Source of the DNA: Nisaea sp.
GTDB lineage: Bacteria > Pseudomonadota > Alphaproteobacteria > Thalassobaculales > Thalassobaculaceae
Length of the DNA stretch: 64,000 bases
NCBI RefSeq assembly: GCF_017640745.1
Contig: NZ_JAEPQA010000003.1
Span: forward strand, 62,001-126,000
Direction: 5' to 3'
Both the position numbers and the translations under genes were made by a program. Shown here piece after piece: positions 1 through 64,000 of the stretch. Positions within the stretch are counted from its first letter, which is position 1. Every line of letters starts with the position of its first letter. Below the pieces are notes generated by a model, which saw only the letters and a program-made list of their open reading frames with translations, was not told the origin of the DNA and did not search any database.

Positions 1-275
1 TCCCGGTCTGCGATGGTCTGTGCGACGAGCAGGCCGATGCGGTCGTCGCGCCGGTTGGCGACGGCCTCCCCGAGCAAAAGCGACTGCCGGGCCAGCAGGG
101 TATCGAGCTTGGCGGCGAGGTCGGCCTTCGACTCACGATAGGTAATGGTTCCGTAAATCGCGATGAGGACCGCGAAAACGACCACGATGATCGGCACAAA
201 CCGCGTCAGGTATCGCGTGCTGATCGATTTGAGGACAGGTTGATGCCCCGGACGGGAGGCGGGCGGATTAGTCAT
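1..275 (-). CDS. Membrane-anchored sensor/signalling protein, N-terminal fragment (truncated by window edge)
   Basis: Reverse strand from ATG at 275 reads MTNPPASRPGHQPVLKSISTRYLTRFVPIIVVVFAVLIAIYGTITYRESKADLAAKLDTLLARQ..., a TM helix then a coiled periplasmic start. Output domain is outside the window. Confidence 0.6.
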   Translation of the reverse strand, partial: MTNPPASRPGHQPVLKSISTRYLTRFVPIIVVVFAVLIAIYGTITYRESKADLAAKLDTLLARQSLLLGEAVANRRDDRIGLLVAQTIADR

Positions 276-774
276 TCAGAACCGCCGCCGGGATCTTCGC
301 GATCACGGGCCATGTCCGGTCGGCGATCGCGATGTTTTTGTCGAGATCCGCTTTCCAGAGCGCCTGTGTTGCGCGATCGAGCTGCAGGTACAGCTTGCCT
401 TCGACCAGCAGGAACACTTCGGGGTCGCCGTCGAACTTCTGACCAACGGCAACGCCATAGGCACAGAAGCCTCCGTAGCTCGGCACATAGAGGCGCGGCT
501 CGAGGAGAAAGGCCTCGCGGCGCGCCGCCGAGGCGAAGTGGTAGGTTGCGCCTTCGTAGGTCGCGGCGAAGGCGGCGTCGCCGCGCTCGGCGCGGCCGAC
601 GACGAAATAGGCGACCGGATCGTAGCCGCGGAGCGCCAGTCCGTTCTCGCTCAGATTGCGGGACGGAGTCGCGCCGAAAGCCTGGGCGCACCAGAAAAGC
701 GCCGCGATGAGCGCGGCGAGCGCCAGCGGTCTCAGGTCAATTGGTTGAAGGGCTTTGCTCTTGTTGCACTTCAT
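268..774 (-). CDS. YHS domain-containing protein (exported)
   Basis: Translation has an N-terminal hydrophobic segment and the YHS-like core GLALRGYDPVAYF...YHFASAARREAFLLEPRLYVPSYGGFCAYGVAVG. Internal Met start chosen (MKCNKSKALQ). Stop overlaps the start of the next gene. Confidence 0.8.
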   Translation of the reverse strand: MKCNKSKALQPIDLRPLALAALIAALFWCAQAFGATPSRNLSENGLALRGYDPVAYFVVGRAERGDAAFAATYEGATYHFASAARREAFLLEPRLYVPSYGGFCAYGVAVGQKFDGDPEVFLLVEGKLYLQLDRATQALWKADLDKNIAIADRTWPVIAKIPAAVLND

Positions 775-966
775 GCGAAGTCCCGCGAATCGTTTGCAAA
801 AACAATATCCGCGCATTTCGTTACCAATTCCTAAACCCGGCCGTTTCTCATCCGCCGCTCGGAACGGCAATTGTTCCCGCGCGGCGGCTGGATCGGGCGG
901 CGAAATCCGTTAGGATGCCGCCCGAAACCGGGAACCGGTGCGACACAGGCGACAGGAGTCAAGGAA

Positions 967-1905
967 ATGGCAAGGCCGACCAGGGTGGAAATTACGGAAG
1001 TCGGGCCGCGCGACGGCCTTCAGGCGGAGCCGAAATTCGTCCCGACGGAGCTCAAGATCAAATTGATCAACGAGCTGATCGACGCGGGCGTGAAGCGCAT
1101 GGAGTTCTCCTCCTTCGTATCGCCGCGCGCGGTGCCGCAGCTGGCAGATGTGCTCGATGTCCTCGCCGGCATAGACCGCACCAAGGGCGCCGTGCTGGCG
1201 GCTCTCGTCCCGAACGTGAAGGGCGCGATCCGCGCCGCCGAGGCCGGCGTGGACGAGATGATCGTCTTTGTCTCCGCCTCCGAGAGCCACAATCAAAAGA
1301 ACGTGAACCGCTCCACGGACGAGTCGCTCGCCGGCTTCGCCCAGGTGGCGAAGATCGCCGAGGAGGCGAAGATCCCCGTCTCGGCGGCGATCGCGACTGC
1401 CTTTGGCTGCCCGTTCGAAGGCAATGTGCCGGCCGAGAGGCTCGGCTATATCGCCAAGCATTTCGTCGATTTCGGCTTCCAGAGCGTGGCGCTCGGCGAC
1501 ACCACCGGCATGGCGACGCCGCCGCTGGTCTCCCGCAACGTGCGCTACCTCAAGGAACATGTGCCGAGCCTGCCGATCCATCTGCACTTCCACAACACGC
1601 GCGGCATCGGTCTGGTGAATGTCGTGGCTGGCCTCGACGAGGGCGTGACCCACTACGACAGCTCCTTCGGGGGTGCCGGCGGCTGTCCCTTCGCGCCGAA
1701 GGCGACGGGCAACATCTGCACCGAGGATCTGGTCTATCTCATGCACGAGATGGGGATCGAGACCGGTATCGACCTGGAGAAGCTGATGCATATCGCGAGC
1801 GAGGTCGAGGAGGCGCTGGATCATCCGCTGCCGGGCCAGGTGATGAAGGCAGGCCCGCGCCTGCAGCTTCATGGCATGGGGGATGTGCAGACGGCGGTGG
1901 GCTGA
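967..1905 (+). CDS. mvaB: Hydroxymethylglutaryl-CoA lyase
   Basis: MARPTRVEITEVGPRDGLQAEPKFVPTELKIKLINEL...GDTTGMATP...HFHNTRGIGLVN...GGAGGCPFAPKATGN; HMGL-like TIM barrel motifs. Confidence 0.9.
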   Translation: MARPTRVEITEVGPRDGLQAEPKFVPTELKIKLINELIDAGVKRMEFSSFVSPRAVPQLADVLDVLAGIDRTKGAVLAALVPNVKGAIRAAEAGVDEMIVFVSASESHNQKNVNRSTDESLAGFAQVAKIAEEAKIPVSAAIATAFGCPFEGNVPAERLGYIAKHFVDFGFQSVALGDTTGMATPPLVSRNVRYLKEHVPSLPIHLHFHNTRGIGLVNVVAGLDEGVTHYDSSFGGAGGCPFAPKATGNICTEDLVYLMHEMGIETGIDLEKLMHIASEVEEALDHPLPGQVMKAGPRLQLHGMGDVQTAVG

Positions 1906-1910
1906 TCCCG

Positions 1911-3071
1911 ATGCCGCTTTCCGATATCCGGGTCGTCGATCTGACCCGCATTCTGGCAGGACCGTTCTGTACCCAGCTGCTCGCAGATATGGGCGCCGAA
2001 GTGATCAAGGTCGAGACGCCGTCCGGCGACCCGGTCCGTGATCAGGGCGTCATCAAGCATGGCGTGAGCTGGTACTTCGCCCAGTTCAACCGCAACAAGC
2101 GCTCCGTCGTGCTCGATCTCTACACGGAGGAGGGCAAGGAGACGCTTGGGCGGCTGATCGAGACAGCAGACGTCCTGGTGGAGAATTATCGCCCGGGCGT
2201 GCTCGCCAAGATGGGCTTTACCCAGGCGAGGCTCGACGAACTGAACCCGAACCTGGTCGTCACCAGCATCAACGGCTACGGCTCGACCGGACCATATGTC
2301 GATCGGCCGTCCTTCGATTTCATCGCCCAGGCCATGAGCGGCTTCATGAGCGTGAACGGGGCGGACGGCGAAGACCCGATGCGGGCGGCGCCGCCGATGA
2401 GCGATCTGATCGCGGGGCTCTATGCTGCCTTCGGAACGCTCGCGGCGCTGCATGCACGCGGTCGCATCGGCAAGGGACAGCGCGTCGAATCCTCGCTGAC
2501 CGGCGGGCTGATCAGCATGATGGGGTATCTGTCGGCGGAATATTTCGCGACGGGCAAGGTCCCGAAGCGCACCGGCAACGATCACCCGATCGTTGCGCCG
2601 TACGGCCTGTTCCGGGCCTCGGACGGGATGGTCGCCGTGGCTCCGTCGAACGATGCCTTCGTGGTCCGTTTCCTCAACTGCATCGGGCTCGGCCATTTGC
2701 TGGAGCAGCCGGATTACGCGACGAACGAGCGCCGGATGCGGAACCGGCCGGCGCTCAACGCGGCGATCAACGAGACGATGGAAAAGCAGACCGTCGATCA
2801 CTGGATCGCGGCGATCAACAAGGCGGGCTGTCCCTGCGGCCGGGTGATGAATCTCGAGGAGGTCTTCAGCGACCCGCAGGTGCTGTCGCAGGATCTTGTC
2901 TTGGATGTCGAACAGCCGGATGGTAGCACCATTCGCATGACCGGCTTCCCGGTCAAGCTATCCGACACACCGGCGAGGCTCCGCCGACCTGTTCCGGCCC
3001 TCGGAGCGGATACGGAGGCCGTCCTGGCATCTCTCCGCCCGGTGCCCGAAGACAGAGGAGATTCCGCATGA
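1911..3071 (+). CDS. CaiB/BaiF family CoA-transferase (class III)
   Basis: MPLSDIRVVDLTRILAGPFCTQLLADMGAEVIKVETPSGDPVRDQG..., typical family III CoA-transferase N terminus. Confidence 0.9.
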   Translation: MPLSDIRVVDLTRILAGPFCTQLLADMGAEVIKVETPSGDPVRDQGVIKHGVSWYFAQFNRNKRSVVLDLYTEEGKETLGRLIETADVLVENYRPGVLAKMGFTQARLDELNPNLVVTSINGYGSTGPYVDRPSFDFIAQAMSGFMSVNGADGEDPMRAAPPMSDLIAGLYAAFGTLAALHARGRIGKGQRVESSLTGGLISMMGYLSAEYFATGKVPKRTGNDHPIVAPYGLFRASDGMVAVAPSNDAFVVRFLNCIGLGHLLEQPDYATNERRMRNRPALNAAINETMEKQTVDHWIAAINKAGCPCGRVMNLEEVFSDPQVLSQDLVLDVEQPDGSTIRMTGFPVKLSDTPARLRRPVPALGADTEAVLASLRPVPEDRGDSA

Positions 3072-4030
3072 GCGACCGGAAGGGTCTGTTCAACACCTCC
3101 GCCTATGGCGGCCCCGGCTGGTCCGGCCGCGAGCGCACTCACCGCGAGGAGATCGGCGATCTCTGGGCGCCCTCGGGCATCGATACGGAATGGGCGCCGC
3201 TGAAGAGCGTGCTGATGCATCGCCCGGGCGCGGAGCTCGATATCTCGCACAACGATCCGGACGCGGTGCAGATGCTGGCGCCGGTGGATCTCGGGCTCGC
3301 CCGGGCGCAGCACGACGCGATCGCCGAGGCCTACCGGGCGAACGGCGTCGAGGTGCATTATGTCGACCCGCCGGCGACGCCCTCGCCGAACCAGATGTTC
3401 TGCGCCGATCTCTTCGTCATGACGCCCGAGGGCGCGATCCTGGCCCGTCCGGCCTCGACTGTGCGCGCGGGCGAGGAGCGGCTGGTCGCCCGGCGGCTCG
3501 CGGATATCGGCGTGCCGATCCTCCGGACCCTGCGCGGCGACGCGCTGTTCGAGGGCGCGGACCTGATGTGGCTCGATCCGGAGACCGTGATGATCGGTCT
3601 CGGCCAGCGCACCAACGCCGAGGCGGCGATGCAGATCGACGACCTGATGGCCGACATGGAGATCGAGACCATTCCGGTCGACATGCCGTTCGGCTGCATG
3701 CATTTCATGGGCCTGCTCCGGATCATCGACAAGGACCTGGCGGTCTGCTGGTGGCGCCGCACGCCGCATGCGACGGTGCGGACGCTGGAGGAGCGTGGCT
3801 ACAAGGTGATCTGGCTGCCGGAGGGCCCGGATCTGGAGCTGAACCGGGCGATGAACATCGTCACGCTTGGCCCGCGCAAGATCCTGATGTGCGCCGGGTA
3901 CGACGCGGTGCAGAAGGTCTACGAGGATGCGGGCGTGGAATGCATCACGGTCGATTGCTCGGAGCTGGTGAAGGCGGCGGGTGCGATGGGCTGCCTGACC
4001 GGCGTCATCCACCGCGAGGCGGTTGGCTGA
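3068..4030 (+). CDS. Amidinotransferase / arginine deiminase / DDAH superfamily protein
   Basis: Motifs FEGADLMWLD, MHFMGLLRIIDKDLAV and C-terminal GAMGCLTGVIHRE (candidate catalytic Cys). ATGA overlap with the upstream CoA-transferase. Confidence 0.8.
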   Translation: MSDRKGLFNTSAYGGPGWSGRERTHREEIGDLWAPSGIDTEWAPLKSVLMHRPGAELDISHNDPDAVQMLAPVDLGLARAQHDAIAEAYRANGVEVHYVDPPATPSPNQMFCADLFVMTPEGAILARPASTVRAGEERLVARRLADIGVPILRTLRGDALFEGADLMWLDPETVMIGLGQRTNAEAAMQIDDLMADMEIETIPVDMPFGCMHFMGLLRIIDKDLAVCWWRRTPHATVRTLEERGYKVIWLPEGPDLELNRAMNIVTLGPRKILMCAGYDAVQKVYEDAGVECITVDCSELVKAAGAMGCLTGVIHREAVG

Positions 4031-4065
4031 TCTGCCAAAGGATCTGAAACAAGCGGCCGCGCGGC

Positions 4066-4278
4066 TCAGAAGTCCGTCGTGCGGCCCTTGTGCTCCCAAT
4101 CGCCGAAACGTGTCGGCTCCGGCCCGTCATAGCCGCCGATCTCTTCCGCGTTCGGCGCGCCTTTCGTCTCCGGCTTCAGCTGGGCCGGAACGACGAATTC
4201 CGAGGCGTCGAGCACCTTGCGAGTCGTGCCGGCACCCTTGACCGTGACTTCGGTAAAGCTTCGATTCTTCTCGCTCAT
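4066..4278 (-). CDS. DUF1674 / SDHAF4-like succinate dehydrogenase assembly factor
   Basis: Short protein ending GGYDGPEPTRFGDWEHKGRTTDF, the C-terminal signature of the DUF1674/SDHAF4 family. Confidence 0.85.
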   Translation of the reverse strand: MSEKNRSFTEVTVKGAGTTRKVLDASEFVVPAQLKPETKGAPNAEEIGGYDGPEPTRFGDWEHKGRTTDF

Positions 4279-4398
4279 GCACCTTTATATGCGCTCTCGT
4301 TTGCGCCTCGCCAAGTCTTGATCGGGCGATAGCCGTTCCCACCTATCAATCGGTCCAGAGGGCTCTCCGGATCATTTGGCAAGGAATCAGAGGAAGAA

Positions 4399-5262
4399 AT
4401 GGGTTACGCGCGCACTGCTTTGCTTCTGGCCGGGATGACGGCGCTGTTTCTCGGCGTCGGCTATCTGCTCGGCGGCGAGGCGGGCATGCTGATGGCGCTG
4501 GTCTTCGCGGCCGGCATGAATCTCTTCACCTACTGGAATGCCGACAAGATGGTGCTCGGCATGTACGGCGCGCGGGAAATCCAGCGCGGCGACCTGCCGT
4601 GGTTCCACGATATGGTCAGGGACCTCGCGGCGCGCGCCGAGCTGCCGATGCCGAAGGTCTATCTCATCGACCAGGCGCAGCCGAACGCCTTCGCGACCGG
4701 GCGCAATCCGGAGAATGCCGCCGTCGCGGCGACCCGGGGCCTGCTCGAGCTGATGAGCCGCGAGGAGGTGGCGGGCGTCATGGCGCATGAGCTCGCCCAC
4801 GTGAAGAACCGCGACACCCTGATCATGACCATCACCGCGACCATTGCCGGCGCGATCTCCATGCTGGCCAATTTCGCGCTGTTCTTCGGCAACGACCGGA
4901 ACAATCCGATGGGGCTGATCGGCACGCTGGCCATGATGTTCCTCGCGCCCATCGCCGCCATGCTGGTGCAGATGGCGATCAGCCGCTCGCGGGAATACGA
5001 AGCGGACAGGATCGGTGCCGAGATCTGCGGGCGGCCGCTCTGGCTCGCCTCGGCGCTGGCCAAGCTGGAGAAGGGGGCGCAGGCGATCGACAATCACGCC
5101 GCCGAGCGGAACCCGGCGACGGCGCACATGTTCATCATCAATCCGCTACATGCCCATGCGGTGGACAACCTGTTCTCCACCCATCCGAACACCCGGAACC
5201 GCATCGCGGCGCTCGAGCGGATGGCCGGGACGCGCGGTGCGGTGCAGGGGCCTTGGGGCTGA
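4399..5262 (+). CDS. htpX: Zinc metalloprotease HtpX (M48B)
   Basis: [26 protein letters not shown]...NADKMVL...[18 protein letters not shown]; HExxH motif and TM helices. Confidence 0.95.
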
Positions 5263-5265
5263 AGC

Positions 5266-5293
5266 GCCGATGTCTTAAGGCCGATGTCTTAAG
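5266..5293. repeat. Perfect tandem duplication, 2 x 14 bp (GCCGATGTCTTAAG)
   Basis: GCCGATGTCTTAAG at 5266-5279 repeated at 5280-5293, between the convergent htpX and MCP genes and covering the MCP stop codon. Confidence 0.9.
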
Positions 5294-6623
5294 ACTGCTT
5301 GGGCGTCAGGTCGTTCAGCAGGCGCATGACATCGTCGGAAGCCATTCCGGCCTCGTGAACGAGTTGGATGGCCTTGTCGAGATTGCCTGAATTGAAGGCC
5401 TCGGCGGCGGCAATGCCCGCGCGGTGAACTTCCTTATGCGGCCCGACGAGGGCTTTCCAGGCCGGATGGCCGGTGAGTTTCGGGTCCTGCTGGGAATCGT
5501 ACCATTTGCCGAGGCGGCAGCTGTGGTGGTCGGCAAGTTCCTTCGGGTTCAGCTGGGTTCTGCCCACGATCATCTGGGCAAGGCGGCGCATCCAGATCAT
5601 GTGATCGGACTTTGCCGCATGAATGGTCGCGTTCGGGGTCCCGAGCTTCACGAATTCATCGATGCTCTTGGCGACGATCGGCGCAGTCTTCTCGAGCGTG
5701 CTGATCGCACCGTCGATGAGCTCGACGTTCTCTGCGCTCATCTTTGCGATGACCGAAACGCCACTCGCGATCTCGCTCGTGGCGGCTTCCTGCTCGATCA
5801 GGATTCCGGCGACCTGCTCCATGCGGTCGGTGACCGATGATATTCCAACCGCAAGGCGCTCCATCTCGGAGCCGGCGGTGTCGATGGAGGTGCGTCCGCC
5901 CTCGACCTTCTCCGCGCCGTCGCGCATGACCTCGACGATCACGTTCATTTCCGACCGCAGCTCGCCGATGCGGGAGCGGATGTCTTCGGTTGCGCCTGCG
6001 GTCTGGTTCGCGAGGTTCTTCACCTCGCCCGCGACGACCGCAAACCCCTTGCCGGCTTCGCCTGCCCGGGCCGCTTCGATTGTGGCGTTCAGGGCAAGGA
6101 GGTTCGTCTGTTTCGCGATCGCTTCGATAGTGGAGACAATCTCTCCGATCTTGTTGGAGGCTTCGGCCAGCGCCTCGACTTTCTCGACCGCCGACTGCAC
6201 GACCTCGAACACAGCGCCCATCGCCGACACCGCCTCGGTCGTCGCCCGTTTCCCGGCTTCCGAAACCTGCACGGCTTCCTTGGCCTCGTCGGCCGCCGAC
6301 TCGGACGTGGCGCTGATGCTCTGCACCGTCGCGGAAAGCTCTTCCACGGCCGCGGCGATCGATTGTGTACGGTCGTCGACCTCACGCACCGAGCGGGTCA
6401 TTTCGGCGACCTGCCGGACGCTCTGGTTGGCTGTGACCGACATCTCGACCCATTTTTCGAGCTGGGATTCGGCGTTGAAAGAACCGCCAAGCGCGGTGAT
6501 GACTTCAGCCGTGCGGTCCCCGAGATAAGGCTCAAGCAGGTCGGCCTTCCGCGTCAGCAGAGCGTCAATGAACTCATCCGGGATCAGGGTGGCGTCGTCG
6601 AGCGTGACGGTATCGGCAGCCAT
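5289..6623 (-). CDS. Soluble methyl-accepting chemotaxis protein with C-terminal CZB (zinc-binding) domain
   Basis: MCP signalling tip [40 protein letters not shown]-terminal [13 protein letters not shown]...[15 protein letters not shown] is CZB-like. No TM segment apparent. Confidence 0.92.
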
Positions 6624-6802
6624 TTTTTTCTCGCCTTCGATTTTAATTCGTTCTGCATACTTTACGGGGAACGTTAAATTTGTGCGAACGAACTGAAGAT
6701 GATCAGATTTATCCGCAAGCGGAACTGGTCCCGCGAACGCGCATAGCGGGTTTGCCGCGAAATGTCTGGCCTGCCGGGCGCAATCTGCATTATCCGACAC
6801 TG

Positions 6803-8101
6803 ATGGAAACCGAACGCAAACAGGATGTCTCCGCTGCGAGAAGTGTCGCCTTCGATCTGCTCCGCGCGGTTCTGACCAAGAACACGCCGCTGGACGATGC
6901 GATCGCGGTGCATGACGGGCTGAACAAGCTGCCCCGGCGTGACCGCGGCTTTGCCCGGAGCATCGTCGGCGTGGCGCTGCGCCGCCTCGGCCAGATTGAC
7001 GCGCTGATCGACAGTTTCATCGAGAAGCCGTTACCCCGTAAGACCAGCACCGTGCGCGACATTCTCCACCTCGCGGTCGGGGAACTGATGTTCCTCGATG
7101 TCGCGCCCCATGCTGCTGTCGACAGCGCGGTGACGCTGGTGGAGAGCCGGGGACACCCGAAATTCAAGGGCCTGGTCAACGCGGTGCTCCGCCGGACGGC
7201 AAAGGAGGGCCGCGAACGGCTCGCCGACCTGCCGGTGGAGCTCAACTACCAGCCCTGGATGATCGAGAGTTGGCAGACATCTTATGGTGTCGATATTGCG
7301 CATGCGATTGCGGAGTCGTCCCTGACGGCGCCGACGCTCGACATATCGGTGAAAGCCGATCCGGACCTCTGGGCCGAGAAACTCGAAGCGGTCCTGCTGC
7401 CGACCGGGTCTCTGCGTCGTGAGTTCGACGGCGCCATAACCGGTCTGCCGGGGTTCGAGGAGGGCGCCTGGTGGGTGCAGGACGCCGCCGCCGCCCTGCC
7501 GGCGAAGCTGCTTGGCGACATCGAGGGCAAGCGGGTCTTCGACCTCTGCGCCGCGCCCGGCGGCAAGACGCTGCAGCTCGCCGCCATGGGCGCGAACGTG
7601 CTCGCCGTCGACCGCTCTCCGAAGCGTCTCAAGCGTCTGGAGCGCAATCTCGACCGCCTCGGCCTTCGCGCCGGCATCGCGGCGGCCGACGTCACCGAAT
7701 GGAAGCCGCCCTATCAGCCGGATGCGATCCTGCTCGACCCGCCCTGCACGGCGACCGGCACGATCCGGCGCCATCCGGACATTCTCCATGCCAAGGGGAT
7801 CGGCGATCTCGCCAAGCTGACGAATCTGCAGTTCCGCCTGCTTGCCAAGGCGGCGGAGATGCTGCAGCCCGGCGGCAGGCTGGTCTATTGCACCTGCTCG
7901 ATGCAGGCGGAAGAAGGCGAGGTCCAGGTCGCCCGCGCTCTGAAGGAATTGCCGCTGGAGCGCGACCCAGTGACGGCGGCGGAACTCGGCGGGCTCGGGG
8001 ATCTGATCACGCCGGACGGAGACGTCCGCACCGGTCCCCATCTCTGCAAGGAACTCGGCGGTTTCGACGGGTTCTTCATCGCACGGTTCCGGAAGAGATA
8101 G
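6803..8101 (+). CDS. rsmB: 16S rRNA (cytosine(967)-C(5))-methyltransferase RsmB-like
   Basis: NusB-like N terminus, then [45 protein letters not shown] motifs. Confidence 0.92.
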
Positions 8102-8133
8102 CCGCCCTTGTCCGCCGCCGGGCAACCTGATAG

Positions 8134-8808
8134 GTGAAAGCCATGCAGCAGAAAACGCGAATTGCTCCCTCGATCCTGGCGGCGGATTTCGCCCGGCTCG
8201 GGGCGGAAATCGAGGCGATCGACAAGGCCGGCGCCGACTATATCCATGTCGACGTGATGGACGGTCATTTCGTGCCGAACATCTCCTTCGGTCCGGCGGT
8301 CACCAAGGCGGTGCGCGGGGTGACGAAGAAGACCTTCGACGTGCATCTGATGATCTCTCCGGTCGATCCCTATATCGAGGCTTTCGTCGATGCGGGCGCC
8401 GACATCATCACCGTGCATCCGGAGGCGGGCGCGCATACCCACCGCACGCTGCAGCTGATCAAGTCCTTTGGCAAGAAGGCGGGGATTTCGCTCAATCCGG
8501 GAACCCCGGTCGAGGTCGTGGACAACCTGATCGACCTTTGCGACCTGATCCTCGTCATGTCGGTGAACCCCGGCTTCGGCGGACAGAAATTCATCGACAG
8601 CCAGCTCGCCAAGATCGAGGCGATTCGCAAGCGCATCGACGCGACCGGCCGCACCATCGACCTCGAGGTCGATGGCGGCGTGACGGCGGAAACCGCACCG
8701 CGCTGCATCGCCGCGGGGGCCGACCTGCTCGTCGCCGGGACCGCCGTTTTCAAGGGCGGACCGGAGGCCTATGCTGCGAACATCGCGGCGATCCGGGGGG
8801 CGGGCTGA
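8134..8808 (+). CDS. rpe: Ribulose-phosphate 3-epimerase
   Basis: [45 protein letters not shown]...[11 protein letters not shown]. Start may be the GTG at 8134 or the ATG at 8143. Confidence 0.95.
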
Positions 8809-8836
8809 CGATCGGCCGGGCCTTTTGGGGGCTGTG

Positions 8837-10459
8837 ATGCGCACACTGAAGGAACTCTACTTCGCCTCGCCGATCTACCGCTGGCGTCTCGGGGCGAAAC
8901 CTCTCATCGGCTTCAGGGATCGGCTCTCCGACGATCTTCCCGGCGACGCCGACGGCGGCCGCGCGATCCTCGAAGGGCGTATGCCCTATACCCAGGGCAC
9001 GATCGCGCTCGGCGAGGATGCCTGGGCGCGGGAGCCGGGCGAGCCGGGAGCGCTCGAACATCTGCACGGATTTTCCTGGCTGCGCGACCTCCGCGATCTC
9101 GGTGGCGAGGCGGCGCGGCTCCGGGCGCGCGAGCTCGTCGACGGCTGGCTCGAACGCCATGACGAGTGGGACGCGCTGATCTGGCGTCCGGACATCCTCG
9201 GCGCGCGGCTGGCGGCCTGGATCGGCAATTACGACTTCTTCGGCGCGTCCGGCGACGATGCCTTCCGGGCGGATTTCTTCGACTCGGTCGGGCGCCAGTA
9301 CCGTCACCTCTCCGGCGATATCGAGGCCTCCGCGCCCGGCGCACGCCGCCTGCTCGCGGCCAAGGGGCTGTTCGCGGCGATGGCGGTGGTCGGCGAGGGC
9401 GAAGGGAAATTTGCGCAGGCGCTGCACTGGCTGCACCGGGAACTGGGGAGGCAGGTCCGTGCAGACGGTGGTCACATCTCTCGCTCGCCCGCTTTGCAGG
9501 TCTCCGTACTGGCCGATCTGGTCGAGATCCGGCGGGCGCTCCGCCTCGCCGGGCTGGAAGACGAGATGCTGGACGAGCGGATTTCTTCGATGACCGCGAT
9601 GCTCCGGATGCTGCGCCATGGCGACGGCGGGCTCGCGGTCTTCAACCATGCGACCGAAGGGCCGGTCGGGTTCATCGACAGCCTCATTGCGCAGGCCGAA
9701 AACAAGCGCAAGTCGCAGCTCTCCGCACCGGAGAGCGGGTTCGAGCGGCTGATCGCCGGGCGCACCTGCCTGATCATGGATACCGGCAAGCCGTCCTCCG
9801 CCGACCATGCCGCCCATGCGGGACTGCTCTCCTTCGAGCTCAGCGTCGGCAAGCAGCGCATGATCGTCAATTGCGGCGCCAGCCCCGCCGATCCGAAATG
9901 GGACAACGTGCTGCGCGCCACGGCGGCGCATTCGACACTGGTCGTGGACGACCGCAACGCGGCGGAGATCGAGAGCGACGGGACCGTCGGCAAGCGCCCG
10001 GGCAAGGTTGCGGCGCGGCGCATGGACCAGGACGGCGACATGCTGGTCGAGGCCGAGCATGACGGTTACCTGCCGACCCACGGGTTGAAGCATTTCCGCC
10101 GGGTCTATCTCGCGCGTAGCGGCGACGATATCCGGGTCGAGGACAAGCTGCTCTATACCGGCGATCCAGGCGACATTCCCGCCGAGGCCTGCATCCGCCT
10201 GCATCTGCATCCGAAAGTCCGCGCCTCGATTATCCAGAGCGGGACGGCGGCGCTGATCCGGCTCTCCAGCGGCTCCGGCTGGCGCCTGCGCTGCGACCGC
10301 GGGCTGGCGCTGAACGAGAGCGTCTATTTCGGCCAGGACGGCAAGTTCCAGCGCTGCGAGCAACTCGTCATCCGCGAGCCGCTGGCCGATATCCGTGCGA
10401 GCGGGGAGGTGACCATGCGCTGGGCCCTGCAGCGGGAAGACGGCAAGGCGGCCGGTTGA
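8837..10459 (+). CDS. Heparinase II/III family protein
   Basis: Helical N-terminal domain plus C-terminal heparinase_II_III-like segment (SFELSVGKQRMIVNCGASPADPKWDNVLRATAAHSTLVVDD). Confidence 0.85.
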   Translation: MRTLKELYFASPIYRWRLGAKPLIGFRDRLSDDLPGDADGGRAILEGRMPYTQGTIALGEDAWAREPGEPGALEHLHGFSWLRDLRDLGGEAARLRARELVDGWLERHDEWDALIWRPDILGARLAAWIGNYDFFGASGDDAFRADFFDSVGRQYRHLSGDIEASAPGARRLLAAKGLFAAMAVVGEGEGKFAQALHWLHRELGRQVRADGGHISRSPALQVSVLADLVEIRRALRLAGLEDEMLDERISSMTAMLRMLRHGDGGLAVFNHATEGPVGFIDSLIAQAENKRKSQLSAPESGFERLIAGRTCLIMDTGKPSSADHAAHAGLLSFELSVGKQRMIVNCGASPADPKWDNVLRATAAHSTLVVDDRNAAEIESDGTVGKRPGKVAARRMDQDGDMLVEAEHDGYLPTHGLKHFRRVYLARSGDDIRVEDKLLYTGDPGDIPAEACIRLHLHPKVRASIIQSGTAALIRLSSGSGWRLRCDRGLALNESVYFGQDGKFQRCEQLVIREPLADIRASGEVTMRWALQREDGKAAG

Positions 10460-10502
10460 TGCGGCTGGCCCCCATCACCGGCGGGAAGGTATAAGGGCGC
10501 CC

Positions 10503-11528
10503 ATGCAACCGCTTTCCGCCATTGTCTTTTTCGCGATCCTTTTTCTCGCCGCCCTGATCGGAACGCGGATCCTGATCTCCCTGCTGACGCGGCGGCGGGT
10601 CATCGACGTGCCGAACGAGCGGAGCAGCCACGACGTGCCGAAGCCGCGCGGCGGCGGTATCGCCGTGGTCTCGGTGATGCTGGCGGGCTGGATCGGCTGG
10701 GCCGGTATCTCCGGAAGCCTGGACGCGACCGCGCTCGTTGTCGCGGGCCTGACGCTGGCGCTCGCGGCACTCTCCTTCGTCGACGATCTGAAGAACCTGC
10801 CGGCACGCCTCCGTCTCGTCATTCAGGCGCTCTGCGTTGCCGGAGGTCTCTGGGTGACGGTGCCGGAGGGCGGCTTCACCGGGGGCCTTCTGCCGGTCTG
10901 GCTCGAGCTGCCGGTCGCCGGTTTCGCCTGGCTCTGGTTCGTCAACCTGTTCAACTTCATGGACGGGATCGACGGGATCACCGGAGTCGAGACGATCAGC
11001 ATCGGTGGCGGCATTCTCGGCCTTGTCCTGCTCGGCGGGACTGCCGCGGCGCTGCAGGTTCCGGCCCTCGCCATGGTGGCCGCGATCGCCGGTTTCCTGG
11101 TGTGGAACTGGCAGCCCTCGAAGATCTTCATCGGCGACGTCGCTTCGATCCCGCTCGGTTTTCTGATCGGCTGGATGCTGCTGGAGACGGCCGGAGCCTC
11201 GGACGGGCTTGCAGGCTGGGCGGCGGCGCTGCTGCTACCGGCCTATTACCTCTTCGACGCGACCTTCACGCTCGGCAAGCGGCTGCTGCGGCGGGAGAAC
11301 GTCTTCGAAGCGCACCGTCAGCATTTCTATCAGCAGGCGACGCAGAAGGGTTTCAGCCATGCAGGGGCATGTCTTGCCATCGCCGTCCTGAACACGGTTC
11401 TGGTGCTGCTCGCCCTGTTCGCCGCGCCGGATTCTCCGCTGCCTGCGCTTCTTGGAGGATATGCCGCCGTCGTCGCGCTATGCCTGCTGTTTCGCCGCGG
11501 ACTTGCGAAACCGGAAACCGCCGAGTGA
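10503..11528 (+). CDS. MraY/WecA-like polyprenyl-phosphate sugar-1-phosphate transferase
   Basis: Multi-TM protein with DVPNERSSHDVPKPRGGGIAV, FVDDLKNLP, NLFNFMDGIDGI, FIGDVASIPLGF. Confidence 0.9.
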   Translation: MQPLSAIVFFAILFLAALIGTRILISLLTRRRVIDVPNERSSHDVPKPRGGGIAVVSVMLAGWIGWAGISGSLDATALVVAGLTLALAALSFVDDLKNLPARLRLVIQALCVAGGLWVTVPEGGFTGGLLPVWLELPVAGFAWLWFVNLFNFMDGIDGITGVETISIGGGILGLVLLGGTAAALQVPALAMVAAIAGFLVWNWQPSKIFIGDVASIPLGFLIGWMLLETAGASDGLAGWAAALLLPAYYLFDATFTLGKRLLRRENVFEAHRQHFYQQATQKGFSHAGACLAIAVLNTVLVLLALFAAPDSPLPALLGGYAAVVALCLLFRRGLAKPETAE

Positions 11529-11629
11529 CCCGGAGATGGTCAACCGGGGCAAGACGGGGCGGCCCATCTGGTTTAGGTTTGCGGATGATTGCGCCCGGTG
11601 CCGGGCGCGAGATTGGATGAGCGGGTACG

Positions 11630-13570
11630 ATGTTCGGGTCTAAACGCGGTCTTCTGACTTACCTGCACGATGTCGGGATGGCGGCGCTCTCCTTCCTGAT
11701 CTCGCTGACGCTCCGTCTCGGCCAGGACATCCTGGTCTGGCCGCGCGAGGTCGTCGTCTTCGGCCTTGCCGCTTTCACCGGCGTGTCCGCGCTTGTCTTC
11801 CTCTCCATGCGTCTCGACCGCACGGTCTGGCGCTATTCGTCGATGAGCGATCTCAGCCGGATCGTCCGGGCCGTCGTGCTCTGCATCACGCTGTTTCTCG
11901 CGGTGCAGTTCCTTGCGACCCGGCTCGACGATTTCCCGCGCTCCTTCCTCGTCATCGAATTCTTCGTTCTGACCCTGCTGCTCGCCGGGCCGCGCTTCGC
12001 CTACCGGTTGGTCAAGGATGGCGCGTTCTCCAGCCTCTTTGAGCGCAACGCGGCGAACCGGGTCCCGGTGCTGCTGGTCGGAGCGGGCGACGGGTCCGAC
12101 GCCTTCATTCGTGAGATGGGCCGCGAGCGGGACGCGCCGTACCGCGCGGTCGGGATCGTCGACGATCGCGGCGGGCGGGTCGGACGAGCGATCCGCGGGG
12201 TGCCGGTGCTCGGGACGCTGAAGGAACTCGAAGAGGTTGTTGCGGGCCTGCGCAAAAGGGACACCGCGCCGCAGCGCCTGGTGATCACCCGGCAGTCTAT
12301 CGACGGGGCGGTGGTGCGCGAGCTGCTCGACAAGGCGAACGAGCTCGGACTAGCGGTCGGACGGATGCCCAAGCTCGGCACGCTCGAGGGAGCCGACGGC
12401 GAGGCGGAGACGGTGCGCTCGGTCAGCGTCGAGGATCTGCTCGGCCGTCCCCAGAAGGTGCTCGACCGCAAGGGCGTTTCCGACCTGATCCGGGGCCGGC
12501 GGGTTCTGGTGACCGGGGCGGGGGGAACCATCGGCGGGGAGTTGTCGCGCCAGATCGCCGCGCTCGGACCGTCGGAACTGGCCCTGATGGATATGGGCGA
12601 GTTTCCGCTCTACCAGATCGATCTCGAGATCTCCGAGAGCTTCCCGGACCTGCCGCGCCGGGCGCTGCTGACCGACGTCCGCGATGTCGAGGCGCTGAAT
12701 GCCTGTTTCGCGGATTTTGCTCCCGATATCGTCTTCCACGCGGCGGCGCTGAAGCATGTGCCGCTGGTCGAGGCGAACCCGGTCGACGGTGTCATGACCA
12801 ACGTGATCGGGACCCGCAACGTCGCCGACGCGGTGGCGTGGCACGGCGTCAAGGCAATGGTGCTGATCTCGACCGACAAGGCGGTCAATCCGACGAATGT
12901 CATGGGCGCGACCAAGCGCTCCGCCGAAGCCTATTGCCAGGCGAAGGATCGCGAGCAGGCGGAGAAGGGCGGTCCGCGCTACGTCACCGTCCGTTTCGGC
13001 AATGTGCTCGGCTCCACCGGTTCGGTGATCCCGCTGTTCCGCCGGCAGATCGCACGTGGCGGCCCGGTGACGGTGACCCATCCGGACATGACCCGCTATT
13101 TCATGACCGTTCGCGAGGCCGTCGAGCTGGTGCTGCAGGCGGCCGCGATCGATGCTGGCCTCGACGGAAATGCGCGGGAAAGCGGCGCGATCTGCGTGCT
13201 CGACATGGGCGAGCCGGTGAAGATCGTCGATCTCGCCCGCCAGATGATCCGGCTTTCGGGCTTCACACCGGACAAGGACATCGCGATCGCCTTCACCGGG
13301 CCGCGTCCGGGCGAGAAGCTCTACGAGGAGCTGTTCCACGACGCGGAGTCGCTGCGGCCGACGGCGATAGAGGGCATCCGCACGGCGTCTCCGCGCACCG
13401 CCGATCTGGCCGTGCTGTCCCGTGCGCTGGACGAGATCGAAAGCGCGGGCAGCCAGCGGAATGGCGAGCAGGTGCTGACGCTGCTGGCACGGCTGGTGCC
13501 GGAATTCTCCGGCAAGGCCGAGGGTTCTTCTGGCGGACCCGCGGTCGAAGGCGCCGCGCGCCCCGCCTAG
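11630..13570 (+). CDS. CapD/FlaA1/WbpM-like nucleoside-diphosphate-sugar epimerase/dehydratase
   Basis: N-terminal TM domain, VLVTGAGGTIGGELSRQIAALGPSELALMD Rossmann motif, FHAAALKHVPLVEANP, FGNVLGSTGSVIPLFRRQI. Confidence 0.93.
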   Translation: MFGSKRGLLTYLHDVGMAALSFLISLTLRLGQDILVWPREVVVFGLAAFTGVSALVFLSMRLDRTVWRYSSMSDLSRIVRAVVLCITLFLAVQFLATRLDDFPRSFLVIEFFVLTLLLAGPRFAYRLVKDGAFSSLFERNAANRVPVLLVGAGDGSDAFIREMGRERDAPYRAVGIVDDRGGRVGRAIRGVPVLGTLKELEEVVAGLRKRDTAPQRLVITRQSIDGAVVRELLDKANELGLAVGRMPKLGTLEGADGEAETVRSVSVEDLLGRPQKVLDRKGVSDLIRGRRVLVTGAGGTIGGELSRQIAALGPSELALMDMGEFPLYQIDLEISESFPDLPRRALLTDVRDVEALNACFADFAPDIVFHAAALKHVPLVEANPVDGVMTNVIGTRNVADAVAWHGVKAMVLISTDKAVNPTNVMGATKRSAEAYCQAKDREQAEKGGPRYVTVRFGNVLGSTGSVIPLFRRQIARGGPVTVTHPDMTRYFMTVREAVELVLQAAAIDAGLDGNARESGAICVLDMGEPVKIVDLARQMIRLSGFTPDKDIAIAFTGPRPGEKLYEELFHDAESLRPTAIEGIRTASPRTADLAVLSRALDEIESAGSQRNGEQVLTLLARLVPEFSGKAEGSSGGPAVEGAARPA

Positions 13571-14472
13571 TCGGTGACCGTGCCGGTCCAGCCGCTCTTG
13601 TGCGTGGCGCGGAACCGGCTCGGGCTCTGCCCGGTCGCGCCGGCGAAAAAACGCGAGAAATAGGCCTGGTCCTCGAAGCCGAGGCCGTAGGCGATCTCGG
13701 AAACCGACATCGCGGAATAGAGCAGGTCGCGCTGCGCCTCCAGCAGGATCCGCTGGCGCAGGATATCGAGCGGGGACTGACCCGAGCGTGCCTTCACCGT
13801 GCGCCGTAGGGTGCGCTCCGAGGTCGCGAGGGCGGCGGCATAGTCCTTGATCGAGAGCTGATCGCGAAACCGCTCCTCCACCAGCAGGCGGAACCTGTCG
13901 AACAGGATGGCATCTGCGCCTCGCTCGGTGGATGCGCTGCCCCGGCCTTCTGGACCGAGTTCGGCCAGCAATCCGAAAATCAGCATCAGATCTCCGCCGC
14001 TCCGCGCCTGGCTTCCCGTGCGCAGGCTCTGGCTCTCGGCGGCAATGCGCTCGCAGGCGGCCCGGATGTTCTCCGCAACATCCCCCCAATCGGCAAGCGG
14101 AATGATCGACGACGATGCAGCCGCGTCAGTCGCCTCCTGATCGCCCGTCGCTCGGAGCAGGTCCCGCAAATAAGCGTCCGAAACACTGAGCACGAACCCT
14201 TCGGCGTCGGTCTGGAAGGCGTAGCCATGCACGGCGTTCGGAACGATTGCGGTCAGCGTCGGCGCGTCGAGGCGGGCTGTATTGCTTTCCAGCCGCATCT
14301 CCGCGCCGCCCCGTGTCAGAAGCAGGATTTGGAAGAGTTCCGGATGCCGGTGTGGCCGGATTATCCAATCGTTGACCCGGCTGCGCACCGAAATGGTCTC
14401 GATATGGATGAACCGAGGTGGAACGTTCGACCTGCTGTCGGCGTAGAGTGTGAAAGACGGAACGAGGTTCAT
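13567..14472 (-). CDS. pobR: AraC-family regulator, PobR-like activator of pobA
   Basis: AraC DNA-binding domain at C terminus (LATSERTLRRTVKARSGQSPLDILRQRILLEAQRDLLYSAMSVSEIAYGLGFEDQAYFSRFF); divergent from pobA. Confidence 0.82.
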   Translation of the reverse strand: MNLVPSFTLYADSRSNVPPRFIHIETISVRSRVNDWIIRPHRHPELFQILLLTRGGAEMRLESNTARLDAPTLTAIVPNAVHGYAFQTDAEGFVLSVSDAYLRDLLRATGDQEATDAAASSSIIPLADWGDVAENIRAACERIAAESQSLRTGSQARSGGDLMLIFGLLAELGPEGRGSASTERGADAILFDRFRLLVEERFRDQLSIKDYAAALATSERTLRRTVKARSGQSPLDILRQRILLEAQRDLLYSAMSVSEIAYGLGFEDQAYFSRFFAGATGQSPSRFRATHKSGWTGTVTD

Positions 14473-14626
14473 GCGCAGTGCCTGTCAGTGCCGCCGCCAA
14501 GGGATGAGCGTTTCGATAAAGTCGTCTTTGGCCGAAAAATGCAAGAATTTGTCCCGTCCTGCTCTTCTGGCGTTCCCGATGCCCCTCTAGATTACTGACA
14601 AACGTCAAAATGCAGGGGAAACGACC

Positions 14627-15817
14627 ATGAAGACACAAGTCGGGATCATCGGCGCCGGCCCCGCCGGTCTCATGCTGGCCCAGGTTCTCCGCCAGCACGG
14701 AATCGACTCCGTCATCCTCGAGCAGCGTTCGGAAGACTACGTGCTGAGCCGGATCCGTGCGGGCGTGCTCGAACATCCCGCCGTTGAATTCCTGCACGCG
14801 ATGGGCGCCGGCGAGCGCCTCGCGAAGGAAGGCATGCCGCATGAAGGCATCGACATGCTGTTCCGAGGCGAGAAACGGCGCATCGATTTCCCGAGCCTCA
14901 CTGGCGGCAAGAAGGTCACGGTCTACGGCCAGCAGGAGGTCGTGAAGGATCTGATCAGGCTGAAGAAGGAGTTCGACGGCCAGATCCTGTTCGAAGCCGA
15001 AAATGTGGCGATCCACGGCGCCGAGAGCGACAGCCCGTCGCTCAGCTTCATCTACGGTGGCGAGCAGAAGACGCTCGCCTGCGACTTCATCGCCGGATGC
15101 GACGGCTTCCACGGCGTCGCCCGCCAGTCTATTCCGGAAGCGAAGCTGAAGCTGTTCGAGAAGGTGTATCCCTTCGCCTGGCTGGGCATCCTCGCGGACG
15201 CGGCACCGGCGCAGGATGAGCTGATCTATTCAAGGCACGACAACGGCTTCGCGCTGTTCAGCATGCGCTCGCCCGAGGTCACCCGCCTCTACCTGCAGTG
15301 CGATCCGGAAGAGAATCTGGACGAATGGCCGGACAGCCGGGTCTGGGACGAACTGCACCGGCGCCTCGAGGCGAAGGACGGTTTCCGCGTCAACGAGGGC
15401 CGGATCACCCGCAAGGACGTCACCCCGATGCGGAGCTTCGTGTGCGAGACCATGCGCCACGGCCGCCTTTTCCTGGCAGGAGACGCCGCGCATATCGTGC
15501 CGCCGACCGGGGCCAAGGGGCTCAATCTCGCGGCCGGCGACGTGAAGCTCTTGAGCGATGCCCTTGCGGTTTATTTCAAGTCCGGGGACACCACGCAGCT
15601 CGACGGATACGAGGCGCTCGCTCTGAAGCGGATCTGGGCGGCGCAGCGTTTTTCCTGGTTCATGACCCGTCTGCTGCACAAAGACCCGGGCGCCAACGCG
15701 TTCGACGAGGAAGTGCAGTTCGCCGATCTGGATTACTTCACCGGCACCGAGGCCGGGCGCAGAACCATCGCGGAGAACTATGTCGGGCTTCCCTTCGGTT
15801 GGACCGGGGCTGCCTGA
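14627..15817 (+). CDS. pobA: 4-hydroxybenzoate 3-monooxygenase
   Basis: MKTQVGIIGAGPAGLMLAQVLRQHGIDSVILEQRSEDYVLSRIRAGVLE...GRLFLAGDAAHIVPPTGAKGLNLAAGDV; FAD-dependent PHBH signatures. Confidence 0.95.
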   Translation: MKTQVGIIGAGPAGLMLAQVLRQHGIDSVILEQRSEDYVLSRIRAGVLEHPAVEFLHAMGAGERLAKEGMPHEGIDMLFRGEKRRIDFPSLTGGKKVTVYGQQEVVKDLIRLKKEFDGQILFEAENVAIHGAESDSPSLSFIYGGEQKTLACDFIAGCDGFHGVARQSIPEAKLKLFEKVYPFAWLGILADAAPAQDELIYSRHDNGFALFSMRSPEVTRLYLQCDPEENLDEWPDSRVWDELHRRLEAKDGFRVNEGRITRKDVTPMRSFVCETMRHGRLFLAGDAAHIVPPTGAKGLNLAAGDVKLLSDALAVYFKSGDTTQLDGYEALALKRIWAAQRFSWFMTRLLHKDPGANAFDEEVQFADLDYFTGTEAGRRTIAENYVGLPFGWTGAA

Positions 15818-15871
15818 AGCTGCGCTCTTTCGCCAGTTGGCGTTGCGCTGTATCCGCGCTAATAACCGAAT

Positions 15872-17527
15872 ATGAGCGAGGATCTTAATGCGCTGATGAA
15901 AATGGTCGAGGCGGGTCAGACGGACGCCGCCGAGCCCGGTCTCGTGGCTTTTGTCGAGGCGAACCCGCGCCAGCCCGCGGCGCAGTTCTATCTCGGGATT
16001 ATCCGGCTGAAGCAGGGGCGCAACGCGGAGGCCGCGGAAGCCTACAGGGCCGCCGCCCGCGGCTTGCCGGGTGTTGCGGCGGTGCATTCGAACCTCGCGC
16101 TCGCCGCACACCGCGCCGGGGAACCGGAGGCGGCGCGAACCGCCGCGCGGCGGGCGGCGCTTCTCGCTCCGGACGGTAGCGGCCCCTATGTCGTCACATC
16201 CGAGGCTGCCGCAGCAAGCGAAGATCCCGCCGCTGCGTTGCGCGCGGCCAAACTGGCCTTTTGCCTCGAGCCGAAAAGCCAGTGCGGTCTGATGCTCGAA
16301 GCGGCCCGCAAGGCGGGCGACACGCCGTGCGTGGAGGCGGCTGTTGCCCGGCTCATGGCGACCGATCCGACCGATCGCGCCGCCTCGATCAACGGCGCCC
16401 ACCATCTGCTGAAAAACGGCTACGGCGCCGAGGCGGAGAGGCTCTACCGCAATATCCTTGAGCACCATCCGAACGATCCGGACCTCTGGTTCAATCTCGG
16501 GGTGACGCTGATCGAGTCCGACCGGTTTGAGGACGCGGCAGAGCCGTACGCACGGCGCGCGCGTCTTGTTCACGGACGGCCGCTGAATGATGCGCCGGCC
16601 TATGCCGACATGCCCGCCGAGCCGGTGGTGCCGGTCGACCGGACCTGCGCCCGCCATCGCCTGAAGCACGATGCCGAGCAGTACCGCTACCTGACGGAGC
16701 GGGGCGTTCTGCCGCCCGAATACCGGGACGAATGGAAGACCTATCAGGAACTTCTCGACACTCTCGGCCCGGAAGACCGCGACGCGATCTCCTTCAAGCT
16801 GGACGATGCGCGTTATGGCAGGATCGCGCGTTCCTATAACCGCTTCGTCCATATTGCCGCGACCGGCTGGGAAGACGCGGATCCGATGAACCCGGATCTC
16901 GACTGGTCCGCGATCGAGGAAAGCTATCTGGATGCCGCGCCGCAGGCGGTGGCGATCGACGCACTGCTGAACGAGGAGGCGCTCGCCGCCATCCGGCGTT
17001 TCTGCTTCGAGTCCACGATCTGGCATCAGCTGAAGGGCGCGGGCTATCTCGGCGCCTACTATCGCTCCGGCTTCAACGACCCGCTGCTCTTCGCCATCGG
17101 CCGCGGTCTGCGCGAGCGCATGCCGCGCGTTCTGGGGCCGCACGGACTCAAGCTGATGTGGGCCTACAAGTACGACCAGCACATGTCGGGTATCAATCCG
17201 CATGCCGATTTCGCGGCCGTGAACGTGAATTTCTGGATCAATCACGCCGAGTCCAACCTGGACCCTGAATCCGGCGGGCTGCTGGTCTTCCGCAAGCCGG
17301 CGCCGAAGGACTGGACTTTCCAGCGCTACAACACGGCTCCGGCGGAGGAGATCTACGCGGCGCTCGGCGAGGACCGGAACAACCCTATCCGGGTTCCGAA
17401 CCGCGAGAACCGGGCGCTTCTGTTCGACTCCCGCCTGTTCCACGAGACCGACCGCTTCACCTTCAAGGACGGCTATATCCATCGGCGGATCAACATCACC
17501 ATGCTGTTCGGGCATGGCGGTACCTGA
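15872..17527 (+). CDS. TPR protein fused to a 2-oxoglutarate/Fe(II) oxygenase-like domain
   Basis: N-terminal TPR units; C-terminal GINPHADFAAVNVNFWI (HxD) ... RALLFDSRLFHETDRFTFKDGYIHRRINITMLF (distal His and Arg). Confidence 0.75.
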   Translation: MSEDLNALMKMVEAGQTDAAEPGLVAFVEANPRQPAAQFYLGIIRLKQGRNAEAAEAYRAAARGLPGVAAVHSNLALAAHRAGEPEAARTAARRAALLAPDGSGPYVVTSEAAAASEDPAAALRAAKLAFCLEPKSQCGLMLEAARKAGDTPCVEAAVARLMATDPTDRAASINGAHHLLKNGYGAEAERLYRNILEHHPNDPDLWFNLGVTLIESDRFEDAAEPYARRARLVHGRPLNDAPAYADMPAEPVVPVDRTCARHRLKHDAEQYRYLTERGVLPPEYRDEWKTYQELLDTLGPEDRDAISFKLDDARYGRIARSYNRFVHIAATGWEDADPMNPDLDWSAIEESYLDAAPQAVAIDALLNEEALAAIRRFCFESTIWHQLKGAGYLGAYYRSGFNDPLLFAIGRGLRERMPRVLGPHGLKLMWAYKYDQHMSGINPHADFAAVNVNFWINHAESNLDPESGGLLVFRKPAPKDWTFQRYNTAPAEEIYAALGEDRNNPIRVPNRENRALLFDSRLFHETDRFTFKDGYIHRRINITMLFGHGGT

Positions 17528-19076
17528 GACCCCGCCGACCGATGAATGGCGCCGGGCTGCCTCGGAGCATGCGGTTGCGGGGGACTGGAACGCCTGCCGA
17601 GGACTTGCTCGTAAGCTTCTCCTCGTCATCCCGCGCGACCCGATAGGCTGCTACTTCTTCAGCCTTTCGGCCGGACGTCTCGGCAATGCCGCATTGTCGG
17701 GCCGCTCCGCAAGCTGGGCGCGCACAGCTATCCCGCGTCCTGTTGTCGTTCCGCTGCTCAAGGAACTCTTCACGCTCCAGGGCCTTGCGGGGGGCGATCG
17801 CGATGCGCTCCGGCGGGCGGTGCTGGTCTCGCCCAGTGAGGGGGCAGGGCAGTTCAATCTGGCCAACCTGGAGGTCCGCAGGGAGAAGTACCGGGCCGCG
17901 CTGACCCTGCTCCGGCGGGCGAGTGCCGCAAGACCGCTCGATCCTGGAACGCTGGGCGAGATTGCCCGGATCCAGGGTCTGCTGACGGATGGCGCGCATC
18001 CCGGCGCAGCGTTCTCGCGCGCGCTCGTGGTCAGTCCTTCCGATTTCGGCACACTCCGGAACATGGGGCTCTGGCAACGCAAGCAGGACCGGTCGGCGGA
18101 GGGGGCGCGCTGGTTCCGCCGGGCCGTCACGGTCAACCCGACGAGCCGGGAGGCGCAGGGGGAACTGGGCCGGGCGCTGCTCAGCGACGGCCATCTGGCC
18201 GAAGGCTGGCCCCGGCTGGAGCGCTTTCGCCTGCCTGAGTGGGAGCCGCCGATCGACGGTCTCCCGCGCTGGGACGGCAGTCTGGTACCGGATGGTGCGT
18301 TGCTGCTCTGGAGTGTCGACAAGGTCGGTGATGAGCTGCTGTTCTCAGTCTTTCTGGAGCGTGCGCGGCAGGCGGCGGGGCGGGTGATCGCGGTCGTGGA
18401 CCGACGCAACGTCGCCTTGCTCTCCCGCCTGCATCCCGAAATTCGTGTACGCGCCACTCTGCCGGAAGAGGATCCGGCCGACCCGGATTGGAAACCCGTG
18501 ACCGCCTATCCGCTGGAATTCGCCGGCCGTTTTTTTTCCGTAAAGCCGGCGGACCTTGCCTGCCCGGGCGGACACCGGTCGCTCCCTCGAAAAGCCGGAA
18601 GCGGCGGCGGTCCTCTCAAGATCGGCATCTCCTGGAAGTCCGACGCCTCGCTGGTCGGCGCGCTCAAATCCACGCAGCTTGCCGACTGGGCCCCGCTACT
18701 CAGACAGCCGGGCTGCCGGTTTTTCTCGCTTCAATACGGTGAAGAGCAAACGGAACTCGAGAGATTTCCGGAGGTGGAGCGCATACCCGGCTTCGAGCCC
18801 TTTGGGCCGACATTGGCATTCGCGGAAACCATCGTGGATCTGGATCTGGTCATCACGGTCGCCAATACGACGGCGCATATAGCCGGATGCACCGAGACCC
18901 CGCTCTGGGTCCTCTTGCCGACCGGTTTCGGCTGCAGCTGGTTCTGGTTCCGGGAGCGATCGGACAGCCCGCTCTATTCCCGTGCCAGGCTTTTCCGCCA
19001 GCCGGTTCCGGGCGATTGGCGACCCGTATTCGAGGACCTCGGGGTCGCACTCGCGGAGCTGTCTGCGGGCCGGTGA
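17514..19076 (+). CDS. TPR protein with C-terminal GT-B/glycosyltransferase-like domain
   Basis: TPR-like repeats to about aa 210, then KIGISWKSDA...DLVITVANTTAHIAGCTETPLWVLLPTGFGCSWFWF, as in TPR-GT9/GT41-like proteins. Overlaps the upstream gene by 14 bp. Confidence 0.7.
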   Translation: MAVPETPPTDEWRRAASEHAVAGDWNACRGLARKLLLVIPRDPIGCYFFSLSAGRLGNAALSGRSASWARTAIPRPVVVPLLKELFTLQGLAGGDRDALRRAVLVSPSEGAGQFNLANLEVRREKYRAALTLLRRASAARPLDPGTLGEIARIQGLLTDGAHPGAAFSRALVVSPSDFGTLRNMGLWQRKQDRSAEGARWFRRAVTVNPTSREAQGELGRALLSDGHLAEGWPRLERFRLPEWEPPIDGLPRWDGSLVPDGALLLWSVDKVGDELLFSVFLERARQAAGRVIAVVDRRNVALLSRLHPEIRVRATLPEEDPADPDWKPVTAYPLEFAGRFFSVKPADLACPGGHRSLPRKAGSGGGPLKIGISWKSDASLVGALKSTQLADWAPLLRQPGCRFFSLQYGEEQTELERFPEVERIPGFEPFGPTLAFAETIVDLDLVITVANTTAHIAGCTETPLWVLLPTGFGCSWFWFRERSDSPLYSRARLFRQPVPGDWRPVFEDLGVALAELSAGR

Positions 19077-19232
19077 TTGCAGGAATGCCGAAATCGGAGG
19101 GTGACGCCGCATTTCCGCCATTCTGACCATGGCAGTTTTCATCGAGCACCTTGAAACAGCCGGCACTCAAACGGGATGATATGGTCCGGGCTTCCGGACA
19201 GGAGCCGACAATGACAGCCAGGAGGCAATCAC

Positions 19233-20861
19233 GTGATCTCGTCCCGCACGAACTGGATGCATGACGTCTTCGCCGGGCTGATAGAGCAGTTGCGCTGGTC
19301 CTATCTGCCGCCTCTGATGGTCTATCTCGCCTACGGGATCTCGGGGCTGACCTCGATCGTCGGCACCTTCTTCGTGAAGGAATATCTCGATCTCTCGGCG
19401 GCCTTTCTGGCCGGGCTCGGCTTCTGGGCAGGTATTCCCTGGGCGCTCAAGATGCCGGTCGGCCATCTGGTCGACATCATCTGGAAATGGAAGGGCGCGC
19501 TGGTTTATCTCGGCGCCGGACTGATCGCTGCCAGCCTGCTGATCATGTACGGGCTGATCGCGCATACCGCCGAAATGACCGCGATCATGCCTGCGACAGC
19601 CTGGTTCGTGCTGAGCGTCCTGCTGTCGCCGCTCGGCTATGTTCTGCAGGACGCGGTCGCCGATGCCATGACCGTCGAGGCGGTCCCGGTCTTGGACGAG
19701 AACGGCGAGGCTTTTTCCGAAGAAGCGATCAAGACCATGCATACAACGATGCAGATGCTCGGCCGCTTCGCCCTGATCGGCGGACTGGCGCTGGTTGCGA
19801 TCGTCAATATCACCATGTTCGACGGCGTCGGCTCGATGAGCCAGGCGGAGAAGGCGGTCATCTATGCCGACATCCACCTGATCGCGCTCATCGTGCCGGC
19901 GATCTCGGTCGCCGGGGTGATTCTCGGCGGCATGATGCTGCGTCGCCGCGCGAAGGACCTGATCTCCGCCGGCGTCGACCGGGCCGAGGTCGACAAGATG
20001 CTGTTCCGTCCGGACGGGGAGGCAACGCCGAACTGGTGGATCTTCGGCGGCAGCCTCGCTTTCGGTGCCTTCACCATCACCGTCGGCCTCAGCGATCTCG
20101 CTTTCTCTCAGGAGATCGTCTTTACAGGCTCGATGGCGATCGTCTGCTTCCTGATCGCGCGGCTCTTGCCCGAGCTTGCGCCGCCGCAGCGCCTCGCCCT
20201 GATCGGAACCTCGACCATAGTCTTCTTCTTTCGCGCGGTCCCGGGGCCGGGCCCCGGTTCGACCTGGTTCGAGATCGACCAGCTCGGCTTCGATCAGCAG
20301 TTCATCTCCGTCCTGACCCTTATCAGCGCCCTGCTTGCGCTGGTCGGCATGGTCGTGCTCCGGCCGCTGATGGCATCACGGTCGATCGCCTATATCGTCG
20401 CGCTGCTGACGGTCTTCGCGGGGATCCTGTCGCTGCCGAATATCGGGCTCTATTACGGTATCCAGGATTGGACGGCGCCGCTGACAGGCGGAATCGTCGA
20501 TGCCCGGTTCATCGCCATTCTCGACACGGCGATCGAGTCGCCGCTCGCCCAGGTCTCCATGATCCCGATGCTGGCCTGGATCGCCCGCAACGCACCGCCA
20601 CATCTGAAAGCGACCTTCTTTGCGGTGATGGCCTCCTTCGTGAACCTCGCGCTCTCGGCCAGGGCGATGGGGACGAAATACATGAACGAGATTTTTCTGG
20701 TGACCCGGGAAGTGAAGGACCGGACGACCGGGGAGGTGCAGGTGCCGGCGGATTACAGCGAACTCGGTTATCTGCTGATCGCCGTCGCCGTCCTGACGGT
20801 GGTCATTCCGTTGACCGCGATCGCCGTGGTGCAGGCGAGCCGGTTCCGCACGCGAGATTGA
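19233..20861 (+). CDS. Multi-pass membrane transporter, BT1/MFS-like
   Basis: About 12 hydrophobic helices; GTG start preceded by AGGAGG. Family call is tentative. Confidence 0.6.
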   Translation: MISSRTNWMHDVFAGLIEQLRWSYLPPLMVYLAYGISGLTSIVGTFFVKEYLDLSAAFLAGLGFWAGIPWALKMPVGHLVDIIWKWKGALVYLGAGLIAASLLIMYGLIAHTAEMTAIMPATAWFVLSVLLSPLGYVLQDAVADAMTVEAVPVLDENGEAFSEEAIKTMHTTMQMLGRFALIGGLALVAIVNITMFDGVGSMSQAEKAVIYADIHLIALIVPAISVAGVILGGMMLRRRAKDLISAGVDRAEVDKMLFRPDGEATPNWWIFGGSLAFGAFTITVGLSDLAFSQEIVFTGSMAIVCFLIARLLPELAPPQRLALIGTSTIVFFFRAVPGPGPGSTWFEIDQLGFDQQFISVLTLISALLALVGMVVLRPLMASRSIAYIVALLTVFAGILSLPNIGLYYGIQDWTAPLTGGIVDARFIAILDTAIESPLAQVSMIPMLAWIARNAPPHLKATFFAVMASFVNLALSARAMGTKYMNEIFLVTREVKDRTTGEVQVPADYSELGYLLIAVAVLTVVIPLTAIAVVQASRFRTRD

Positions 20862-20868
20862 ACCGGGT

Positions 20869-21519
20869 TCAGCGTTTCAAGAGCCGGCGGCTTTCCGGTG
20901 CCTCTTCCTCCCAGCCGAGCTGCTCCAGCTTCGGCCGGTCGTCCTCCTGTGCGGGATATCCGACACAGAGATAGGCGGTGAGGGACCAGTCCACTGGCAC
21001 CTCGAGTTCATCCCGGATCTCTTCCGGGTCGAGGATCGAAAGCCAGCCGACTCCGATGCCCTCGGCCCGGGCGGCGAGCCAGAAGGTGTGGATCGCGGTG
21101 ACGGTGGAATAATCGAGCATCTCGGGCATGGTCTGGCGCCCGAGGCCGTGGCCGCGCTCCGATCCGTGATCGGTGAAGACCGCAAGCTGGACCGGGGCCT
21201 TGTCGAGTCCTGCGAGCTTGAGGGTGGCATAGAGCTTTTTGCGCTCGCCCTCATAACCGGAGAGCGCTTTCCTGTTCGCTTCTTCGAAAGAGCTCCGGAC
21301 CGCCGACCGCCTGGCAGGATGGACGACGGAGACGAAGCGCCAGGGTTGGCTGTAGCCGACCGAGGGCGCGAGGGAGGCGAGGTCGACGAGCCTTTCCAGC
21401 ATGCCCTCTGGCAGAGCGTCCGTGCGGAACTCCCGCACGTCCCGGCGCCAGCGCAGCAGGTCTTCGAGTCTTTCCCGGAACGCGGCGTCGAATTCGGGCG
21501 ATGAGGTGCCGCCCGTCAT
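20869..21519 (-). CDS. bluB: 5,6-dimethylbenzimidazole synthase BluB-like nitroreductase
   Basis: RRDVREFRTDALPEGMLERLVDLASLAPSVGYSQPWRFV ... GVGWLSILDPEEIRDELEVP...YLCVGYPAQEDDRPKLEQLGWEE. Confidence 0.88.
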   Translation of the reverse strand: MTGGTSSPEFDAAFRERLEDLLRWRRDVREFRTDALPEGMLERLVDLASLAPSVGYSQPWRFVSVVHPARRSAVRSSFEEANRKALSGYEGERKKLYATLKLAGLDKAPVQLAVFTDHGSERGHGLGRQTMPEMLDYSTVTAIHTFWLAARAEGIGVGWLSILDPEEIRDELEVPVDWSLTAYLCVGYPAQEDDRPKLEQLGWEEEAPESRRLLKR

Positions 21520-22943
21520 CGTCCGTACTGGTCATCGAAGCGTTCGATATCGTCCTCGCCGAGATAGGAGCCGGATTGCACCTCGACGATAATGAGCGGC
21601 TCTGTACCGGGATTTTCCAGCCGGTGGATCCAGCCGAGCGGAATGTCGACCGACTGGTCGGCATCGAGATGCATGACGTCGAGCCGCTCCATCGACGGGC
21701 CGCGGGTGATCCGGGCCTTGCCGGAGATCACCGTCCAGTGCTCCGCGCGATGCTTGTGGCTCTGCAGCGAAAGCCGGCCGCCGGGGGAAACGGTGATGCG
21801 TTTGACCTGATATCCGTCGCCGCTGTCGATATTTCGGTAACTGCCCCAGGGGCGGTGCGTGGTGGCGTGGCTGATCGCCTCCGGGCGCCCGGCCTCCTTC
21901 AGTGCCTCGACGGCGAGCTTCACGTCCTGGTCGGCGCCCATGGCCGCGACGAGCACGGCATCAGGGGATTCGATGACGACAAGATCCTCGGCGCCGATCA
22001 CGGTGACGAGCCGGGATTCCGCGCGCACCAGGTTGTTCCGGCTCTTGTGCAGCCAGACGTCGCCCTGGACGGCGTTGCCCTCTGCATCCTTCTCCTGCAC
22101 GGCCCAGAGCGCGCTCCAGGAACCGACGTCCGACCAGCCGGCATCGAGCGGCACCATGGCGCCGAGGGCCGTCTTCTCCATCACCGCATAGTCGATCGAG
22201 ATCGAGGGCGCCTTGCCGAAGGCGTCCGCGTCGAGGCGGCGGAAGTCGAGATCGGAGACACCCTTGTCGAGAGCCGCCCTTGCTGCGTCGAGGATCTCCG
22301 GTGCCAGCCGCCCGAGCTCGGCGAGGAAGTCGCGGGCCCGGAAGAGGAAGGTGCCGCTGTTCCAGAAATAGTCTCCGGCGGCGAGATACTTCTCCGCGGT
22401 CGCAAGATCAGGTTTCTCGACGAAACGCTCGATCCCGTAGCAGCCGTCCATGCCGTCGAGCGGGCCGTTCCGGTGAATGTAGCCGTAACCCGTCTCAGGC
22501 CGGTCCGGTGTGATCCCGAAGGTGACGAGACGCCCGGCCCGCGCGGCGACGGCGCCGGTCTCGACGGCAGCGCGGAAGGCGTCGGGCCGTTCGATACGGT
22601 GGTCGGAGGCGAGCAGCAGGACGAGGCCTTCCGGATCGACGCTTGCGACATGCAGCGCGGCCACGGCGGCGGCCGGGGCGGAATTCCGTCCGGCCGGCTC
22701 CAGCAGGATGGCGGACGGCTTGGCACCGATGCCCTGCATCTGTTCGGCGACGGCAAAGCGGTGCTCGGCATTGCAGATCACCGAGGGCGGGCCGTAACCG
22801 GCACCTTCCGGAAATCGCAGCGCGGTTTCCTGCAGCATGGTCCGCTCGCTCAGCATCGGCAGCAGCTGCTTCGGATAGAGCGCGCGGGAGACCGGCCAGA
22901 GCCGGGTGCCGGAGCCGCCGGAGAGGATGACGGGATAAATCAT
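21516..22943 (-). CDS. manC: Mannose-1-phosphate guanylyltransferase / mannose-6-phosphate isomerase
   Basis: MIYPVILSGGSGTRLWPVSRALYPKQLLPM ... FVEKPDLATAEKYL ... RPWGSYRNIDSGDGYQVKRITVSPGGRLSLQSHKHRAEHW. ATGA overlap with bluB. Confidence 0.95.
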   Translation of the reverse strand: MIYPVILSGGSGTRLWPVSRALYPKQLLPMLSERTMLQETALRFPEGAGYGPPSVICNAEHRFAVAEQMQGIGAKPSAILLEPAGRNSAPAAAVAALHVASVDPEGLVLLLASDHRIERPDAFRAAVETGAVAARAGRLVTFGITPDRPETGYGYIHRNGPLDGMDGCYGIERFVEKPDLATAEKYLAAGDYFWNSGTFLFRARDFLAELGRLAPEILDAARAALDKGVSDLDFRRLDADAFGKAPSISIDYAVMEKTALGAMVPLDAGWSDVGSWSALWAVQEKDAEGNAVQGDVWLHKSRNNLVRAESRLVTVIGAEDLVVIESPDAVLVAAMGADQDVKLAVEALKEAGRPEAISHATTHRPWGSYRNIDSGDGYQVKRITVSPGGRLSLQSHKHRAEHWTVISGKARITRGPSMERLDVMHLDADQSVDIPLGWIHRLENPGTEPLIIVEVQSGSYLGEDDIERFDDQYGR

Positions 22944-23010
22944 GTGCAGACCGCGCCAATTCTGTATCAAGAATGGCTTAGTAACACAGAGCGCCAGACG
23001 AAAGCAGACC

Positions 23011-23925
23011 ATGATCGTCGTCTTCGGATCGATAAACGCCGACCTGTTCTTTTCCTTCGCCAAATTGCCCCGCCGGGGCGAGACGGTACTGACCGACGCA
23101 TACACCTTCTGCCCCGGCGGAAAGGGTGCGAATCAGGCCACCGCCGCTGCACGGGACGGCGCCGATGTCCGGTTTGTCGGGGCTGTCGGCCGCGACCCCA
23201 ATGCGGCGCCCTGCCTCGACGCGCTGACGGCGGCCGGAGTCGACGTATCGCACGTTCATGTGGTCGATGGGGTGACCGGCACGGCGGTGATCTCTGTCGA
23301 GGCGAGCGGCGAGAACCAGATTCTCGTCGCCAGCGGCGCCAACATGAAAGCGTCCGCCGACTGGCTCGCGGAAGAGCTGCTCGGGCCGCACACCACTTTG
23401 CTGATGCAGATGGAATTGCCGCAGGCGGATACCGAGGCGGCTATCCAGCGGGCGCGAGCGCGCGGTTGCCGGGTCATCCTGAACGACGCCCCGCTCGGCC
23501 CGCTCTCCCGCGCGGCGTTGGCGGATGTCGATATCCTGATCGCCAATGAAGAGGAGGCGCTGGGCCTGCTCGGCAACAGCGCCGGTCTGGAAAACGCCGA
23601 TCTCGCGCGCGGCCTCGCGGCGCTATGCCGGGGCACCGGGATCGTGACGATCGGAGCGGCCGGCGTGGTCGTGGCGCATGAAGGCGGCACATTCCAGGTG
23701 CCGGCCCTGCCGATCGTGCCGGTAGATACGGTCGGCGCCGGCGATGCCTTCTGCGGCACGCTGGCCGCCGCTCTGGACCGGGGGGAGACCCTCATCGAGG
23801 CGGTTCGCCGGGCCACGACCGCCAGCGGGATCATTTGCACCTTGCCAGGCGCCCAGTCTCCAGAGTTGACTGAGGCGCGGATCAACGCGGCTCTGGCCGA
23901 CCTGCCTTCCGTGGTTCATATTTAA
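23011..23925 (+). CDS. rbsK: Ribokinase-like PfkB sugar kinase
   Basis: MIVVFGSINADLFFSF...FCPGGKGANQATAAARDGADVRFVGAVGRD...VDTVGAGDAFCGTLAAAL. Confidence 0.9.
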   Translation: MIVVFGSINADLFFSFAKLPRRGETVLTDAYTFCPGGKGANQATAAARDGADVRFVGAVGRDPNAAPCLDALTAAGVDVSHVHVVDGVTGTAVISVEASGENQILVASGANMKASADWLAEELLGPHTTLLMQMELPQADTEAAIQRARARGCRVILNDAPLGPLSRAALADVDILIANEEEALGLLGNSAGLENADLARGLAALCRGTGIVTIGAAGVVVAHEGGTFQVPALPIVPVDTVGAGDAFCGTLAAALDRGETLIEAVRRATTASGIICTLPGAQSPELTEARINAALADLPSVVHI

Positions 23926-23972
23926 ATACGACGCAGCAACGCGGGCTCAGAACGGCCCGGTAAGGGATATCG

Positions 23973-25244
23973 ATGGTCAAGGAAACGCTCTACGAAGGCG
24001 GAACCGTGCTCGACGGAACCGGAGCCCGGCTCGAAAAGCATGGGGTCATGGTAAGGGACGGGAGAATCGCGGAACTGGCGCCGCTCGACCGCTTCCAGGG
24101 ATTTGCCGGCTTCCGGGTCGATTTCACCGGAGGAACCTTGCTGCCGGGGCTGGTCGACTGCCATGTCCATCTGACCATGGGCGGCGAGGGCAACCCAGTT
24201 GCGGCGCAGTCGGCGATGACGCCGGGGCAGATCACCATGGCGGCCTTCAAGCACGCCCAGCAGGCCCTGATGAGCGGCATCACGGCAGTGCGCGACTGCG
24301 GCGGCAAGGACTACCTCGAGCTAGCGGTGCGCGATGCCTGCAACAGCGGCGCCCAGATCGGCCCGAGCATTCTCTGCTCCGGCCGGGTGATCTGCATGAC
24401 CGGCGGACACGGCAACCGCAACGGCCGCATCGCAGACGGTACCGACGAGGTGATCAAGGCGGTGCGCGAGCAGATCCATGCCGGCGCGGACCTGATCAAG
24501 CTGATGGCCACCGGCGGGGTGATGACCCCGGGCGTCAGCCCGGAGGACGCGCATTTCTCCGCCGAGGAGATGGCGGCCGGCGTCGCTGAGGGCAAACGAT
24601 TCCACAAAAGGTCTGCGAGCCACGCCCAGGGCAGCCTTGGCATCCTGAATGCGGTCCGCGCGGGTGTCGCTTCGATCGAGCATGGCATCTTCATGACGGA
24701 CGAGTGTCTGAGGGAGATGCTGGAGGCCGGGACCTATCTCGTCCCGACACTCGCGGCGGTGCGCAATATTGTCGCCAACAAGGAAAACGGGATTCCTCCG
24801 CATGTGGTGGAAAAGGCCATGCGGGTCCAGGAGCGGCACATCCAGTCGATCAAGATGTTCTACGATGCCGGCGGCAAGATCGCGATGGGCACCGACGCCG
24901 GTACGCCCTTCAACCGGCACGGCGAGAACGCGCTGGAGCTGCGCTACATGGTCGAGATCGGCATCGCGCCGATGGACGCGATCGTCTTCTCCACCCGCAA
25001 CGGCATCGACCTGATGGGGCTGGAGAACCGCGGCACGGTGGCGGAGGGCATGCATGCCGACCTGCTGATCGTAGACGGCGATCCGCTCGCCGACATCGAG
25101 CGGGTTGCGGATCGGGCGAACCACCGTATGGTGATCAAGAACGGTGTCCCGGCCCGCATCAAGACCGACGATGCGGTGCACGAGACCCGCAGCCCGGCGG
25201 ACAATGTTCTCCGCTTTACCTCGGCCGCCAACGCGGCCTTCTGA
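23973..25244 (+). CDS. Metal-dependent amidohydrolase (imidazolonepropionase/prolidase-like)
   Basis: TLLPGLVDCHVHLTMGG, VIKAVREQIHAGADLIKLMATGG, GTDAGTPFNRHGENALELRYMVEIG motifs. Confidence 0.87.
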   Translation: MVKETLYEGGTVLDGTGARLEKHGVMVRDGRIAELAPLDRFQGFAGFRVDFTGGTLLPGLVDCHVHLTMGGEGNPVAAQSAMTPGQITMAAFKHAQQALMSGITAVRDCGGKDYLELAVRDACNSGAQIGPSILCSGRVICMTGGHGNRNGRIADGTDEVIKAVREQIHAGADLIKLMATGGVMTPGVSPEDAHFSAEEMAAGVAEGKRFHKRSASHAQGSLGILNAVRAGVASIEHGIFMTDECLREMLEAGTYLVPTLAAVRNIVANKENGIPPHVVEKAMRVQERHIQSIKMFYDAGGKIAMGTDAGTPFNRHGENALELRYMVEIGIAPMDAIVFSTRNGIDLMGLENRGTVAEGMHADLLIVDGDPLADIERVADRANHRMVIKNGVPARIKTDDAVHETRSPADNVLRFTSAANAAF

Positions 25245-25270
25245 TCAGGTCCCGAGCAGGAAGTCTTCTG

Positions 25271-26443
25271 ATGCCCATCAACAACCGCATTGCCGAGTTC
25301 CACGAGGAAATGACCGCCTGGCGGCGTGAGCTGCACCGCCATCCGGAAACCGCCTACGAGGAACACTGGACCAGCGCCTTCATCGCCGAGAAGCTCGAGA
25401 GTTTCGGGATCGAGGTGCATCGCGGTCTGGCCGGCACCGGCGTGGTCGGCACGCTGAAGGGCAACGGGGAGGGCGGCGCTATCGGCCTCCGCGCCGATAT
25501 CGACGCGCTCGATATTACGGAACAGACCGGCCTCGACTACGCCTCCGAGAATCCTGGAAAGATGCATGCCTGCGGCCATGACGGGCACACAACCATGCTG
25601 CTCGGCGCGGCGAAGTACCTCGCCGAGACCCGGAACTTCTCGGGCACCGTGCAGTTCATCTTCCAGCCGGCGGAGGAGAACGAGGGCGGCGGCAAGCGGA
25701 TGGTCGAGGAAGGGCTTTTCGAGAAGTTTCCGGTCGACTCTGTCTGGGGCATGCATAACTGGCCGGGCATGCCGGTCGGCACAGTCGCGGTCTGCGCTGG
25801 CGCAATGATGGCCGCCTATGACATGTTCGAGCTCGACATCAAGGGGGTCGGCGGTCACGGCGCGATGCCGCATCTCGGGATCGACCCGATCCTGGTCTCG
25901 GCCCAGGTCGTCACCGCGCTGCAGAGCATCGCCAGCCGCAATGTCGATCCGATGGATGCGGTGGTGGTCTCGGTCACCAAGATCCATGGCGGCGATGCCT
26001 ACAACGTCATCCCGGGCATGGTGCAACTCGCCGGCACGACCCGTTCCTTCCGTCCGGAAGTGCGCGACATGATCGAGCCGCGGATGAAGCAGATTATCGA
26101 TGGCGTCTGTGCCGGCTTCGGTGCGACGGCCGAGCTGCGCTACGAGAAGCGCTATCCGCCGACCGTCAATTCCGAAGCCGAGAGCGAGATGGCGGCAAAT
26201 GTCGCCGAGCGTCTGGTCGGCGGTGAGAAGGTCGTCCGCGATCCGACCCCGAGCATGGGCGGCGAGGATTTCGCCTTCATGCTGGAAAAGAAGCCGGGCT
26301 GCTACATCTGGATGGGCAACGGCGGCGGCGGCGAAGGCAAGATGCTGCACAATGCCGGTTACGACTTCAATGACGAGGCCCTGCCCTGGGGCGCCAGCTA
26401 CTGGAGCCAGCTCGTCGAGGACAGGCTGCTGCGGGCGGGTTGA
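25271..26443 (+). CDS. M20 family amidohydrolase (hippurate hydrolase-like)
   Basis: EMTAWRRELHRHPETAYEEHWT, GLRADIDALDI, MHACGHDGHTTMLLGAAKYL, FQPAEENEGGGKRM. Confidence 0.93.
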   Translation: MPINNRIAEFHEEMTAWRRELHRHPETAYEEHWTSAFIAEKLESFGIEVHRGLAGTGVVGTLKGNGEGGAIGLRADIDALDITEQTGLDYASENPGKMHACGHDGHTTMLLGAAKYLAETRNFSGTVQFIFQPAEENEGGGKRMVEEGLFEKFPVDSVWGMHNWPGMPVGTVAVCAGAMMAAYDMFELDIKGVGGHGAMPHLGIDPILVSAQVVTALQSIASRNVDPMDAVVVSVTKIHGGDAYNVIPGMVQLAGTTRSFRPEVRDMIEPRMKQIIDGVCAGFGATAELRYEKRYPPTVNSEAESEMAANVAERLVGGEKVVRDPTPSMGGEDFAFMLEKKPGCYIWMGNGGGGEGKMLHNAGYDFNDEALPWGASYWSQLVEDRLLRAG

Positions 26444-26452
26444 TCGGGCCCG

Positions 26453-27553
26453 TCAGGTCTGGCGGCGGAGTGCGAATTCTCTCAGCTTCGAGCGGTACTC
26501 CGCGATGTCGTGATAGCGGTCGATCCGTCTCTGGGTCGATGCCTCGCCTCTCAGGAGGCGCTGGGCGTAGCGATAGATCCGTTCCAGGGAACTGATGCCG
26601 AACTCGTTCTTGAGGTCTGGATAGGTGCCGTCCGCCGCCGGATCGCAGATGCTCAGATAGCGCTGGTAGCCGTAATGGCGGAAGCGCTGGCTGCGTACCA
26701 CGAGATTGGCCAACCGGTTCGCCGGAGAAAAGAACATGCCGATCCCCCTGAGCAGGGCCTTGGCGATATCGATGCTGATGCTGGACGGCGGGACGAAAGG
26801 AACCGGATCGGCTCCATTTACAATGCGGTAGATCGGTGTCCGGAATTCGCTGACCAGGCCGTCATCCCCGCAGCGCGGCGCCCCGAAACTGTAGCAGGCC
26901 GCGAGCTTGTCGCCGCTCGTATACCAGGTGGCAAGTGTCGCGAGCGCGCCGCCGAGGGAGTGTCCGGTGATATAGAGGGGCAGGTCGGCGACCTGTTCGA
27001 CATAGCTCCTGATCTGCTCCTCGACCGATTTAAAGGCCGCGTCAAAGCCTTTGTGGACATTGCCGACCTTCACTTCGCGACCATTCTTCAGATGCATCAC
27101 GCCCGTGGCGGACGCGCTGAGATTGGTCATCCAGTCCTTGGTCTGTTGGGTGCCGCGGAAGGCGATCACCGCCATTCCGACATCGTTCTCGGGCCGTCGT
27201 GCTGCGACGAAGCCCTGGGTGTCGGTCTCACGGTTGAAGATGATCCCGACAAGTTCGAACCCGCCGACTGCCAACACCGATCGCAGGATCTCGTTCTTGG
27301 TGTCCCGCTGCGGACTGAAGGACAAGGCAAGACCGCGCAATCTTTCCGCGATGCTGTTCTGATCGGTCAGCTTGGCCAGTTCGACAGCGAGGCTCATGAT
27401 CGCGTCCTCGTCCTCCTCATCGAAGCGGAGATAGGCGAGTTCCGAAAGCACGGCCATCAGCCAGGCGGTGCGATCGCTATAGGCGGCGCGCCGAACGGGC
27501 GGTTTCATATCGGAGAATCTGAGAAGGTCGCTCTTGAGCGTTTCGTGAGCCAT
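26453..27553 (-). CDS. Class 3 lipase family protein
   Basis: Lipase_3 nucleophile motif YITGHSLGGALATLATWY, VIAFRGTQQTKDWMTNL, FGAPRCGDDGLVSEF, RIVNGADPVPFVPP. Confidence 0.88.
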   Translation of the reverse strand: MAHETLKSDLLRFSDMKPPVRRAAYSDRTAWLMAVLSELAYLRFDEEDEDAIMSLAVELAKLTDQNSIAERLRGLALSFSPQRDTKNEILRSVLAVGGFELVGIIFNRETDTQGFVAARRPENDVGMAVIAFRGTQQTKDWMTNLSASATGVMHLKNGREVKVGNVHKGFDAAFKSVEEQIRSYVEQVADLPLYITGHSLGGALATLATWYTSGDKLAACYSFGAPRCGDDGLVSEFRTPIYRIVNGADPVPFVPPSSISIDIAKALLRGIGMFFSPANRLANLVVRSQRFRHYGYQRYLSICDPAADGTYPDLKNEFGISSLERIYRYAQRLLRGEASTQRRIDRYHDIAEYRSKLREFALRRQT

Positions 27554-27818
27554 AAAATCGCTCCTCGTATGAAATGACGTGAATAAAATCAAAAGTAATA
27601 ATGTGCCCTATAATATTCCCCGGATGGAGGATTGCAAATTTTCCCGGGAGAGACTTTTTCCAAGAGGAGAGAAGCGCTTTTCTTCCGTCGCTCACCGCAG
27701 CAGGGCACGGACTTTGACCTGTTCAGGCAAGGAGAGAAGGTTGGCGTTGGCCTGAAGGTTCCGGATTGTGCCAATGTGACCCGAACGCGGGTCGGAAAAC
27801 CGGAGGGAGGCCTGTGCG

Positions 27819-28418
27819 CTGCTTACTCTGCGGGGATTGAAGAGCCTGCATGTCGGGCCGGTCGATCTGGATGTGCCGTCCGGTGTAACAGTCGTTTTGC
27901 GCGGCCGGTCGGGCTCCGGGAAATCCCTGCTGCTGCGCGCCATTGCCGACCTCGATCCCGCCGAAGGAACGGTCTCCCTCGACGGGCGCGATCGCGAGAG
28001 TATGCCGGCGCCGGATTGGCGCCGCGAGGTCGGCTATTTGCCGGCCGAACCTGGCTGGTGGGCGGACCGGGTCGCCGCGCATTTCGCGGACTGGGACGCC
28101 TGCCGGCATCTTGCGGAGCGTCTCGGCATCGATCCCGCTGCCGGCGACTGGTCCGTCTCTCGGCTCTCGACCGGTGAAAGACAGCGGCTCGGCCTGATGC
28201 GCCTGCTCGAGAACAAACCTCTGTGCCTTCTGCTGGACGAGCCGACGTCAGCGCTTGACGAGGCCGCGACGGCCGCAGTCGAAGCGCTGGTCGCGGAACA
28301 TTGCGCGGCCGGAGGCTGCTGTCTCTTCGTAACCCATGACAAGGCGCAGTTCTCGCGCGTCGGATCTCGGGGCTACAGGCTTGAGGACGGCCGCCTCGTC
28401 GAGGAGCGGGTGGTATGA
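27819..28418 (+). CDS. fetA: ABC transporter ATP-binding protein, FetA/YbbL-like
   Basis: Walker A GRSGSGKSLLLRAIA, signature LSTGERQRLGLMRLL, Walker B LCLLLDEPTSALD. No ATG/GTG near the N terminus; CTG at 27819 (after SD AGGGAGG) or TTG at 27837 is the start. Confidence 0.85.
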   Translation: MLTLRGLKSLHVGPVDLDVPSGVTVVLRGRSGSGKSLLLRAIADLDPAEGTVSLDGRDRESMPAPDWRREVGYLPAEPGWWADRVAAHFADWDACRHLAERLGIDPAAGDWSVSRLSTGERQRLGLMRLLENKPLCLLLDEPTSALDEAATAAVEALVAEHCAAGGCCLFVTHDKAQFSRVGSRGYRLEDGRLVEERVV

Positions 28419-29209
28419 ACTACGAGGTGCTGTCCTACACCGATCTCGCCTTTGCGGCCTTGCTCCTTCTGATCAACGGTGCGGTCTCCGTCGCTTTCGA
28501 GCTCGGGATGGCGCGCAGTCTGCTGATCGCGTCGGTCCGTATGGTGGTGCAGCTTCTGCTCATCGGCGTGATCCTGGACTTCCTCCTGAGTACGGTGTCG
28601 CCGTTCTGGACCGGCCTTGCGGTGCTCACCATGCTCGGCTTTGCCGGCTACGAGGCAATGGCGCGCCAGGACTGCCGGCTGAAGGGCTTCTGGGGCTATG
28701 GTCTCGGCGCCGGCGCCATGTGCTTCGCGGTTCTCCTGATGATGGGCTTTGCTCTGACGACACAGGTGGCGGCCGATCCCTGGTACCATCCGCGCTATCT
28801 CCTGCCGTTGCTTGGAATGGTGCTCGGCAATTGCATGACCGGGGTCGCGCTCGCGATCCGGGCGATCACCGCCGCACTTGGCGACGGCCGCGCCGCCGTC
28901 GAGGCGCAGCTCGTTCTCGGGCGCAGCTTCCGCCGGGCGGTCCTTCCGATGACCCGCGCGGCGCTGCGGACCGCGCTGACGCCGACGATCAACGCAATGG
29001 CGGCAACCGGCCTCGTCTCTCTTCCGGGGATGATGACCGGGCAGATTCTCGCCGGCATCGACCCGGTCGAGGCGGTGAAATATCAATTACTGGTAATGTT
29101 TCTGATTTCCGGCGCGACAGGGATTGGCGTAACCATCGCGGTTTTCTCCGTGCTTCGGCGCCTCACAGATACGCGCCATCGGCTGCGTCTCGACCGGCTT
29201 TCCGAGTAA
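28415..29209 (+). CDS. fetB: ABC transporter permease, FetB/YbbM-like
   Basis: MNYEVLSYTDLAFAALLLLINGAVSVAFELGMARSLLIASVRMVVQLLLIG...GATGIGVTIAVFSVLRRL; ATGA overlap with the ATPase gene. Confidence 0.88.
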   Translation: MNYEVLSYTDLAFAALLLLINGAVSVAFELGMARSLLIASVRMVVQLLLIGVILDFLLSTVSPFWTGLAVLTMLGFAGYEAMARQDCRLKGFWGYGLGAGAMCFAVLLMMGFALTTQVAADPWYHPRYLLPLLGMVLGNCMTGVALAIRAITAALGDGRAAVEAQLVLGRSFRRAVLPMTRAALRTALTPTINAMAATGLVSLPGMMTGQILAGIDPVEAVKYQLLVMFLISGATGIGVTIAVFSVLRRLTDTRHRLRLDRLSE

Positions 29210-29478
29210 GCCTTTCCTCAGAATGTGATTCTGCCGATCAGTTGTGAAGATAGGTCCTGAAGTGCATGTCTTAAAACAAAAATCTCTCTAATTTTAGGCA
29301 ACGGAAATCAATTAAAATACAGCAGAAGTGCAAGATATTATTCGCTTTTCAAATAGCATTTTACGCCGGTAGTATGAATTTCAATATAAATCTGGCTGAA
29401 TGGCGAAAGCGCCAAAACAGGCAGAATGGCACCTGGGAGTGAACTCCGTGTGCATGAGCTGGCTAGGGATCTTGAGAC

Positions 29479-29922
29479 ATGGAAGCAACCAGTAATATAT
29501 CCGGCAAGGACGGCCGAGCGCAGGGCCGGTTTCATCGCGACAAGGAACGCAAGGAGCTGACGCCTGTCGCCGTGCGGACGATCGCGAGCCTGTTCGATCT
29601 TTGGAAAGTTCCCCCGCGCGCCGCCGCGAAGCTGATGAATGTCGACGAGGGCACCTGGGCCGCGATGAGCGACGGCAACTGGCAGGGCATACTCTCCGTC
29701 GATCAGCTCGAGCGGACGTCGAATCTGGTCGCGCTTTATCGCGACCTGAAGGAAAAGATGGACGAGCAGGCCGCCGAGACCTGGCCGACCACCGGCAACA
29801 GCAACGCGCCGTTCCGCGGCAAGACCCCGGTCGACATCATGGTTCTCGGCGGTCTTCCGGTGATTCAGGCCATGCGCCGCCATGTGAAGGCTATGCAGCG
29901 GCAGCCCGAATTGGTGTCCTGA
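29479..29922 (+). CDS. MbcA/ParS/Xre-type antitoxin-like protein (orphan)
   Basis: Xre-like helical N terminus plus C-terminal NAPFRGKTPVDIMVLGGLPVIQAMRRHVKAM, characteristic of the MbcA/ParS toxin-binding domain. Confidence 0.72.
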   Translation: MEATSNISGKDGRAQGRFHRDKERKELTPVAVRTIASLFDLWKVPPRAAAKLMNVDEGTWAAMSDGNWQGILSVDQLERTSNLVALYRDLKEKMDEQAAETWPTTGNSNAPFRGKTPVDIMVLGGLPVIQAMRRHVKAMQRQPELVS

Positions 29923-29935
29923 CCGCCCGACTGGT

Positions 29936-30349
29936 TCACACGCAGGGCGCGTTATAGAGCCAGCCGCCGTCCGGATGCGGGCGGGCATAGATGTCGACCG
30001 ACTGGTCGAAGCGGACATAGCAGGAAAACAGCGGCATGGTCATGAAGTTGGTGACCACCAGAGAGACCGTGTCCCCGCCATAGAGTGTTCCCACAAGACA
30101 GATCTGGGTGCGCCCGCTGCGCGACAGCCGGAAGCTGGTGCGCTCGCGGGTCTTCAGCTGCACCCGCCCGGTGATGGTGAAGGGTGTGCGGTTGCGAACG
30201 AGCACGCAGACCTCGCCGGTCTGCCCGTCGCCCGGCGGCGGTTTCGCGTCACGCCGGTTGACCACGGTCGGCGGCGCCTCTTCGCAGGCCGCGAGGCCGA
30301 GCGTTGCAACGAAGAGCAGCATCAGAGTGAGGGCGCGCGAGCGGTTCAT
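29936..30349 (-). CDS. Small lipoprotein of unknown function
   Basis: MNRSRALTLMLLFVATLGLAACEEAPP: signal peptide with LAAC lipobox. Confidence 0.75.
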   Translation of the reverse strand: MNRSRALTLMLLFVATLGLAACEEAPPTVVNRRDAKPPPGDGQTGEVCVLVRNRTPFTITGRVQLKTRERTSFRLSRSGRTQICLVGTLYGGDTVSLVVTNFMTMPLFSCYVRFDQSVDIYARPHPDGGWLYNAPCV

Positions 30350-30397
30350 GGATCCAAGCTAGAGAGGGGGAGGAGGGGCGTCAATGCGATGCGGGCC

Positions 30398-31318
30398 CTA
30401 CCGGTGCCGTCGTTGGATGGCACGCGGATCCAGCGCCTCCTGCAGCCCGTCGCCGAGGAAATTGAAGGCGATCACGGCGGCGAAGATCAGCAGGCCGGGC
30501 CAGACCGCGAGCATGGGCGCGGTCGCGATCAGTTCCTGCGCCCCGGTCAGCATGTTGCCCCAGCTCGGAATCGGCGGCTGCACGCCGAGGCCGAGGAAAC
30601 TCAGCACGCTCTCGAACAGGATCACATTGCCGATGGTGAGTGTCGCGGCGACCAGAATCGGCGAGGCGGCATTGGGCAGGAGGTGGTGGAACAGGATACG
30701 CAACGGCGGCAGGCCCTGGGCGCGGGCGGCCTCGATGAACTCGCGCTCGCGCAGGCTGAGGACGGAGCCGCGCACGAGGCGCGCCGTCGTCGTCCAGCCG
30801 ACCAGCGCGATGATGATCACGATCCGGTAGAGGCTGAAGCTCTCGGATTGTACGAGTGCGGCAGGCAGGCCGGCTTTTTCAGGATCGATCGCGGCGAGGA
30901 CGATGAGCAGGGGCAGGAGCGGGAGCGAGATCACGCCGTCCGCGAGCCGCATCAGTACCGCGTCCAGTACCCCGCCGCGCCAGCCGGCGAGCAGGCCGAG
31001 CAGGGTGCCGATGGCGCTGGCGCTGAGCGCGGCGGCGAGCCCGACGGTAAGCGAGACCCGTCCGCCTTCGAGCAGGCGCATCATCAGGTCCCGCCCGATC
31101 TCGTCGGTGCCGAGCGGGTGGGCGGCGGAGGGCGGTGCGGCAATGTTGAAGAGGTCCGGCGTGGTGGCGTCGAGCCCGAGCATTGCGCCCAAAAGAGGCG
31201 CGGCGAAACAGGCGAGCATCATGACCGCCAGGACTGCAAGGCTCAGTGCCGCAGCGCTGTTTGCGAGAAGTCGGCCGAACGGACCGCGACGTCCGTGCAT
31301 CGCATATCCCGCCGTCAT
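30398..31318 (-). CDS. Peptide/nickel-type ABC transporter permease (DppC/OppC-like)
   Basis: HPLGTDEIGRDLMMRLLEGGRVSLTVG...EFIEAARAQGLPPLRILFHHLLPNAASPILV. Confidence 0.92.
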   Translation of the reverse strand: MTAGYAMHGRRGPFGRLLANSAAALSLAVLAVMMLACFAAPLLGAMLGLDATTPDLFNIAAPPSAAHPLGTDEIGRDLMMRLLEGGRVSLTVGLAAALSASAIGTLLGLLAGWRGGVLDAVLMRLADGVISLPLLPLLIVLAAIDPEKAGLPAALVQSESFSLYRIVIIIALVGWTTTARLVRGSVLSLREREFIEAARAQGLPPLRILFHHLLPNAASPILVAATLTIGNVILFESVLSFLGLGVQPPIPSWGNMLTGAQELIATAPMLAVWPGLLIFAAVIAFNFLGDGLQEALDPRAIQRRHR

Positions 31319-32283
31319 GACCCGGCCCTCGCGGTGAGGCGGATGCGCGGGTCGATCAGGCCATAGGCGATGTCGGCAGCGATGTTCGCCGCCAGTGTGA
31401 CGGCGGTCGCCAGCAGCAGGCCGACGAGGGCGAGGTTAAAATCGTTGCCCATCACCGCGTCGTAGATCGTCTTGCCCATGCCGAGATAGGCGAACATGGT
31501 CTCGGTGATGAGCGCGCCGGAGAAGAGGGCGCCGAAATCGAGCGCCATGATGGTGACCAGCGGGATCAGCGCGTTTCGGAACCCGTGGCGCCACAGGACT
31601 GCGCCTTCCCTGGCACCCTTGGCCCGTGCGGTGCGGATGTAGTCCTCGCGCAGCACCTCGACCATCGCGGCCCTTCCGTGGCGGGTATATTGCGCGATGC
31701 TGGCCGCTGCCAGGGTCAGCACCGGCAGCACGAGATGCGCCGCCCGGTCGGCGATACCGCCGTCGCCGATGGTCGCCATGCCGCTCGCCGGAAACAGTCC
31801 GAGCGTCACGGCGAAGAGGAGTATCAGCAGCAGGGCAAGCCAGAAGGGCGGCACGGAGATGCCGGCGAAGCAGAAGAGATTGATCGCCCGGTCGGCGAGG
31901 CTGCCGGGGTTTCGCGCCGCGAGCACGCTTGCCGGCAGGGCGATCGCGACGGCCAGGGCGAAGGCCAGCCCCATCAGCAGCAGGGAGTTCAGAAGCCGCG
32001 GCGCCAGCACGTCCGTGACCGGTGCGGCGAAGAGGCGGGAATAGCCGAAATCACCTTGCAGGGCAGCGGAGAGCCAGGCGCCGTAGCGCTCCAGGAAGGG
32101 CCGGTCGAGGCCGTAGAGCGCCTTCAACCGCACGACGTCGGCGGCAGTCATGTTCGGGTCGCCGGCCATCATGAGGTCGACGGGGTCGCCCGGCATCAGC
32201 ACCAGCAGCCCGTAGGTCACGAAGGACATCAGCCAGAGCACGAGCAGCGCCTGGCCGAGGCGGCGGACCAGGAACGCTGTCAT
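31315..32283 (-). CDS. Peptide/nickel-type ABC transporter permease (DppB/OppB-like)
   Basis: MTAFLVRRLGQALLVLWLMSFVTYGLLVLMPGDPVD...REDYIRTARAKGAREGAVLWRHGFRNALIPLVT. ATGA overlap with the downstream permease. Confidence 0.93.
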   Translation of the reverse strand: MTAFLVRRLGQALLVLWLMSFVTYGLLVLMPGDPVDLMMAGDPNMTAADVVRLKALYGLDRPFLERYGAWLSAALQGDFGYSRLFAAPVTDVLAPRLLNSLLLMGLAFALAVAIALPASVLAARNPGSLADRAINLFCFAGISVPPFWLALLLILLFAVTLGLFPASGMATIGDGGIADRAAHLVLPVLTLAAASIAQYTRHGRAAMVEVLREDYIRTARAKGAREGAVLWRHGFRNALIPLVTIMALDFGALFSGALITETMFAYLGMGKTIYDAVMGNDFNLALVGLLLATAVTLAANIAADIAYGLIDPRIRLTARAGS

Positions 32284-32290
32284 GCGCGGG

Positions 32291-33988
32291 TCAGTTCGCG
32301 TCCGTACTGTCGCGCCATTGCTCGATCCAGTAGGTGGAGCTGTATTTGTGCCCGGTCGGGCGCAGCCCCTTCAGCCATTTCGGCAGGATATAGGCGTCCG
32401 ACCGGAAATAGAGCGGCAGCACCGGCAGATCCGTCGCGTAGAGGGTTTGCTGCTCGGCCCAGAGCGCGCGGCGCTTTTCCCGGTCGAGCTCGACCTCGAT
32501 GGCGTCGATCAGCCGGTCCATCTCCGGATTGGCATAGCCGGTCGCATTCTGGCCGGACCAGTTGTTCGCCTCGGTCGGGATCGAGGTCGAATAGAGCGTG
32601 GTCTTGGGCAGCGCCTCCGGAGCCGAAAGCCAGGCGAACATCGCCATCGCCGGGAACTTGCGCTTGCGCACGGTCTCGCCGAAGAAGACGCGGGCCGGCT
32701 CGTTGCGGATCGTCACCTCGATGCCGACCTGTTTCCAGTAGTTCTGCAGCACCTGCTCGACCAGCTCGCGGATCCGGTTTCCCGCGGTGGTCATGATCTC
32801 AAGGCTGAGCTTGGTGCCGTCGGGCCTGTGGCGGACGCCGCCCTTCATCTCCGTCCAGCCGGCCTCCGCGAGCAGAGCCTTGGCGCGTTCCGGGTCGAAG
32901 GCATATTTCGGCAGGTCTTTATGATAGGCCCAGTCCAGCGGGTTCACGGCGCCGTGGGCGACCGGCTGGTTGCCGGCGAAGAGCCTGTCGGAGAGTGCCT
33001 GCCGGTCGATCGCATGCAGCAACGCGCGGCGGACGCGAATGTCGGCGAGAATCGGATTGTCGAGATTGAGCTCGATATGCTCGTAGATCAGGCCGGGCTT
33101 GTAGATCACGTCGAAGGCGTCGCCGTGCCTTTTTGCGAAGCCGAGCGCCTGGTCGAGGGTGAGGCCGGCCTCGCCGGCGATATAGTCGATCGCGCCTGAG
33201 AGCAGGTTTGCCTCGAGCGCCGCGGTCTTCTCGATGGTCTTCACCACGATACGCTGGAAGGCCGGTTTCTTGCCCTGCCAGTGCTCGTTGCGCTCCAGCA
33301 CGATATAAGCGCCCTCGCTGACTTCCGAGACCCGGTAAGGGCCGTTATAGAGCCCCGGATTGGACGGGTCGGTCTTGTAGAGCGTCCGGTTCTTGTAGTC
33401 CCGCGGCACGGCGAAGGCGTCGCGTTCGAGATGGGCCGGCAGCAGGTCGAAATCGCCGGGCGTATTGTAGCGGTAGTCGATCTTGTTGCGCACGAAGGTG
33501 AAGGTGCGCTCGTCCTCGACCTCGATCTCGGCGATGTCCTGGTAGGTGCTGATGTCGGAGACGCCGGTCTCCGGATGCTTGCCGACCTCCCAGCTGAAGA
33601 GCACGTCCGCCGTGGTAATCGGCGTGCCGTCGCCCCAGAAGGCACCGGGCTTGATCGTGTAGGTCGTGCGCACGCCCTCGCGCCCTGTCGGGTTGCCCGC
33701 CGCGTCGAGTACCGGAAACCGCTTCGCCCGCTTGTTCTCGAAGGTCGGCAGTTCGGTGCACCAGAGGCAGGCCGGTTCCCAGTCATGGCCGAAGATGGCG
33801 ATCTGCCGCTGCGCCATGCCGAGCACGTAGCTCTTCACCAGCATGGCGTCGATCATCGGGTTCAGCGTCGTCGGGAACTGGGTCATCCCGATGACCAGCT
33901 GTTCGCGGGCATCGGCGGGACGGGGCAGGTGAAGGGATGCAGCGAGGGCAATCAGGCAGAGCACGAACAGTCTGATCGGACGCCGCAT
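32291..33988 (-). CDS. Peptide/nickel-type ABC transporter substrate-binding protein (SBP_bac_5)
   Basis: Signal peptide, PTTLNPMIDAMLVKSYVL...LLHAIDRQALSDRLFAGNQPVAHG... SBP family 5 features. Confidence 0.92.
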   Translation of the reverse strand: MRRPIRLFVLCLIALAASLHLPRPADAREQLVIGMTQFPTTLNPMIDAMLVKSYVLGMAQRQIAIFGHDWEPACLWCTELPTFENKRAKRFPVLDAAGNPTGREGVRTTYTIKPGAFWGDGTPITTADVLFSWEVGKHPETGVSDISTYQDIAEIEVEDERTFTFVRNKIDYRYNTPGDFDLLPAHLERDAFAVPRDYKNRTLYKTDPSNPGLYNGPYRVSEVSEGAYIVLERNEHWQGKKPAFQRIVVKTIEKTAALEANLLSGAIDYIAGEAGLTLDQALGFAKRHGDAFDVIYKPGLIYEHIELNLDNPILADIRVRRALLHAIDRQALSDRLFAGNQPVAHGAVNPLDWAYHKDLPKYAFDPERAKALLAEAGWTEMKGGVRHRPDGTKLSLEIMTTAGNRIRELVEQVLQNYWKQVGIEVTIRNEPARVFFGETVRKRKFPAMAMFAWLSAPEALPKTTLYSTSIPTEANNWSGQNATGYANPEMDRLIDAIEVELDREKRRALWAEQQTLYATDLPVLPLYFRSDAYILPKWLKGLRPTGHKYSSTYWIEQWRDSTDAN

Positions 33989-34072
33989 CGGGCTGCCTCC
34001 ATCTCTCGGTCAGGGTTCCATTGAGGATAGGAAGCGGCGCCGATGATTTCCAGCGCCGCAGCCGCTGCCGCT

Positions 34073-34696
34073 TCAGGTCAGCGGTATGTCGAGCACATGC
34101 TCCTTGAAGGCCGGCCGTGCGGCAATGCGGGCGTACCAGGCTTCCAGCGCCGGCATCGGCGGGCGGTCCTCGACCAGGGTCAGCCAGCGGTAGATATTCA
34201 TGCCGAGCGGGATGTCGGCCATCGTCAGCCGGTCGCCCATCATGTAGTCACGGCCGGTCAGGCGCTTTTCCAGGATCCAGAGAATGTCGATCATGCCCTT
34301 GCGCGCCGTATCGATCGCCGCGTAGTCGCGCTCGGCCTCCGGGGTCCTGACGAGGCCCCAGAAGATCGGCGTGATGAGGGGCAGGAGCGTAGTGTGCTTC
34401 CAGTCCATCCAGCGGTCCGCATCGGCATAGTCGCGCGGGTCGGCGGGCGCCATCTCGCCTTTCGAATATTTGTTGCAGAGATAGCGGACGATGGCGTTCG
34501 ACTCCCAGAGCACGAAATCGTCCTCGATGATCGTGGGCACGCGGGAGTTCGGGTTGAGCGAGAGGTAGTAGTCGTCCTTCGTGTTGGCGAAGGCACCGCC
34601 GTAATCCTCGCGCTCGTTTGGGATTCCAAGCTCGCCGCAGAGCCAGGTCACTTTCTGCACGTTGCTCGAATTGTTGCGTCCCAGAATCTTCAGCAT
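34073..34696 (-). CDS. Glutathione S-transferase family protein
   Basis: MLKILGRNNSSNVQKVTWLCGELGIPNEREDYGG...NPNSRVPTIIEDDFVLWESNAIVRYLCNKY. Confidence 0.93.
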   Translation of the reverse strand: MLKILGRNNSSNVQKVTWLCGELGIPNEREDYGGAFANTKDDYYLSLNPNSRVPTIIEDDFVLWESNAIVRYLCNKYSKGEMAPADPRDYADADRWMDWKHTTLLPLITPIFWGLVRTPEAERDYAAIDTARKGMIDILWILEKRLTGRDYMMGDRLTMADIPLGMNIYRWLTLVEDRPPMPALEAWYARIAARPAFKEHVLDIPLT

Positions 34697-34733
34697 CTCG
34701 GCCCTCCCGGCGCCTCGCTTGTTCTTGTCTTGC

Positions 34734-35420
34734 TCAGGTTTCGATTGTCTCGCGGGATGCGGCCCAGCCGTCGGGATCGCGCAGGAACTGGCGCACCTCG
34801 GCGAGCTGTGCCGCCGTGAAGCCGCGCTTCTCGGCCGCGGCGAGCACATCCCACCAGGTGCAGAGCCCGTGCAAATCGACGCCCCTTTCCTTCATCGAGG
34901 CGGTGCTCTCGGGGAAGTTGCCGTAGTGGAAGACGACGAAGCAGTGAGCGACCTCGCCGCCGGCTTCGCGGATCGCGTCGATGAAGGAGAGCTTGGAGCC
35001 GCCGTCGGTCGCGAGATCCTCGACCAGGAGGATGCGTGCGCCCTCGGGGAAGGTGCCCTCGATCCGCGCGTTGCGGCCGAAGCCCTTCGGCTTCTTGCGG
35101 ATATAGAGCATCGGCAGGCCGAGCAGGTCGGCGATCCAGGCGGCGAACGGAATGCCCGCCGTCTCGCCGCCGGCGACCGCGTCGAACTGTTCGAACCCGG
35201 CCTTCTGGGCCAGCAGCTCGACGCCCATCTCCATCAGCTTCTTCCGCGCGCGGGGGAAGGAGATGATCTTGCGGCAATCGACATAGACCGGGCTGAGGCG
35301 TCCCGAGGTGAAGGTGAAGGGCTCTTCCGGGCGAATATGCACGGCCTCGATCTCGAGCAGAATATTGGCTGCGGTCTCGGCGATGCTCTGGCGGAAATCG
35401 GGGGTCTGGCTCTCGTCCAT
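34734..35420 (-). CDS. pyrE: Orotate phosphoribosyltransferase
   Basis: FTFTSGRLSPVYVDCRKIISFPRARKKL...AGGETAGIPFAAWIADLLGLPMLYIRKKPKGFGRNARIEG...ILLVEDLATDGGSKLSFI. Confidence 0.92.
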   Translation of the reverse strand: MDESQTPDFRQSIAETAANILLEIEAVHIRPEEPFTFTSGRLSPVYVDCRKIISFPRARKKLMEMGVELLAQKAGFEQFDAVAGGETAGIPFAAWIADLLGLPMLYIRKKPKGFGRNARIEGTFPEGARILLVEDLATDGGSKLSFIDAIREAGGEVAHCFVVFHYGNFPESTASMKERGVDLHGLCTWWDVLAAAEKRGFTAAQLAEVRQFLRDPDGWAASRETIET

Positions 35421-35475
35421 CGACGGGGGGCTCCCAAGGCAGGCGATTTGAAACGCCCGGAGCATAGACGAAGCC

Positions 35476-36195
35476 TCAGCCGTGTTCACCCTCGGAAAGC
35501 AGGAGATGTTTCAAGCGGTCGTGAGAGACCCCGCCGACCGGCGCGTCGAGCACCAGCCGGCCCCTGTGCAGCACGGCAACGCGGTCGGCGATCGACAGTG
35601 CGTGGGTCAGGCTCTGTTCCGCCAGCAGGACGCCAGCGCCGTGGTCGGCGAGACGCCGAATCGCAGGAAACAGCTCCTGGCAAATCACCGGCGCAAGGCC
35701 GAGGGAGGGCTCGTCGAGCAGCAGGATCTCCGGGGCGGACATCAGCGCGCGGGCGATGGCGACCACCTGCTGCTGGCCGCCGCTGAGACGCCAGCAGTCC
35801 TGCTTCAGGATGCAATCGAGCAGCGGGAACAGGCGTGTGATCTCCGCGATCCGCTCCGCTCTTTCTCGGGCCGGGGCACGGCACGCGGCATGCAGTGTGT
35901 CCGAGACAGTCATGCCCGGGAACAGACGGCGACCTTCAGGGCAGTAACCGATACCGAGCCGGGCCCGGTCGGCTGTAGCAAGCATTCCGAGATCGCGGCC
36001 CCGGAACCGCCCTGCACCGGACTCGGATTGTTCCAGGCCCATGATGGCGCGCAGCAGGCTTGATTTTCCGGCGCCGTTTAGGCCGAGCAATGCGACGATC
36101 TCTCCGCCGGAGACGGAGAGATCGAGCTTGTCGACCGCGATGCCGCCTCCTCTGAGGACAGAGACGTTGCGAAGCTCAAGCAGCGCGGCACTCAT
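35476..36195 (-). CDS. LIV/HAAT-type ABC transporter ATP-binding protein (LivF-like)
   Basis: GLNGAGKSSLLRAIMGL...GIGYCPEGRRLFPGMTVSDTL...LSGGQQQVVAIARALM...LLLDEPSLGLAP. Confidence 0.93.
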   Translation of the reverse strand: MSAALLELRNVSVLRGGGIAVDKLDLSVSGGEIVALLGLNGAGKSSLLRAIMGLEQSESGAGRFRGRDLGMLATADRARLGIGYCPEGRRLFPGMTVSDTLHAACRAPARERAERIAEITRLFPLLDCILKQDCWRLSGGQQQVVAIARALMSAPEILLLDEPSLGLAPVICQELFPAIRRLADHGAGVLLAEQSLTHALSIADRVAVLHRGRLVLDAPVGGVSHDRLKHLLLSEGEHG

Positions 36196-37847
36196 AACGG
36201 GCTCTCCCCGAAATAGGCCCGGATGGCGCGCGGATCCTGCACGATCTCCTTCGGCGTCCCTTCCGCGACGATGCGGCCGGCGCTGAGGCAGACCACTCGG
36301 TCGGCGAGCGGCAGCAGGAAGTCCATGGCGTGATCGACCAGCAGGATCGCATGTCCTTCGGCGGCGAGAGCCTTGAGAAGCTGGGCGAGGTCAGCGCGTT
36401 CGATATCGTTCATCCCTGCCGCCGGCTCGTCGAGCGCGAGCAGCGAGGCACCGGTGGCGAGCGCTCGCGCGATCTCGAGACGCTTTTGTGCCGCGGGCGG
36501 CAGGCTTCCGGCGAGATCGCCGGCGCGCTCGCCGAGCCCGACCCGTGCGAGCAGCGCTTCCGTATCACAAGGCCCGACCGCTTCAAGGCTGTCGCCCAAG
36601 GTGAGGCCGGGGGCGATCTGCGGGTGCTGGAAGGTCCGGACGATCCCGGTGCGGGCGATCCTTTCCGGGGACCGGCCTGTCAGATCCTCGTTGCCGAAAT
36701 GGATACGGCCGGAGCCGGGTTTCTCGATCCCGCTGATGAGGTTGACCAGCGTCGTCTTGCCGGATCCGTTCGGTCCAATCAGCCCGACAATCTCGCCGGG
36801 AGCGACGGAAATGGATACGTCGTCCAGCGCCGCCACACCGCCGAAATGCTTTGTAACATGTTCCACAGAGAGCGCCGCGTCGCGACGGGGGTGCGGGGCC
36901 GGTAGCTTCGCTTCGCTCCTGGGCGTCCGTCTCTCCGGCAGCAATCCGGCGAGACCGTTTGGCAGGAAAATGATGGCTCCGAGCAAGGCCGCGCCGTACG
37001 CAACGAGATAGTAATCAGCAAAGTCCCGGAACCATTCCGGCAGATGCACGAGCAGCAGCGCGCCGAGCACCGCGCCCAATGGGGAATCCCGGCCGCCGAT
37101 CACCGTCATCGCCAGCAGAAGGACCAGGATGTGGAAGGACAGCACGTCGGGCGAGACGACGCCGACCGCGTGGGCCTGCAATGCGCCTGCGAAACCTCCG
37201 AAACCGGCGCTGGCGAGGAAGAAGCGGAAGCGTATCGCGGCACCGTCGATACCCAGGGCGGCCGCGGCACTGGGTGCTGCACGCAAGGTCTCGACCGCGA
37301 GACTGCGCCTCCCCGCGGTGAGGCGGTGCGAGATCCAGAGCGAAACGGCAACGCAGGTCCAGACAAAGGCCGTCAGCGGCAGGCCGAAGCCGATCTGAAG
37401 ACCGGCAATCGAGATTTGAGGGATGCCGAAGAGGCCGTTGGCGCCGCCGGTCACCTCGGTCCAGTTGATTGCCGCGAGGAGCGTCAGTTGCGCGATGCCG
37501 AGGGTGGCGAGGGCGAAATAATGCGAGGCGAGGCGCAGCACCGGGATCGCGATCAGCGCGGCCAGCAGGACCGGCAGGGCCGTTCCGGCAATCACGGTAA
37601 ACGGGAAGCCGAAGCCAAGATCGAGCGCGGTCAGGGCGGCCGCATAGGCGCCGAGTCCGAAGAAGCATCCCTGTGCGAGGGAAAGCGCGCCGAGACGGCC
37701 GAAGACGAGCTGGTAGCCGATCGCCGCGATGGCGTAGATCCCGGCCCGCGTGAGAACGTCATGACCGTAGCTGCCGGCGAAAGCCACAGCATAGACCGTG
37801 AGCGCGGCACCGCCGACGAGGAGCAGCAGGGAGCGGCGGTCAGACAC
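36192..37847 (-). CDS. Fused LIV/HAAT-type permease + ATP-binding protein (LivM-LivG fusion)
   Basis: Aa 1-300 multi-TM LivM-like permease; aa about 320-551 LivG-like ATPase (GPNGSGKTTLVNLISG...LALDEPAAGMND). Confidence 0.92.
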   Translation of the reverse strand: MSDRRSLLLLVGGAALTVYAVAFAGSYGHDVLTRAGIYAIAAIGYQLVFGRLGALSLAQGCFFGLGAYAAALTALDLGFGFPFTVIAGTALPVLLAALIAIPVLRLASHYFALATLGIAQLTLLAAINWTEVTGGANGLFGIPQISIAGLQIGFGLPLTAFVWTCVAVSLWISHRLTAGRRSLAVETLRAAPSAAAALGIDGAAIRFRFFLASAGFGGFAGALQAHAVGVVSPDVLSFHILVLLLAMTVIGGRDSPLGAVLGALLLVHLPEWFRDFADYYLVAYGAALLGAIIFLPNGLAGLLPERRTPRSEAKLPAPHPRRDAALSVEHVTKHFGGVAALDDVSISVAPGEIVGLIGPNGSGKTTLVNLISGIEKPGSGRIHFGNEDLTGRSPERIARTGIVRTFQHPQIAPGLTLGDSLEAVGPCDTEALLARVGLGERAGDLAGSLPPAAQKRLEIARALATGASLLALDEPAAGMNDIERADLAQLLKALAAEGHAILLVDHAMDFLLPLADRVVCLSAGRIVAEGTPKEIVQDPRAIRAYFGESPL

Positions 37848-38733
37848 GGGTGCGGGCCCGTTCCGGCAGCAAACCGCTTGGGCGGAAGGCGAGCATGGCG
37901 AGAAGAACGCCGTAAAGCAGGGCTTCCGCGACGAGATAGGAGGTGAAGGCGGCGACCAGGGTCTCGAAAAGGCCGATCAGCAGGGCACCCAGCACGGCGC
38001 CGTCGAGCCGTCCCCATCCGCCGATGGTCACCGCGATATAGGCCTTCAGCATGAAGAGGCCGCCGTCGTTCGGGCTCACGAAGAACTGGTTCGAGAGCAG
38101 CAGGCCGGCCGCACCGGCGAGCGCGACGGCCAGTGCGAAGGAGAGGGTAATCATGCGTGCCGGGCGGATGCCGATGGCGGCGGCCATCTCCGGATCCTGT
38201 GCCACCGCCCGCATCCGCCGCCCGGTCTGCGTCCTGCCGAGGAAGAGGCCGGTGGCGGAGACCAGCAGCGCGGCGCTTCCCAGAACGCCAAGCTGTTGCA
38301 GTGAAAGGGTGAGCCCCCCGACGACCGGACCGTCGCCCGCGATCAGCGGCGGGCCGACGCGCGGCGCGGCGCCGAAGACGGCGTTTGCCAGATGCTGCAG
38401 GACGAGGCCGATTGCGATGGTGCTGACAAAGACGGCGACCCGCGGTCTCTTGCGAAGCGGGAAGTAGGCGAGATGGGCGAATCCGACGCCGAGCCCGCCC
38501 ATCAGCAGCATCACGAGAGGCAGGAGTAAAAGACCGGGGAGCCCCGCGGCATCGCCGACCAGGGGCGCAATCGCGATGGCGGCGAAGCCGCCTGCCATCA
38601 CGAGCTCGCCCTGGGCGAAATTGACCGCGCCGACGGCGTTGATGACGATGACGAAGCCGAGCGCGATCAGGGCGTAGGCCGCGCCGAGGGCGAGGCCGTT
38701 CAGCAGGATCTGCGCGAGGGCGAGAGACGTCAT
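37840..38733 (-). CDS. LIV/HAAT-type ABC transporter permease (LivH-like)
   Basis: LAQILLNGLALGAAYALIALGFVIVINAVGAVNFAQGELVMAGGF...; LivH family motifs. Confidence 0.93.
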   Translation of the reverse strand: MTSLALAQILLNGLALGAAYALIALGFVIVINAVGAVNFAQGELVMAGGFAAIAIAPLVGDAAGLPGLLLLPLVMLLMGGLGVGFAHLAYFPLRKRPRVAVFVSTIAIGLVLQHLANAVFGAAPRVGPPLIAGDGPVVGGLTLSLQQLGVLGSAALLVSATGLFLGRTQTGRRMRAVAQDPEMAAAIGIRPARMITLSFALAVALAGAAGLLLSNQFFVSPNDGGLFMLKAYIAVTIGGWGRLDGAVLGALLIGLFETLVAAFTSYLVAEALLYGVLLAMLAFRPSGLLPERARTRV

Positions 38734-38751
38734 GCGGGAAGTCTCGGCTCT

Positions 38752-39867
38752 TTAATTGGAGCCGTCGACATTCTCGTACCGGCTTGCGATCGCCGGCACG
38801 CGGCTCTTGCCGTCATAGCAGACCACGACCGCGTCATGCGCCATGTTGCCCGTGCCGTCGGACTTGTAGGTCATGGCAAGCCCGTCGAAGCTGTTGGCGG
38901 CGAGCCAGTCGCGCACCTCTGCGGCACTTTTTGCTCCGGCGGCTTTGGCGGCGACCAGCATGGCGGCACCGTCATATTGTGCCAATGCGAACGCGTCGGG
39001 CTCGATGCCGAAACGCTCGCGGTATTCGGCAGTGAAGTCGGCAACCGGGCCGGCCGCTTCGGAAATCGGCGAGGAGGCGCTTTCGGCGCAGACGCCCTTG
39101 AGCTGGGACGCCTCCAGCAGCGCGGCCGTGGTCGGCTGGTGCATCGCGGAGCCGGCGACCACCGGGAGCATGTTGCCGCTTTCCCGCGCCTGGCGGATGA
39201 CGAGAGCGGTGGAGCCCGAATGAAGATGCAACAGCAGAATGTCAGGGTCAGCCGCCTGCATCCGCGTCAGGACCGGCAGCATGTCCTTGACTGAGATATC
39301 GACGGCTTCCTCGAACACCAGCGGCGCGCCGAGACCGGAGAGGATCTTCTTCAGGTGCGCCGCGCCGCTCTGGCCGTAGGCGGTCGTCTGATAGAGCAGG
39401 GCGGGTCGCTTGGCGCCCAGTTTCTCGACCGCATATCGCGCCTGCGCGACTTTCACCACGCTGTCACCGGGAAAGAAGCGGAAGACGTTCGCGCTGCCGA
39501 GTTCCGTGATCTTCGCCGTACCGGAGACGGTGAGCAGCGGCACGCCCGCCCGGTCGGCGATCGGGATCATCGCCAGCATCTGCGTACCGAGCATGGAGGA
39601 AATTGCCGCGCTCGGCTCTCCTGCGAGCGCGCGGCGGAGGGCGGTGACCGCGCCTTCCGGCGTGGTTCCGGTATCGGTCACCTCGGTTTCGAGACCTTCC
39701 GCGGCGCCCAGTTTATCGATGGCCATGACCGCGCCGTTGCGCTGCGATGTCCCCTCAAGCGAAAGAAACCCTGTGATCGGGACGAGCACAGGCACGGTCT
39801 CGGCGCGGGCCGCGCCGGCGGCCGCGAGGATGGCGGCGAGGGCGATGGCAGTCTTCTTCAGGAACAT
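38752..39867 (-). CDS. LIV/HAAT-type ABC transporter substrate-binding protein (Peripla_BP_6)
   Basis: Signal peptide MFLKKTAIALAAILAAAGAARA; mature VPVLVPITGFLSLEGTSQRNGAVMAIDKLGAAEG...; first gene downstream of the riboswitch. Confidence 0.9.
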   Translation of the reverse strand: MFLKKTAIALAAILAAAGAARAETVPVLVPITGFLSLEGTSQRNGAVMAIDKLGAAEGLETEVTDTGTTPEGAVTALRRALAGEPSAAISSMLGTQMLAMIPIADRAGVPLLTVSGTAKITELGSANVFRFFPGDSVVKVAQARYAVEKLGAKRPALLYQTTAYGQSGAAHLKKILSGLGAPLVFEEAVDISVKDMLPVLTRMQAADPDILLLHLHSGSTALVIRQARESGNMLPVVAGSAMHQPTTAALLEASQLKGVCAESASSPISEAAGPVADFTAEYRERFGIEPDAFALAQYDGAAMLVAAKAAGAKSAAEVRDWLAANSFDGLAMTYKSDGTGNMAHDAVVVCYDGKSRVPAIASRYENVDGSN

Positions 39868-39962
39868 TCCCGGCACTCCAATCGGTCCGTTCTCGCGAAC
39901 GGCTTGCATCACGACCGGGGAGAGAGGAAATGCGACGGGTGGACCCGGTCTACGGATCCGGT

Positions 39963-40045
39963 GACGTCTCCCTGCGCCGGCATGACCCGGATCAGGTTCG
40001 ATGGGTATCCTCTCAGTTCCGGATCGGTCTCCGGAACACCCCAGC
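39963..40045 (-). ncRNA. TPP (THI element) riboswitch
   Basis: Reverse complement reads GGGGTGTTCCGGAGACCGATCCGGAACTGAGAGGATACCCATCGAACCTGATCCGGGTCATGCCGGCGCAGGGAGACGTCA, with the conserved CTGAGA, ACCC..GAACCTGATC(C)GGGTCATGCCGGCGCAGGGA core. Confidence 0.95.
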
Positions 40046-40276
40046 ATCACTTTGGCCCAACCTGCGGACGGCCCCGGGATTTGTCAAGGAGCACCCTGCG
40101 GGATACCGGCGGCCCGAAATTTTTTGAGGCTTTATCGCATTGATTTGCAAAGAAAGTGAGCGGATTTTCCGAAAGTTGAAAGAGAAAGTTCTTTCGAGTT
40201 CGCCATGATTTGTTAACCTTATATGCGCGGAAAAATTGAGGAGAGTGTTAAAGGGGCTCACGAAAGGTGAGTGCAT

Positions 40277-41767
40277 ATGTCTTTGTGTGTCACCAGATCG
40301 CTGTTCGTTGAATTGCTGCAGGACTATCCTCCCCGTTTTCCGGCGAAGTGCCCGCGCTGGCTCGACAGGAGACTGATCCGGCTCTCCCTGATTTTGGCTT
40401 TTGGCCTCTATGGTTTGCATACCGGCTTTTTCGGACTTGGGCCGGTCGCCTCCCGCCTCACCTACCAGCTTGTGAACCAGCTGAGCTCTCCGTTTCACGA
40501 CACGTCCGAGCGTGAGAGCGTGCCTTTGGTGCTTGTCGATGACGAAGATCTCGACCGGCACGGTTGGCTCTGGCCGATCGCCTACGGCAATCATGCGCGC
40601 ATTCTGGGTGAAATACTGAATTACGGTCCGCGAGCCGTCTTCGTCGATTTTTTCTTCATCGACCGGCGCGGGGATCCCTCTCTGAAGGACCTCGTTGCGG
40701 TTCTCCGGCGCTATGCGGCCGAGAAGGTGCCGGTCTATGTACCTGTTCTGAAATGGAAGAAGCAGCGGGAGGAGCTGCGCAATCTCACGATCGGGGTTTC
40801 GACGCGGCTTGATCCGTCGCCCTTGGGGGAACTCGCCTACGACCTCCGCGACGGGCACCTGTTGTCGCCTGCTTTCAGTCTCTACAGGGATGCCTGTCTC
40901 GCCGGCGATTGCGGAGCGAACGCGGACGCATTTCTTGCGCTCGATGATGGTTTCCGGGAACCGATGCAGATCGAATGGGGGTTGGTCCCTTCGCAAAAGA
41001 ACGAATTTCTGAAAGGTTGCACATACTCGGCGGCGAAGCAGAGCCAGTGGGATGTCCTGAAAGCCGCCGTGGGCAAGCTGATCATGTTCGGGGAGCGGCC
41101 CGACGAAACATGTCCCTACATGCCGCTGATATCCACGACGAACCTGCTTCGCGACGGTTTTTCTGCGGATATGAGGGACGCATTCGCCGTCGAGCTGGAG
41201 GACCGCATCGCCGGGAGGGACGTGATCTACAGCCAGGCTCTTTTCGGGGTTTCGGCTTTTGTCGATCCGCCGGTCAATCCGCCGGTTTCCTCGGGATATC
41301 GCCACGCGATGGCTCTGGAGAACTTGCGTCTCCATGGTAGCGACTATCTGAGGACCCGGCTCGATCTCACCGTGCCTTACCTGCCGGAGTCTTTCCGGTC
41401 CCTGACGATCGATACCGGCTTTGTCCAGCATGTGGTGTTCGTCCTGCTGGCGACCATTCATGCATTTGCGTCGTTTGCGGAGGGACGGTTTCTCGGTCGC
41501 AAGGACCGGCCCCTGCGCCGCCGCTTCGTGATTTTTTGCACCGCCAACGCTTTCTACCTGACCGTGTTCATCCTGATTGCGATCGCGCAGGTTTTCTGGC
41601 TGCGCCTTACCCCGGCCAATCTGTTCGGGCTTTACGGCCTGATCGCGGCCGCCCGTGGTCTTACGGGATCTTATTACCTGAAACGACTGGAAGATTTTCT
41701 GTTCCGGGCGACGGCGCTTTCCGTCGTGCGTCCGGCCGGTCGCCAATTATCCGGAGAAACATTATGA
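40277..41767 (+). CDS. CHASE2 domain membrane protein without a recognisable output domain
   Basis: VPLVLVDDEDLDRHGWLWPIAYGNHARILGEILNYGPRAVFVDFFFIDRRGDPSLKDLVAVLRRYAAEKVPVYVP is CHASE2-like. N-terminal TM and C-terminal TM cluster; ends shortly after the TMs. Confidence 0.8.
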   Translation: MSLCVTRSLFVELLQDYPPRFPAKCPRWLDRRLIRLSLILAFGLYGLHTGFFGLGPVASRLTYQLVNQLSSPFHDTSERESVPLVLVDDEDLDRHGWLWPIAYGNHARILGEILNYGPRAVFVDFFFIDRRGDPSLKDLVAVLRRYAAEKVPVYVPVLKWKKQREELRNLTIGVSTRLDPSPLGELAYDLRDGHLLSPAFSLYRDACLAGDCGANADAFLALDDGFREPMQIEWGLVPSQKNEFLKGCTYSAAKQSQWDVLKAAVGKLIMFGERPDETCPYMPLISTTNLLRDGFSADMRDAFAVELEDRIAGRDVIYSQALFGVSAFVDPPVNPPVSSGYRHAMALENLRLHGSDYLRTRLDLTVPYLPESFRSLTIDTGFVQHVVFVLLATIHAFASFAEGRFLGRKDRPLRRRFVIFCTANAFYLTVFILIAIAQVFWLRLTPANLFGLYGLIAAARGLTGSYYLKRLEDFLFRATALSVVRPAGRQLSGETL

Positions 41768-42156
41768 AGCACTTCATATTCACCCGCATGGCCGCGGGGA
41801 TCGTGGCCGCCACATTCCTTGCCACCGGCGCGGTTGCCGCGGGCAAGCTGACGCATGTTTCGAAAGTCATTCCCAAGGAACTCAATCTCTTTGATCCCGA
41901 GACGCAGGAACCGGTCAAATCCGTCCTTCGCGTCAAACTCCAGGGCAAGCATATCGCCATCGAGGACTCGGTCGGCGACGGCGCCGGCTATGTGATCCAG
42001 ATCCCCGGCGAAGGGAAATTCCTGATCTATGCGGAGGATGTCGAGACCAATCTCGATGAGGAGTTCCAGAAGAATTGCCGCACCAAGGTTACCTCCGCTT
42101 CGGCGGCGGCGAGCGGCACCGGGCGCGGCTTCGGCGCGGGATGTTCGAAGCAATGA
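41764..42156 (+). CDS. Small exported protein of unknown function
   Basis: MKHFIFTRMAAGIVAATFLATGAVAAGKLTHVSKV...: signal peptide. ATGA overlaps with both neighbours. Confidence 0.8.
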   Translation: MKHFIFTRMAAGIVAATFLATGAVAAGKLTHVSKVIPKELNLFDPETQEPVKSVLRVKLQGKHIAIEDSVGDGAGYVIQIPGEGKFLIYAEDVETNLDEEFQKNCRTKVTSASAAASGTGRGFGAGCSKQ

Positions 42157-43388
42157 GGGGCGCGATTCTGGCATGCGCCATCCTGATCGGCTCGGCCGTT
42201 TCGGCCCCGTCGGCGGAAAAGGAAATCTGGACCGACGAAAATACCGGCGACCGGTGGGTCAAGGTCGAGAAAAACGGCAAGGAAAGCTGGGAGCTTCTCG
42301 ATCAAGAGCTGCCGGAAGACCGGCTGATCCGGGTCTATGGCGAGATGTTCAGCCATGTGAATCTTGATCCCGCGGCGCTGAAGAAAATGCGCGCAGCGGA
42401 CGAGATCGACGCGCTGAAGAGCGGGAACGTGATCATCCCGGCACCTGCAGCCGAGCGATTTCTGGGCAAGCTGCTCGGCGCCTGCCTCGACCGGCTGGAG
42501 ACGGACCTGCCGCGCGTCGCTGTCGATTTCAAGATCGCCCACAGGCCGAAGGACGAGAGCGGAGCGCTTGTGCTCGAGGCACGCAAGAGCGGGCTGATCC
42601 TGGTGGATCCGCGGCTCTTCGCGCGGGTCAAGGACCCCGAGCACATCCTGTTCTTCATCGCGCACGAATATGCGCATGTGGTGATGCAGCACAACGAAGA
42701 TCCGATAAAGGATGTCGAGCAGCGGATCGCCAAGGTTCAGAACGGCGGATTTCTGAGTTCCGTCGGGAGCAATCTGTTCTCCGGGCTGAAGAACGCGAGT
42801 GCGGTGCTCAGCATCGGCATGGAAGGCGACCGCATGAAGAACGCGGCGCTTCGCTTCCAGGAGGACCAGGCGGACATGCTCGGCGCGGATATCCTGCGGA
42901 GCTGCGGCTATGGCGCGAAGGATGTGACCGGCGCGCTCGATACCGTCTCGGCATGGGAGACCAAGGGCATGTCCTTCATGGCGGTGCGCCGTTCGATGGA
43001 AAATGCGGATCAGCGGATCGCTGCTTCGCAGACGGCGGAAGAACAGAATGCCGAGACCGGCAAGGAAGGCGGAGCGTCCTTTGCCAGTTTCTTCTCCGGC
43101 TTCGGCGGCTCCGACAGCAAGCAGGAGGGCGATCAGGACTCTTACGGCTTCGGCGGCGCGATGAAGGACAGTGTGCTCGCCGTCAAGGAGGAGACGGAGC
43201 ATACACACCGCTCGGGCCAGGCGCGCGGACAGTTCATGGCGAATTACTTCGCCGTGCACTACAAGCGGGGCGCCGCAAAGTTCGGGGTCAAGAAGAGCAA
43301 GGGGCCGAAGGCGGATGCCGAGCTCTACCGGAAATTCATGGCAAGCGTCGAGGCCAAGACACTGCTCAAGACCTACGCGAAAAAATAG
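42153..43388 (+). CDS. Exported M48-family metallopeptidase
   Basis: Signal peptide MRGAILACAILIGSAVSAPSA; zinc motif FFIAHEYAHVVMQHNED and downstream FQEDQADMLGADIL. Confidence 0.85.
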   Translation: MRGAILACAILIGSAVSAPSAEKEIWTDENTGDRWVKVEKNGKESWELLDQELPEDRLIRVYGEMFSHVNLDPAALKKMRAADEIDALKSGNVIIPAPAAERFLGKLLGACLDRLETDLPRVAVDFKIAHRPKDESGALVLEARKSGLILVDPRLFARVKDPEHILFFIAHEYAHVVMQHNEDPIKDVEQRIAKVQNGGFLSSVGSNLFSGLKNASAVLSIGMEGDRMKNAALRFQEDQADMLGADILRSCGYGAKDVTGALDTVSAWETKGMSFMAVRRSMENADQRIAASQTAEEQNAETGKEGGASFASFFSGFGGSDSKQEGDQDSYGFGGAMKDSVLAVKEETEHTHRSGQARGQFMANYFAVHYKRGAAKFGVKKSKGPKADAELYRKFMASVEAKTLLKTYAKK

Positions 43389-43525
43389 GTGCGCGGCGGT
43401 GCCGGCACTCCGGCGGCGCTGTTCCGCTCCGGAAAGACAGCCCGCGTCACCGAGACGCTTTCGGGATCATGTATCCTCCGCCTATCATGCCGGCCAAACA
43501 AACGGATGAGGCGGAGGAGGCCCAA

Positions 43526-44584
43526 ATGTCGAAACTGAAACTCGCTGTCATTCCCGGAGACGGGATCGGCTGGGAAGTGATCCCCGAAGGCATCAAGGTC
43601 CTGGAGGCGGCGGGTGCCAAGTTCGGCATCGAGTACGAATTCACCGAGTTCGACTGGAGCTGCGAGCGCTATCACAAGACCGGCAAGATGATGCCGGACG
43701 ACGGGATCGAGCAGTTGAAGGCATTCGATTCGATCTTCCTCGGCGCCGTCGGCTTTCCGGGCGTGCCGGACCATGTCTCGCTCTGGGGGCTGCTGATCCC
43801 GATCCGCCGCGAGATGGAGCAGTACGTCAATCTCCGCCCGATCCGCATGCTGAAGGGCATGACCTGCCCGCTCGCGAACCGGACGCCGGAGGATATCGAT
43901 TTCTACGTCGTGCGCGAGAATAACGAGGGCGAGTATTCCGCCATCGGCGGCCGGCTCTTCGAGGGCACGGACCGGGAAATGGCGATGCAGGAAAGCGTCT
44001 TCACCCGGCTCGGCACCGACCGGGTGATGCGCTACGCCTTCGAGCTCTGCCGCCGGACGGGCAAGCAGAAGGTAACCTCAGCGACCAAGTCGAACGGCAT
44101 CATCCACACCATGCCCTACTGGGACGAGCGCTTCGCGGCGATCTCGAAGGAATACCCGGAATTGAAGACCGATCAGTATCATATCGACATTCTGACGGCG
44201 AATTTCGTCCTGCATCCGGACTGGTTCGACGTCGTGGTCGGTTCCAATCTCTTCGGCGACATCCTCTCCGACCTCGGCCCGGCGGTGGCCGGCTCGATCG
44301 CCATCGCGCCGTCCGCCAACATCAATCCGGAGAAGAAATATCCCTCCATGTTCGAGCCGGTGCACGGCTCGGCCCCGGACATCGCCGGCAAGGGCATCGC
44401 CAACCCGATCGGGCAGATCTGGTCCGGCGCCATGCTGCTGGAGCATCACGGCCACCAGGAAGCGGCCGACGCCATCGTCGCGGCCTGCGAGGCGGTGATC
44501 TCGGGCGGCGGGCCGAAGACGCCGGATCTCGGCGGCCAGGCTTCGACCAAGGATCTCGGCGACGCCATCGCCGCGGCGATCTGA
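43526..44584 (+). CDS. Tartrate dehydrogenase/decarboxylase-like (isocitrate/isopropylmalate dehydrogenase family)
   Basis: KLAVIPGDGIGWEVIPEGIKVLEAAGAKFG...DHVSLWGLLIPIRREMEQYVNLRPIRML...GSNLFGDILSDLGPAVAGS...FEPVHGSAPDIAGKGIANPIG. Confidence 0.9.
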   Translation: MSKLKLAVIPGDGIGWEVIPEGIKVLEAAGAKFGIEYEFTEFDWSCERYHKTGKMMPDDGIEQLKAFDSIFLGAVGFPGVPDHVSLWGLLIPIRREMEQYVNLRPIRMLKGMTCPLANRTPEDIDFYVVRENNEGEYSAIGGRLFEGTDREMAMQESVFTRLGTDRVMRYAFELCRRTGKQKVTSATKSNGIIHTMPYWDERFAAISKEYPELKTDQYHIDILTANFVLHPDWFDVVVGSNLFGDILSDLGPAVAGSIAIAPSANINPEKKYPSMFEPVHGSAPDIAGKGIANPIGQIWSGAMLLEHHGHQEAADAIVAACEAVISGGGPKTPDLGGQASTKDLGDAIAAAI

Positions 44585-44594
44585 GGCCCGGGCG

Positions 44595-45050
44595 ATGCAG
44601 AACCCCGTCTATTTCGAGGACCTGGAAATCGGCCAGGTCCTCGGCTCCCAGCGCAAGACGATGACGGAAGCGGAGATCATCGAGTTCGCCTGGCAGTACG
44701 ACCCGCAGCCGTTCCATATCAGCGTCCCGGACGCCGAGGAGAGCCATTTCGGCGGGGTCATCTCCAGTGGTTTCCAGACGCTGGCGGTCAGCTTCCGCCT
44801 CGCCTGGCAGGCCAACGGGCTTCAGGCGACCAATCTCGGCGCCGGCACCATCGACCATCTGCACTGGCTGAAGCCGGTGCGCCCGGGCGACACGCTGCGC
44901 GTCGAGATGGAAGTGCTGGAGAAGCGGGAGTCGCGTTCCAAGCCGGACCGCGGTTTCGTGCGCTTCAAATACACGACCTACAACCAGCACGACGAAGCGG
45001 TCATGACGATGGAGTGCCCGCAGATCGTCGGGCGCAAGGGGGCCGCCTGA
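44595..45050 (+). CDS. MaoC-like dehydratase
   Basis: YFEDLEIGQVLGSQRKTMTEAEIIEFAWQYDPQPFHI...GGVISSGFQTLAVSFRL; hot-dog fold MaoC signatures. Confidence 0.92.
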   Translation: MQNPVYFEDLEIGQVLGSQRKTMTEAEIIEFAWQYDPQPFHISVPDAEESHFGGVISSGFQTLAVSFRLAWQANGLQATNLGAGTIDHLHWLKPVRPGDTLRVEMEVLEKRESRSKPDRGFVRFKYTTYNQHDEAVMTMECPQIVGRKGAA

Positions 45051-45064
45051 GCCGACGCGGCGGA

Positions 45065-45802
45065 TTAGCCCTCCGCAGCCGCGACTTGGGCCTCCAGATG
45101 CGCGATGAGGTCGGCCGGAAGCGCGAGGCGTGCGGCCAGCGCTTCGAGATAGGCGCGCTCCATCGGATGGTCCGGGTCGATCGAGAGCCGTGAGGCGAGA
45201 TAGATCTCCGCGCTCTGCTCGGGACCGTTGGCCAACGTCGAGATGTCCTGCAGGCTCGGCGGTTTGCTCAACGCGTCGAAGATGAATCCCTTATCCTCGG
45301 CATCAAGTTCGGCGGCACTCACACGCTCGAAGATCCGCTTCTGCTCCTCCGCATCGATATGCCCGTCGGCATTCGCCGCCGCGATCATGGCGAGCACCAG
45401 GGCAAGTTCAAACGGGCGGCCGTCGCTCGCCGGAGCGTTCGCGGGAAGGAAAGCCGAGTCCGGCGGAAGAGATGCAGTGACCGGCGCGGGCTGGGCGGTT
45501 TGCGCCGCCGGAGACGGCGCCGCCTGCTGTCCGGTTTGCCAGTTCTGATAAGCGCGGTAGGCAAGGGCGCCGAGCGCGGCCGCACCGCCGTAGCCCACCA
45601 CGCCGCCGGCGACCTTCCCGACTTTTTTCCGCATCTTCTTGTTGCCGATCAGGACGCCGAGCAGGCCGCCGGCGGCGAGTCCTCCCGCGACGCCGGTCAT
45701 TCCGCTGCCGGCGAGCTTGTCTCGCGCACCGGACACTGCATTTCCTGCAGATTGCGCTGCATTGGAGCCAAGAAACTGTTCAAGAAGAGTCTGCGGATTC
45801 AT
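45065..45802 (-). CDS. DUF533 / YebE-like TerB-family protein
   Basis: Gly/Ala-rich membrane segment then RPFELALVLAMIAAANADGHIDAEEQKRIFERV...; TerB-like helical domain. Confidence 0.85.
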   Translation of the reverse strand: MNPQTLLEQFLGSNAAQSAGNAVSGARDKLAGSGMTGVAGGLAAGGLLGVLIGNKKMRKKVGKVAGGVVGYGGAAALGALAYRAYQNWQTGQQAAPSPAAQTAQPAPVTASLPPDSAFLPANAPASDGRPFELALVLAMIAAANADGHIDAEEQKRIFERVSAAELDAEDKGFIFDALSKPPSLQDISTLANGPEQSAEIYLASRLSIDPDHPMERAYLEALAARLALPADLIAHLEAQVAAAEG

Positions 45803-45918
45803 GCCTCACCTCTGATGTCGATACCGGTGTTCAGATAGGGAGAGGAGGATTTGGTCTCAATGGGGTGGGCGCCGATCGTGACCGCATGGCGACTCTTCGG
45901 TTTCAAATTGTGGATTTA

Positions 45919-45947
45919 CTGTCATTTGCGAGTCCCGAAACGGTCAT
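45919..45947 (+). promoter_or_regulatory. Candidate Pho box (PhoB site) upstream of phnC
   Basis: CTGTCAT (45919-45925), GAGTCCC (45930-45936) and CGGTCAT (45941-45947) at 11-bp spacing, 62 bp before the phnC ATG. Outer units match CTGTCAT 7/7 and 6/7. Confidence 0.55.
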
Positions 45948-46008
45948 GTTCCTGCGGCGTGCCGGTCAAATCATCTGAGTAATGTCGCGGTCCTCGGGAA
46001 GGGGCCGC

Positions 46009-46869
46009 ATGACAGACATTCAGAACCATCCAGCCATTCAGGTCCGGAACGTCTCCAAGACCTTCGGGAACGGCCGTCGCGCGCTTGTCGACGTCTCGGT
46101 GGAGATCGGTGCCGGCGAGATGGTAGCGCTGATCGGCGCCTCCGGCTCCGGTAAATCCACCCTGATCCGTCATATTGCGGGCCTCGTCGTCGCCAACAGG
46201 GGCGAGGAGGGTGGCGAGATCGCTGTGCTGGGCGAGCAGGTGCAGGCGGGCGGCAAGCTCTCGCGCGATGTCGCGCGGATACGGCGGCGCCTCGGCGTCA
46301 TCTTCCAGCAGTTCAATCTGGTCCCGCGGCTGACCGTTCTGACCAACGTGCTCGCGGGCCGGCTCGGCCGTATGCCGAAATGGCGCGGGACGCTGATGCA
46401 GTTCTCCCATCCGGAGAAGCAGCGCGCGATGCAGGCGCTCTCCCGTGTCGGGATCGAGATCACCGCGCGCCAGCGCGCCGCAACGCTTTCCGGCGGCCAG
46501 CAGCAGCGTGCGGCCATCGCCCGCTGTCTGGTTCAGGAATCTGAAGCGATCCTCGCCGACGAGCCGATCGCCTCGCTCGATCCGGCTTCCGCCCGTCGGG
46601 TGATGGAGATTCTCTCCGACATCAACCGCAGCGAGGGGACGGCGGTGCTCGTCTCCCTACACCAGGTTGAATACGCCCGGCGCTACTGCAGGCGCACCAT
46701 CGCGATGCGCGACGGCCGCGTGGTCTTCGACGGCCCGTCGCACGACCTGACCACAGACTTTCTTCGCGAAATCTATGGCGAGGCGAGCGAGGAACTCATC
46801 CTCCCCGATGCTGAGGATTTCGCGGCCGCCCATGAGCAGGCGGAACAGCGTCTCGTTGCTTCCGCCTGA
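46009..46869 (+). CDS. phnC: Phosphonate ABC transporter ATP-binding protein
   Basis: [50 protein letters not shown]...[23 protein letters not shown]; PhnC-type. Confidence 0.93.
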
Positions 46870-46903
46870 GACATGCCCCCAGCAGCCAAGAGGAGCTGAT
46901 CCG

Positions 46904-47920
46904 ATGACCATCATGACCCGCCTGACCGCCGCCGCGGTGCTGGCCGCCGGCCTCGCCACGAGCGCCGTCCCGGCCTTCGCCGACCGGGAGAACCCGAAAG
47001 AGATCAATTTCGGGATCATCGCCACCGAGAACAGTTCCGCCCAGCGCGAGAAGTGGGGGCCGTTCCTGAAGGCGCTCGAAAGCTCGCTCGGCATGCCGGT
47101 GAAGCCGTTCTTCGCAGCCGATTATGCCGGCGTGATCGAGGCGATGCGTTTCGACAAGGTCGATATCGCCTGGTACGGCAACAAGTCGGGCATGGTCGCC
47201 GTCGACCGCGCCGGCGCCGAGATCTTCGCACAGACCACCGAGTCCAACGGCGACCAGGGTTACTGGTCGGTGATGGTCACGCACAAGGACTCCGGCCTGA
47301 CCTACGAAGACGTCATGAAATGCGACAAGACCCTGAATTTCGGTCTCGGCGACCCGAACTCGACCTCCGGCTTCCTGGTGCCCTCGACGTTTGTCTTCGC
47401 CAAGGAAGGCGTGAACCCGAAGGATTGCTTCAAGACGGTGCGCAACGCGAACCATGAGACCAACCTGATCTCCGTCGCGACCAAGCAGGTCGATGCGGCG
47501 GTCGCTTCTTCCGGCGGCCTCTACAAGCGCCTGAAGAAGGCCCGCCCGGAGCTCTTCGCCGAGGTTAAGGAGATCTGGCGCTCCCCGCTGATCGCCTCCG
47601 ATCCGATGGCCTGGCGCCCGGAACTCAACAAGGATCTGAAGGCCAGGATCATGTCCTTCTTCATGACCTACGGCCGCCTCGGCACCGATGCTGAAGTCGC
47701 AAATGCGCGCGAGACGCTGGCGATGATCGACATGGGTCCGTTCGTGCCGTCCTCAAATGCCCAGCTCTGGCCGTTCTACGAGATGGACCAGATCCGTCAG
47801 CGTATGTCCATCGAGGGCGACGAGACCATGTCGAAGGGCGAAAAGAAGGAAAAGATCGCCGCGATCGACAAGAAACTCGAGGCGATCCGTGCCGCGGCGG
47901 CTGCTCGCCCGCGTATGTAA
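46904..47920 (+). CDS. phnD: Phosphonate ABC transporter substrate-binding protein
   Basis: Signal peptide; [62 protein letters not shown]. Confidence 0.94.
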
Positions 47921-47997
47921 TCCCGTCGGCCCGGATATCTCCAGGCCGTTCACCAGCGGGGGCCGGCGGCCCCCGCTCTCATTTCAGGAGCCAGCTC

Positions 47998-48918
47998 ATG
48001 ACAGACCTTGCCGCAGGTGTCGCCGCCGCACCCCGTCTCGCGGAGATCGACGTTCCGGGCCGGACCCGTCAGGAACAGGTCTTCGACTGGCTCCTGCGCG
48101 GTGCCTTCCTCGTCATGCTGGTCTGGAGCTTCGTGCCGTCGGACATGCACCGGATCGGCGAGGTTCTCACCGGCGGCGGCAATATGGCGATGCTGCTCGG
48201 CGACTTCTTCGAGCCGAATTTCCGCTACTGGCGGACCTATCTGGATCTCATGCTGGAGACCGTTCAGATGGCGGTCTGGGGCTCGTTCCTCTCGGTCCTG
48301 CTCGCGGTGCCGTTCGGCCTGATGTCCTCGGCCAATCTGGTGCCGGCCTGGCTGCATTTTCCGGTGCGCCGGCTGATGGACGCTTTCCGCGCGATCAACG
48401 AACTGGTCTTCGCACTGATCTTCGTCGCGGCCGTCGGGCTCGGCCCGCTCGCGGGCGTGCTGGCCCTGACGATCCACACCACGGGCACGCTGGCGAAGCT
48501 TTTCTCGGAGGCGGTGGAGGCGATCGATCCGCGGCCGGTCGAAGGCATCCGCGCAACCGGCTCGTCCCGTCTGCAGGAAATTATCTACGGTGTGATCCCG
48601 CAGGTGCTGCCGCTCTGGATCTCGTTCTCGCTCTACCGCTTCGAGGCCAACGTGCGTTCGGCGACGGTGCTCGGGATTGTCGGAGCGGGCGGAATCGGGA
48701 TGTCGCTTTCTGAAGCGCTGAGGGGCTTCGACTATGCGGCCGGTGCGGCGATCCTGCTGATCATCCTGCTGACGGTATCTCTGTTCGATATTTTCGGCGC
48801 GCGGCTGCGCAAGGTGGTGATCGACGGCGAGGAACATATCCGGTTCGCCGGTTATCTCGCCTTTCTGGCCGCGATCGTTATCGGGATTGAAATCGTACTG
48901 AGAACAGGGCCTGTTTGA
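47998..48918 (+). CDS. phnE: Phosphonate ABC transporter permease
   Basis: Multi-[69 protein letters not shown]. Confidence 0.94.
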
Positions 48919-48981
48919 CCAAAGGCCGGTGCGAGTAATCTGCTACTTTTACGAGTCCGGGCGCGCAGAGCGAAGCGAGGC

Positions 48982-49071
48982 TCAGTTCTCCCGGATCCCC
49001 CGGCCGAGAAGAATTCCGCCTATCACGGCGACGGCGCACCACGTCAGAAGTACAATCGAAACGGTAGTCAT
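48982..49071 (-). CDS. 29-aa putative membrane micro-protein (MTTVSIVLLTWCAVAVIGGILLGRGIREN)
   Basis: Read by hand on the minus strand: ATG at 49071, TGA at 48982-48984, a single hydrophobic helix, and AGGAGG 6 nt upstream. Absent from the ORF track because it is below the length cut-off. Confidence 0.55.
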   Translation of the reverse strand: MTTVSIVLLTWCAVAVIGGILLGRGIREN

Positions 49072-49206
49072 TGTCCGCCTCCTATCCAATGGTGACAGGA
49101 TAGCGGGTGGGTCAGGTTAACGCAATGTTAACCAATTCTGATTTCGAAAAATAATTTAATACGGTTTTGCCCTGAATCTCGAAAGTTGTGCCGTAGGCCG
49201 CGGAAC

Positions 49207-49755
49207 TCAGTCGAGTTCCGCTACCTGGTCGCCTTCAAGCGGGACGTCGAAGGCGTTGATCGTCATCGAGATCAGCGTGTAGTAGCCGAGCACGCCGACG
49301 AGATCGATCAGCCGCTTCTGTCCGAGAACCTTGAGCGCCTCCGCATAAAGCGCATCGCCGATCCTGTGGGTTTCGTGCAGGGCCCGCGAGACGTCATAGA
49401 CAACGCGCTCGTCCTCCTTCTCGAAGGGCGGGGTGCGGCGGTCCCGGATCGCATCCAGGACCGCTTCCGAAATTCCCGCCTTCAGCGCGAAGGGCTTGTG
49501 CACCGACCATTCGAACTGCGCGCCCCAGAAGCGCCCCGTCACCATGATCGCAAGTTCGGAGAGCCGCGGTTCGAGCGAGCTGTCGAAGCGGGCGAACTGC
49601 CCGAGTTGTTGTGCCTTGTCGGCCAGTGCCGGGCTGTGCAGCCAGATCTTCAGCGGGCCTTCCACCCTGCCGCGCGGACCGTTGAGGATGGCGTCATGGA
49701 TGGCGCGCTGGGCGTCATCCATGTCTTCGGGCTTGAGGGCGGGAACGCGGGTCAT
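49207..49755 (-). CDS. Carboxymuconolactone decarboxylase / AhpD-like family protein
   Basis: SLEPRLSELAIMVTGRFWGAQFEWSVHKPFALKAGISEAVLDAIRDRRTP. Confidence 0.85.
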   Translation of the reverse strand: MTRVPALKPEDMDDAQRAIHDAILNGPRGRVEGPLKIWLHSPALADKAQQLGQFARFDSSLEPRLSELAIMVTGRFWGAQFEWSVHKPFALKAGISEAVLDAIRDRRTPPFEKEDERVVYDVSRALHETHRIGDALYAEALKVLGQKRLIDLVGVLGYYTLISMTINAFDVPLEGDQVAELD

Positions 49756-49765
49756 CTCTCACTCC

Positions 49766-50470
49766 TCAGGCAGCGTCGGCGCAGGGTTTTTCCTTGCGGG
49801 CGGCGCCGTCATGGGCGTCGAGCAGCCGTTCGCGCCAGGCCCAGAGCGGGTCGCTCTCAGGGAGAAGCTCGAAAGAGCTGGAGATCCGGGCCCACATCAG
49901 GCTGCCAAAGAGCGCATAGTCGGCATAGCTCGGACCGGTGCCGCCGATATAGGGCTGCTTCTCGATCACTGCGCGGGCGGGCGCCAGGGCCTTGTGGAGG
50001 TCCGGCAGACGGTCCTCGCGGCCCTTCTGGACCTCTTCCAGAGATTTGCCGAAGCGCGCTTCCCGGGATTCCTTGAAATACGGCTTATCGCGCTCGTCGC
50101 AGGCGAGATAGACGTCATGGACGATGAGGCCGGCGATCAGCGGGTTGATCGCCCGGTTTGCCCACTCGTTGACGAACATCGCCGCACCGCGGCCGGCCTC
50201 GCCACCGAAGAGGCTCGGAGCGTCCGGGTATTTGTCTTCGAGATAGCAGGCGATGTCCCAGCTGTCGCAGACCACTGTGTCCGCGTCCTGCAGGACAGGG
50301 ACCAGCTTCTGGCCGCTGAACTCGAGCTTTTCCTTCTCCCCGAAGCGCACATGTTCCACCGTCGCGCCGGCCTCCAGGCCCTTGTGCGCGAGCGCCATGC
50401 GGGCGCGCCAGCCGAAGGGGCTGAAGCGGGCACCGTTCTTGGCGGACAGATCGTAGAATGTGATGGCCAT
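49766..50470 (-). CDS. Glutathione S-transferase family protein (beta-etherase-like)
   Basis: MAITFYDLSAKNGARFSPFGWRARMALAHKGLEAGATVEHVRF...LVPVLQDADTVVCDSWDIACYLEDKYP. Confidence 0.87.
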   Translation of the reverse strand: MAITFYDLSAKNGARFSPFGWRARMALAHKGLEAGATVEHVRFGEKEKLEFSGQKLVPVLQDADTVVCDSWDIACYLEDKYPDAPSLFGGEAGRGAAMFVNEWANRAINPLIAGLIVHDVYLACDERDKPYFKESREARFGKSLEEVQKGREDRLPDLHKALAPARAVIEKQPYIGGTGPSYADYALFGSLMWARISSSFELLPESDPLWAWRERLLDAHDGAARKEKPCADAA

Positions 50471-50545
50471 GGCGAGGCTCCCTCCCTCTGGGCGTTGTCT
50501 TCTTGTCGCGGCGGATCTTGCCCCGCCTTGCATGAGGCAACAAGG

Positions 50546-51349
50546 TCAGAAGAGGGAAGGCAGCCCTCGTGCGGCGGCACGGGTCTCGATTTCGTCGATT
50601 TCCACGTAATCGTGATCGGAAAGGAGCGCGACGTCGTCGATCAGCAGGGCTGCGCGTGCGTCCGCGGCGGCCGGATCGGCGACTGCGCGGGCGAGGCCCC
50701 GGCGGATCTTTGCAAGAACCCCGGGAGACGTTCCGACCGGAACGGCATAGGGCAGGCCGGGGGCGTCCGGCGTCCGCGCCAGCACTTCGACTTCCGTGCA
50801 TTCCTCTGGCGCATGTTTCAGCAGCAGAGCCCAGGTAACGCAGTCGATCGAAGCGGTATCGGCTTCTCCGGACGAGACCAGTGCGACACTCATTCGATGC
50901 CCGCCGCTCCGGATCGCATCGCCGAAAAACCCAGGGCCGGCGCCATTTTCGGCAAGCAGTGCGCGGACGGCGCTGACCCCCGACTGCGAATGCGCATTGT
51001 TATAGGCGAGACGTTGTCCCCTCAGTGCGCCGAGCGATCTGATCCCGGCGCCGCGCTGGACGATTACAACGCTGCTGTAGCGCGCACCGGTGCAGCCCTC
51101 GGCTGCGTAGCAGGGCGTGCCGACGACCGTGAGGGCCCGGCTGTGAAACTTGCGCAGCGGATAGCCGCAGATCTGGGTGAAGAAGAGATCGGGACGCGTC
51201 CAGGCGTCGCTCTCTTCGGCAAACCGGGTCCGCTTCTGCGGTATGCCGGCTATCCCCTCGGCCTCGAATCCGCGGGCGAGGGCGGCCCACCATGCGTCGG
51301 TCGCCTCCCGGATCTCGGGGAGGTCGTACATGTCGAGAGAGGCGATCAT
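50546..51349 (-). CDS. PhnD-like periplasmic-binding-fold protein without a signal peptide
   Basis: DLFFTQICGYPLRKFHSRALTVVGTPCYAAEGCTGARYSSVVIVQRGAGIRSLGALRGQRLAYNNAHSQSGVSAVRALL; PhnD/SsuA-like fold. N terminus MIASLDMYDLPEIREATDAWW is not hydrophobic. Confidence 0.78.
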   Translation of the reverse strand: MIASLDMYDLPEIREATDAWWAALARGFEAEGIAGIPQKRTRFAEESDAWTRPDLFFTQICGYPLRKFHSRALTVVGTPCYAAEGCTGARYSSVVIVQRGAGIRSLGALRGQRLAYNNAHSQSGVSAVRALLAENGAGPGFFGDAIRSGGHRMSVALVSSGEADTASIDCVTWALLLKHAPEECTEVEVLARTPDAPGLPYAVPVGTSPGVLAKIRRGLARAVADPAAADARAALLIDDVALLSDHDYVEIDEIETRAAARGLPSLF

Positions 51350-52209
51350 TCAGCTGTGCCTTCGGGAAACGTACGGATCAGTCCGCGGATATAGTCCGGC
51401 AGGGCGTGACTTTGCACGACGGCGTCGCGGATCAGCTGGTCGAAATGGCGGGTCAGGGTCCGGATATGCTCCGTCGTGTTGAAGACGAAGAAGCTCTGCC
51501 CGAGATAGAGCGAGGCGCGCAGCGGTCCGAAGATCGTCAGCGGTGCGGAATAGACCACGCGCCCGTCGAAGAGATAGATCCGCATGCTCGGATAGAGTTC
51601 CTCGTGCAGGCTCAGGATATGTTCGAGTTGAGCCAGCCGGTGGCCCGGCGCGAGTTCGGACCAGATACCTGCGCCGCGGGCGAAATCGTCGAGCGCCTGC
51701 CTCGGCATGCAGATCTCGATGTCGGTCTCAGGCCGGCGGGTATAGGCGAGCCGCTCCTCCGTCCGTTCGATCGCACTGTCGCGCTCGAAGGCCTCGACGG
51801 CTCCGTGTTCGTAGGCCAGTACCTCCGGCGTCTTCACCTGATCGGGAAGGTTCGCTGGCACATAGCGGATCTTGTAGCCGACGGCTTCGGCATGCCATTC
51901 CGCGATATTGCGGTCCGCCGCCGCGCGCGAGGCCTCCGTGATGTGGAGCGAACGCTGCAGGATCTCGGCGCCGAGCTGTTCCTGCTGTGTCAAGCCGAGC
52001 AGCCAGTCGAGGCTGACCTGCAGGGCGGCGGCGATGGCGGCCACGGTGTCGGCGCGGGGCAGCCGGTCGTTCTCCGCCGAGAGCAGCTGCGACAGCGTCG
52101 AGCGGTCGACGCCGATGCGCTTCGCCAGCCCGGACCGGTTCACTCCGGCGCGCTCCATACTCTCGGCAAGCCGGGTGCGGAAAATCTCTACGGTGTCTCG
52201 ACGGTCCAA
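51346..52209 (-). CDS. XRE-family transcriptional regulator with C-terminal effector region
   Basis: HTH: RAGVNRSGLAKRIGVDRSTLSQLLSAENDRLPRADTVAAIAAALQVSLDWLLGL, followed by about 200 aa of non-HTH sequence. ATGA overlap with the PhnD-like gene. Confidence 0.87.
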   Translation of the reverse strand: MDRRDTVEIFRTRLAESMERAGVNRSGLAKRIGVDRSTLSQLLSAENDRLPRADTVAAIAAALQVSLDWLLGLTQQEQLGAEILQRSLHITEASRAAADRNIAEWHAEAVGYKIRYVPANLPDQVKTPEVLAYEHGAVEAFERDSAIERTEERLAYTRRPETDIEICMPRQALDDFARGAGIWSELAPGHRLAQLEHILSLHEELYPSMRIYLFDGRVVYSAPLTIFGPLRASLYLGQSFFVFNTTEHIRTLTRHFDQLIRDAVVQSHALPDYIRGLIRTFPEGTAE

Positions 52210-52338
52210 GGGCGTCTCAGGGCAAGAATTCAGCGGTGTTGAAAATTATCACCATAAGAAGCGATTAGTCAACAAATGGGGCAAAAATAGCGCAAACGCC
52301 TGTTGTTGCAGTGCGGCGTACGGGCCTAGCGTGGCCGC

Positions 52339-53292
52339 ATGCTTGAAAGATCCTTGAACAGATTGCCTCTCGAAGGGAACGTCACGGCCCGGTGTCTTGG
52401 GGGCGAGAGGCGCCCCATACCTCCTGTCGAGTGGCCGACTGTCCTGCTCTGGTTTCTCATTCACGGTCTCTTCGCGGCCGTGACCTATTGGCATGCCGAT
52501 ATGCCGGGATGGCTTCTCCCTTTGGCGGGAGCGTTCCTCGTTGCCTGGCATGCGAGTTACCAGCATGAAGCGATCCACGGTCATCCGACCCGGATCGGCC
52601 GGCTCAACGCCTTGCTTGCAGGCCTGCCTCTGATGCTCTGGGTGCCTTACGGGATTTACCGGGACAGTCATCTGAAGCATCACGCGAACGAGTTTCTCAC
52701 CGACCCGATCGAGGATCCCGAGTCCTTCTATGTGACGCGCGGCCAATGGGCGCTTTATTCGACGCCGCGGCGTCTCCTGCATCGCGCGGTGAACACGCTC
52801 GCGGGGCGGCTGGTGATCGGGCCTCTGTTCGTCTCCGCGCTCTTCCTCGGCCGCGAGGCGGCGGCCTTTCTACGCGGCGGAGGCCGCTGGACGGCATGGG
52901 GGCTGCATCTCTGCTGCGTCGCGGTGCTGCTGGCCTGGCTCCTGTTGGTCTGCAAGATGCCGCTATTTACCTACATCCTCTGCTTTGCCTATCCGGGGAC
53001 GGGATTGCTGTTGTTGCGCTCCTTTGCCGAGCACCACGCGGCGCACGAGCCGGACGGCCGGACCGCAATCGTGGAGGCGGAGGCGCCTTTCGCGCTGCTG
53101 TTCCTGAACAACAATCTGCATGTCGCCCATCACACGAGGCCCGGACTTCCCTGGTATCGGTTGCCGGAGTACGAGGCGGTCCGGCGCCTCGGCGCTACGT
53201 CTGGCGGAGGGTGTGTCTATCAGGGATATCGCGAGATTGCCCGGCGCTGGCTCTTCCGCATGAAGGAAAGCCCGGTGCATCCGTTTCGCTGA
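52339..53292 (+). CDS. Membrane fatty acid desaturase family protein
   Basis: Histidine boxes: HEAIHGH, HLKHHANEF, HHAAHE / NNNLHVAHHTRPGLPWY; several TM helices. Confidence 0.9.
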   Translation: MLERSLNRLPLEGNVTARCLGGERRPIPPVEWPTVLLWFLIHGLFAAVTYWHADMPGWLLPLAGAFLVAWHASYQHEAIHGHPTRIGRLNALLAGLPLMLWVPYGIYRDSHLKHHANEFLTDPIEDPESFYVTRGQWALYSTPRRLLHRAVNTLAGRLVIGPLFVSALFLGREAAAFLRGGGRWTAWGLHLCCVAVLLAWLLLVCKMPLFTYILCFAYPGTGLLLLRSFAEHHAAHEPDGRTAIVEAEAPFALLFLNNNLHVAHHTRPGLPWYRLPEYEAVRRLGATSGGGCVYQGYREIARRWLFRMKESPVHPFR

Positions 53293-53305
53293 ATGGATGC
53301 ACCTG

Positions 53306-54856
53306 TTATTCGATGCCGGGATTTTCGCGCCGCTTGGCGATAAAGGCTTTCAGTTCCTCGTCGACCGCCGGGTCTATTTTGGGGGCCTCGTAGGCCTCAA
53401 GCATGGCGTGGTAGAGCCGGTTCGCCCGTGTCGTCGCGTCCGGGCTGCCGGCTTCCTCCCAGCTCTCGAAATTGCGCCAGTCGGAAAGCAGCGGTTCGTA
53501 GAAAGCCGTTTCGTAGCGTTCCAGCGTATGCGCCGTGCCGAAGAAATGGCCGCCCGGACCCACGTCCCGGATGGCGTCGAGGGCGAGCGCCGCATCCGAG
53601 ACCTCAAGCGGATCGAGGAAGGCGGCCATGCCTTGCAGAAGCTCGAGATCGATGACGAATTTCTCGAAGGACGCGGTGAGCCCGCCTTCGAGCCAGCCCG
53701 CCGCATGCATCACCATGTTGGTGTGCCCGAGCATGACCGGCCAGAGCGACATCATCGATTCCCATGCCGCCTGTGCGTCGGGCGCGTTCGAGGCATTGGC
53801 GTTGGTCGAGCGGTAGGGCAGGCCGTACCTGCGCGCGAGTTGGCCGCCGACGAAGGCCGCCTTGGCATATTCGGGTGTTCCGAAGGCCGGCGCACCGCTG
53901 CGCATGTCCACGTTGGAGGTGAAGCCGCCATAGATCACCGGGGCACCGGGGCGGACCATCTGGGTGAAGGCGATGACGGCGAGGGCTTCGGCATTCTGCT
54001 GCGCGAGGGCACCGGCGACGGTGACCGGGCTCATGGCGCCGGCCAGCGTGAAAGGCGTGACGCAGACCGCCTGACCGTAGGTGCTCATTTCCGTCAATCC
54101 CTGCAGCATGGGCGTGTCGACGCGGAGCGGCGAGGAGGTGTTGATGATGGTATGCATGCCGGGCCGCGCGGCAATGCTGTCCCGGGTTTCGCCGCGCGCG
54201 ATGCAGAGCATGTCGATGGCGTCCGAGGGTCTCTGGCGGCCGAGGGAATAGGCGTGATGCACCTTGTCCGAGAGTGTCAGGAAGGAATAATGGCAGTCGA
54301 GATGCCGCGTCGCCGGCGGCAGGTCGATCGGCTCGACCGGATAGCCGCCGAACATGTGGACGATGTTCGCGCTCTGGGTGAGCCGGCAGAAATTGTTGAA
54401 GTCGGCGTAATTGCCGTCGCGCCGTCCGCCTTCGAGATCGCTGCAGAAGGGCGCGCTGGCGATGCAGCAGAAATTGATGTTGTTCGCGCCGAAGATGATG
54501 TCTCGCTCCGGCCGTCCGCCGTAAAGGGTGAATTCGGAAGGCGTCTTGGCGATGTATTCGAGGACCATGTCCGGGTCGAAGCGGACGCGTTCCGATCCTT
54601 CGGTCACCTCCGCCCCATGCTGCTTCAGACGCGTTCGGGCAGCCGGATCCAGAAAGTCGATCCCGATCTCGCTCAAGATGCGGAGCGAGGCGGTGTGAAT
54701 GGCGTCGAGCTGGTCTTCGGAGATCAGTGGCAGCGGTGGGTAAGGCGAGCGGAGATGCCGCCACGGGGCCTGACGGATTCGATTGTCCGCGCTCTCGCCG
54801 CCCGGGCGGTTCCGCGTGCGTTCGCGCCGTCTCGTCCGGCCGCGGGCTTCTGCCAT
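53306..54856 (-). CDS. MttB-like trimethylamine/betaine methyltransferase family protein (non-pyrrolysine)
   Basis: LRILSEIGIDFLDPAARTRLKQHGAEV...FTLAGAMSPVTVAGALAQQNAEALAVIAFTQMVRPGAPVIYGGF; continuous ORF with no in-frame TAG. Confidence 0.87.
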   Translation of the reverse strand: MAEARGRTRRRERTRNRPGGESADNRIRQAPWRHLRSPYPPLPLISEDQLDAIHTASLRILSEIGIDFLDPAARTRLKQHGAEVTEGSERVRFDPDMVLEYIAKTPSEFTLYGGRPERDIIFGANNINFCCIASAPFCSDLEGGRRDGNYADFNNFCRLTQSANIVHMFGGYPVEPIDLPPATRHLDCHYSFLTLSDKVHHAYSLGRQRPSDAIDMLCIARGETRDSIAARPGMHTIINTSSPLRVDTPMLQGLTEMSTYGQAVCVTPFTLAGAMSPVTVAGALAQQNAEALAVIAFTQMVRPGAPVIYGGFTSNVDMRSGAPAFGTPEYAKAAFVGGQLARRYGLPYRSTNANASNAPDAQAAWESMMSLWPVMLGHTNMVMHAAGWLEGGLTASFEKFVIDLELLQGMAAFLDPLEVSDAALALDAIRDVGPGGHFFGTAHTLERYETAFYEPLLSDWRNFESWEEAGSPDATTRANRLYHAMLEAYEAPKIDPAVDEELKAFIAKRRENPGIE

Positions 54857-55338
54857 TGTGTGCCCTCCTCGTCCTCAAATGATCCCCTTGTTGCCGTAAT
54901 GGTGCCTCTTTTGGGGCGCCTCTTGTCTAGCGGTGCGGCGACAGAACGTCCGTACTGATCGTCGCTTTTGGGACGAGGGGGTGCACAGGTTCAATGCCGG
55001 CGTCGCGGATCGCTCCCCTGGGTGCTCTTTCGTTTTTGTTTATACTTGCGGCGGTTTCGGGCTATACCGGCCCATTCATTGCGGAACCGTGACAAATCAA
55101 GAATAAATTAAACGTAATTCTACAAACTTTTGAGCTACTCTGTATTTTGTTAATCGTGGTTAAGAAAATTAGTTAATTGAAATTAATCTTGACTTCGATG
55201 TCACCAAATAATATTCTACGAATCCTTTAGTTTTTGTTGGAAAAATCGCCGGGGCGTTGTAGAAACCCGCCACGCTCGGTCTTATGTTTGATTCTTTCGA
55301 CCGGGCATCAACTTCACTGAAACTGCTAGAGACTGATA

Positions 55339-55815
55339 ATGGCCGCAGCAAAGCAAGCAATGAATGGCAATGACGACCCGAACTTTCGCGTGACCAACAA
55401 TAACGCGATCGACGTCCATGTCGGGCGCCGGGTCCGGTTGCGCCGCACTCTTCTTGGCATGAGCCAGGAACAGCTGGGTGAGGCGCTGAACATTACCTTT
55501 CAGCAGGTCCAGAAGTACGAACGCGGCTCCAACCGGATCAGCGCGTCCCGCCTTTGGGACATCGCGCAGATCCTCGATGTGCCCGTCAGCTTTTTCTTCG
55601 ACGACATGACGGACGACACCGCCGCCAATTCTCCGCGCAAGGTGCGTGGGGGGTCGGTGACCGCGGAATACGAGGAAAAGCCGAACGATCCGATGGCGCG
55701 GCGCGAGACCCTCGAGCTCGTGCGTGCGTACTACAACATCACCAATGTCGGCGTGCGCAAGCGCATCACCGAGATGGTGAAGTCCGTTTCCCAGGCTCTG
55801 CCGGGCAACGTCTGA
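55339..55815 (+). CDS. XRE-family HTH regulator (alphaproteobacterial PraR/SinR-like)
   Basis: NAIDVHVGRRVRLRRTLLGMSQEQLGEALNITFQQVQKYERGSNRISASRLWDIAQILDVPVSFFFDDM. Confidence 0.9.
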   Translation: MAAAKQAMNGNDDPNFRVTNNNAIDVHVGRRVRLRRTLLGMSQEQLGEALNITFQQVQKYERGSNRISASRLWDIAQILDVPVSFFFDDMTDDTAANSPRKVRGGSVTAEYEEKPNDPMARRETLELVRAYYNITNVGVRKRITEMVKSVSQALPGNV

Positions 55816-55861
55816 CGGTTGTTCCATGGGGCCTTTCGGGGGCCATGGAAGAGTTGATTTG

Positions 55862-55890
55862 GGGCGGTCCTCGGGACCGCCCTTTTTCTT
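55862..55890 (+). terminator. Rho-independent terminator
   Basis: GGGCGGTCC-tcg-GGACCGCCC (9-bp perfect stem, 3-nt loop) followed by TTTTTCTT, about 50 bp after the XRE gene. Confidence 0.92.
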
Positions 55891-55908
55891 TGCCGGAGAA
55901 TGCCGTGC

Positions 55909-57972
55909 TCAGCCGAGTGCGACCACCGGCTCCATGTTTTTCAGGATCTCGTCCGCGAGGTGGCACTTGATGCGGTGCCCGCCGTCTATCGCACGGCTCT
56001 CCGGCAGCTCGGTCTCGCAGCGATTGCCGGGGACTTCGTGCTTGTGCGGGCAACGGGTCTGGAACGGACAGCCGCTCGGCGGGTTCATCGCGGAGGGGAT
56101 ATCTCCGTCGAGCACGATATGTTTCTTTTTCACCTTGGTGTCGGCGATCGGAATCGCAGAAAGCAGGGCTTCCGTATAGGGGTGATAGGGCGGCGCGAAG
56201 ACTTCCTCGGTCGTGCCCTGTTCGACGATATGGCCGAGATACATGACGATCACCCGGTCCGCGATATAGCGCACCACGGAGAGGTCGTGGCTGATGAACA
56301 GCATCGTCGTCCGGGACGAGCGCTGGATATCCATCAGCAGTTCGGTGACCGCCGCCTGCACCGACACGTCGAGCGCCGAGACCGGTTCGTCCGCGACCAC
56401 CACTTTCGGGGCGCCGGCGAAGGCCCGGGCGACGCCGATCCGCTGTTTCTGTCCCCCGGAGAGCTGACGCGGCATCCGCTTGGCGAATTCGCGCGGAAGC
56501 TTCACCAGGTCGAGCAGTTCCAGCATCCGGTTCTCGCGCTCTTTCGGCGTCTTGCCTATGCCGAAGCGCTCCAGCGTGCGGACGATCTGCGAGCCGACCG
56601 AGTGGCTTGGGTTCAGCGTGTCGAAGGGGTTCTGGAACACCATCTGGATCGAGCTGATGGTGGTGGTGTCGCGGTCTCCGATATCGGTGCTGCCGATCTC
56701 CGTGCTGCCGAGAGAGACCGTGCCCTCCGTTGCCGTCTCAAGGCCAAGCAGGATCTTGGCGAGGGTGGATTTGCCGCAGCCGGACTCGCCGACGATGGCG
56801 ACGGTCTCCGCTTCGCGCGCATCGAAGGTGATTTCCTCGTTCGCCTTGACCACGCGGGTCTCGCCGCCGCCAAACATCTGGTTTGCCGCGACCTCGTAAT
56901 ATTTTTTCAGGCCGTCGATGCGGAGGATCGTCTCACCCGGTTCCGTTGCCTCGACAGTGTTCTCCTGCTTCAGCGGCGCGTTCCAGTCGATCTCCGAAAC
57001 CCGGACGCATCTGGAGAAATGTGCGTCGGCCATCCCGGTGTCGATCATTCTGATATCGCCCGCATCGCACTTGCCGGCTTGGAAATACGAACAGCGCGGG
57101 CCGAAATTGCAGCCGTCCGGACGTTCGTGCGGCAGCGGCAACTGGCCGGGAATGGCGACCAGCGGTTGCGCGTACTTGTCGGCGCCAGGCAGCGGGATCG
57201 AGCGGAACAGGCCCTGGGTATAGGGATGCCGCATCCGGTCGAAAACGTCCTTCACGCTCCCTGTTTCCACGGCCTCTCCCGAATACATGACCGTGATCCG
57301 GTCGCAGGTCTCGAGGATCAGGCCGAGATTGTGCGAGATGAACAGCATCGAGGTGCCGAAGCGCTGGCCGAGTTCCTTCACCAGTTCGACGATCCCGGCC
57401 TCGACGGTGACGTCGAGCGCGGTGGTCGGCTCGTCCATCAGCAGCAGGGCCGGTTTCGAGAGTAGCGCCATGGCGATGACGATCCGCTGCTGCTGCCCGC
57501 CCGAGAGCTGGTGCGGATAGGAATCCATCATCCGCTCCGGGTCCGGCAGGCGGACCGCCTGCAGCATCTCCAGCGCCTGGTCGTAGGCTTCGTCGACCGA
57601 GGCGTTCGCATGCAGCATCGGCACTTCCATGAGCTGCCGGCCGACCCGCATCGCGGGGTTCAGGCTCGCCATCGGCTCCTGATACACCATGGCGATCTCG
57701 GAGCCGCGGATCTTGCGCAGCTCCTTCTCGCTCATCGTGGTCAGCTCGCGTCCCTTGAACTTGATCGAGCCGGCGGTGATTTTTCCGCGGTTCGAGAGGT
57801 CGCGCATGATGCCGAGGGCGACGGTGGACTTGCCGCAGCCGGACTCGCCGACTAGCCCCATCGCCTCGCCGGGCATCACCTTGCAGGAGAAATCCATCAC
57901 CGCCGGGATCTCTCCGGCACGGACGAAGAAGGAGATCGAGAGGTTCGAGATCTCGAGGATCGGTTCGGTCAT
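55909..57972 (-). CDS. Fused dipeptide-type ABC ATP-binding protein (DppD-DppF fusion)
   Basis: Two full ABC modules: GLVGESGCGKSTVALGIM...[15 protein letters not shown] and AIVGESGCGKSTLAKILLGL...LSGGQKQRIGVARAF. Confidence 0.95.
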   Translation of the reverse strand: MTEPILEISNLSISFFVRAGEIPAVMDFSCKVMPGEAMGLVGESGCGKSTVALGIMRDLSNRGKITAGSIKFKGRELTTMSEKELRKIRGSEIAMVYQEPMASLNPAMRVGRQLMEVPMLHANASVDEAYDQALEMLQAVRLPDPERMMDSYPHQLSGGQQQRIVIAMALLSKPALLLMDEPTTALDVTVEAGIVELVKELGQRFGTSMLFISHNLGLILETCDRITVMYSGEAVETGSVKDVFDRMRHPYTQGLFRSIPLPGADKYAQPLVAIPGQLPLPHERPDGCNFGPRCSYFQAGKCDAGDIRMIDTGMADAHFSRCVRVSEIDWNAPLKQENTVEATEPGETILRIDGLKKYYEVAANQMFGGGETRVVKANEEITFDAREAETVAIVGESGCGKSTLAKILLGLETATEGTVSLGSTEIGSTDIGDRDTTTISSIQMVFQNPFDTLNPSHSVGSQIVRTLERFGIGKTPKERENRMLELLDLVKLPREFAKRMPRQLSGGQKQRIGVARAFAGAPKVVVADEPVSALDVSVQAAVTELLMDIQRSSRTTMLFISHDLSVVRYIADRVIVMYLGHIVEQGTTEEVFAPPYHPYTEALLSAIPIADTKVKKKHIVLDGDIPSAMNPPSGCPFQTRCPHKHEVPGNRCETELPESRAIDGGHRIKCHLADEILKNMEPVVALG

Positions 57973-57985
57973 CTCCGTTTCCTCC

Positions 57986-59140
57986 TCAATCTTTCAGCGA
58001 CTGCTCGCGCAGTCCGTCGGCCAGGAGATTGAGGCCGAGGACGAACATGGCGAGCGCCAGGGTCGGGGGCAGGGCGATGGTCGGCACGATCCGGATGAAA
58101 GCGCGGGTCTGGTTGATCATCGATCCCCAGTCCGGGCTCTCGGGCGCCAGGCCGAGGCCGAAGAAGCCGAGGGTGCCGAGCAGGATCGTCGTGTATCCGA
58201 TCCGCAGGCAGGCATCGACGATCAGCGGCCCGCGGGCATTCGGCAGAATCTCCCAGAGCATGATGTACCAAGCGTTCTCGCCGCGTGTTTGGGCCGCCGC
58301 CACATAATCCCGCGTCTTGATGTCCATGGTGATGCCGCGGACGATGCGGAACACCGTCGGCGAATTCACAAAGACGACGGAAGCGAAAATGTTCAGCTCG
58401 TTCGGCGCCAGCGTGATGATGCCGAGCGGATCGGCATTGAAGACCAGTCCGGAATAGAGCCAGCCGCCGACCAGAAATGTCCCGGCCAACTGTACGGCAA
58501 GAAGGCCCGGCCGTGTCGCGTAGCGGCTGTAGAACAGGACGCCGAAGAAGATGATCGGGAAGATGAAGAAGAACCCCGCCATGGCGATCGGGATCGGGGT
58601 CTCGCGGATGCCCGGGGTCACCAGCAGGTAGAACAGCAGGATCACCGGGAAGGCGAGCACCAGGTTCGCGAGGAACGACATGAACGCATCGATCTTGCCG
58701 CCGTAATAGCCGGCCGGAAGACCGATGGTGATGCCGACGATGAAGGCGAAGAGCGTCGCCGCCGGCGCGATCACCAGGACGAAGCGGGAGCCGTGGACCA
58801 TCCGGCTGAACAGGTCGCGGCCGAGATTGTCGGCCCCGAACAGCAGTGCCTGGCCGGTTTCGGCATCGATCACGCCCGGCGCCTTGCGCTTCAGCATGGC
58901 GAACTGCTGCAGCGGATCGAACACCGCGACGATATCCGCGAAGATCGCCGTCAGGATCCAGAACAGCACGATGACGAGCCCGACCATGCCGATCCGGCTA
59001 TCGAATAGGCGGCCGTAGAGGCTGAGGCTTCGGCGGAAGTGATAGCTGGCGCCGAGGATCACGGCGAGGGAGAGCCAGACCGGCCAGAAGCGGGCGATGA
59101 CAGTCGCCCAGATATCGAAGAAACCGATATATTCCAACAT
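57986..59140 (-). CDS. Peptide-type ABC transporter permease (DppC-like)
   Basis: LLFGADNLGRDLFSRMVHGSRFVLVIAPAATLFAFIVGITIGLPAGYYGG...YVAAAQTRGENAWYIMLWEILPNARGPLIV. Confidence 0.92.
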   Translation of the reverse strand: MLEYIGFFDIWATVIARFWPVWLSLAVILGASYHFRRSLSLYGRLFDSRIGMVGLVIVLFWILTAIFADIVAVFDPLQQFAMLKRKAPGVIDAETGQALLFGADNLGRDLFSRMVHGSRFVLVIAPAATLFAFIVGITIGLPAGYYGGKIDAFMSFLANLVLAFPVILLFYLLVTPGIRETPIPIAMAGFFFIFPIIFFGVLFYSRYATRPGLLAVQLAGTFLVGGWLYSGLVFNADPLGIITLAPNELNIFASVVFVNSPTVFRIVRGITMDIKTRDYVAAAQTRGENAWYIMLWEILPNARGPLIVDACLRIGYTTILLGTLGFFGLGLAPESPDWGSMINQTRAFIRIVPTIALPPTLALAMFVLGLNLLADGLREQSLKD

Positions 59141-59154
59141 GTTGTCTCTCCCGC

Positions 59155-60090
59155 TCAGCTTACGCGGATGCGCGGGTTGAGATAGGCGTACCCGATATCG
59201 GAAATGAGCTGTGTCAGCAGCACGACGACGACGGAGACCAGCGAGCAGCTGAGCAGCAGGTCAATGTCGTTGTTGTCGGCGGCTTCCACCAGGGTCCATC
59301 CGAAGCCCTTGTAGTTGAAGAGCTTCTCGACGATGACGACGCCGGTGAGCAGCCAGGGGAACTGCAGCATGATCACGGTGAAAGGAGCGATCAGCGCGTT
59401 CCTGAGCGCGTGGCGTAGGACCTGGGCGCGGAAGGAGAGGCCTTTGAGCCGCGCGGTGCGGATATACTGCGCGGTCATCACCTCGGCCATGGAAGCCCGG
59501 GTCATGCGCGCGATATAGCCCATGCCGTAGATCGCCATTGTCATGACGGGCAGGGCGAAATTGTTGAAATCGATGCCGCCGGCCTTGGAGACGCCCTTCA
59601 GGACGCCAAGCCAGGAGGCGAACAGAACGGTAAACAGGATGCCGGAGACATATTCCGGCGTTGCCGTCGAGGCGATGGAGACGACGGAAAGACTTCGGTC
59701 CGTCTTCGAGCCCTCGCGCATGCCTGCGAGCACGCCGATGAGCAGAGCCGTCGGGACCATGGTGATCATGACCCAGAACATCAGCGTGCCGGTATAGCCG
59801 ATACGCGGCCCCAGAACTTCGTCGACCGGCTTGCGGAAGCGCGTTGACTGGCCGAAATCGCCGGTCGCCGCATTGCCGATCCATTCCGCATAACGTTCCA
59901 GCAGGGGGCGTCTGTAGCCTTCTTTTTCCAGCCAGCTCTCGACCGCTTCTTCGGTCATGCGGTTGTTGTTCTGTTCGAGCGCGAGTTTCTTAAGGTTCGG
60001 CTCGAGATTGACCAGATAGAACACCACGAGCGTCAAGCAGATCATCGTCACGATCATGACCGCCAGACGTCTCAGAATGAATTGCAGCAT
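59155..60090 (-). CDS. Peptide-type ABC transporter permease (DppB-like)
   Basis: MLQFILRRLAVMIVTMICLTLVVFYLVNLEPN...AQYIRTARLKGLSFRAQVLRHALRNALIAPFTVI. Confidence 0.93.
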   Translation of the reverse strand: MLQFILRRLAVMIVTMICLTLVVFYLVNLEPNLKKLALEQNNNRMTEEAVESWLEKEGYRRPLLERYAEWIGNAATGDFGQSTRFRKPVDEVLGPRIGYTGTLMFWVMITMVPTALLIGVLAGMREGSKTDRSLSVVSIASTATPEYVSGILFTVLFASWLGVLKGVSKAGGIDFNNFALPVMTMAIYGMGYIARMTRASMAEVMTAQYIRTARLKGLSFRAQVLRHALRNALIAPFTVIMLQFPWLLTGVVIVEKLFNYKGFGWTLVEAADNNDIDLLLSCSLVSVVVVLLTQLISDIGYAYLNPRIRVS

Positions 60091-60198
60091 ATCGCCCCCA
60101 ACTGCGTCGTGCGGGCGGGCTCTTGCGGGCCCTTAGAGTCTTCCTTGCGGGAAGTTGAAAGGCCGCCCCGCGTTGCAAAGGACGGCCCTTGCCGTGGA

Positions 60199-61851
60199 TC
60201 AGGCGTCCAGCCAGACCTCGTTGAAATGCATCTCGAAGGTCGGATGCATGGTGTCGCCCTGGACCTCTTCGGTCATGTGCTTGTAGAGCGAGCGCCAGTA
60301 CGGCTGGATGATGATGCCGGAGTCCTGGAGGATCTTCTCCAGTTCCGCCATGACCTCGCGGCGCTTATCGGCGTCGGCGATGGCCAGAGCCTGGTCGAGC
60401 TTCTTGTCGAATTCCTCGTTCGACCAGCCGGCCTCGTTCCAGGCCTCGCCTGAGCGGTAGGCCAGCGCCAGGACCTGCACGCCGAGCGGGCGCATGTTCC
60501 AGTTCGTGGTCGAGAACGGATATTTCGTCCAGTTGTTCCAGAACGAGCTCGACGGGATGATCGTTCGCTTGATCATGATTCCCGCGTCGCGGATCTGGGC
60601 GGCGATGGCGTCGGTGGTGTTCTTGCGCCAGTCGTCGTCGATCGAGATCAGCTCGTGCTCGAAATCGGCTGCACCGGCATCCGCGAGAAGCTTCTTCGCC
60701 GCATCCGGATCGCGCTTGATCGGCGGAAGTTTGGCATATTCCGGATGCATCGGACCGACATGGTGGTTCTCGGCCGGGGTGCCTGCATTACCGTAGCCGA
60801 TCTGCAGCACCACCGAATTGTCGACGGCGAGCTGCAGGGCCTGACGGACGCGCTGGTCGTCATAGGGCTTGTTGGCCACGTTCATGCGGGCAACGATGGT
60901 GGCCGCCGTGACCGCCTCGGATTTCTTCAGGTCGAGGCTGTCGAGAATCTCGACGAAATCGGCCGTGGTCTGATAGTTGGTGTGAACGTCGCCAGCCTCG
61001 AACGCGGCAACTTCCGCCGCCGGATCGGTGCCGTAGTCGGTCCACTCGATGGCGTCGAGATAGGCCTCGCCGCCCCACCATTTGCCGTCCTTGCGGCGCA
61101 CGCATCGGGCGGTCACGCCGACTTCGAGATTGTCGAGTTCGAACGCGCCGGTACCGATCGGGTTCTTGGAAAGATCGGCGCCGTTCTTGTCGAAGTCACG
61201 GTGCACGATCAGCGCCGGGTAATCGGCCATGCCCGGAATGATGCTGATGTCCGGTTTCGGCAGGGTGAGCTTGACCGTATGACTGTCGACCTTGGTGATC
61301 GCACCCGCGAGCGCCTTGTTGGTGTTCGCGTCGATCAGGGTCGCCATGCGGCCGGCCATCGAGTTGCCTTCGACTTCCTTCTCGCACCAGCGATTGATGT
61401 TGTAGACGACGTCGTCCGCGTTGAACTCGTCGCCGTTGTTCCAGGTGACGCCCTTACGGACCTTCAGGATATATTCGGTCGCGTCCGCATTGACCTCCCA
61501 GCCCTCGAGCAGTGCCGGTTCGAAGGTGTAGCTCGAGGTGTAGGAGACGAGGTTCTCGCAGAACTGGCGTGCGACGTTGCCCATTTCGGACCAGTCAAAG
61601 ATCCGCGGATCAACCACTCGGCGAACACTCATAGAAACCTTGAGCGTTCCGCCCTTCTTGGGGGTGCCCTGCGCTTTCGCCGGAGCGCTCAGGCCGAGCA
61701 TGCCGTAGGCCGTCGCCGTGGTGGCGCCGAACGCACTTGCAAGCGCGAGGAATTCGCGCCGGTCCATCTTCCCGGCCTTGGTCTCGGCGGCCCAGGCGCT
61801 GACTGCGCTGTTCAGCGGCCGCCCAGCGCGATCTTTCAAATCCCTGTTCAT
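60199..61851 (-). CDS. Peptide-type ABC transporter substrate-binding protein, probable Tat signal
   Basis: [62 protein letters not shown] then SBP_bac_5; DRREFLALA resembles a twin-arginine motif. Confidence 0.9.
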
Positions 61852-61941
61852 TCCAAGTCTCCCTGTTTTTCTGGCGCGTGTTCCAATCTGGCTCGCCCGG
61901 ATCATAATGCCCTGATTGCGACAGCTAAAGTGTCGTTTTCA

Positions 61942-62004
61942 GAACATTCTGGCGAAAGATGAAACATGACGTCGCCACGAATGTTCAGAAAATCGTGAAC
62001 ATTC
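61942..62004. promoter_or_regulatory. Inverted-repeat cluster with GAACATTC half-sites
   Basis: Perfect inverted repeat GAATGTTCA (61979-61987)/TGAACATTC (61996-62004), plus a third GAACATTC at 61942-61949, about 90-150 bp upstream of the substrate-binding protein start. Confidence 0.5.
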
Positions 62005-62312
62005 AGACTGGCATTTCGCCTCCGAAGCAGTTCCCTGATAATCGAACGCAAGATGCGGGCTTTGTTGGTTACGTATTATCCCCGCCCGTTCGATTTGATA
62101 CGCAGAAATTCTTCTTTCCGAACAGCGACTGTATTCACTTGAACATGCCGCCCGGACGCTGCGTTTCATTCAATGTCACTCATCATGGGCAACCGGCAAA
62201 GCGGATGTCAAAGATTTTATCGGACAGCGATTTTTCGGGATGCGGACGGTCTTCGGGGCTGATATCGAAAGAGGAATCCTGTTCCAGGGAACTGTTCAAA
62301 AAAGGACATTCG

Positions 62313-62825
62313 ATGCGCGTTGAAGACGCTCAGAGGGAAGACATGGCCGTTCTTCGGTTGCTGAACGAGGCGGAGGTGCCGCACGTCAACAGCGTCGATC
62401 TCGACGGCTTCGCCGGGTTCCTGAAGGCGGCGGATTACTTCCGGGTGGCTCGGGACGGCGATGCAGTCATGGGATTCCTGATCGGATATCTGCCCGGGCG
62501 CCCCTATGACAGCCTCAACTATCGCTGGTTTGACGCCCGGTACACGTCCTTCCTTTATGTCGACCGGATCGTGGTGTCGCCCGACGCGCGCGGCCGCGGC
62601 GTCGGGCGCCGGCTCTACGACGATTTCACCGGTTTCGCCGCCGGTCGGGCCGACCGTTTGACCTGCGAGGTGAATGTCCGGCCGCCAAACGACGCCTCAA
62701 TGCGGTTTCACCGCAATTACGGTTTCGAGGAGGTCGGGCGCCAGGAAACGGAAGGCGGCACGAAGGAGGTGTCGCTAATGGTAAAGCTACTGGGACAGTG
62801 GGCCGACGATCAGAACCACGCGTAG
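62313..62825 (+). CDS. GNAT family N-acetyltransferase
   Basis: FLYVDRIVVSPDARGRGVGRRLYDDFTGFA...CEVNVRPPNDASMRFHRNYGFEEVGRQ; acetyl-CoA binding motif. Internal ATG chosen. Confidence 0.88.
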   Translation: MRVEDAQREDMAVLRLLNEAEVPHVNSVDLDGFAGFLKAADYFRVARDGDAVMGFLIGYLPGRPYDSLNYRWFDARYTSFLYVDRIVVSPDARGRGVGRRLYDDFTGFAAGRADRLTCEVNVRPPNDASMRFHRNYGFEEVGRQETEGGTKEVSLMVKLLGQWADDQNHA

Positions 62826-63223
62826 GGGTCCTTGATGTCCTGATCGTTGGAGTGACGGATCCAGCCCTTGATCACACGGTAGACGAACCAGAGCCAGCCA
62901 AGACCGCCGACGAGCCAGGCGAGGGGAATGAGGACGAAGGTCGCGGTAAAGGCCGCGGCCAGCACGATGGCAATCAGCTGGATCCAGAAAGTCCGGATCT
63001 GCCACGTGATGTGCCCCGTGAGCGGCGTGCCTTCGAGATCCGACCGTTTCAGATAGGCGAGGATCACGCCGAGCACCGAGGGAACGCCGAAGACGATCGC
63101 GGCGCCATAGAGGCCGTAGACGATGTGAACAGCGAGCCGGTCGTTCTCCGAGAGCCCGAGCGAGAAGGGGAGAACTCTCGGCCGGGTCACCTCCCGCCCG
63201 CTGTTCGAATTCGTATCGGCCAT
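62810..63223 (-). CDS. DUF4870/Tic20-like small membrane protein
   Basis: Four hydrophobic helices (VYGLYGAAIVFGVPSVLGVILAYL...WIQLIAIVLAAAFTATFVLIPLAWLVGGLGWLWFVYRVIKGW). Tail-to-tail overlap with GNAT. Confidence 0.75.
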   Translation of the reverse strand: MADTNSNSGREVTRPRVLPFSLGLSENDRLAVHIVYGLYGAAIVFGVPSVLGVILAYLKRSDLEGTPLTGHITWQIRTFWIQLIAIVLAAAFTATFVLIPLAWLVGGLGWLWFVYRVIKGWIRHSNDQDIKDPYAWF

Positions 63224-63326
63224 GTGCAATCCTGTTCCTTTGCGGCGTCGCTTGCCGCCTTCTAGTTTGGCATGTCACCGTAACCATTCAATAGGCGTGC
63301 TCGCCGTCTTCCCGGGGGAACAGCAA

Positions 63327-64000
63327 ATGACAGCAAACGAAATCGTGGCGCCGGCCGTCGATCTCTACAGCGATACGGTTTCGCGTCCGACCGCCGCGAT
63401 GCGCCGGGCGATGGCCGAAGCGGAGGTCGGCAACGAGCAAGCGATGGAGGACCCGACGGTCAACCGGCTCTGTGCGCGGGTGGCGGAATTGCTCGGCAAG
63501 GAAGCGGCCGTATTTCTGCCTTCGGGCACGATGTGCAACGAGATCGCCTACCGGGTCTGGGTCGACCGGGGCGAGGAGATCGTCCTCGACGAGAGCGCCC
63601 ATGCGCTGCATTTCGAGGCCGGCGGTCCGGCGGCACTCGCCGGGGCCATGGTGCGGACCGTCAGGGGCAGGCGCGGCATCTTCACCGCCGCCGATCTCGA
63701 GACGGTGATCCGTGTTCCGCGCGGCCATCACGGCCAGCGCCAGCGTCTGGTCAATATCGAGAACACCGCCAATCTCGGTGGTGGTGCGGTCTGGCCGCTG
63801 GAGACGGTGAAGGAGGTCGCCGATTGCGCCCGCAGCCACGGCCTGAAGGTCCATATGGACGGTGCGCGCCTGCTCAATGCGGTGGTGGCGTCCGGAACCC
63901 CGGCCTCCTCATACGGTGCGCTCTGCGACTCCCTCTGGATCGATCTTTCCAAGGGGCTCGGCTGCCCGGTCGGCGGCGTGCTCGCTGGCAGTGCGGAGTT
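63327..64000 (+). CDS. ltaE: Low-specificity threonine aldolase (truncated by window edge)
   Basis: MTANEIVAPAVDLYSDTVSRPTAAMRRAMAEAEVGNEQAMEDPTVNRLCARVAELLGKEAAVFLPSGTMCNEIA...NTANLGGGAVWPLETVKEV...VHMDGARLLNAVVASG; open to position 64000. Confidence 0.92.
   Translation, partial: MTANEIVAPAVDLYSDTVSRPTAAMRRAMAEAEVGNEQAMEDPTVNRLCARVAELLGKEAAVFLPSGTMCNEIAYRVWVDRGEEIVLDESAHALHFEAGGPAALAGAMVRTVRGRRGIFTAADLETVIRVPRGHHGQRQRLVNIENTANLGGGAVWPLETVKEVADCARSHGLKVHMDGARLLNAVVASGTPASSYGALCDSLWIDLSKGLGCPVGGVLAGSAE

Follow-up and report, generated by a model that had tools for sequence, protein, structure and literature searches.

The window analyzed here, a stretch of 64,000 nucleotides from Nisaea sp., carries on its minus strand a TPP riboswitch aptamer followed by the genes of an ABC transporter. 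In window coordinates, the features are as follows:

39951-40053, minus strand: TPP riboswitch aptamer, matching the RF00059 covariance model over its full length (65.6 bits, E = 1.2e-10; gathering score, 54.3 bits)
38752-39867, minus strand: substrate-binding protein (SBP) with a Peripla_BP_6/HAAT fold (Pfam, E = 7e-45)
37840-38733, minus strand: LivH-type permease (BPD_transp_2, E = 2.6e-31)
36192-37847, minus strand: fused LivM-type permease and LivG-type ATPase in a single ORF (BPD_transp_2, ABC_tran, BCA_ABC_TP_C)
35476-36195, minus strand: LivF-type ATPase (ABC_tran, E = 1.8e-31; best NCBIfam match UrtE/LivF, under the cut-off)
34734-35489, minus strand: PyrE, orotate phosphoribosyltransferase (NF001729, 350 bits; cut-off, 245)

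These domain matches agree with the gene order read in the initial annotation, which placed a Peripla_BP_6 SBP, LivH, a fused LivM-LivG and LivF after the aptamer on the same strand. Together they make up the complete domain set of a HAAT importer, with one Peripla_BP_6 SBP, two BPD_transp_2 permeases and two ABC ATPases. A longer ORF (38752-40050), which starts with GTG and runs through the aptamer, was dropped as the true SBP gene because of the conserved Shine-Dalgarno sequence (SD) and ATG at 39879 and 39867. Immediately 3' of the LivF gene lies pyrE, which adjoins LivF in Nisaea, Thalassobaculum and SAR116 loci; it is possibly cotranscribed with the operon, and any part in the transport system is only putative.

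The aptamer proposed in the initial annotation (39963-40045) proved to be the core of the RF00059 match, which scores above threshold. The distance of 95 nt then given to the SBP gene is correct when counted from this core, and the ATG at 39867 is 83 nt away from the end of the Rfam match. A search of both strands of 80 orthologous loci (2.16 Mb in total) with a strict aptamer pattern gave 56 matches, each of them 56 to 380 nt upstream of the orthologous SBP gene, and a switch was found upstream of this gene in 58/80 loci. Furthermore, a survey of other genomes, as had been proposed with the aptamer, covered 387 evenly drawn genomes of Alphaproteobacteria; the SBP orthologue is present in 33 of them, and RF00059 precedes this HAAT SBP gene in 23 of the 33 (20 switches above the gathering score and 3 at 48.6 to 53.4 bits).

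Among 57 relatives, the aptamer keeps its pairing in P1, P3 and P5, and compensatory changes occur at the second (C-G in 33/57, U-A in 23/57) and third (G-C in 53/57, A-U in 3/57) pairs of P5. On the SBP tree, presence of the switch is clustered, requiring 5 changes versus 18.8 after shuffling; the majority of rows that lack it lie in nested groups. From these sequence comparisons, we conclude that the pairing of switch and LIV-type operon is more than chance and consider regulation of the operon by TPP well supported. Neighbors of the switch-less clade encode an Fe-ADH, an aldehyde dehydrogenase and a gamma-glutamyltranspeptidase, which point to no particular substrate.

Three short elements of the leader are central to the predicted mode of control:

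40009-40014, minus strand: GAGAGG of aptamer core J2/4, predicted anti-anti-Shine-Dalgarno strand, identical in N. denitrificans
39919-39927, minus strand: CCUCUCUCC, predicted switching strand, composed of CCUCUC (39927-39922) and CUCC (39922-39919)
39876-39879, minus strand: GGAG, SD of the SBP gene, 8 nt upstream of the ATG at 39867

The sequence at the SD of the SBP gene, UUGGAGUGCCGGGAAUG, is likewise the same in N. denitrificans. When the Nisaea leader was folded without constraint, GAGAGG paired with CCUCUC at a mean probability of 0.99; forcing the aptamer brought this value to 0.0, and the SD then paired with CUCC at about 0.8. When TPP is plentiful, the folded aptamer would thus free the CUCC strand, the SD of the SBP gene would be masked and the operon would be off; at low TPP, the switching strand would instead be paired with the core of the aptamer, and the operon would be translated. 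No intrinsic terminator was found in the leader 3' of the aptamer, and translational control is therefore preferred. A sigma-70 pattern scan gave no promoter match, the folding energy of the leader is by itself unremarkable (z = -1.28), and the SD is not clearly free in the unbound state of the N. denitrificans leader model. TPP-triggered masking of the SD in Nisaea leaders is thus a prediction of the folding models. At loci L040, L057, L065, L067 and L072, AGGGAG of the aptamer itself serves as the SD, and an in-frame ATG follows within a few bases.

The SBP clade scored 438 to 630 bits in the 33 genomes of the class sample, with nothing else at E ≤ 1e-60. The AF2 model of the SBP in the window (pLDDT of 92) adopts the type I periplasmic-binding-protein fold of HAAT SBPs, and its PDB neighbors are HAAT proteins, best of the LivJ/LivK type (TM of about 0.8, 15 to 23% identity). 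At the ligand site, LivJ S79, Y202, Y18 and E226 correspond to G94, H216, E38 and S240/A241 of the SBP, the alignment around E226 having been reread by eye. Ser79, Tyr202 and Glu226 of LivJ are accordingly not retained, and the residues that replace them (G94, H216 and S240/A241) are invariant or nearly so within the clade. Judged by these alignments, the SBP belongs to a distinct clade in which the amino acid-ligand positions are replaced. None of the proteins reached an NCBIfam cut-off for a LIV subunit (59.6 versus 477 bits for LivK, 109 versus 379 for LivH, 120 versus 366 for LivM, 180 versus 362 for LivG and 164 versus 441 for LivF) or for a urea-transporter subunit.

Compared with known systems, the operon resembles LivKHMGF/HAAT transporters in domains, gene order and fold but differs in the LivM-LivG fusion, the TPP control and the replaced ligand residues. 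Relatives within the SBP clade are 44 to 79% identical to the SBP in the window, whereas other plasmid-borne HAAT proteins are less than 30% identical. The urea importer UrtABCDE is also of HAAT type, and UrtB and UrtE are the best NCBIfam matches of the LivH- and LivF-type proteins, but all of these matches lie under the curated cut-offs, and the operon described here is fused and TPP controlled. The pyrimidine/B1 importer ThiXYZ is likewise an ABC importer with a TPP riboswitch and occurs in the same genomes, yet it belongs to another importer family with an NMT1-type SBP. ThiBPQ, the thiamine ABC importer under TPP control in other bacteria, differs as well: the operon's SBP is a Peripla_BP_6 protein, and ThiB (TIGR01254) was above the cut-off in 0/30 carrier genomes.

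In the host genome, no ThiC, ThiG, Thi4, ThiM, TPK or ThiB was found above the cut-off; its ThiG matches are weak, partial and to other proteins, and its second TPP switch precedes ThiXYZ-type genes. Thi4, as a substitute thiazole synthase, was above the cut-off in 0/30 carrier genomes, and the short Thi4 matches, which resemble generic FAD/NAD-binding stretches, were rejected. A tblastn search reaching up to about 7 kb from the operon at 80 loci gave no convincing thi gene (two weak matches), so the link to thiamine rests on the riboswitch and the phyletic pattern. Taken together, the operon probably encodes an ABC importer with a HAAT (LIV-type) scaffold that takes up a thiamine vitamer and is repressed by TPP, with the thiazole moiety (HET or carboxy-HET) as the likeliest substrate and intact thiamine as the second.

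Within both ThiC strata, the switch-bearing operon follows the loss of ThiG (odds ratio of about 8 to 11, p = 0.005 to 0.0002, in statistics that ignore kinship), and ThiC+ ThiG- genomes, which represent three lineages only, are enriched for the operon (4/8 versus 7/119, p = 0.002). This pattern points to specific import of the thiazole moiety, to which we give a nearly even chance. It is consistent with Thalassobaculum-type genomes, in which ThiZY, ThiM and the LIV-type operon are all under TPP switches, the TPP-controlled units being pyrimidine import, ThiM and the LIV-type operon. However, ThiG is present in Azospirillum, where the operon occurs alongside both ThiC and ThiG, and ThiM is missing in the host Nisaea, several SAR116 genomes and many other carriers, so that imported HET would require some other kinase.

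Intact thiamine (or thiamine phosphates) might be imported instead and converted to TPP by a ThiK-type thiamine kinase and ThiL, as in E. coli, a reading that we regard as unlikely but serious. It is favored by the joint loss of ThiC and ThiG in most carriers (18/33) and by the SAR116 genomes G012 and G013, in which the operon's switch is the sole TPP riboswitch found and which lack ThiC, ThiM, TPK, ThiB and a full-length ThiG. Since TPK was above the cut-off in 0/30 carrier genomes, imported thiamine too would require another kinase, which is not fatal, as the E. coli control also lacks TPK. However, about ten dual-auxotroph carriers retain a TPP-controlled ThiXYZ-type importer, which would be redundant with uptake of the whole vitamin, and the four ThiC+ ThiG- carriers are sensible only given a thiazole source. 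We moderately favor the thiazole moiety over intact thiamine.

A true branched-chain amino acid importer, controlled by TPP since acetohydroxyacid synthase is TPP dependent and low TPP would create a need for external branched-chain amino acids, appears improbable. The enzyme's dependence is established, and both the operon type and the nearest solved structures are LIV/HAAT, but the ligand residues of amino acid binders are replaced, the LIV scores are far under the cut-offs and presence of the operon follows ThiG loss. Least probable of all is import of the pyrimidine moiety (HMP, AmMP or FAMP). In its favor, ThiXYZ-type pyrimidine uptake is the other TPP-controlled transport function in most carriers, but TPP-controlled ThiXYZ-type genes are present in the same genomes and absence of ThiC does not predict the operon (22/260 versus 11/127, p = 1.0). 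For these two reasons HMP is disfavored among the substrates suggested in the initial annotation (thiamine, HMP, a thiazole or a salvage intermediate), which as a class would still be the likeliest. Under the preferred thiazole reading, imported HET or carboxy-HET would be joined via ThiE with pyrimidine from the separate TPP-controlled ThiXYZ-type system to give thiamine phosphate.

Most bacteria in the sea are unable to synthesize vitamin B1 and obtain the vitamin or its halves from the surrounding water. No published description of a LIV operon controlled by TPP emerged from the open-access text searched. None is named in the passages covered of Sun et al. 2013 (PMC3766115), a study that lists 19 TPP-controlled transporter orthologues. 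A list of B1 and vitamer transporters comprises thiB, thiT, thiY, thiV, cytX, ykoF, thiPerm and omr1 (PMC10881298), the same physiological role as proposed here for the LIV-type operon, but is without any HAAT-type system. Thiazole uptake systems have been described as being of "unknown sequence identity" (PMC5899164), and some SAR116 lineages have no recognized B1 or HMP transporter (PMC12262181). Tentatively, the operon may represent the missing high-affinity HET/carboxy-HET importer of Alphaproteobacteria, serving SAR116, Thalassobaculum, Nisaea and Azospirillum, and would then be the first HAAT/LIV-type importer of a vitamin precursor to be controlled by a TPP riboswitch. The expectation that the operon would be named a branched-chain amino acid transporter was supported; if our reading is true, a widespread family now bearing this label would be a B1-vitamer importer, and predictions of auxotrophy and readings of metatranscriptomes would change.

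Both the TPP riboswitch and the gene order proposed in the initial annotation were borne out: the Rfam model RF00059 matched over its full length with 65.6 bits (gathering score, 54.3), and genes for a substrate-binding protein (SBP), a LivH-type permease, a fused LivM-LivG protein and a LivF-type ATPase follow downstream of the switch.

39951-40053, minus strand: TPP riboswitch (RF00059)
38752-39867, minus strand: SBP (Peripla_BP_6)
37840-38733, minus strand: LivH-type permease
36192-37847, minus strand: LivM-type permease fused to LivG-type ATPase in a single ORF
35476-36195, minus strand: LivF-type ATPase
34734-35489, minus strand: pyrE (orotate phosphoribosyltransferase), close behind the LivF gene

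The closest named relative is Nisaea denitrificans (79% SBP identity), from a genus of the Thalassobaculaceae. As anticipated, the RefSeq-derived names of the Azospirillum copies read "ABC transporter substrate-binding protein" and "branched-chain amino acid ABC transporter"; no operon protein exceeded the NCBIfam curated cut-offs for LIV or urea subunits. Since pyrE closely follows the LivF gene in Thalassobaculum litoreum, SAR116 and relatives as well as in Nisaea, it may be cotranscribed with the operon and controlled by TPP. The sequence TTGACA (40082-40087, minus strand), which begins roughly 30 nt before the aptamer and is nearly conserved in N. denitrificans, is a possible -35 element; a promoter consensus scan found no match. 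Elsewhere in the window, Rfam Cis52_sRNA matched at 59400-59572 (plus strand, 72.8 bits), antisense within an OppB-like permease gene (59155-60090, minus strand), and may reflect only conserved coding sequence.

Base pairing in the aptamer is preserved across orthologous loci. The second P5 pair changes on both sides (C-G in 33, U-A in 23, one mismatch), the third is G-C in 53, A-U in 3 and G-U in 1, and P1 and P3 vary strongly in sequence with pairing still present in nearly all loci. Five loci (L040, L057, L065, L067 and L072) have no spacer between aptamer and gene: the conserved AGGGAG of the aptamer is itself the Shine-Dalgarno sequence, with an in-frame ATG within about 12 nt, so that ligand binding would directly block initiation. 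The Nisaea leader is longer than in these five. Three segments are common to the window and N. denitrificans: GAGAGG (aptamer core), CCUCUC (linker) and UUGGAGUGCCGGGAAUG (at the start); the rest of the linker has diverged. Folded without constraint, the window leader pairs GAGAGG with CCUCUC (0.99); with the aptamer forced, CUCC becomes free to pair with GGAG, the Shine-Dalgarno sequence (about 0.8). This modeling predicts that TPP would fold the aptamer, mask the Shine-Dalgarno sequence and shut off translation. The predicted switch is clear-cut for the window sequence and less so for N. denitrificans, whose free-state Shine-Dalgarno sequence, in a truncated model, base-pairs with the first part of the coding sequence.

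Scanning one genome per species yielded 80 loci with SBP orthologues (44 to 79% identity), including Azospirillum, Thalassobaculum, Skermanella and SAR116. A strict aptamer pattern occurred 56 times in their 2.16 Mb (both strands), always 56 to 380 nt upstream of the orthologous gene, and Rfam added L038 and L039, giving 58/80 loci with a switch; the other 22 include L054, which a contig end truncates. In a less selected sample of 387 evenly drawn Alphaproteobacteria, 33 carried an SBP orthologue (438 to 630 bits; nothing else at E ≤ 1e-60). The switch exceeded the gathering score in 20 of these carriers, host genome counted, and fell just below it in three more (53.4 in genome G346, 49.5 and 48.6 bits). 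On the SBP tree it changes state about 5 times (18.8 when labels are shuffled), and the largest group lacking it, made up of Acetobacteraceae-type and betaproteobacterial loci, nests within switch-bearing groups. The locus scan, the even sample and the clustering on the tree therefore indicate, at the level of sequence, that the pairing of switch and operon is old and maintained, and regulation by the TPP switch is well supported.

An Fe-containing alcohol dehydrogenase gene lies near eight switch-less operons (L054, L058, L059, L060, L070, L071, L075 and L077), preceded by an aldehyde dehydrogenase gene in L070 and L071; catabolic use of a hydroxyethyl compound is possible there. Genes adjoining two of these operons (L070:5040-5948 and L059:5909-6886) show a weak likeness, below Pfam cut-offs, to AurF or the small chain of ribonucleotide reductase (diiron, ferritin-like proteins). 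Many Azospirillum loci, L085 and L086 among them, have genes for a DMT-family transporter and for nucleoside salvage (a cluster of cdd, PNP, deoC and deoA) upstream of the operon.

Taken alone, the RNA is a typical TPP riboswitch and the proteins belong to the HAAT type; what is unusual is finding them together. A recent list of transporters for B1 and its vitamers contains no HAAT system (PMC10881298), thiazole uptake systems have been described as of "unknown sequence identity" (PMC5899164), and certain SAR116 subclades lack transporters for both thiamine and HMP (PMC12262181). The open-access text searched held no description of a TPP-controlled HAAT operon; an unnamed earlier entry may exist in RegPrecise or the supplement of PMC3766115.

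The AlphaFold model of the SBP is confident (pLDDT 92) and has the HAAT fold, with LivJ/LivK-type, GABA-receptor, aromatic-acid and urea-binding proteins as best PDB neighbors (TM, ~0.8; 15 to 23% identity). Stretches nearly invariant among 58 orthologues (TGFLxLEGxSQRNGA, GTQMLA, SGTA, FRFFPxD, YQTTAYGQSG, GSAMHQP and CAE) likely face the ligand. At established ligand residues of Escherichia coli LivJ, Ser79 is replaced by Gly94, Tyr202 by His216 and Tyr18 by Glu38. Glu226, the acidic residue holding the amino group (other family members use an Asp at the preceding position), aligns with Ser240/Ala241; the automatic alignment slips here, and the column was reread against conserved motifs and PDB alignments. 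These replacements make it unlikely that an alpha-amino acid is held in the usual way, and do not indicate the actual ligand.

In the 387-genome sample, the operon occurred in 4/8 genomes with ThiC and without ThiG (four carriers from three families) versus 7/119 with both (P = 0.002, phylogeny ignored), and absence of ThiC alone had no effect (P = 1.0). Stratified by ThiC, switch-bearing operons were associated with ThiG absence at an odds ratio of about 8 to 11, in statistics that ignore kinship (P = 0.005 for switches over the gathering score only; P = 0.0002 with two subthreshold ones). ThiG was present in 7/10 carriers without a detectable switch. ThiE was found in all 30 carriers examined, with a second copy in several. 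Three Thalassobaculum-type genomes (G002 to G004) have three TPP-controlled units, namely, ThiZY pyrimidine import, ThiM (with ThiE in G002) and the operon. The scan of the SAR116 genomes G012 and G013 detected no TPP switch besides that of the operon; in G014, a third SAR116 genome, a second one precedes ThiY and TenA.

The initial annotation had named thiamine, HMP, a thiazole or a salvage intermediate as substrate. Import of a B1 vitamer is the likely role of the operon. Of that probability, thiazole takes the largest part, with an overall chance somewhat short of even, thiamine is a less likely candidate, and the small remainder falls to other vitamers. Gene distribution favors thiazole on three counts: the operon follows ThiG loss, it occurs in genomes that retain ThiC but not ThiG, and many dual auxotrophs already have a means of importing the pyrimidine. 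Intact thiamine is possible, above all in SAR116; either route would need one further kinase, ThiM-like or ThiK-like. Both the ThiC statistics and the presence of a separate ThiXYZ-type system speak against HMP. Because acetohydroxyacid synthase needs TPP, a TPP-controlled importer of branched-chain amino acids is conceivable, but it fits neither the changed ligand site nor the link with ThiG.

The host genome (97% complete) lacks ThiC, ThiM and TPK, has ThiG only as weak partial matches and has no Thi4 or ThiB over cut-off. ThiE is present (L153:4178-4813, host genome C82) beside tkt, gapA and fba, and the only other TPP switch lies ahead of ThiXYZ-type genes, which encode a permease and an NMT1-type SBP. 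With these biosynthetic genes missing, the prediction is that the host takes up either both halves of thiamine or the intact vitamin.
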